DNA of 42,428 bases from Spirogloea muscicola (lineage: Eukaryota; Streptophyta; Zygnematophyceae; Spirogloeales; Spirogloeaceae). The notes under the pieces are model-generated. The model had not been told where the DNA came from. It did not search any database and saw nothing but the letters and a program-made list of their open reading frames with translations. Positions 1 to 42,428 of this stretch are shown here, piece by piece. Location of the stretch: contig WELB01000154.1 in assembly GCA_009602725.1 (NCBI GenBank), forward strand, positions 143,088-185,515. The letters run 5' to 3'. The translations under genes and the position numbers were made by a program. How positions within the stretch are numbered: position 1 is the first letter of the stretch; every line of letters starts with the position of its first letter.

Positions 1-123
<123 letters not shown>

Positions 124-1389
124 CCGTGGCGGGGCCGCCGGCGGCGCTGGACGTGCTGGCGGCGGTGGAGAAGGACGCCGTGGCGGTGGCGCAGGGCCTC
201 GCGCGGCTCGCCGACGCCCTGCGCGCGGCGCTGGAGGAGGTGTAGCCCTCGTCCCTCGCGCGACGGCCCCACGATGGAGCTCCGCGAGCAGCGCCGCCGC
301 CATCGTCGCCGCTGCCGCCTCTGCAGCGGCCGCTGCGGCCTCCGCCCCCGCGCCGGCCCACCCCGCCGCAGCCGCTGCCGCCGCTGCATTGGCGGAGGAG
401 CTCAGCTGCCAGCCTCGCACAGGCGACGGGGTTCGACTCGCTCCACACGACTCATGCACTGCCAGCTGTGTGGCTTGCAGGTCCTGGGCAGCGTGTCCGC
501 CCACTTGCGGTGCCACAGTGACGCTGTCGGCGCCCTGCAGGATGCTGGTGAGACGTTGAATATGTAGTGAATGTGGTCTTTGTTAGTGATACAATTGTTA
601 CACGAGACATTGTTAAGCATACTGGATCCATTGTTGGTGTTCCAGTAGGAAAAGTTGAGGGTCTGTGCTGGCGCTGCATAGCTCATCTGCAATGTGGCCA
701 ACTCGTGCACCTGGATCCTCAGCCCTACAATGCTAGCCCGATCCTATAATCAAAGTAGTCATGAGTCGTACCCTGGTACGACTCATGAGTGCTCCGCTTT
801 AAGGTCTGACCACTGCCGCTGGGTCGTGCGTCTGAGCCGCCACCTTCTGTTTGCAGCCGTGGATGCAGCATACAAAGGCAATCGCTTTGTCAACGAGTGC
901 CTCAGGTGACAAAGCTGAGTAGTAGCCCCTTGTGATTCTTTGACTGAAGGCACAACGGCTTTAGGCAAAGATCATCTGGCAGATGTCATACTTAATTCAC
1001 GTTCATCTGGGCAGCTGAGCCCCTTAAGAACGACGGTTATGACTGCCTCTGACTATATGCAAAGGACATGGCCAGGCTGAACGAGGAGATGCGTGGCATC
1101 CCAGATCTTGCAAGCCGCATGTGCGTCCACCCAATCCTTCTTCGCGCAATCCTCCCTTAATTATCACTCCATGCATGCCCTCTTCTTGTGCTCGAATTGT
1201 TCTTACGTGTCAGGATGCCCGTGCTGGTGAGCCTGCTAATTCCCCCTGATTAAGTTACTGGCAAGGTGCTCTTGACTGGGCATTGGGCAATGCTGGTGGT
1301 AATGGCGACTCTTTTCCTGCAGAAAGGCGTTAAGACTTGCTCTGGACCAGTGGGAGATACAAGCCAGCCGATATCTGCCCAGGGCTTGA
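124..1389 (+). CDS. BORCS6: BORCS6-like protein (BORC complex subunit), 5'-truncated
   Basis: Five exons join in phase: <124-239, 481-547, 857-888, 1065-1120 and 1322-1389 (TGA). The translation contains ALDVLAAVEKDAVAVAQGLA, then SVSAHLRCHSDAVGALQDA, AVDAAYKGNRF, DMARLNEEMRGIPDLASRI and KALRLALDQWE. This collinear helical pattern matches the C-terminal domain of BORCS6/lyspersin as I know it, including the DAV..L..AVD and MARC.EL-like segments. In animals BORCS6 belongs to the BORC complex, which couples lysosomes to Arl8 and kinesin; a vacuolar or endosomal trafficking role here is inference. The N-terminus is lost at the poly-T boundary. The GT donor at 889 was chosen because it restores phase and alignment; a GT at 906 gives a stop. 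The family assignment rests on recall of the domain, not a search. Confidence 0.7.
759..788. repeat. Perfect 14-bp palindrome with 2-nt loop
   Basis: The arms are 759-772 and 775-788, separated by CT, and both read TCATGAGTCGTACC on their own strand. It lies in the intron between the second and third exons of the BORCS6-like gene. It could form a hairpin in RNA or a cruciform in DNA. No coding role is seen. Confidence 0.9.
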
Positions 1390-1497
1390 GCATTCGTCCA
1401 GGCTCTGAGCGTGGTCCTGCCAAAGCCCTGGATCCTGCACGTCTGCTCTGACAGGTACTGAGCAGCAACTTCAGGACCTGCACAGCATGGTCGCCAC

Positions 1498-1787
1498 ATG
1501 CAACCAAACGAGCACAAGGCCAAATACCCAACAATCAACACTTCACCGATACTGAGCGGAGCCTGCCAGGAGTTTGAGTACAAGTCCCTTCACATCAAAA
1601 GGGGTCCAGACATCATCACCAAGTACACCAAAGGTTGTGTTACGTGAATTTCAGAATTTTGCTGTTTATGAATTTGTAGGCCTGCTATTAATAGTCATGC
1701 AGCTCTACTTTCTTTTTTGTTCTGCCATAGCTGAGGGACTACGCTCACATTATCCGGAGTGCGCAGAGTTGCCAACTACGCACATGA
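1498..1787 (+). CDS. Possible small two-exon protein, function unknown
   Basis: An ATG at 1498 opens 47 codons to a possible GT donor at 1639. An exon after the CAG-like acceptor at 1730 adds 18 codons to a TGA ending at 1787, giving 65 residues. The reading includes KAKYPTINTSPILSG, KSLHIKRGPDIITKYTKG and LRDYAHIIRSAQSCQLRT, which look protein-like in composition. I do not recognise a family. It starts 109 bases after the BORCS6-like stop on the same strand, so it could instead be 3' UTR of that gene. Only the splice phase and composition support it. Confidence 0.3.
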
Positions 1788-2284
1788 CCCTATACATGTT
1801 TTGTGGCTGCTTTTGGGACCTCTGACACACTCATTTGCATTGCAAGTGCAGCTCACGGCATCCCAAGGTCGCTGGTGTGCTGCAAGGGAAGAGGCTGTCA
1901 ATTGCACACTCAACCAGCTGATAGCCAGCTCCTGAGAAACAACAATTATCTCAGTGCTCAACCACTTGCCAGAATGAATATCTAAACGTTAATCTTTGTT
2001 GGTGCTCAGTCGGATGTGATTGTACATGCCATCTAGTGGCCAAGTGGAGGCACACCCCTGCAGTAGGACAGCAATGGTCATGACAAAACTCTGTACAGGT
2101 CATTCTTGCTATTTCACACCCTTATCACTTCACTTCTAGCTGTAGGTACGGCAGTGGTTATCGAGATTGCAATACCTTGGTGCAACCTCCATGCACTACA
2201 GCAATAATACATGCTGTCCGGTACATGCAGCTTAGTTGCTGCATCGGCTTTGTCAGCTCGGTGCTTGTTCCATGATTGCTTTCT
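1788..2284. other. Convergent intergenic region
   Basis: About 500 bases between the plus-strand genes on the left and the C-terminal end of the minus-strand NADH dehydrogenase. GC is moderate. I see no exon-like segment with good splice sites on either strand; it presumably holds the two 3' UTRs. Confidence 0.5.
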
Positions 2285-5200
2285 TCACATTCGACTGGAA
2301 TCCCTCCCAAAAATGGTAGTCTTAGTCCAATCAAACAGCACTAGGCAGCGTGTCCGCCAGCTAACCTGCTTACTGCACCACATTTGCATGAGAAGATGTA
2401 AGATGGGGTTGTGCGTTTTGACTAGCATACTGACAGGCCTGCAAATGACATGCCTGCCTTGTGTGCTACCCTTTTCTTGACCTATAGCACCTACAAACTG
2501 GGCAGCCAGACTTAATTGCATATGAGCTGCAAAGTATTCAAGTTAGCTACAGGGGGACACAGGTGCATGTTGTGTTCCATTGCACTTGTGCTCCATAGCA
2601 ACACCACAGCTGACATGAAGTGCTTGCCACCTCTGCTTTGTGACCAGCTTGTCAGATTTTAAGGCCCACAACATTCAGCTATGACCCACTAATAAAAGCA
2701 GTAGTCAGACCATAAATACCTGAAGTACACGGAGTACCACAACCACTGAGCCGATCTACCTGCTGTAACCCACTCTCCTGTAGTCTCCAAGCCTGATACG
2801 CCACCTCCCAGCGGAGCAAATTGTCCTAGATGTTGATACCTGCGCTTGTGGTTCCTCAATGATCTGCGTCAGTCTCATTATATATGCAGGCCATGACTCA
2901 TAGTAAGCTGAATGCTGCTGCTATTCGCGAATTCAATACAGCTCACAAATGGAGTGATGTTGACGACTGAAGACATTGCGGTGTTGTTGGCAAGCTGCAC
3001 ACATGAATGGCTGGGAATCTGTGACGCCCCTCCCCCCGAATACGAAGGGGGCCCTCCTCAGTGCCGGGGGGCTGTAATGCAAGCTTGTTGAAGGACTTTC
3101 CCAAGTATTCTCCCTGCTGAGCGGCAACCTGCAGAGGCGATGATGGAGAGAAGGAGAGCATGTCAAATGAAATTGCTCAATCTGTTGGTGGCCATCGAAA
3201 GAGCTTTGTCTGTGTGAAGGCAACTTCTGACTTCTGCTGACTCTGTAGAAACACGGTTTGAGAGAATAAAGAACCAATGAGAAGCCCTGCTCCAGTACCT
3301 GAGCAGTTGCAGGAAGAGTCTTCATTTGTGCGTCTACTTTAGAAATAGCCTCTTTGAATTTGGCAATGTCAACTGGCTTGTCCTGCCCAACACCCTTGTC
3401 TCTGTCTTCCATGTCCTGCCATGCTTGAGCAAGTGCTCTGAGTGAGTGACCAAATGGCGTCGAAAAGATGTGAACCCTAAACCCTAAACCCTTAACCTTA
3501 AACCCTAATCCCAACGCTGATTCCTAGCCCTAAACCTTAGACCTCAGCGCTACACCCTAAATTAACAATGACCAACTTACCCCAATGAGATTGCGAATCT
3601 GTCTTCGTTTCAGGTGGATTGCAATCTGTGGGTAACGGCCCTTGACTTCCTCCAGAATTGTCTTCAGCTCGTTGCGAGTAAGCTTGCCATCGCCATTCTT
3701 GTCTGCTCGTTTGAAGAGGTAATTTATATCTTCCTGTACAGTGAACACAGTACATGAATAACATCAGGCAGCAGGTATAAGTTATTCACTCTCTCAACAG
3801 CACTTGAAGCAACTGATCTATGAATCTATACAGACTCAAGGAATAATGTGACCTTGACCCCTTTGCGAAGGTTTGACAAGTATTAGTCAGCAAAGCTGCA
3901 GCATGGGAATTGAGGACTCGAGAGCAGAATGGAGACAGTTGCACCTGCATTTTCCTGTGCTCAATAGTTGCACAATCCCCCGAGTGCCCACACATCCCAA
4001 GTGCCCTTCACTCTCAGCCACTCGTCTGTTGCCAGGGCACGCCTGTCCTTCTGCAGTGGCAGTATGATAAAGGACTAAGAGGGGCTTGCAATCTGCTGAC
4101 AGATCCAGTACTGATGGAGAAGCAAATATTGTAATTGGGCTTTTTGCTGCATAAGTGAAGCGCATCTGCAGCTAACATGAGCATCTCCTGCACCTGGCCA
4201 AGTGCTCCACAAAGTGCGCCACAACTGGTCGAGTGCCAATGCCCGTTGACCAGACAATCAACCCGTAGTCCATGCTGTACACCTTGCCTCCATCCTTGGA
4301 TTTGATCGTAATGTCCTTATCGGTGACAGCGATGACACGAGCATTTGTTTTTACGTCAACCTTGTCACGATTGAACTTTTTCTCAGCAAATTCCGTGATT
4401 TTTTTGTCAAACCTGAGGCCAAACAGAGAAAGTGCTCAAAAACAGTGCGTCCATTCAATGAAGGTGACCCTCTAGTATCATAGCAATCACAGTACAGGTG
4501 TAGCTGTAGCCATCTGTGGACATACTGCGGTGCCTATCAAAACATGCCTACTCAGAGATTCAAATATCACTGCTTGCGAGGCCTGTATTGTGACTGCTAC
4601 TGCTAGGCCTAGCAAGCATAAGTCAAAAGAAGCAGTTTGCTTGTGGATACATCAATAGACTGTCCTGGTCGGGAAAGGGTTGCAGCATTACATGTTCAGA
4701 ATGTGGTCCCCTGACTGAACCAGTGTGATGCTGGCTAGTTCGGTCAAGCCTGGGTACAGCTTCACAACATCCTCTTTGACAAAGTCATGAAGCTCAGCTG
4801 CAAACTCCACGCCAGTGGGGCCTCCACCCACAACCACAAAATGCAGCATCTTTCTTTTCTCCTCTATGCTCAGCATTGGCTTACTGGCAGACTCGAACAA
4901 ATCGATCACGTGCTCCCTTATCTCAGTAGCATCTTCCACTTCCTGCAAAGTCAGGAACGCTGCTTTTAGTCACTGGAAAACACTTACCAATATCCACGAC
5001 ATAGTGCGCTGACCAAGTGTTAAGTCTGAGATTCGTCTTGCTCTGAGCCTGGCTGTACCTTCAGAAAGTGACAGTACTCTTTGACGCCAGGTGTATTGAA
5101 CGTGTTGACTTGGGCACCAACTGCAGCAACCAGGTAATCGTACTCCAGGTCAAACTCCTCCATCCCTGGGACCTTGGTCAGAGAGACGTCCTTCACTCAA

Positions 5201-6425
5201 ACAATCTTGCTGTGAGGATCGATATCACAGCATTCCGTCTCGAGGTACAGTGCTCTCTTTCTCCTCTGCACATGGGATGGAAATGTACATCATGGGCAGT
5301 CAGATGCCAGTCAGGTAACTGTTTTCCCCAACCATGACGAGACTGTGGCTGCCAAGGGCTGGCCAAGGGCTGGACCCTGACAGGGACAGAACCCCTTGTG
5401 ATAGCAAGCTTGCTCAGAAGTGCCAATTCCTGTACAAGCAGGTCAGCTAAGAGAGCTCTTGACAGCACCTTGTATTGTCTCGTTATAGTGAGCACCGGGC
5501 AGATACTTCAATAGCCAATGCGCTGTGACAGCAGCAGCTGAGTTGTGCAGGCAACATGCTGCTCAGAGCTACAGGTCGAGCGTTCTTGCTTACACTCCAG
5601 AGCATGCGGCGCACTGGCTCCGCAATGCTCCGAGCTTCCACTGTGCCATTGGTCACGCTGGGAAGAAGGGGCGTGAAGACGAAGTAATTCCTCGGCGAAA
5701 TGATGGTGATGTCGTACAGGTCGGAGTTGATGGTCTTGAGGACCGAGATGGCGCCCCATCCAGAGCCCAGGATGATCATGCGCTTCTTGCGGGGAGCGGA
5801 GGCTGCTGCAGCGGCGGGATCCGCCTCTTTGCGAACCTGCTCGACCTCAGACGCGTCCTCGGGGTCGACGATACCAGAAGGAGGCGGCAGTTTCGCAGGC
5901 GCGTCGGCGAGCGCCACGGAGAGGCCCCCGTAGCCACTGCAGGAGAAGATGACGGAGAGCTTGATCAGAATGACCAGCCCACAGCATCGTCAGGTGAAGG
6001 CCGCTGCTGCGCGTGCTTTGACGGAGCTGCCCGCAGCAAGCTGCATAGGCGGACGCCTCTATCGAGCGGGGCCGCGCCTGGCAGCGAGGCCGAGTGCGAT
6101 CGGCGCGGCGGCGTAATGCTGCCAGGAGCGGCCGTGGCGGCCCTCGCCGAAGCTCGCGCCGCCCGGCCGTGAGCCTGGCCCCGCGCGAGCTCGCCCTGGA
6201 GCTACCTGCGGCGGCGAGCGATCCGGACGGATCAGCTGGTGCGACGGCCAAGCCAGGCTCAAGCGGACGGCGGCGCAGCAAAAGGGCCTGCAATATGGAG
6301 CGGCCGGCACGACGGGCCGGCGCGATCGCGGGCAGTACCGGCTGGAGGCGTGGCGCGGCCGTCGGCGAGGCGCGCTGCAGCCAGGCGCGCAGGAGGCGCG
6401 CGGCGGCGGCGGCGGCGGGGGTCAT
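2285..6425 (-). CDS. NDB: External-type (NDB-like) EF-hand NAD(P)H dehydrogenase, disrupted
   Basis: This is a type II, rotenone-insensitive NAD(P)H:quinone oxidoreductase, known in plants on the outer face of the inner mitochondrial membrane. Minus-strand exons: 5936-5596 ([17 protein letters not shown], first dinucleotide fold), 5252-5059, 4942-4692 ([17 protein letters not shown], second fold), 4412-4194 ([10 protein letters not shown]), 4050-3945 ([14 protein letters not shown]), 3733-3581 (canonical EF-hand loop [12 protein letters not shown]), about 3437-3299, 3128-3001, 2839-2720 ([18 protein letters not shown]) and 2372-2285 ([17 protein letters not shown]). The EF-hand insert marks the calcium-binding NDB subgroup. 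A leader exon from the ATG at 6425 is Arg/Ala-rich, like a mitochondrial presequence, but its splice to 5936 is unresolved. Two defects are seen: an in-frame TGA at 5199-5197, and a fifth C at 3977-3981 shifting frame just before GDCA. The joins 4194/4050 and 3581/3437 do not fit phase simply. It is either a recent pseudogene or a sequence with errors. Confidence 0.9.
3470..3570. repeat. Interstitial telomere-like repeats in an intron
   Basis: Perfect and degenerate CCCTAAA units (AACCCTAAACCCTAAACCC, then CCTTAACC, AAACCCTAA, GCCCTAAACC, ACCCTAAAT) fill most of the intron between the EF-hand exon (ends 3581) and the next exon (starts about 3437). The unit matches the plant/algal TTTAGGG telomere. 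Confidence 0.85.
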
Positions 6426-6955
6426 GGCTGGCTTTGCCAGCCCCTCTTCTCAATGGGCGAGCATCTTCTTTTCTGCCGGCACGAAGGTGCAGCGCCCGGG
6501 CCATGGAGCTCCGACACTACTCAGACTACCCCCGCAGTGACCACCTCCTCCCGGCCGCAATCGACACTTTCGGCTGCTTGGGTCCTCGCTTCCATACCCT
6601 ACTCGAGAACATAGCGAGACTGGGATATGCACGACGCGAGGATATGCTCCCAGCCCAGATGGGTATGCCGGCAGCCTATCTGTCATTTCTGCGACGTCGA
6701 GTGTCAACCTGTCTGCAACGAGCTCAGGCGTATGCTCTGCATCAGAAAGCTGGTCGAGCCTTAGCTGCTGGCACAAGAGCTAGTCAATTGCCGTCCGGTA
6801 TTCGAGCGTCAGCTAGCGACCTCTATGTGCTGACTCGTGGTTACTGAGCGGGTCAGCTTAGCAGCAGGTGACGTACATTTGTCCAATGTGCTTGCCTTTG
6901 TACTTGGCCACACATGGCCTCCCCATCTCTTAATATACACGCATTTTTCTGCAGC
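6421..6955 (+). mobile_element. 5'-truncated LINE: ORF C-terminus and 3' UTR (family A)
   Basis: Begins with the LINE tail stem-loop (GGCTGGC-TTT-GCCAGCC near 6425-6441) of an adjoining copy, followed by a reading frame ending at TGA 6845-6847. That frame carries PAAIDTFGCLGPRFHTLL, then RRVSTCLQRAQAYALHQKAG and ends SASDLYVLTRGY. The pattern resembles the extreme C-terminus of LINE reverse-transcriptase proteins and recurs elsewhere in the window with the ending SDL.LLTRGY. No reverse-transcriptase core is present, so the copy is dead. It lies directly upstream of the NADH dehydrogenase leader. The assignment to a LINE, possibly Zepp-like, is inference from the recurring C-terminus, 5' truncation and shared 3' tail. 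Confidence 0.7.
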
Positions 6956-7165
6956 GAGACGGGAAAGTGGCCCTATTACCAGGGGACCCACTTCCAGGAG
7001 CCCAGCATCTCTGATCTGCGGCTGCTTAGCAGGGGTTACTGAGTGTCTCGTAGCTGCTTTGTTTCTGTTTCTTAGCGCTTCCCCTGGCCCCCTTCTCGTA
7101 CTCTGTTCATTCTTTTTCGGGCTGGTTGTTCCAGCCCCTATTCTCAATGGGCGAGCACTTTCCTC
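6956..7165 (+). mobile_element. LINE 3' fragment with terminal stem-loop (family B)
   Basis: A second C-terminal remnant ends SISDLRLLSRGY and TGA at about 7039-7041. A 3' UTR follows and ends with GGGCTGG-TTGTT-CCAGCCC and then CAATGGGCGAGCAC. The same arrangement occurs on the minus strand at 34955-35160. It sits head to tail behind the family A copy. Confidence 0.65.
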
Positions 7166-7500
7166 TATTACCCCTGGCCACTCACGTCGCCCACTACTGG
7201 AAGCGCCTTCGAAACTGTGACCGCTTGGTGGGCGAGCGCCGTCAGGATCGACGGAGCGGCCACACCTTCTTCTTCACACTACCTGCCGCGCCCCGGCGGG
7301 GGGCATGTACAGGACGGAGCGGCCGCTGACCAGATGCGGCTGCAGACCAGGGGTTACAATTTCACTCCTCTTCGTTGTAGCCAGTTGTGGTGTGGGTTTA
7401 GCGCCTCTCGGCCCTGTGGCCATCTCTTTTGGCCATACCTTTATGGGCTGGCTTCACTTTGGTAACCAATACTACCATCATGGCCGCGCTTTTTCCCACA
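7166..7500 (+). mobile_element. Degenerate LINE 3' fragment
   Basis: A third C-terminal remnant reads DQMRLQTRGYN near 7328-7360, with the stop codon lost. The sequence after it includes GGGCTGGC and GGCCGCGCTTT motifs seen in other LINE tails of the window. It borders the light-harvesting-like gene, whose promoter must overlap this repeat. Confidence 0.5.
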
Positions 7501-7524
7501 ATTCACCCCCGGCCAGTCGCCGCC

Positions 7525-8525
7525 ATGGCCGCAGCCGCAGCCGTCGCCGCCGCCGCGGCCGCGCCCGCCTCCTGCGGACGAGGTCAGCGTTGAGACCGTT
7601 GCCCCCTTGCGCAAACTTTCCGCGTCCTTGTCCGGCCGGCGAGGCCCGGCTGACCTGCAGCCACTGCCGTATCTGGCCAGCAGCGCAGCTCGGCACGCGC
7701 TGCCGGAGCGGCGGCGGCGGCGGTGGCTGCGGGCGGCGCGTCACGCTTGGAGGTGCAATGCGCAGTCCCTGCTCTGCTCCGTCGTTAGGTGCACAGCGAT
7801 GGCGCCGTCCACCACTAAGCTGCCGCCTGTGGTCGCCGACTGGATGTCGCCTAGTGGAAAGGACATTGCAATGCAGGGCCTGCCGGCGTGCTCTGCAGGC
7901 GGCGCGGCGCAGCGGTGCCGGAAGCGGTGGCCGGAGGGATGTGGGCGCTTTGCGACGATGCACTCAGATGGGTTGTGTTGGATTGGGGGAGCGGCAGCCA
8001 AGCTCTGACTGGTTCGGGAGCGGGCTGCCAGGTGCAGGCACCCTGAGGCCATTGCGGCGATCATCGCCGAACAAAGCCGCGCCCCTAAGGCGTACAACTG
8101 GCGTCAGAGCCATGGTGGACGAGCAGGCGGGCGAGGTCGCTGCTGATGGCGGTGGTGGTGGCGGCCTCAATGTCTGGCTTGGCCGCGCTGCCATGCTTGG
8201 TTTTGTGGGTGCACTTGGCGCGGAGATCGTCTCCGGCAAGGGCGTCCTGGAGGTGAGCGGGCTGCACACTCACACTCCAGCATGTACACTTGCTTCTGCT
8301 ACTGTGTCAAAGCTTAATGGGCTTAGGCTCTCCAATGTAGCTATATAAAAGCAGATTCCAGCTGTCTAGTCTTAACAGCTGACTGGGAAAAGCATCTGGG
8401 GACTATTGTGCGCATTGCAGAGCCTGGGTGTGCCTACGCCCCTCCCGCCCCTGGCGCTTGCCCTGGTCGGTGCAGCAGGGGCATTCACAGCCTTTGGGAT
8501 TTTCCGCTCAGCATCGACGGATTGA
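7525..8525 (+). CDS. Light-harvesting-like (LIL/SEP/OHP-type) plastid membrane protein
   Basis: Three exons join exactly in phase: 7525-7582, 8038-8252 and 8421-8525, giving 125 residues. The first 45 or so residues are Ala-rich then Arg/Ser-rich (SCGRGTLRPLRRSSPNKA), typical of a chloroplast transit peptide. A Gly-rich linker follows, then LNVWLGRAAMLGFVGALGAE, a chlorophyll-binding-type helix with the GRxAM core of ELIP, OHP and SEP proteins; Asn replaces the usual leading Glu. A second hydrophobic segment, PPLALALVGAAGAFTAFGIF, precedes the end RSASTD. Two helices suggest a stress-enhanced or one-helix-like protein that protects or assembles pigment complexes in thylakoids. The exact subfamily cannot be fixed by eye. 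The donor at 7583 and acceptors at 8037 and 8420 are canonical GT-AG. Confidence 0.85.
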
Positions 8526-10008
8526 AGTGCATCCCGACCCCTTCACTGTAGCTGCATGCCAAGCAAGGCGACCGCCCTTAGCTCTAGCTGCCCCTGCTGC
8601 AGGATGGTTCAGGCAAGCAGTCTGTCTTACAACTGTCACGTTACAAGCTTGCTACTCTCACGAAAAGGTTCAAATATTGACATTCCCATTTGATATTTTG
8701 ACTTGCATGCTACCACGCATGCATTTTTTGCCGATGGCCACCCACGGGCCACCGATGGCCACTCTGAATGTCATAGCAGCCACCTCAGCGTACGGGATAC
8801 CTGCAAGCAAGGAAGATGAGCCTCCAGGAGGACAATGTTGCTCAAGGGCTGCACCAAAAGGAACATGGGTCCAGATATGTTGTGTGCTTCATTTCTGGTT
8901 CTTGCAGTCAAGTGAACCTCACTTCACAGAGATTTGCCTGCCCTTGCTAATTGCCAGTTGCAGATAAATCACCTCAAATGGCGCTCGCAGCTAAAGGCTA
9001 CAGGCGACAGCTGGAGAGCATTGAGGTGCAGTGTGCCACAACACACTGCCAAATTAGAGTGACATTTCATCTCGAGTGAAGACAATCGGAAAAACAGTTC
9101 TCCCCAGTTCATGCGCTGCGCAAACAGCCTGTCCCATACAGCTGCTCGACATTTGAGCTGCAGCAGAAGCTGCAAGCCAGGGCCCTTCTCTAGTACCTCA
9201 GCGCAATCAAGGCAGGGTAGGCCGAATCTTGGCCGCTAGGTTCTGCTTAAGCATGCTGGACAATCTGCTGGAAGGGGCATCATGCAGACAAGTAACATCG
9301 GATCAGAAAAACTAGCCCAACCAAGGATCATGCGCAGCTTTTCAATCTGAATCTGTTCAGGGTTTAGGGTTTAGGGTTTTAGCATTCCAGCCCTCTGCGG
9401 ACCGTCGACCTGCATACAAGACGGAGTTTGTGAGGTCCAGTTCACAGCAGCAGCTGGTGGCTCGCTTAACCACTACTCAGGGTTGTGCTCCACAAGGTGC
9501 AGAAGAGACATCTATTGCCTTTGCATGCTATAGGAACTTATGACGCCACCTTATGGCAAAAGCCAACGGGTGCCAGTCTCTAGAGGCCAATGCTTTTGGC
9601 AGCAGAGCTTTGCCAAGTTGAGGACACCGGACGAGCAATTTCATGGTGAAACGTCATAATTACCTCACAGTGTAAAACGCTGGACGCCCTTCTCCCTTCT
9701 CCTCCCATATGCATGATGGAGTCGCTAACCCAGCCGCCAACAAATGGCCGCCAGACAATAGGGTGGAGAAGCTCCTCTTTGAGTGCTCTGGCCTGTGTGC
9801 CTGCTTGATCAACCAAGAAAGGGGCAGAATCTAGGTTGAGGTCAGCTAGGGCATGGGCTTGCAGTGGTGGCCAACAGGCCAATAGATGGACAAAGACGCT
9901 GGAGCAACAATAGCTCCAAGCAGATTGTTACTACTACATACCAAGAGATAGGTCCTGCCCCCGAGTGGCACGCTCCTTCCAATCGGAACGGCGGCGACGG
10001 CCGGTCCG
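8526..10008. other. Intergenic region; no gene recognised
   Basis: About 1.5 kb between two convergent genes. It contains short direct repeats near 8731-8764 (CGATGGCCAC twice), a telomere-like run at 9359-9380, and otherwise unremarkable sequence. Minus-strand open stretches at 8969-9175 and 9580-9882 show no recognisable domain and are probably 3' UTR or chance. Confidence 0.5.
9359..9380. repeat. Interstitial telomere-like repeat
   Basis: Three consecutive TTTAGGG-type units (AGGGTTTAGGGTTTAGGGTT), preceded by a degenerate TTCAGGG unit. Orientation is G-rich on the plus strand, opposite to the run near 3470. Confidence 0.85.
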
Positions 10009-10731
10009 TCAGTAGCAGCACTCGCAGTCGAAGGGGCAGAGCTCGGTCCCGCCAGCGTAGGCCGCTCGGCTGCCCAACCGGAGCTCCTCCTCCCGGTATA
10101 TGGGCAGGCCGTCGGCAGTCCGCCGCCGCCCGGTGGTACCAGCACCAGCTCCAGACGGCGGCCCCTGCTGGAATCGCGCACGTTGGGTAGCCGTCCTTCT
10201 GCTGGCGGTCGGTGACTTACTGCTTGACGGCCTCGCCTTCTCGACCATCCTTCCCAGTGGGCCCTCTCGGCCCTCGCTGGCGATCGGTGGCGACGTTGAC
10301 GTCTTCGCCGTCGTGCTGTTGCTGCTGCGTCTCCTCTTTGCCAGCTCGAAGATGCTGTCGATGTCGCCGCCGCCGCGTCTGCCAGGAGCAGCCACGCCGG
10401 CGGCAGGTCCGGTGCTGGGCGGAGCTACTTCTGCCTCTGCCGCTCCGGCAGCACCCGGCTCCGCCGTCGTTGCCGTCGTCGTCGCCGTCGCCGCCACCGT
10501 CCTCCTCACCCCATCTCCGGAGGCCCGCTTCCCGTTCTCCTCATTCTTGCCGGCCAGCCTCAGCTTCTTCTTGCCCACGCTGCCCGCAGCCTTCCCAGGC
10601 TCCTCCTCGCCTCGGCTCGGCCGCGCCGTCCCTCTGCCCGCCCCGCTCAGCGCCTCTGCCAGGCCCCGCTGCGCATCACCTGCCGCGGGGACCCCAAGCC
10701 GCTCCCTCCGCTTCCGGCTTGCTGGCGCCAT
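10009..10731 (-). CDS. DUF1764-family protein
   Basis: Single exon of 240 codons from ATG at 10731 to TGA ending at 10009. The C-terminus carries the family signature: RRRTADGLPIYREEELRLG, then TELCPFDCECCY, matching the known pattern of a Y..EEL.LG motif followed by CPFDCxCC. An earlier GGGDIDSIFELAKRRR matches the conserved DIDDIF region. The central part is Ala, Ser and basic-rich and probably disordered. Function is unknown; the terminal cysteines may bind metal and the basic stretches suggest nuclear or nucleolar location (inference). It is divergent from the ligand-gated channel gene, with about 400-530 bases between start codons. Confidence 0.85.
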   Translation of the reverse strand: MAPASRKRRERLGVPAAGDAQRGLAEALSGAGRGTARPSRGEEEPGKAAGSVGKKKLRLAGKNEENGKRASGDGVRRTVAATATTTATTAEPGAAGAAEAEVAPPSTGPAAGVAAPGRRGGGDIDSIFELAKRRRSSNSTTAKTSTSPPIASEGREGPLGRMVEKARPSSSKSPTASRRTATQRARFQQGPPSGAGAGTTGRRRTADGLPIYREEELRLGSRAAYAGGTELCPFDCECCY

Positions 10732-11261
10732 GGCGCCCTTTGCGCACGCTGCCCAACTTGGAGGGCTGCTGGTAAAATAGGTTTCAGAATAACGGGAGGG
10801 TTAGTCAGAATCCAGGCGCCGCTGTCAATTAGACGCTCCGTTGACCGAAAACGACGGGAAATGCCAACTCGTTAAACAGAGTGCCAACGACGCCAATTGC
10901 CTCGATGGTTTCTCCCCGCACGTGGGTTGCCGGCGGGCGCGGCGGCGGGCGCGGCGACGGCGGCGGCGACGGCGGCGGCGGCGGAGCTCGAGCTCCGGAG
11001 CTCGCGCGGGAACTCGTCAACGGCGGCCCTCGTCCTCCCTCCTCTGNAGCTGCCCGCGAGTTGCGGCGAGACGCGCGCCGGACGCGCCGGCCGGCGTGAT
11101 CTGAGGGCGCTGGGCGGAGTCCGAGCATGGCCGCCGAGGCTGCGGCGCCGGGCCGGAGCGGCGGCGTCCTCCTCGGCACGCCGGAGCTCTTGAGGCCTCA
11201 ACCGCCGGAGCGCACAGGGCCGCCGCGGCGTCGACGACGGGCGGCGGGCGGCGCACCGCCG

Positions 11262-14200
11262 ATGTGGCTGGCGCTGCTGGCCGCGCTGCTGCCGTCGCTG
11301 CTGCTGCTGCTGGGACGCCGGGCGGACGCGCAGATGCTGCAGCCGTTTGCGGGGCAGGGCACGCCGCCGGCCGGCACGCAGGCGCACCCCGTCTTCGTCA
11401 GCGTCTTCCTCGAGCGCTTGCTCCACGTCAACGGTGCGCTCTTGGCCACTTCCCTACGTCCCGAGCGTGTACAGCGAGCTGGGAGCCAAGCCCGTCTTTG
11501 CGCCAGTTCTGGTCATTGTTGTTTAAGCGGGGGGGGCTTGGACGTGCATGGCATAGTAGAGGGCTCCCGACGTCACTGGACGGCCTTTCCGTCAAGATTG
11601 CTAGCAGCCGGCCAAATGCAGCTCGATCGACGGTGTCAGGGGTCCTCTTGCTGGACCAGCTGGCCCCGAGCCTCCGGCTGTGCTGGGACGTGCCGCTTCT
11701 CTTGAGAGTCATGGCAGGTCTTGCGTGAGGAGGACGAGTATAGCTGGCAACTGAGCAGAAGTGTATTAACAGAGTAAATTTCGCTCAACTCATCCTTCAT
11801 CCCATGCTTCCAAGGAGGTGACTTGCTCGCTGGCTGGCAGATGTGAGCTACAGCTTCGAGGCCATTTTCTATATGGTGCTCTCGTGGTCCGATTCACGAG
11901 GTTGGTGTACCACTCATCATTAGCCTCCCTTTAGAGAGCCTTGATGCTGTTGGAAGTACCCAGGTCGCACATGCATACTGTCCAGCAGGTCCTCCTGGAT
12001 GCTTGGCTGCTGTGCAGCACCACTGCCCTTCTGTTGTGCTGGATGCCGGCTTAGCTAGCGTGTCTGCTAGGAGTTGCCAACGCAGCTTTCGCAAACAGAT
12101 GTTTGCGGTGGACCTTCAATTTGCTGCAAATGCTTGGCAACTCATAGTCCAAGTCCACCACCTTCTACATTAGAGCAGCCTGGTCAATGATGTTCTGAAA
12201 TCGCGACTGTGCGAGAATTGCCAGCACCAGCAGAGCTTGCTCGCAGAACTGCTGAAGTGGAAGCTGGAGGGAAAGCTTGTAGAAGGTTCTGTGGACAGGA
12301 CTTTGCACCTTGCTGCGACACCGTGTGGCTGCCTGGAACGAGCATTCGCAACATAATTGAGCTGCCACAGGGCCGCGTGGAAACAGGTAATTACTTCAGT
12401 TTGTCTTAGGCAGGCTGAGCACCTTCACAGTGCTCTGCTTTTGCTCTGCTCCTCCTTGTTTGGACTTGTAGGCAGGTGTGGCAGGGGTGGCAGGTCGATG
12501 CTTTGCTGTTCCGTTGATCTCTGTGCAATATAATTCCAATTTTCCAATTTCTACCTACTCGACAGGATACATGCATGACAGGCTTCAATTGTTAAGATCT
12601 GGACTTCCAATTAAACGGGCTTGTCCAACATGACGTGCTTTAATGAAGTCTTGTCCTCTGTAACTGACATACAGAGGGGATCAGCCTTGGTGGTCGCGGC
12701 AATGATTCTTTGTCCTGGGAGAAGAGGATTCATGGTACTTATGTCATGGGCTTGGAGCTAGAAGTACTGTAGTGCTGGCATCTGGCAGGTGCCACTGTTC
12801 TATGGATGCTCTGGTTGTCAGAGCAATGCCTGCTATTGCTGGCATGTGGAGCCTTCAATGCTGTCGTACATCTCTTTGTATGGGCATCTTAGGGCCTGTG
12901 CTTCAATTCTGAATGAGCAGAGTCGAGCTTGTGACAGGTGTTTTCTACACGGACTACTCTTTCAAAGCTTTTCCTTATGACAAGCAGGTGGGAGCACTAA
13001 TGTTACAACAAAGGATGCTTGCTTGTCAAGCTTGATGTGCTGCAGTCTGTAAGATCTGGAGTCAGCATGGAAGCGCAAGGTCACTGGGGCAGACAACCCT
13101 TGAGTAAGTTTGGAGGCTTTGTCCATCTTGAACCTGCCAATTATTCTTGCAGAGCCTCATTGTATATGTGACGCTGGACGTACTGCCGGTGGGGTCGCTG
13201 CATGGGAGCTCCACTGCCACCAGGTTTGGGCTTTCCCACAGCAATGCCACAGCGTGGACGCGACACTATGATGAGCTCAGCGGGTGGTCCGTCAAGGCGC
13301 TCAGATTTACATTGGAAACTCTGGACAACCAGGTTTTCACCAAGTTTGCGACCAAGCCCAATCCAGGTAGTTCAGTTACATTCTGAGGAAGATTGTGGCC
13401 TCCTTGCAATGTATTGTGAGTACTGTGTTATGCGGTCCTTGTACCGAAGACACACAGGGCTACTGCTGGCAGACCACGATGTTCACTCACGGCCAGCATA
13501 TATATCTCAGCTGTGAAAATCTTATAAATGGTGATGAGCATTAGCTCTGATTGCGAAATATCTCATTTTGCAGCTGACCCATACCCTTATGGTCCCGGGA
13601 ATGCAAGTCAACCAGGAATACAATTTTCACACGATGTTCTAGTCCTTGAGATTCAAGTGAGGATGCTTCACAACACTGGCCAGTTACAATGTTGGGAGTA
13701 GAGATGCTGTCAATAGAAACTCTGGGGGACTTGCAATGCGTTTGGAGTGATTCGAAGACTTTGCCAAGCTGAATAACAAGAAAACTTCTTTTAACACATG
13801 GCAGGTTGAGCGACTATCAACATACTACTTCTGGAGTGTAAGATATTCTTGACCCTGATGACACAGTGATGGTTGCAGTAAAAGCTTAGGCTACAGCTGT
13901 ACATGCTGGGCGCTGGTGCAAGTGGCCTCAGCAGGTCGCTTGGACCGGGGGGAGAGAAGATGGCTAGCAGATGGTCATATCTTGGCTTTTTGTAATGGCC
14001 ATATCAACAGCCACCATCCTTGAATATGCTGCGTAACGACTGTGTCCGACGGCTGTGTCTGTGCTGCAGATGCTCTTCCCCCTCTTTCTGACCACCATGC
14101 TATCGTGGGTCACCTTCTGCATCCATCCCGAGGAGCTCGCAGCTCGCCTAGGGACTTCGGTTACATTTTTCTTAGCCCTCACTGCTCTCCAGTTTGTCAT

Positions 14201-15471
14201 TGATGGGCAGGTGCACACTTCCTCTCCTGCTGCAATTGATGACTTGCTTCATAGTCAGGACATCGGGAAGAGTATTGGTTGCGCCTGGCTGAGATGCCCC
14301 GCTGTTAGTTGGCTATGGTCCTTGCAATTGCATTGCGATTCTTTTGCAACCCTTGTTCCTGATCCTTACTGCTTCTGCCAACTTGCAGCTGCCAAGCTCG
14401 TCATATCTCACGACTTTGCATTTACTTATCCTGATAAGTACGGCTAGTGTGCTACCTCCTCTTGCTAATTGTTGTGATTAAGTTGCTTACTTCACAACTC
14501 CATTTGGACTTAGGTTTCCTGCTACAAAAAGAGGTCGTTTGGCCTGCTTAGGCTCAAATGATGGTGGCTGCCCAAATTGTTTGGCCGTGGAGCTATATAG
14601 TACAAGCTCAGCACTTGCGCTCATTGCCTGCCGGCCAAAGCTTCAGCCATAGTGGCTCGCTCATGTGCAGGTTATATTGCCATCTCAGTGGGGACCTGCG
14701 AGAGTGTGCTTGTCTTTGCCCTGTGGAACAAGGTGATGCCCATCCTTCAGTTGCGGACATTCCGCATGCATAGCGCGTACTTACAAGATACTTACTGTGT
14801 CCTACCTGAAAGTCCTCATTTGTGGTCCATTGCTCCAGCCAAGACGAAGTGCCAATGAAATTCGCGAGTTGTCTGATGAGGGCACAGAAGTGCATCTGCA
14901 TTGGCAATTTGACCTGTCTTTGCACAATCTGACAGGATCTGGAAATTTGCTGCTTAAGTAATACGCTTTCCTCTTACTTTGACTACAGTATGTCCGGGCA
15001 AGGGCAAAGAAGGTGGACGAGGAAGACCGGGCGGGTCTAAGCGGCCCGAGCCTTGCAGCACTCAAGGGGCTGGGCTCAGGCAGCTCAAGCGGGGCAAGTA
15101 AGCAGAGCTTCCAGGAAGTGCCTACAGACGATTGTAACAATACAAAGCAGGAGCAAGGTGCAGTAGACTCCGTTGCAGCCGCCGAAGGAGCACAGCCTGG
15201 TCCTCCTTATGGCAAAGTCAAGTGCCATGCCAAGCCTCCACTCCGGCGACGCTCGCTGGTGCACACGCTGGCAAAGACGGCATCCTTGGCCCCAGTGCGC
15301 GTCGTGCAGGGGGCGATCAGCAGGTCACTTAGTTGGTCGCGATGGCGCAGCTGGCGCAACATGGAGGAGGCCTCAAGGGCCACCTACAGACTTGACCTGG
15401 TCTTCCTTCTCGTCTTGCCCGTGGCCTATATCATTAGCTCTTGGATCATAATCCGTTCAAGCAAACACTGA
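11262..15471 (+). CDS. Pentameric ligand-gated ion channel (Cys-loop receptor superfamily)
   Basis: Twelve exons join in phase: 11262-11433, 11841-11900, 12231-12386, 12675-12734, 12938-12987, 13153-13366, 13574-13656, 13805-13837, 14070-14210, 14389-14437, 14671-14732 and 14989-15471, giving 520 residues. A signal peptide (MWLALLAALLPSLLLLLG, cleavage near ADA/Q) leads to a ligand-binding domain: VFVSVFLERLLHVND, SFEAIFYMVLSWSD, a Cys cluster at 94/98/105/106, DTVWLP, then FKAFPYDKQ at about 158-166. Helices: M1 LFPLFLTTMLSWVTFCI, M2 ARLGTSVTFFLALTALQFVI with Leu at 9', M3 from LPSSSYLTT onward, a 130-residue intracellular loop, and M4 YRLDLVFLLVLPVAYIISSW. Both canonical Cys-loop cysteines are absent. 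No Glu sits at -1' (Ala-Ala-Arg), closer to anion-type pores. An in-frame ATG at 11127 would add 45 Arg-rich residues; 11262 is preferred because it starts the signal peptide. Ligand unknown. Confidence 0.93.
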
Positions 15472-15658
15472 ATGTCTTATTTAACAGATAACTGACTTCC
15501 GCTCCTTCACTGCACCATCGGTTGGCATGCATTCATGCCGTTCCTATGAGGAGCTAAAGCTATCAGTAGAAAGTACATCCGCAGCTCGGCACACAGCTTG
15601 CTTGTCTCTGGCAGCTGTAGTGTGTCATAGACTTTGTGGCATGGGGCCTGGGCGGGGG
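15472..15658. other. 3' flank of channel gene
   Basis: About 190 bases between the channel stop codon and the next LINE fragment, presumably 3' UTR. No further exon is seen. Confidence 0.4.
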
Positions 15659-15847
15659 AAATGCGTGTATATTAAGAGATGGGGAGGCCATGTGTGGCCA
15701 AGTACAAAGGCAAGCACATTGGACAAATGTATGTCACCTGCTGCTAAGCTGACCCGCTCAGTAACCACGAGTCAGCACATAGAGGTCGCTAGCTGACGCT
15801 CGAATACCGGACGGCAATTGACTAGCTCTTGTGCCAGCAGCTAAGGC
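15659..15847 (-). mobile_element. LINE family A fragment, inverted near-identical copy of 6758-6946
   Basis: The 189 bases are the reverse complement of 6758-6946 with one visible mismatch (GACGTAC versus GACATAC at the 3' UTR start). It includes the end SASDLYVLTRGY, the TGA and about 100 bases of 3' UTR. It stops at the same internal point as the other copy, before the usual stem-loop. Confidence 0.85.
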
Positions 15848-16164
15848 AAGGGAGGGAGGGGGGGAGGAGAGGGGGGGGCGCGGTTTATCTTGTATAATAT
15901 ATCATTCACATTCATTTAGAATAATCAACTCAACATTACATCTATTTACACATGCTTACAGCTGGCAGTCCATGTACTCAGAAAGGCTGGGCAGAATACA
16001 TTTCTTTTTGCACAGAGCGGCGGCTGCAGCAAGCTTGTACGTGCAACCGGTTCTGGCGACAGTTTATTTTGCTGCTATGGAGGGTTCTTGGCTCACAATA
16101 CTTTGTCAATTGCGGTACCTAACAACCATGCTGGATCACCACCAGAAGAAGTGGCACTCCCAAT
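15848..16164. other. G-rich tract and AT-rich spacer between LINE fragments
   Basis: A purine-rich tract (runs of G and GGAGG, 15847-15888) is followed by an AT-rich stretch of about 100 bases and unassigned sequence. No gene seen; possibly further degraded repeat. Confidence 0.4.
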
Positions 16165-16650
16165 GGGGGCAAGGGCTGCGACACGCCAGCCCAAAAAAAA
16201 TTGACAAAGGTTCGGAGGGGCCTACAAGCGTGTAGCAGCTACAAAGGGGCCTGAAGATGCTATGTCAGAACAGGGGGAGGATGGATCACTCAGTAATTAC
16301 GAGTGAGGAGCCTCAGATCTGACAGACTAGCTGCCGGAAAACTATCCGCCTGACGAAAGCCGGAGGCCGCAGCGAGAGCAAGGCCAGCACGCAGATGCAG
16401 AGCTTGGGCTATGGACCGCTGAAGGGATACTGCCAATCTCATACGATAGACTTGAGCCCACGAGCCAGCGGCGTTGAAGTCAGCCGGCTCACCGCGCCTG
16501 CGGAACACAGTGCGCCGCGCAAGCCTGGCCAGCAGGTCGAGCCACAGGGACCCGAGAGCCCCGTGCACGTCCACAGCCAGGGGGACGAACTCATCTGCAG
16601 GCGGGTGGTCGGCGTGTTTGGCCGCCTTGCTGCGAGCGGCCTTCGCCGCG
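16165..16650 (-). mobile_element. 5'-truncated LINE: ORF C-terminus, 3' UTR and tail
   Basis: On the minus strand a reading frame runs AARSKAAKHADHPPADE, FVPLAVDVHGALGSLW, YRMRLAVSLQRSIAQALHLR, then SLSDLRLLTRNY and TGA at about 16290. FVPLAVxVHGALG followed by a hydrophobic helix and an SLQR segment is the classic C-terminal layout of LINE reverse-transcriptase ORFs (family knowledge). The 3' UTR ends with CAATTTTTTTTGGGCTGGCG and CCATTGGGAGTGCCAC, also found at 30755-30800. The enzymatic core is missing, so the copy is dead. Confidence 0.75.
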
Positions 16651-18221
16651 GCGTGGCCAGCCCAATGCTGAAGTGCGTCTATTTGAAGAGCGTATACTGG
16701 TCAATGATCACCAATTGGTCATGAGAAGAATGCAGCAAGTGGGTGTGCTTATGTATGGTTGCATCAAAGGTTAAGGAAGACGGAGAGACCAGCCCCCCTT
16801 CGTGTAACACCCAGGTCGAGGGCAAAGGATGGTCAGCAACCACAATGTACATTGCCATGTGTAGAGAGTTCACTCTGTGAAGCTGCTTTTCAGGAACTTC
16901 TGACTTCATGTCTGAAGATTGCCTACTCAAACAGCCAGTCCACCACAAACCCCTGAAAAGGCAGACTGGGAAAAGAAGCTTTGCAGAAGCTTTGCAAGAA
17001 TCTCTTAGAGCAGTGAGGAGGGGCTGAGGAGGTAGCTCTTGCCACAATCAAAGTGGACTCATTCCCAGCCTGGAAAGCCAGGATACCTGAGGATTCTTCT
17101 TCTTCTTATTCTTCCGGCACAGGTGGGCAGAAGTACTTAGATCTGGGGCCACGGCGCTTTCTTCCGCACATATCATGATGTCTTCCTGTAATTTGCTTCT
17201 TTACTGTCCAGCTTATAAGCCCATTACAATATAAGCTACACAGTTCTTGAAGTAGTAATAAAGGTAAAAGTGCAAGTCAAGAGGCATAGTCTGCTTAGGT
17301 GATATGAGTGTGGTAGGCGCGTGGCCTTCTAGGACTTAACCACGCCCCTCTCACGAAAGGCCAAATGGGCAGGATCTGGGGAATCAAAGTGGGACAAGAC
17401 GAGTGCAGCGCTTGCAGGGGGAGTCCAAAGTCGACTTTTGGTTGAGATCTTAGCAGTGACGCGACAGTAGGTGGAGCCACTCGCCAGCCGCCAACCGTGC
17501 GCAGGCTGTCCCAGCTGTCACAGCATCGCCAGCAGCCAAGGCAAAGGCGCCGGCAACTATGATTCAGCCATGAATGAGAATCCTGGCGTGTGCTGTAGGG
17601 CATACGCAGCTTTCACAGTCGATGCATGTGCGCAGGATTGGTCTACGCTCAGGCTAGACCTGCTCTCTCTCGTCAGCGAGGCCCTGGCCACCTCCATGAG
17701 TTGCTGGGTCATCATCGTAGTCAGCCAAGTGAGGCCTATACGAGACAGCACCCTAGCTTGACAGACAGCATGGACATAATCAACACACATGAAGGAGTCA
17801 GCCCACATTGAAGTGGAGCTGCACATGCAGTGGGGCACATTGGCCTACTATAGATTGTTAAATTCGTCGAAGGGCTTGACAAGCACCATGGCCATGCGTG
17901 CCACTTGCCCAAGAAAGAAAGAAGGGTTCCCAGTATGACTCAAAATGATTGGCAGGGCCTAAGAGAAATGGAACTTAGTGCTGCTGCCTTTAATCCCTTG
18001 ATCTGTCAAGACATTGACTTGACTGAATTGCTAATGTCAAAATCTAGCACTGGGCATCTGAATAGAGATGTCGCAGAAAGAGAGCAAGTTCTTGAAGTTG
18101 CCAGCCAGTCATACACTACTTCATGTTCAAGTGCTGGTCCCAAGCTTGCTGGAACACGGTGGTCTCAGTGAGACGCTTCTAAGAGGCGAGGTGGCTAGCA
18201 ATGAGCTTGCGACACCAGCAT
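16651..18221. other. Intergenic region with possible decayed channel fragment
   Basis: About 1.6 kb without a confident gene. It contains a TTC-rich microsatellite-like tract near 17095-17118. A plus-strand stretch at 17650-17730 reads LRLDLLSLVSEALATSMSCW then VIIVVSQ, resembling the M4 helix of the upstream channel. No surrounding exons of a second channel could be assembled. Confidence 0.4.
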
Positions 18222-18226
18222 TTACA
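18222..18226 (-). terminator. TGTAA-type polyadenylation signal for alpha-tubulin copy 1
   Basis: TGTAA on the minus strand, 63 bases past the stop codon of the tubulin gene. TGTAA is the usual green-algal polyadenylation signal (established knowledge); its use here is inferred from position. Confidence 0.5.
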
Positions 18227-18288
18227 TGCTGTGCCACTGGATGCTGTGCCAGCTCCTTGCACCTCCTTCCATGTTCGCGATAAGCTCC

Positions 18289-20593
<2,305 letters not shown>

Positions 20594-20645
20594 GGCGGCA
20601 GCTGCGGCGGCGGCGGCAGCGGCGGCGGCGGCGGCGGCGGCGAGG
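20594..20645. repeat. GCC/GGC trinucleotide repeat in tubulin 5' UTR
   Basis: Interrupted (GGC)n on the plus strand, immediately upstream of the alpha-tubulin start codon. A comparable tract precedes copy 2 at 34560-34595. It may affect transcription or translation, or simply reflect the GC-rich promoter. Confidence 0.8.
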
Positions 20646-21034
20646 GCGCCGAGGACGCCCCACGGAGAATGTGGTGAGCTCGAAGCCCGTGGGAGGAGGC
20701 CGCCGGCTAGCGGGCCGCCACCTCCCTCCTCCCGCACCCCCCTCCCCGCGCCGCGCACTGTGCTGCGACCGGCGCCTCGCCTCGCCGCCCCCCCGGCTGC
20801 CCCCCGAGCGGATCAGGGGCCTAGCGGGAGGCCCCCTCCGGCGCGGGAGCCGCGGCCCATGTGGGACGTGAACCCCAGCCGCCTCGGGGCGGTGCATCGA
20901 ACGCGTGGCGATGGGGCCGGCTCGCCCGAGGCCGCCTCGGATCACGGCGCGCGCCGCTCACTGCCGTGACCCCGTCTGCTTCCCCCCGAGCCCCGACCAA
21001 CTGCCGGGCCCCCCTCCACTTCCCGCGCGCGGGN

Positions 21035-23966
21035 GCGGCGGCCGTGGCGGCGCCACCGGCGATCCCGGAGGCGCCGGCGAGGCCCGGGGAGTTTGCAGCG
21101 CTGCGCCTGGGCGGCCACTTCCTGGATCCGCCGGTCGTGCTGGCCCCCATGGCCGGCATCACATGGTCCGCGCCGCACAGCCAGCAGCCATGCCCTGCCC
21201 GGCCGCGCCGCGCGGCCCGCGGAGCCTTTGACGGCAAGGGGAGCGGCCGCTGAGCCCGGCCCTGCCGACCAGGCGCCCCCACGTCGCTGTGCCATCGCGG
21301 CGAGGGCTGTGCAAGAAGCGCCATGGGGCATTGCAGCAGTAGTCCAGACTTCTGGGAAAAATCTGAACCCTAAATCCTTAACCCTAAGCCTATAACCCTG
21401 AACCCTAATGTGTTGTCTGAGGCGGCGGCCCCGCAGCCGGCCCTTTCGGGACCTCTGCCGGGGCTACGGGGCCGGCCTGTGCGTCAGCGAGATGGTGGCC
21501 GCGCACCTCGTCGTCGGCGGCTGCGCCCGCACGCTCCGCCTCGCCGGCTTCGGCGCGGCCGAGCGGCCGTGGTCCGTCCAGCTGTACGGCGTGGAGCCCG
21601 CGGTGCTGGCCGAGGCCACTTGCATCCTCGTCGACCGCGAGGGGTCTGACCCTGCGTCATGCCTGCCACCTTCTCCACATTGGGCTCCACACCGTTTGGA
21701 CGCCCAGCTCAACGTTTCTGCACGCATTAGATGTGCAGCAGAAGGAGGTAAGAGAGGATCATAACAACAGTGACTCGTGATCCGGCACGCTCGAGGCCTT
21801 GCTGACAACCCTGCGGTGCGTGGCCCCATCAGGGTGGAGCACGTCGACCTCAACTTCGGCTGCCCGGTCCGGAAGGTGACCGTGCGGGGCGGCGGCGCTG
21901 CCATCCCGCTGCAGCCGCGCCTCGTGTCGCAGCTAGTGGCGGCCTGTGTCAAAGCAGCGGGGCCCTCGGTGTGCACTTCCACCCTCACAGTGCAGTTAGC
22001 AGTGTACCTGGCAGGATTTAAGGGACTTAGTGGTAAGGGGGTCAAGTCTATCTTGGTGTAGGTGGTCAAGGTTTCACTGAGCTCCGCTTTGCAAAGGTCA
22101 ATTTCTTCTGAACGACTTGCAAGATGCAGCGGCGGCTGCCAAGGTCCCTGACTCGCTGTAGAGCCGCCGGCGCAGGTGCCAGTGACCGTCAAGATGCGGC
22201 TGGGCATCAGCGAGGAGCTTCTCACGTACAAGACAGCGGGCATCGCAGCGCAGGACGGGGTTTGTTGACCATGTCAGACTCTCTGATATGCTGCTCAGAG
22301 CATGTAGAGAGTCAACTCTAGCAGTCTTGTCATGCGCCTGTCTCACATCATATATACAGCAAGTATTGCGGATTGAAGAAGCTGCGGTGGCAGTCATCTG
22401 TGCATGCAAGTTGTGTGTACATGCAGGGTGCAACGTGGGTCGGGCTCCACGCACGCACGGCCGAGCAGCTGTACTCGCCCCCGGTGCGGTGGGAGGCCAT
22501 TGCCACCCTTGCGGCGCACCTGAGCATCCCTGTCCTGGGGAACGGAGACGTGAGGCACTTCACTGGCTGTTGAACGAACTTTGCAAGTTATTGACGCGCT
22601 AAACCACCTGTGAGTGCTGAAGGAATGTATGCAGCGAGGCTATGCAGCGAGGCTGAAGAGCGTATGCTGGCAAGTTGCTCAGGTACTGGAGTGCTGGGAT
22701 GCGCTGAGAATGATGCGAGAGACTGGGGCAGCAGGCGTCATCATCGGCCGCGGTTGCCTGGGCAGGCAGGGCACGAGCCGAGGTTCCTGGCTCTTATAGA
22801 CATCCATGATGGGCTGCGTCGTCGTTGTGACGCGCTTAGCATGTGTTCCTTGCTGTTGGATCATGCTGCTGCATAGAGGCTGGGATCGTGCTCGCAGGAC
22901 TAGAGTAGATTGCCTTCAGATTGCTAAGCGATAAGTATGACTGTCAAGGTCAGGCAGTTTCTGAAGCTCCTGTGGTTCATGCAGGCCATGGCTCTTTAAG
23001 GAGCTGCAATGCGTATTTGCGGGCCAACAGCCTCCTCCGCCGCCGTGCCTCGGCGAGGCAATCCGAGTCGCCTTCTCCCACCTCCAGGTCCATCTCCATC
23101 CTCGCCTCCCATCCATTGCAACTTCAGTGGTTGCCGATTAGACATGACATGAGACTTGATAGGCAAGTCTGCATAGGTGCGGAACTTGACTTCTCTTTGT
23201 TGCTACATAAGCAGCACTTTGCTTTATTGTGTCGCTTGTTGAAAAGATTCATAGTGCTCCAAGAATGTCAGACTTGTTTCACTGCTTGCTTTCCAATTGT
23301 ACAAGTATCCTGATAGGAATTCTGGTCGTTTCAAAGTGACAGGCTCTTGTGCCTTGGGAAGGTGATGAGCATTCAGCCGTCCTCCAGATGAGGAAGTGAG
23401 CCCTATTCTTGGCCTGGCTATCATTGATGCTACCGTTTTAAACGGCCTCCCAATGATGACTGTTGTACTGATGTCTGGCTAGACAATATCTCCAGCTTGT
23501 CATGATTTGCATGTGACCAGATCAACCTCGCCCACATCACTGTTAGGTGATAGCCTGGGGGCCAGCTAGCAGGTACTATAGCAGGCGCTCAGGCTTTCTC
23601 TGTTGCGGAAGCTATGAGCTTCAGAGTCCAGGTGTTATGTTCAGGGGGCTGGCAATAAGGTAGCTTCCAGAACAAGCAGAGGTCAAAAGGCATCCGAGGC
23701 CGCTGGCAGCGTTTTTGCAGGATGGTGCCGCTATATCTGCTGGGTTACTCCTCTGCAGCCGCGCTAGAGGCGCAGCTGATGCAGGTACAGAATATTCAAG
23801 CACATGTGTCCTGCAGCCATTCACTCTCCAGCTTCGCTTTGTAAAGGGAAATTTCAGAGTCTGCTTTGCTGTTCTGTCATGCTGATGAGCTATCCTGCCT
23901 GCTGTCTGGAATCTTATGATCCAGAAGAAGTGTATGGCGGTTCTGGATGCAGGGCAAAAGTGTTAG
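21035..23966 (+). CDS. DUS: tRNA-dihydrouridine synthase (DusB-like)
   Basis: FMN enzyme reducing uridine to dihydrouridine in tRNA. Exons in phase: about 21035-21165 (VVLAPMAGIT), 21437-21643 (RPFRDLCRGYGAGLCVSEM, QLYGVEPAVLAEA), 21833-21968 (VDLNFGCPVRKVTVRGGG with the catalytic Cys), 22176-22259 (VPVTVKMRLG), 22427-22549 (GLHARTAEQLYS, IPVLGNGD), 22683-22765 (AAGVIIGRGCLGR) and 22985-23087 (PWLFKELQC). A likely later exon near 23722-23787 reads PLYLLGYSSAAALEAQLMQ, and a short last exon may end at TAG 23966. One exon between 23087 and 23722 is unaccounted for. The intron at 22766 uses a GC donor. No in-frame ATG is visible upstream; the start may be hidden by the N at 21034 or lie in an upstream exon. 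Targeting is therefore unknown. Confidence 0.88.
21364..21412. repeat. Interstitial telomere-like repeats in intron 1 of DUS
   Basis: Degenerate CCCTAAA-type units (GAACCCTAAATCC, TTAACCCTAAGCC, ATAACCCTGAACCCTAA) inside the intron spanning 21166-21436. Same unit and strand as the run in the NADH dehydrogenase intron. Confidence 0.8.
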
Positions 23967-25264
23967 AGATTGGGAAGTTGCAATGGCTTCAGAATATTAT
24001 GATCCAGCGGAGCCATTTCCACTGGCAGCACTACGTCATCCTCGCTTGAAGGGCCCTGGCATGCAGAAGGTCTGTGCGGGCCATTTCACGTGGACAATTG
24101 CATATTATGGACCTGGACGAGAGGCAGGCACTGAGCTTGGAGTCTGACTTACATGTTATATGAATAATGTCAAGATTGCTGCCTGTGTGCAGGTCGCCTT
24201 TCCAGAGGGTTACTTGCAATCCCTTCACAAGGATGAGGGCCAGAGCGGAGGCTTGCGTGTCTCCTACCAGGGCTGATCGCATGGCTTTGCCTTGGCCCCT
24301 TGGCTTCACTAGCAAGCCTTCGCTTTTCCCTTGATAATACCTGTAATTTACACTTCGCTTTGAGAATGACTAAAGTTAGTAAGTCACTTTGTCCTGATTA
24401 CTGAGATATTGCAGGGACATGGCACACAATCAAAAGCACCTGAAGTACTTGTACGCGCAAGAATATATCTCAGTAATCGGACAGGTACACCACCAAATAA
24501 CCGTCCGGCCCAAGGCAAGCTAAAATATACACGGACTTGTCTTCCACTTTTGCCAGGTTGTATCTGAAGTTTTGTGGGATAGAAAGGAGGAGAGTTGGAG
24601 AGATGTGGGTCTGGGTCTGATTTCTGTCCTATCTTGTGAACAGGCAATCTGTACTTAGTCCCTGCAAAGTGATTTCCTCGCACAAGCCTGCTGTTGCTGG
24701 CCATACTCTCAGGGTTGTTCACGACACTTTCGAGAGCCTATTGCAATTGATTTGCAGCCAGCGAATCACGGATTCTGCTGATAGGGCAAAGAGGGCTGAG
24801 TGAAGTTGTTGGCGCTACAGAACCACATTGAGCAGCGCCGGTTTTACTCTCACCAGCCTAGGTCTAAGATCCACTTGGCATCGATATACGACACGTTTTG
24901 CCTTGTTCCACGAATACATACTGATGTTGAGGTGGAGGGACGTGAAAGGGGGGGAAGGGGGTGTCGCGTGAGGAGTCTTCCTAAATTGTCAACTTGGCAG
25001 GGATTCCCCTTCTACATCTATCAATACTAGTCAGGGGAGCCGGGCCTACAATACTGGATAGGGGTCACAGTCAACTGTGACCAACAACAGTCGAGGCAAT
25101 GGCAGGATGGACGAGTCCGTATGTTGGAGTCTATTGTCTTTGACGGAATCAGTGACGGGTCTTTGGTCGCTGACAGCCAATGCAGTTTAAAAGGCTGCAC
25201 TACACAGCACCACAAGGATGCTCACAGTCATTGTCTGCCTTTTGATGACCTGCACTGTAAGTAA
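23967..25264. other. Convergent intergenic region
   Basis: About 1.3 kb between the presumed end of the dihydrouridine synthase and the stop codon of the remodeller. It holds an inverted repeat at 24390-24483 and a short purine-rich tract near 24930-24965. A minus-strand open stretch at 24384-24722 covers the inverted repeat and has no recognisable domain. Confidence 0.45.
24390..24483. repeat. Inverted repeat, ~21-bp arms and ~50-nt loop
   Basis: Left arm 24390-24410 (TGTCCTGATTACTGAGATAT) and right arm 24462-24483 pair with only small offsets; the right arm reads TGTCCGATTACTGAGATATA on the minus strand. The loop has no coding sign. It could be a small MITE-like element or a structured RNA. 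Confidence 0.75.
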
Positions 25265-28200
25265 TCATTCCTTCTTAAGAAGAATGGCTGAGAGGATTTC
25301 TCCCATGGCCTTCGTGTCGCTTGCATCCGCCTGCTTGCTATCCTCCGCAGCGGGCTCAAGGACTGCCGCATCCAAGCTCAACTTCCTCTGTGCTATTTTT
25401 AGGATGCTCTCATCTACAGTGTCCTTCGAAATCAATCTGCAAGCACATCAGAGGTTTACAGATGCCATCTGAAATCAATTTTGACATGGATGCAGCAGTG
25501 GTGCTCTGACACTTCCATCAGCTCGCTAACCACGTAGTGGAAGATAGAAGGACAACACCACCTAGTCCTGATGCAATGCTCATGCATCTAGTGCTCCTCG
25601 ACGAGTACCTGTACACTGTGACAGCCTTTGTCTGGCCTATGCGATGGCATCGGTCCTCAGCCTGACGATCAATCTGGGGGTTGAAATCCACGTCGTGCAG
25701 CACTACAACGTCGGCACCGGTGAGGTTCAGGCCCTGGCCTCCAGCCCTTGTTGACAACAGGAACGCGAATACTTCTGTGTTGTTGTTGAAGTCGTCGACC
25801 ATTAATTGTCGCTCAACAACTGGAGTGCTGTAGGCGGTGGAGCAACAGTTAAGCAGTAAGCTTCATGTAAGCACTTGTCTTGACAAGCAGGGAGTCACAT
25901 CAAGCCTGCTTAAAATATCAGCAGACAATGAGCTGTAAGGATGTCTTTGAAATACCTGCCATCAAGCCGAATAAAACTGAGTCCTAATGTATCCAAGGAC
26001 CACTCTAATATGTCGAGCATTGACGTCCATTGGCTGAATATCAGAGGCCTCTTGTTCTGCTTCTTCAGCTTAGGCAGAAGCTTTGCTAGTGCCTGTCACA
26101 AAGATTGAGGAGGGTAAGGCTCAGGCTTGTAGAATGTGTGTTTGCATAAGTGAATCTGCAGCATCAGGTGCTTGGGGTGCAAAGGGCAACCCATGACTTG
26201 CCTGGCACTTGCCAGAAGCTAAGGAGCTTGATTGCTTAAGTGCATAGCTCCCCAGATCGTGGCTGTATGTGACACATAGCTGCAGATGGTAAGGTCGCAC
26301 ATGCATATGAGTACCATGTCAACGAGGGTGATAAATGATGCAATGCTTGAGCAGATCGTTGCCTGGAGGGTAATATCCATATATTACATTACAAGATAAG
26401 TCCAACAACCGAAATCAATCAGCTTCAGTAAGGTGAGAAAGTTGACAACATACATAGAGAGACTCACTGGAATCCTTACTATACCTGGTGAATTTGGAAG
26501 TCACTATACGTGCTTATCTCTTCAAGTACTTTCTCATCACTGCACCCGTGACCAAAAGCCCCAACCCTGTGCAGCACCTTGGCCAGCGCAGGGAGTGTTG
26601 TGCTGCTGTACTCTTGTCGTACTAATAGGGGATGGTTCGCCAGCTGCATCCACACTCAGCCAGTATATGACACAGGGTTCACGAGGTTGCAATTTCGTAC
26701 TTGCAAACGAAGAGTCTCCATTGGCAGCAAAGCAGCTGGTGTCTGACTGTTGTGGCAAGCGCTATGCATGGAGCATCTTTGAGTAGATTGCCTCTCGACC
26801 CTGCAGAAGACTAAGAGGAGTGCCTGCCTTCCGAAGATGTGTGAATATGTTAGCGATTTGCCTCTTCGGCAACTTGTCAAGAGTGCCACCCTTTCCCGAG
26901 TTGCCATTATATCGCATAGCTACTGTCCCTCGATAATCCTCAACAGCCTTGGTATAAGTTTTGGCCTGTTCCTCTTCCATCTCCACAACCCTAACCTGCA
27001 CAGCGTAATAATCTCAGAGGTTGCCTTCAGCTTTTCTGATCTTGCAATTGCCTGATTAGTGTCTGTATCTTGCAGCAGGTATCTCTCCATTGCAACGATG
27101 CGTATCTTGCTGCAGGTATCTTACAATGTTAGAACACATATGTAGCTGGAAGACTACACATGCTATGACAGTGAAGGTCATGTCTGCATCTACCGATCGT
27201 AAGTACTGTAAGAGCCTCAACTATGTCGATTTCGACTCACATTTTGCATTGCAGTTTACCTCTTGCAGTTTGGGAGTGAGTTGCTTCATGACGTCGGCCT
27301 TGATCCGCCGCAGCACAAAAGGGCCCAGGATCGCTTTCATGCGTGGGATGAGGTCGTCCTCATCACGTTCGATGGCACTGTCTCGGCTACCCAGGAGTAC
27401 ATTGAGATCGTACTCTTTTGAGTTGAAAATGTCGGGCATGAGTAGCTCCAGAAGGGACCAGAGCTCCTGAAAGACCGCAACTAAAATTAGTGCTGCACTT
27501 GTCCACGATGTTATATAGGCAGGTCACTAATAACAGGCCAGATTGGTGAACAAGGAGCGCACCCTTACCTGCAAGTCATTCTGCAGTGGAGTGCCTGTTA
27601 ACATGAGCCTGAAGCGCGCTCTTTGAGCTATCGCTCTTACTCTGCGTGTCCTCCCACTTGTTCTATCCTTGAGGAGATGAGCCTCATCCATCAACACGCA
27701 GGCAAATTTCCACCGTCTGAGAAACTTTCTGTCCTCCTTCTGTGCTGTACTGCAAGTAGCACATTGAAGATACATGATTAACACAGTCACACGACCGCTG
27801 TATAGGCGTACTTTGAGTTGCTCTCCATACTTGCTGGCCATAACTCACCTTATAGCAAGCACCAAGAAGCAGTAAACATTCAGAAGGATATGATTACCAT
27901 ACCTGTCTCTCTCAAACAGGGAGTAACAAGTGAGCAGGACATTGAAAGGGGCAGAGTCCGTCTCTGAAGCCACTTGCTCAAGCTCCTCCCTCAGCTCGGT
28001 CCTGCTAGAGCCATGGTAGAGAGTGACACTGAAGGCAGGGCACCACATCTTGAGCTCACGCTGCCAATTCTCAAGCAAAGATGCTGGGGCCACCACAAGA
28101 TGTGGCCCCGGGTTCTTCTCCAACGAGGCTAGGACAGCAAGAAAAGTGATGGCTTGGACGGTCTTTCCAAGCCCCATCTCGTCTGCCAGTATTGCTGCAC

Positions 28201-30518
28201 GAAGGCAAATTGCCATGTATCATGCGTGCCAGCAATATGCACAGTGAGCTCCATGGCATTGTCCATATGTGCAGTGTGGCATTGCAGAAATTGCTGCACT
28301 GTGATGCAAAAAGGCCTCAACACAGTAGGCAAGAGGTAGATTTGAGTTTGCTCTCCCTTGAGGCTCACCTCCACCAACTCTCTGACGATACAGCATGAGG
28401 AGAAAGTTCACCCCCACTAGTTGGTAAGGCTTGAGAGGCACTTGCTTTCTCTTCTTTGGGCGCCCACAAGCTGCTGATGCATCCGCCTGTGTTGTCAATG
28501 GTGGATGCTAAGGTCAAGTCCGGTCATCACAGTCTAGGAGTTCGACCCAACCCCTGCTTGCAAAGTGCCTGCTGAAAGTAGTGGACTACTTAAGAGGTCA
28601 AGCATGCCACGCAAGTACCTGTGTCACAAGCTTAGCAACTGATGTGTCGATTTCAGCATAGCAATCCCTGGCAAAACCACTACTACTGGAACTCGCAGCT
28701 GTCAATTGTCTCCTCAGTGTAGCAGCAATTGCTTCACACTTCCTCAGCGCCACGAGCACTGGATCGCTGTCTGCCGCCGCCAAGCTTCCTGTCCCGCGAC
28801 CATCTGATGCAGCACCAAAATTGGTCGCCAGTTGTGCATACTCCTGCGTGACCAAGCATATCCTGTAAGCGATAGGCTAAGAGACTATCTCAGTGCCAGA
28901 TTGACGAGCTGGTCAACACGATTGAATCACAGGAGATGATCTCCATCAACAACTTCAAGGTGCAAATGTACTTTGAATATCAACCGCAACATCTCCTTAT
29001 GTTGTGAGCTAAATATGCAATAATACAAATTTTTCATTATGCTTGGCGTCACCAGGATTGACCTGCTCTGTCATATTTCTGTCGTTCTCTTCAGCCTCCA
29101 AGGCGATAGCCTTGGCCAACGCTAGATCCTCGTCCTCTTGCAGCCTACGAGCAAGCTCGTCAGACTCGGGCTTTGGACAGTCCGAATCAGCATTGATAAT
29201 GTCACCAACTCCATTGCCCTTTGGCTCTTCTAGGACCCAGAGAGACAGCAACACTTCCCAGATCAGGATGCTAGCACAACTTAGCATACCAATTTGAAGG
29301 GCTGAAAGTCTCCTCTGGTGAATGAGAATGAGAATGAATGAGGCCAGGCTAGCACATCAATACAAGGTAAAGTACTTGTGTCGGAGCTAGTGGATTGACT
29401 GGAACTAGAGATGATGCAGTCGTTCACTTCCTCTCTGCACCTCTCTGCTTCCAGTATCTGTATTCAACCTGCACATCAGGAGACCACATCATGCAGAAAC
29501 ACAATGTCACTCTACTTGTTTAAGTGTGAATCGGTCCTACCTTTTACACTATCTTTGCTCTTCCAAAGTATCCGCCTCCTCTCAGCTGGTGGCTCTGCTT
29601 CAGGAGGTCTTTGTACCTGCCAACAAGACCGGGATGAGAATTTCGGGCTGCTTAGAGGTTATCAGGGTTTGGACATTGTTACAATGCCCTTGCAAATGCT
29701 CTGCATTCCTCCATCCGAGCTTCAAGACATTCTGGACAACAACGATCAGTACACTAACCCCACACTGAGAGAAGCCTGCCTCATGATCGCTCGAGCAACA
29801 TGCTCTCTTCCCTGGCAAAGCCCCGACTCTTACCTCCAGAGCTGCAGACGATCGCCTCATGACTGGCAGAGGCGATGCCTCGTCAGTGCTCTCCTCCAAT
29901 TCGATGACACTGCGCCTGCGCTTGGCCGTCCGCAGCATGTCCTCGGGACTGTGCACGCCGTCTGGTCCGTCTGCACTCGGCACGGAAACCTCTGCCCTCC
30001 CGTCGGCATGGGAGGCACCTGTTCCGGCTGCCTGCGAAGGTGGCCGGTACGCAAAGGACTGCAGCAATGGCAGCCCCGCAGCCTGTCCAGGCCCACGCCC
30101 TGCAGCCTCTTGTCTGGGCTCGCCTAGCAGCTCGCGGTAGCTCGGCGCCGCCGCGCCGCGCGTCGCCAGCGGGCCGAGCACCCTGGAGCCCTGCAGCTTC
30201 GGCAGCGGGGACTCGGGGTCCTCTATGTCGTCCTCCGAGAGGCTGGCCGCCAGCGCCTCCAGCCTCGCGCGCCCTACGGCCAGGCCCCCCGGCGGCTCCC
30301 GCGCGGCGCGGCCGAGGCCACGGACATGGCCGTGCATGACAGTGGTTGCCGCCACCCGGCCCCGGCCCCTGCCCCGGCCCTCGGCTGCCGCTTCAGCCAA
30401 CGTGGGAAGCCGACGAGCCGCACCAGCAATAGTGCCAGCCGCGCCGTCACTTCCTCAGCCCGATGCGCTGGGCCACGGTCTCCCGGCTCCGCTGCTGCTC
30501 CAGGTACGCCGCCTCCAT
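25265..30518 (-). CDS. FUN30: SNF2-family chromatin remodeller, Fun30/SMARCAD1 (ETL1) type
   Basis: ATP-dependent nucleosome remodeller. Minus-strand exons: 30518-30451 (tentative start, MEAAYLEQQRSRETVAQRIG), about 30366-29834, 29468-29441 (28 nt), 29229-29027, 28843-28619, 28486-28369 (KPYQLVGVNFLLMLYRQ), 28194-27903 (ILADEMGLGKTVQAI), 27749-27569 (LMDEAHLLKD, LTGTPLQND), 27466-27260 (ELWSLLELLMPDIF), 26995-26828, 26643-26485 (LANHPLLVRQEY), 26279-26202, 26092-25956 (PLIFSQWTSMLDILEW), 25827-25609 (STRAGGQGLNLTGADVV, DRCHRIGQTK) and 25436-25265 (TVDESILKIAQRKL). The ATPase lobes are complete. A helix DEDLALAKAIALEAEE (29027-29229) resembles a ubiquitin-interacting motif. The placement of LANHPLL, SDF and DESILKI segments follows SMARCAD1. 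Introns after 26828 and 26202 use GC donors. An N at 30571 marks an unresolved 5' end. Confidence 0.93.
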
Positions 30519-30754
30519 GTCGCCCGGCGGGGCGGCGGCGCCTCCGGGCGCGGCCGCCGCCGCTGCCGCCNCGGCGGCGTCGGCGGCGGCGGCGGCGGGG
30601 CCGGGATCGCCGTTCGCAGGTGGCACTTGGCGCCCTTTTCCCCAAGCGTCTGCCGCTGTTGGCGCCGGCGCCCATTCACTTCGCGCCGAGCAGCGGGGTG
30701 CCGTCGCGGCTGAGCCGTGAGGAGCGCCTCCTGTCCCGTCGCTGCGCGGCGGAG

Positions 30755-30960
30755 ACGAGAGAGGATGTGGCACTCCCAATGGAGGCAAGGGCTGTGAAAA
30801 GAAAGAAAGGGCTCGCCCATGCCTACATTCCTTTCTAACACCCGGAATGGCCTTAGAGAAGAGCCAGCCCGAAAAGAATTGATAGAGGTTCGAAGGGGCC
30901 AAAACGAGAGAGGGCGCGCGGCGCGCATGAAGTAGAAAAGTGGCCAAATCAAGCCAATAC
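30755..30960 (-). mobile_element. LINE 3' tail fragment(s)
   Basis: On the minus strand the sequence carries the LINE tail order: CTATCAATTCTTTTCGGGCT, GGGCGAGCCC, then GCAGTGCC-like TTGGGAGTGCCAC, matching 16165-16200 and 34955-35010. No ORF remnant is left. It lies directly beside the 5' end of the remodeller gene. Confidence 0.6.
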
Positions 30961-31802
30961 CTTGTTCACGCAAAAACTAGTGCAAAACTGAGGGGCTACG
31001 AAGCCCTATGCTAAGGTGACAGTGTGACGTTGGTTCCCACGAGTAATGACATACTCCGACAAGCTAATCTGGGGAGCCGGAGCCCCTCCTTGGAAGCTGG
31101 TGGCCTACCACAGACGGACTAGAGACAGGTATCTACAACAAAGGCAGTGTTTACGAGCGGCCAGCCCAAAACAAAAGACTCGCCCATAAAGAAGAGTAGA
31201 GAAAATGACACAAGCCCCATCTTCTATCCTTGACGCACTGCTACTCTTTCACTGCTTTCTGACACTTCTGAGACACCGCATAGTGCCAAGTAATAGTAGT
31301 ACCTTTTAGCCCTTCGAACCTTGTCCATGGATTTAGTTTCTAAGCTGGCTTTGCTCAGCCATCTCCTCATTCAGAAGCGCCAACTTCTGTCCCTGTAGTG
31401 CTACACTGTCACAGAGTGGACCTCATTTGTAGCTACCAGCGTGCGGGCTTGAAAGCATGGAAGCATGGAAGCAGAGATCTCCAGCTCAGAAGGCCGAGTA
31501 CAAAGCCTAGAGGCTCCTATTCCCATCCTTGTAACTGCTAAGCACACAACAGGAGCACGAGACGAAGATCGAAGCCTCTTGGGCAGAGGAACCAGAAGAG
31601 CTGGAACAGCGAACTGAGAATGTTCCTAATGGAAGGTTAAGGGACACATCTTGAGAGCACGTTCAGCTCTGTCCAGAACCCAATGTACAATAGGTGCTCA
31701 ATCGAATTGCTGTGTGGCCCTACATCCTAAGGTACGGTGTTGTAAGGAAGTTTGAGCTACTTCAAGGCCTATAATAAAGATATCCACCATCCACTTCTTG
31801 AA
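30961..31802. other. Intergenic region with degraded LINE traces
   Basis: About 840 bases upstream of the remodeller and downstream of tubulin copy 2. A GGCCAGCCCAAAACAAAAG-type trace near 31160-31185 and CTCGCCCAT recall the LINE tail. No gene recognised. Confidence 0.4.
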
Positions 31803-34496
<2,694 letters not shown>

Positions 34497-34559
34497 CTCG
34501 GCGACGGGAAACGCTGAGAGGAGGGCGGAGGGAAGCGACGCTCTCCTGCCGGCAGCGCC

Positions 34560-34592
<33 letters not shown>

Positions 34593-34595
34593 NGG
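34560..34595. repeat. GGC trinucleotide repeat with embedded N
   Basis: (GGC)n interrupted by N at 34593, about 65-100 bases upstream of the tubulin copy 2 start codon. The N probably marks a collapsed or unreadable repeat. Confidence 0.8.
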
Positions 34596-34929
34596 CGGCG
34601 AGCGCGGCGGGAGCGCGGGTGTGCGGCGCGCGGGAACCCGGGTCGGGCGGCGCGGGATGGGGTCGAGGAGGGGGGAAGCGGCTCCGTCAACGGCCCCCCT
34701 TCGGGCGGCCCGTGTTGGCTCCCGCAGCGGTCGCCGGCGGCGTGGAGGAACGTTTGGAGCAGGCGAATCCGCCAGTGACGGGTTGCGGCGAGAGCATGGG
34801 CAGGGGCTTGCAGCGCAGCGCTTGGCCCCCTCGTCCCCCGGGGGCCGTTTTGTTGCTCCACCCCCGGCGGGCCCCCGTTCAAACCCCAACCCCGCCTCGC
34901 CCTGCCGCACGGGCCCGCCAGTGACCGTT

Positions 34930-35160
34930 CCTCCCGACGACGACCTACCGGAAGAAAGGGCTCGCCCATTGAGGATAGGGGCTGGACAAGCCAGCCCAAA
35001 AAAGAATGAACAAAGAACGAGAAGGGGGCCAGAGGAAGCCAGAGGAAGCGCTAAGAAACCAAAGCACACAAAGAAAGAAAGCAGCTACAAATTACTCAGT
35101 AACCCCTGCTAAGCAGCCGCAAATCAGAGAGGCTAGGGTCCTGGAAGTGGGCCCCCCCGG
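34930..35160 (-). mobile_element. LINE family B 3' fragment
   Basis: On the minus strand, a remnant PSLSDLRLLSRGY with TGA near 35097 is followed by a 3' UTR ending in GGGCTGGCTTGTCCAGCCCC and CTCAATGGGCGAGCCC. This matches 6956-7165 element for element. Confidence 0.7.
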
Positions 35161-35283
35161 CAACGCCGTACTGAGACAGGAGAAGGCGCGCGGGCGCATG
35201 GAAAGGGAGGCCAAGGCAAGCCAATGCATTGTTCAAGCAGAAAGACAGAGAGAAAGGTGCGCGGTGCGCGTGAGTTGAAAGGA

Positions 35284-35928
35284 AGCGCGGCCAGATTGAC
35301 TGGTGGCTAGGAAAGGCCAGCCCAAAGAAGTGGACAACGTCTGAAGGAGCCGGAGTGCGAAAGGACTAGGACTAAGACATCAGCCAGGGAACGCTCCGTA
35401 ACCTCTAGTCAGGAGTTAAAAGAAGCGCGGCCAGATTGACTGGTGGCTGGGAAAGGCCAGCCCAAAGGAATGGACAAGGTCTGAGGGAGCCTGAGTTGAA
35501 AGGGGAGCTCTTCCAAAGAAGAAAGCGCGGCCAGATTGACTGGTGGCTGGGAAAGGCCAGCCCAAATGAATGGACAAGGTCTGAGGGAGCTTGAGTGCAA
35601 AGAAGAGGAGAAAGACTCCTTTGACGATATTCTCTTTGAAGACTCTTCTGCCTCAACAATGCATGTTTGGCTTGAATCGGCCTCCCTTGTATTTCCATGC
35701 GCACCGCGTGCCTGCATTCCAATAGAGAAGGGGGGGAGGGCTGTGAAAAGCTAGCCCAGAAAATATGGGCAAGGTACTGAGAGGAAGAAAGAAAGCGCGG
35801 CCAGATTGACTGGTGGCTGGGAAAGGCCAGCCCAAAGGAATGGACAAGGTCTGACAGTGCTCGCCCATTGAGGATAGGGGCTGGAAAAGCCAGCCCAAAA
35901 AAGAGTGGGCCCCGCTTTGATTTTTTTT
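35284..35928 (-). mobile_element. Nest of LINE 3' tails
   Basis: Four copies of a block reading GGCCAGATTGACTGGTGGCT followed by GGAAAGGCCAGCCCA occur at about 35291, 35431, 35530 and 35801, plus one family-type tail at 35862-35905. Each is a minus-strand LINE 3' end (stem-loop GGCTGGCC...CCAGCC). The first retains part of an ORF end near 35390-35410 with the stop TGA changed to GGA. The spacing suggests repeated insertion of 5'-truncated copies into earlier tails. Confidence 0.7.
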
Positions 35929-36240
35929 CCAGCCCCTCCAAACCTTGTTCATTCTTCTTGGGCTGGCCGTTCCCAGCCCCTATCCTATCGATGGCGAGCA
36001 CTTCTCTCCTATTCCCCAGCCACTGCTGCTCCGCGTGAAGCTTCAATGTCGCCGGGTCCCTCGCTCAAGTCTTCCGAATTTGGCCATCTCGATGTAGCGG
36101 TCCCTGGGAGCCTTCGCGGTTCACTTGCGCGCAGGCCGAGCTTTGGCGGCCTCCGGCTTCCGTCAGGGCGATGTCTTTCCGCCGGCTAGCTACTCAGACT
36201 TGCATCTCCTGACTAGAGGTTACTGAGCGTTCCCTGGCTG
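35929..36240 (+). mobile_element. LINE 3' tail and ORF C-terminus, plus strand
   Basis: Starts with a tail (TTGTTCATTCTTCTTGGGCT, stem-loop, GATGGCGAGCAC). It continues into an ORF end reading PASYSDLHLLTRGY with TGA at 36222-36224. The end segment repeats, inverted, at 35355-35412. It is oriented against the neighbouring nest. Confidence 0.7.
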
Positions 36241-37698
36241 ATGTCTTAGTGAAGCGGACTCACACCAAACTTCTTGTACAGTGCCTGTTTGCTGGCCCGC
36301 CACAGCCAATGCCTTACTATGGAGAAGCTGTTTGCTTCTTCCTTTTGGGCTTGTTGGCCTTTTGCAGCCATTGCCTCTCCCTTAGCATAGGGCTTCGCTT
36401 TGTGTAGCATCTCATTTGTACTAGCTTTTGCCTGAACAGTGTAACGGCATGCCCTGTCTCCCATTCAATTTATGCGCACTCGCACCTTTCGCCCTATTGA
36501 GCCACTTCTCCTTCGTCTTCTCTGTATACCTCGACCACTCCTCGGGCTGGCCCTCACATCCATCGCCTTTTGTGGCAAGAGAATCTTCTTCACATTTGTA
36601 CCTTCCCACTTCTTTGGCTGGCTTCTCACGGCCACTGCCTCACCTTGGTAGCGCAGACCACCCCCTCCATTTCTCTTACTTCCGCAACAGTCATCTGGGC
36701 TGGCCACTCAGCCATCGCCCCATCTGGTTGGCTAGTCCCCACCTTAGAAACTACTCACCTCAAAAGGTTGTCCATGTGTTATGGGCTGGCCTTCCACAAC
36801 CATCACCATCATTTCTTCTTTTTCGACTCCTGCCCACGCATAATTTAGCTTAGATTTCTCAGCTGCTGCATCTTATGACTACCCACATTCTTGCCTCTCT
36901 TTCCCTCTTCCGCACGCTCTGCCGGCCCCAGCCCTCACTATGTGCTGTTTTCATCCTCTCGCTGCAAAAGTGTTCTCTGCACTCTTTCCAGGCTTGCCAG
37001 TACGTGCCTCTGCCAATTTGGTGGCGCAAAGACTTGTCCAATAATATGCATTATTAAGTAGGCTTTTAAGCACTGGTATCCGCCACCAGCAGCGCTCTCC
37101 CCCACCCCGCTCTCACCCCAAGAAAACTCCGACCACTGTTGCTACTCAATTTCTGCTCCAACGATTTGTGCAGTCTTGTTCGTGTCCATACACTGGCATT
37201 GCCCTTCTTGAAGGGACTCAGGTTTTCTCTTACGCTCTGCATGCCAAAAGCCGCTTGCTTGATCTGCACTAGATGCCCTGCTTGAGTTAATCTACACGTA
37301 AGACGTCCTCAGGTCCTCCTCCACTTTGCATTCGACTTAACACCGAGCTAGAAGTACAAAACAGAAAGGCAAGCATGGCGTTGCAAAAGAGGGTGTCCTC
37401 TGCACAGCGTCAAAGATTGAATGCTAGGCCATTCGTATGCTGCTGTACAGTCATAAGGCCTCGCCATGCTGGATAGCTTCTTCTAATTGAGGCTGGTCAA
37501 AGGAATGCAGAGGGCCTGTCCACTATGTCCAGGCTATGCACAAGAGCCTGTCAGATATATTCGTGCCAAGGCGTGGACAAGTTATGCTTGACAGCTACAC
37601 CGTCGACAGTCAATGTCAAACATTGTTGTCTCCTTCAGAAGGTTGGCTTGTAGCAAGGGGCACGGCTGCTCTGTGTGCTGTGGCAGCACTCACTGGTC
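36241..37698. repeat. Degenerate ~80-bp tail-like repeats, then unassigned sequence
   Basis: Between 36540 and 36840 a GGCTGGCC-TCAC-GCCACCGCC-like motif recurs at about 36543, 36619, 36698 and 36781, a period near 80 bases, with pyrimidine-rich spacers. These look like eroded LINE tails. From 36840 to 37698 I see no gene; it is presumably the 3' flank of the rhomboid-like gene. Confidence 0.5.
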
Positions 37699-39460
37699 TC
37701 AGAGCTGCAAATGCCATGCACACTGCTGCATGAGGCATTTTGCTACTGGCAAGTATATGTCTAGGCAACCTGCACACAAGCTCTCTTATCGTCTCTGGAC
37801 ACACCAATAATGACCACAATCAATGTGATAGCCTGGATGCAGTAGAGCATAGATACCTGGTAGTGTAGGGTCCTGGACGGTTTGGATGCTTATGAACGGC
37901 ATGGCGAGCCCGCTTGTTTGCTTGAGGCTCACAGTGAACCCCAGGGTGAGCCAGAGCAGGAGCGAGACCGCCCAATAGTCAGACAGGGCAGGTAATATCT
38001 CCCATGCCACTGCATAACCCACGAGGATGCCAGCAAGGTGCCCCATAAAGCTCGCCTGCAAAGCCCTTCGGAATCTCATGTTGCTCAAGCAGTCACGCTG
38101 ACAAGATGAAGCAAGTGAGGCTTGCTGGTGCTTTTCATCCTTTGTTACTCCTGAGCAGGCCATATTGCATTGTCATTCATGACTCACAAACAGGAACGCA
38201 GAAGCTCACTTTATCATCCCTGTTCACCCTATTTCGGGCAGTCTCGAGACTTGCACCTGAGGGACGACGATCGATGTCAACACCAGGCTCTCAAAGGGGG
38301 CCAGATTGATGGGTAGGGAGAAGAGCCCGAAGAGGTCCAGGCGGGAAGATGGTTGCTTGACCGCCAACACGGTCATCCAGCCGAAGACCACGCAGGAGTA
38401 CCCCACCGCCACGACCCTTCTGTAATGGTCTGACAGCAGGATACATGATCAGCCACAAGTGCCTAACTGAAGAGTGTAGGGTTCAGATTTTGGAAACTAG
38501 GATCTAAGACAAATTTACTGGGCGTATAGTAGGCTGTCCCCACAGTGGTCTCTGTCATGAGAACATACAGTAGCCACAGGATATACACAGGGGTCCACAA
38601 CAATCATGACAACCACAAGTCTCAGTACGCCAATATTAGTCAGAAAGAGGGCAGGCGGCTGTCATGCACAGGCCTGATGGCTCAACGACATCACTCCCTT
38701 TCTTAATGCTTGATATATACTGCACGATCCTGCTTCTGTCCAACAACAGCAATTGTCTGGAGGCTGGAGGAAGGGGTGTTTCATGTCTTGGTTCATGTTT
38801 TACTTACTCACCTAAGCGAAACCGATGGATGAGGAGGTGGTACATGGCAATGACAAGGGGCCCTGACAGCAAGAGGAGAACGAGCGTCTGCTTGAGGTAG
38901 TATTTAGCGCCAAGCCCGAGGTTTCCGAGCGCCTCCACGGTGCCAATGCTCCACAGCGCGCTCATGTTGAGGACCAGGTGCACAACGCTGACATGGGAGA
39001 AGGCCGCTGTGAGGAGGCGCCAGTACTGGCACTGCGTAACCACCGCCTCGTAGTTGATGCCAACGTCAGCATAGCCTGCATGAGCACAAAGACAATCAGG
39101 TCGTGCATCGCACATTCACGGACCTACCCGTCCTCAAGGTGCAGCTCCAAATTGGCGCAACCAAGGTGCAAGAACGACTTTCCGGCAGGCGGAGTTACAT
39201 CAGGAGCAAGCTGGAGAGGGTCTACGAAGTCCTTATGAGCTTCTAGCTCTTAACTGGCGTTGTAGCCATGCTGTGCCATCTCTTCTATTGTTAACTAGGA
39301 GCAATCAAGATGAAGCGAGTGATCTTGTACGACAAGTGCAGAAACCGTGGGGCTCACTGATGCTGTGCTTCTGGATGTACACCCAGACGGCGGAGCAGAA
39401 GGCAATGAGTGCGGAGGTGGCTGGCCTCTGGATGATGTCGTAGAAGATCGCCCTCCCCAT
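37699..39460 (-). CDS. RBL: Rhomboid-like membrane protein (plant RBL13-type)
   Basis: Five exons join exactly in phase: 39460-39358, 39075-38812, 38429-38257, 38055-37857 and 37769-37699, giving 269 residues. The N-terminus [20 protein letters not shown] matches a plant rhomboid-like group as I recall it. Motifs: [20 protein letters not shown] then NMSALWSIG in helix 2, [13 protein letters not shown] with candidate nucleophile Ser134 in GYSC, and [14 protein letters not shown] with candidate His186. This Ser-His pair is the rhomboid intramembrane protease dyad; the usual GxSG is GYSC here. About six membrane segments are visible. The last exon, ending [10 protein letters not shown], is supported only by phase and splice sites. 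Substrate and membrane location are unknown. Confidence 0.88.
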
Positions 39461-39576
39461 GCAAACACTGGCCTGGAAGCTCGCTGTCGCCGGCTAGCCG
39501 CTCCGCCGTTCCGGCCGTTCCATCACCGGCGAGCGGATTGGCTGCACTCGCCCCTCGTCATTGTGAGCAGCGTTTG
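39461..39576. promoter_or_regulatory. GC-rich 5' flank of rhomboid-like gene
   Basis: A short, GC-rich interval between the minus-strand rhomboid-like start codon and a plus-strand exon candidate at 39577. It would serve as a bidirectional promoter if both genes are real. No specific element is identified. Confidence 0.35.
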
Positions 39577-39747
39577 ATGGCGCTGGCTCGGCCTGCGGCC
39601 CGCTTCAGCTGCCTGGGCCCTGGCGGCGAGCCCCGCACCAGCGCGCCGCCCTCGCCCTGCCGCGCGGCGCCACCGCGGCGCAGCGGAGCTCCAGGGCAGC
39701 GGGAGCCGGCGCGGCCGCAGCGGCGGGAGCCCAGCGGCGTGGCGCAG
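39577..39747 (+). CDS. Possible first exon of an interrupted plastid-targeted gene
   Basis: ATG at 39577 opens 57 codons, MALARPAARFSCLGPGGEPR and onward, Arg/Pro/Ala/Ser-rich like a chloroplast transit peptide. A GCGCAG/GTGCGAGG donor follows at 39748. LINE debris begins within 50 bases and no continuing exon was found up to 42 kb. It may be a gene broken by insertions or a spurious GC-rich frame. Confidence 0.3.
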
Positions 39748-39789
39748 GTGCGAGGCGCCGTCCGGTCCGGCTAGCGAGCAACTTTCCTA

Positions 39790-40310
39790 CTTGGAGCAAC
39801 CGGGAAGTAAGCTCTGAAAGAAAGTGAGCTCTTCCAAAGGGAATGTGTGTGTTAAGTGATGGAGGGCCGCCAGTGTAGCCAAGTACAAGCACATTGACAG
39901 AACTCTTCCAAAAGAAGAAGGTGCTCGCCCATTGAGAAGAGGGGCTGGCAAAGCCAACCCAAAAAGAATGGACAATGTTCAAAGCCAAAGAAAGAGGTGC
40001 TGAAAAAGGACTACACTACAAAGTGCAAGATGGTGCAGAGGGAGATGCAGATGGCTGCTCAGTATCCACGTGTGAGCAACAGCAGATCAGAGTAACTCGG
40101 AGCAGGAGAAGCGGCACTTTGCCGAGACCCGGAAGCAGCAGCCATAGCACGGCCAGCCCGCGCGTGGACCGCATGAGCCAAAGAGCGCTGCAGCGAGACC
40201 ACCAGCCTCATCCGAAAGACCTGCGAGACACCAGCCACAAGCGGCGTTCGCTGCTGCATGCCCGGCCCTTCGAAGCAGAAAGCCCGGGATTTTTGCGGTT
40301 AACCAAATCT
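39790..40310 (-). mobile_element. LINE 3' fragments, minus strand
   Basis: Two remnants. The tail at 39905-39980 reads GGGTTGGCTTTGCCAGCCCC and CTCAATGGGCGAGCACCTTC on the minus strand. An ORF end at 40300-40059 reads VFRMRLVVSLQRSLAHAVHA, then PAPSYSDLLLLTRGY and TGA, homologous to 16165-16650. Confidence 0.7.
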
Positions 40311-40995
40311 CCCTCAGACTTTGTCCAGACTTTTGGGCTGGCCTTTCCGAGCCACTAGTCAATCTGGCCGCGCTTCCTTAATCTGTGGTGACCACGTCGG
40401 CAATGATGCGCGGGCCCCTGCCCGGCGTGGTGGCGACCAAGTTAAGTGGCAGATATGTATGGGCGCACTCGTGGGTACCAGAGCCCTCCTTCAGATGTGT
40501 CACGTGTATTATTACCCTAGCCCCCTATTAGACTTCTTGTTCTCCTTGCAGAGTGTACTGGCTTGCTTTGGCCTCCCTACTATGTCACGTGCACGCGCGC
40601 CTGCTCTCCCTCCCCTCAGCTCACGCGACTTCCTATTGCTGACACGGGAATACTGAAAGGGCCCAGTTGCCAACCCTGCGGCATTCTGTTGTGAACAATC
40701 ACCACGGGATACCTCTGGATGCACTCCACTCGGCGGGCTGTCACAGCCGCCCCTTGATATCAGCAGCTGCGTTCCAATCTTGAAGTCCCTGGGCTCGAGT
40801 GGGCTGGCCTTTCACGGCCGTCGACCCCTTTTGTGAAGTAACTTCCTGTATCTCCCCCCTCTGAAAGAGCTCCCTCTCTCCTCCATCCTCTCTGAGCTGG
40901 CCTTTGTATTAATGACATTTCTTCACAGATGGGACGATGGCATGAAAGGCCAGCCCAAATAGAAAGGACAGTTGTTCAAAGGGGGCCACAAGTGC
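40311..40995. mobile_element. Mixed-orientation LINE tail fragments
   Basis: Plus-strand tail at 40318-40380 (TTTTGGGCTGGCCTTTCCGA, CAGTCAATCTGGCCGCGCTT-like). Plus-strand ORF end at about 40612-40656, SSRDFLLLTREY. A further tail near 40799-40850, and a minus-strand tail at 40938-40985 (AAAGGCCAGCCCAAATAGAA). All are short and dead. Confidence 0.6.
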
Positions 40996-42107
40996 TACAC
41001 TAGTAAGCCATCGCCCCCTATCGTTAAGAGCTCCATCATCAATCAAGAGTCTACCTTTAACTCGACACATCGCGGCAGGCTTTCCTGCAGCCAGTGCCTC
41101 CTCTTACCTGGGAGCCCAATGTAATTCACTCCCCTTCCTCTCTCATCGCTCTAGCACAACACTCATTGCAGTCTGAAGCCAACACGACCTGGTGTATATC
41201 ACAACCATGTGATTTGTCTTGTGCCAGTAGCCAAGCAAGTCTAGCGGTGCCACGCCCTATGCGGATCAACAGTGTCAAGGTGGGTGGAGCAGGATCACTG
41301 CATTGTGAGTTACTTGCAGACAAGGGCAGCATCCCGTATCAGCAACAGCAACCACAGGGCCAGGAGTAACAAATCCATGTTCGCAGATCCCCCAAAGTCA
41401 AGTAGGGTAATGTTTGTTGACAATCATCAGAAGCATGTACGATTCATAGATGCAGTCACCAAAAGAAGCAAAGCTGCTGTTGACTCTGACGTGTAGGAGG
41501 GTTGTGCCACAATTGCTCCTCTACTGTCCTGCCCAACAGGTTCCGTCAACCTCACATGGCAATCATTACCCCATTTCTTGGTCAATGTCACATGGCAATG
41601 TTGCGCCTTCGCTTGCAGGCTGGCCCATCATGCCATGGTTTTGCCAAAACAAGAACATACAGGTATTACGCAAGCCAAGCTATCAGGTTCCAGCCATTGC
41701 TGTACAATATAATCTGCGTTCATGGGATAGGGCAATGTGCTCAAGTTTCTAGAAGGTAGCTCCATCACTAGCGCGTGAGGCAGTAACACAGACATTCCCA
41801 GCACTGAAAGCTGGTTCTGTAGCAGTTGCGACGGCAAATCGGCCGGCTATACAGTTGGCAGTATTTAGCTAACGAGAAGTGCAGAGCTGGAGCTACGCTC
41901 CAATGCCAAGGACCTCAGCCGCTTCTTCCTCATCTGTACATGGTCCCTGGTCCCTGATATGTACATCCAAGCCCCGCTGGCCAAAACAAGGAACGGATGC
42001 TGGTCGGCGCATGGAGCAGAACACGTCGCCGTGTAGCCGCGGTGCAGCTTTACAAGGGTTGGGTGTCGGCGGTTGCATGCATTGCTGGCTTGGGGCCGGG
42101 CTGGCGC
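40996..42107. other. No confident gene
   Basis: About 1.1 kb of moderate GC. Plus-strand open stretches at 41094-41369, 41272-41496 and 41450-41759 lack recognisable domains. It may hold the 3' flank of the gene that runs in from the right end. Confidence 0.4.
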
Positions 42108-42306
42108 TTAGTCCCGGCCGATGATGAGCAGCGCCGCCCACGCGCTGTCGGGGTCGGCCGTCGCCGAGACGGCCCTGGACGCCGCGTCCATGTCGCCATC
42201 GAGGCCCCCCCCGCCGGCGCCGTGCTGCGCGGCGGGCTCCTGGGAGGGGCTCCACGGCCGCCACCGCAGGGCCGAAGCGGACAGCGACGCCAGCGCCGGC
42301 GGCGCG
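42108..42306 (-). CDS. C-terminal part of an unidentified protein, truncated at window end
   Basis: On the minus strand an open frame runs from the edge of the poly-A (42306) to TAA at 42110-42108, about 65 codons. It reads APPALASLSASALRWRPWSP, then GGGGLDGDMDAASRAVSATA and ends DPDSAWAALLIIGRD. Composition is GC-rich and typical of first exons here. I do not recognise a family. If this is an early exon, the apparent stop could lie in an intron. Confidence 0.4.

Positions 42307-42428
<122 letters not shown>

Follow-up and report, generated by a model that had tools for sequence, protein, structure and literature searches.

The window, a 42,428-nucleotide stretch of a contig of the streptophyte alga Spirogloea muscicola, contains a gene that very probably encodes a Cys-less (Pro-loop) pentameric ligand-gated ion channel (pLGIC) subunit, a degree of confidence that applies to channel identity and not to selectivity. 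The gene spans 11127–15471 (+) and comprises 11 exons and 10 introns; all 10 introns are bounded by GT...AG with consistent phases, and the 11262–15471 part forms a complete frame of 502 residues followed by a stop codon (Table 1). The spliced frame, a match to the transmembrane (TM) profile of neurotransmitter-gated channels, matches to solved structures, and a spliced alignment with a paralogue from the same genome all bear out the original prediction that the exons within 11262–15471 read in phase into a pLGIC. The 12 exons and 11 introns proposed there are replaced by 11 and 10, with the GT–AG boundaries conserved in both homeologous copies (contigs C62 and C23).

Table 1. Features of the pLGIC gene, with positions in the window.
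Feature	Position	Strand	Description
5' extension of exon 1	11127..11261	+	Probable start: ATG in frame; 45 codons rich in Ala, Gly, Pro, and Arg, with RRRRRAAGGAPP at the end
Exon 1 from the start proposed earlier	11262..11433	+	Hydrophobic signal segment and beginning of extracellular domain (ECD)
Exon 2	11841..11900	+	ECD strand with WSDSR; the paralogue has introns at the same two flanking positions
Exon 3	12225..12386	+	Cys-cluster stretch and WLPG motif; alternative start 12231
Four-cysteine cluster C-x3-C-x6-CC	12278..12316	+	Residues 96, 100, 107, and 108 of the 502-aa model; Cys invariant relative to the paralogue
Exon 4	12938..12987	+	beta6–beta7 Pro loop; FPYD at 12970–12981 (motif as in Table 1 of PMC4795631)
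Exon 5	13153..13366	+	ECD; GW (W193) and sequon NAT
Exon 6	13574..13656	+	Expected loop C region; sequon NAS
Exon 7	13805..13837	+	Pre-M1 Arg R250 at 13811–13813; beginning of M1
Exon 8	14070..14210	+	Remainder of M1, and M2; paralogue exon of equal length
M2 landmarks in exon 8	Filter A-2' A-1' R0' 14139–14147; L9' 14172–14174	+	
Exon 9	14389..14437	+	M2–M3 linker (LPSSSY) and beginning of M3
Exon 10	14671..14732	+	Remainder of M3
Exon 11	14989..15471	+	Cytoplasmic loop, M4 (about 15388–15456), stop

Of the two Pfam profiles for the family, PF02932 (neurotransmitter-gated channel TM domain) matches the window protein (E 3.3e-11; 44.3 bits; cut-off 28.1), and PF02931 (ligand-binding domain) does not match it even at E 10. 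The ECD stretch of ELIC alone aligns with the window protein (19.9 bits, E 0.002). A PDB search with the window protein matched 247 distinct sequences with E of 10 or below; among the best 60 of these, ELIC-type chains lead from 8.4e-14, aligning over an ECD stretch (41–152) and a TM stretch (237–328), with GABA-A rho1 (6e-8) and glycine receptor (1.2e-6) chains further down. The top chain, 5hew, is labeled GABA receptor beta-1 in its file, but its sequence as printed is almost that of 2yn6, which is named ELIC. A profile of three algal sequences again placed ELIC-type chains first (best 60 of 213 distinct sequences, E up to 0.001); an M3 piece on its own had no matches in PDB. The spliced protein has all the parts originally described, namely a hydrophobic N-terminus, an extracellular domain (with two sequons, NAT and NAS), M1–M3, a cytoplasmic loop of ~130 residues, and M4. 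Hydropathy peaks correspond to the signal segment, M1, M3, and M4; M2 falls below the 1.6 threshold and was placed by alignment to ELIC M2, giving four TM helices after the extracellular domain.

Among the most conserved residues of the superfamily, as listed in Table 1 of PMC4795631, F143, P144, D146, R250, P262, and P307 are present in the window protein, and W193 was assigned by eye. R0' (R284) and L9' (L293) are present in M2, and R250, P262, P307, R284, and L293 are invariant across the window protein, the C23 copy, and the paralogue. The F/YPxD motif with its invariant Pro at the beta6–beta7 tip reads FPYD in the window and C62 proteins and FPFD in the C23 copy and paralogue; the FPYD loop of the window protein reads FYTDYSFKAFPYDKQSL. 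Cys-loop cysteines are absent, with no Cys between residues 109 and 274 of the 502-aa model; judged by the spacing of the animal loop, the two positions are presumably T136 and L150. A Cys-loop receptor in the strict sense, with two Cys bounding a 13-residue loop, is thus rejected, both cysteines being missing, and because the FPYD loop has no Cys the protein belongs to the Cys-less 'Pro-loop' type. Four cysteines sit directly before a WxPG motif in the window protein and its paralogue. Exon-level matches to the chlorophyll a/b-binding family number 68 in the genome, which marks the organism as a photosynthetic eukaryote; the claim of a full-length pLGIC in such an organism is therefore upheld, and its description as a strict Cys-loop receptor is not.

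The exon structure was examined with a purpose-written spliced protein-to-DNA aligner, which returned the same ten introns when queried with the gene's own 502-aa protein, a circular exercise that checks only the program. Aligned to window positions 10900–15600, the paralogue protein scored 386.7, which is more than chance given the controls: 40 first-order Markov random sequences (mean 43.9, maximum 62.3), the reverse strand (41.1), and the reversed query (45.0). By itself the paralogue query proposed 11 introns and recovered exactly 6 of the 10 introns of the window model; it differed by an extra exon (11986–12084), by boundaries placed differently near exons 5 and 6, and by an exon 10 donor 15 bases earlier, so that the exon 6 boundaries and the exon 10 donor of the model were not recovered with this query. 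The extra exon is unsupported, because the preceding AG is absent in both homeologs, GC follows it in all three copies, its length differs between copies, and its frame is interrupted by a stop in both homeologs. For exon 3, 12225 and 12231 are alternative possible starts: in all three copies each site is preceded by CAG, the phase is maintained with either, and the resulting proteins differ by two residues.

Translation probably starts at 11127, giving a protein of 547 aa, and not at 11262 as originally proposed, because both homeologous copies have a Leu codon in place of the ATG at 11262. The window has an ATG in frame at 11127, as does C62 at the corresponding site; C23 has an assembly gap there. 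The 135-bp extension has no indels and no stops between the window and C62. Selection lends it no support: dN/dS across 11127–11261 is 0.77, 0.93, and 0.88 in the three copy pairs, without visible frame-specific constraint, and for the window–C62 pair the value in one wrong frame is lower still (0.61). The Arg-rich end of the extension, lying ahead of the hydrophobic segment, could be the n-region of a long signal peptide; a plastid or mitochondrial signal is also possible.

The window gene occurs on at least three contigs (C154, which contains the window, C62, and C23) of the 153 Mb, 471-contig assembly, which was searched for copies exon by exon, with counts that are lower bounds. The C62 and C23 copies have GT–AG at 10 of 10 introns and identical exon lengths, except for 6 additional nt in C62 exon 1, and none of the three copies has an internal stop across the 502–504 codons modeled. 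The gene is under purifying selection. Over 502 codons, the window and C62 copies differ by dS 0.14 and dN 0.037 (dN/dS 0.26), and overall dN/dS is 0.34 for window vs. C23 and 0.38 for C62 vs. C23; between window and C62, identity is 0.86–0.98 in exons and 0.75–0.92 in introns. For M1–M3, dN/dS is only 0.06–0.11 in the three copy pairs, and in the 30 codons of M2 all differences (4, 2, and 2) are synonymous. In the region of the Cys cluster dN/dS is 0.9 to 2.2, on only 4 to 8 differences, and in the cytoplasmic loop it reaches 1.07 (C62 vs. C23). The channel core is thus conserved, with looser constraint on the Cys-cluster region and the loop.

Each of the two pLGIC genes is found on three contigs, as are two tubulin exons from the window, and pLGIC dS is 0.07–0.14. 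Judging by this three-contig occurrence, the assembly of 153 Mb appears to represent a genome of ~50 Mb present as three haplotypes or subgenomes, or else a mixture of strains. The tubulin genes are a tandem pair (18324–20599 and 31841–34502; 13.5–13.9 kb apart; 79–92% identical over six matched blocks), alpha by our own reading, with PF00091 matching the exon at 33850–34329. Gene order is only partly conserved, since in C62 the pLGIC gene has the second tubulin copy on its other side. Elsewhere in the window, a DUF1764 gene (10012–10800, reverse strand; PF08576, E 5.7e-19) is arranged head to head with the pLGIC gene at a distance of 0.3–0.4 kb, and an open stretch at 5486–5989 (reverse strand) has a weak match to pyridine nucleotide-disulphide oxidoreductases (PF07992, E 0.0014, below cut-off). 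An 85-base repeat in four copies (35283–35877) is dispersed in the genome, with at least 42 matches (40 of 580 first-look candidates having been scored), many of them identical over 74 bases, and is possibly a short transposable element.

A second pLGIC gene is present on at least three contigs (C42, C171, and C8). The C42 copy has 12 exons and encodes 541 residues with 34% identity to the window protein; as a draft model it matches PF02932 (3.8e-10) and also PF02931 (1.3e-6, over cut-off). In this paralogue, eight of the 10 introns of the window gene recur with identical alignment column and phase, which supports both gene models and suggests that the common ancestor was rich in introns; the paralogue lacks two introns of the window gene and has three others. 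Both proteins have a C-x3-C-x6/7-CC cluster, and in the paralogue the stretch from the WxDxR strand to that cluster is longer by 43 residues. The paralogue's M2 is the same length as that of the window protein and reads E-2' L-1' R0', with N2'. All 12 exons are open in the C42 and C171 copies. In C8, exon 1 is 151 nt rather than the 152 nt of the others, and translation as it stands leaves the frame. Decayed fragments of a further copy, resembling the second pLGIC, adjoin the paralogue (L031, about 1461–2694, with a stop in M4; L032, about 9699–9843 on the reverse strand); pseudogenes of the pLGIC family therefore exist in this genome. These fragments, together with the exon 1 length change in one of three paralogue copies, might suggest that the window gene is likewise decaying or unexpressed, a reading made highly improbable by the open frames and kept splice sites of its three copies and by the low dN/dS of M1–M3.

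The window protein might also have an accessory role, conducting only within a heteromeric receptor that it forms with the paralogue. This would be compatible with the other readings and would accord with the presence of two pLGIC genes, each on three contigs, with their equal M2 length, common Cys cluster, and common introns, and with the ligand-binding-domain cut-off being passed only by the (draft) paralogue. We consider such a role unlikely, as GLIC and ELIC, which are prokaryotic Cys-less channels, function as homomers.

With regard to ion selectivity, the window filter A-2' A-1' R0' agrees with the metazoan anion motif A[R/K] at -1'/0' and not with GE[K/R]. The order within M2 is E-5' E-4' L A A R ... 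D19', and acids at 19' and -4'/-5' are more usual in cation channels. Given A-A-R at -2' to 0', we give an anionic current about an even chance and rank it over a cationic one. The latter reading, of a pLGIC that is a cation channel, possibly proton-gated and GLIC-like, in which the D19' ring and the -4'/-5' acids set the preference over a neutral A-A background, is conceivable but doubtful: the acids themselves favor it, as does the nearest solved relative by sequence, which is ELIC-type and cation-selective, but the window protein lacks the Glu that ELIC has at the position of A-1' and that the paralogue has at -2', and it matches the metazoan anion motif. According to an extract of PMC4795631, the anion motif at this M2 position is not sufficient to predict selectivity in protists, a warning that adds to the case for a cation channel; because of it, and because D19' points the other way, selectivity is the weakest step of the mechanism proposed here. 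The M2–M3 tyrosine of animal anion channels is present in the window protein and the paralogue in our own alignment, and does not track selectivity in protists according to an extract of a preprint (PMC13232294).

From family membership, a ligand-gated current in the alga is a fair inference; as originally stated, the sequence does not reveal the ligand. By the proposed mechanism, the hydrophobic N-terminus would take the subunit into the ER, where the ECD sequons NAT and NAS may be used, and five subunits, of this gene alone or together with those of the paralogue, would form a ring around M2. A ligand binding at the interfaces between extracellular domains would move the FPYD loop against the M2–M3 linker (P307, Y311), with D146 of FPYD expected to pair with the pre-M1 R250, and the gate at the 9' Leu would open. 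Chloride efflux depolarizes the algal plasma membrane, and if the current were anionic, opening would have this effect. Of this scheme, the sequence itself shows the complete frame, the homology, the conserved motifs, and the purifying selection; pentamer formation, gating, location, and selectivity are what we infer.

The window protein can be compared with three groups of known channels. It has the F/YPxD loop without flanking Cys, as well as the pre-M1 Arg, M1 Pro, M2–M3 Pro, R0', and L9', of the Cys-less Pro-loop receptors of unicellular eukaryotes, a likeness drawn from descriptions in an extract of PMC4795631 and not from sequence comparison. With ELIC it shares an alignable ECD and M1–M3, RLxTSxT in M2, the Cys-less loop, and the M2–M3 linker Tyr; unlike ELIC, it has A-1' in place of Glu, an M1–M2 link two residues longer, the four-cysteine cluster, the ~130-aa cytoplasmic loop, and 10 introns. 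The TM region of the window protein can be aligned with that of animal GABA-A rho and glycine receptors, and its A-R at -1'/0' is as in the metazoan anion motif, but it lacks the Cys-loop cysteines, and no ligand-binding residues were recognized in it. The animal anion-channel motif furthermore has Pro at -2', which is likewise missing from the window protein.

Wider searches yielded one prokaryotic relative and no named eukaryotes. On the S. muscicola genome itself, the ligand-binding profile had no match, which carries no information because the positive control was also silent, and the TM profile had three weak exon matches, none over cut-off. A scan of viral contigs limited to two short peptide patterns matched 84 stretches, with no confirmed relatives; a pattern scan of genome contigs matched 60, one of which (L036, from an Anaerolineae MAG) encodes a relative with 22% identity in the best segment. 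The bacterial pLGIC frame (L036:2107–4059) encodes 650 aa from a TTG start, the channel part being preceded by roughly 300 residues. Of 400 genomes sampled from the same phylum, one had a PF02931 match, namely that of L036 itself; since the control was positive in 0 of 14 genomes, silence in the other sampled genomes is no proof of absence. The TM-domain piece had no match among plasmids. A literature search by title and the start of the abstract, with subscription journals mostly outside it, found no functional study of a green algal pLGIC among the papers listed.

As far as an extract of Jaiteh et al. (2016; PMC4795631) goes, pLGICs have been reported in Chlorophyta and most protist pLGICs are Cys-less. 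The window gene is therefore not the first of its sort: green-algal pLGIC genes have been on record since 2016, and it is a further member, well supported and accompanied by an informative paralogue. Of the whole finding, the pair of paralogues is of greatest interest. We suggest, tentatively and with some doubt, that S. muscicola keeps two old, intron-matched pLGIC paralogues with diverged filters, an anion-type A-A-R and a cation-type E-L-R, both stabilized by a four-cysteine cluster that replaces the Cys-loop disulfide. The pair offers a direct test of charge-selectivity divergence within one alga, as well as of whether another cysteine cluster can replace the Cys-loop disulfide in folding. 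If the suggestion is true, the alga would have an opposed, excitatory/inhibitory-like pair of receptors without a nervous system.
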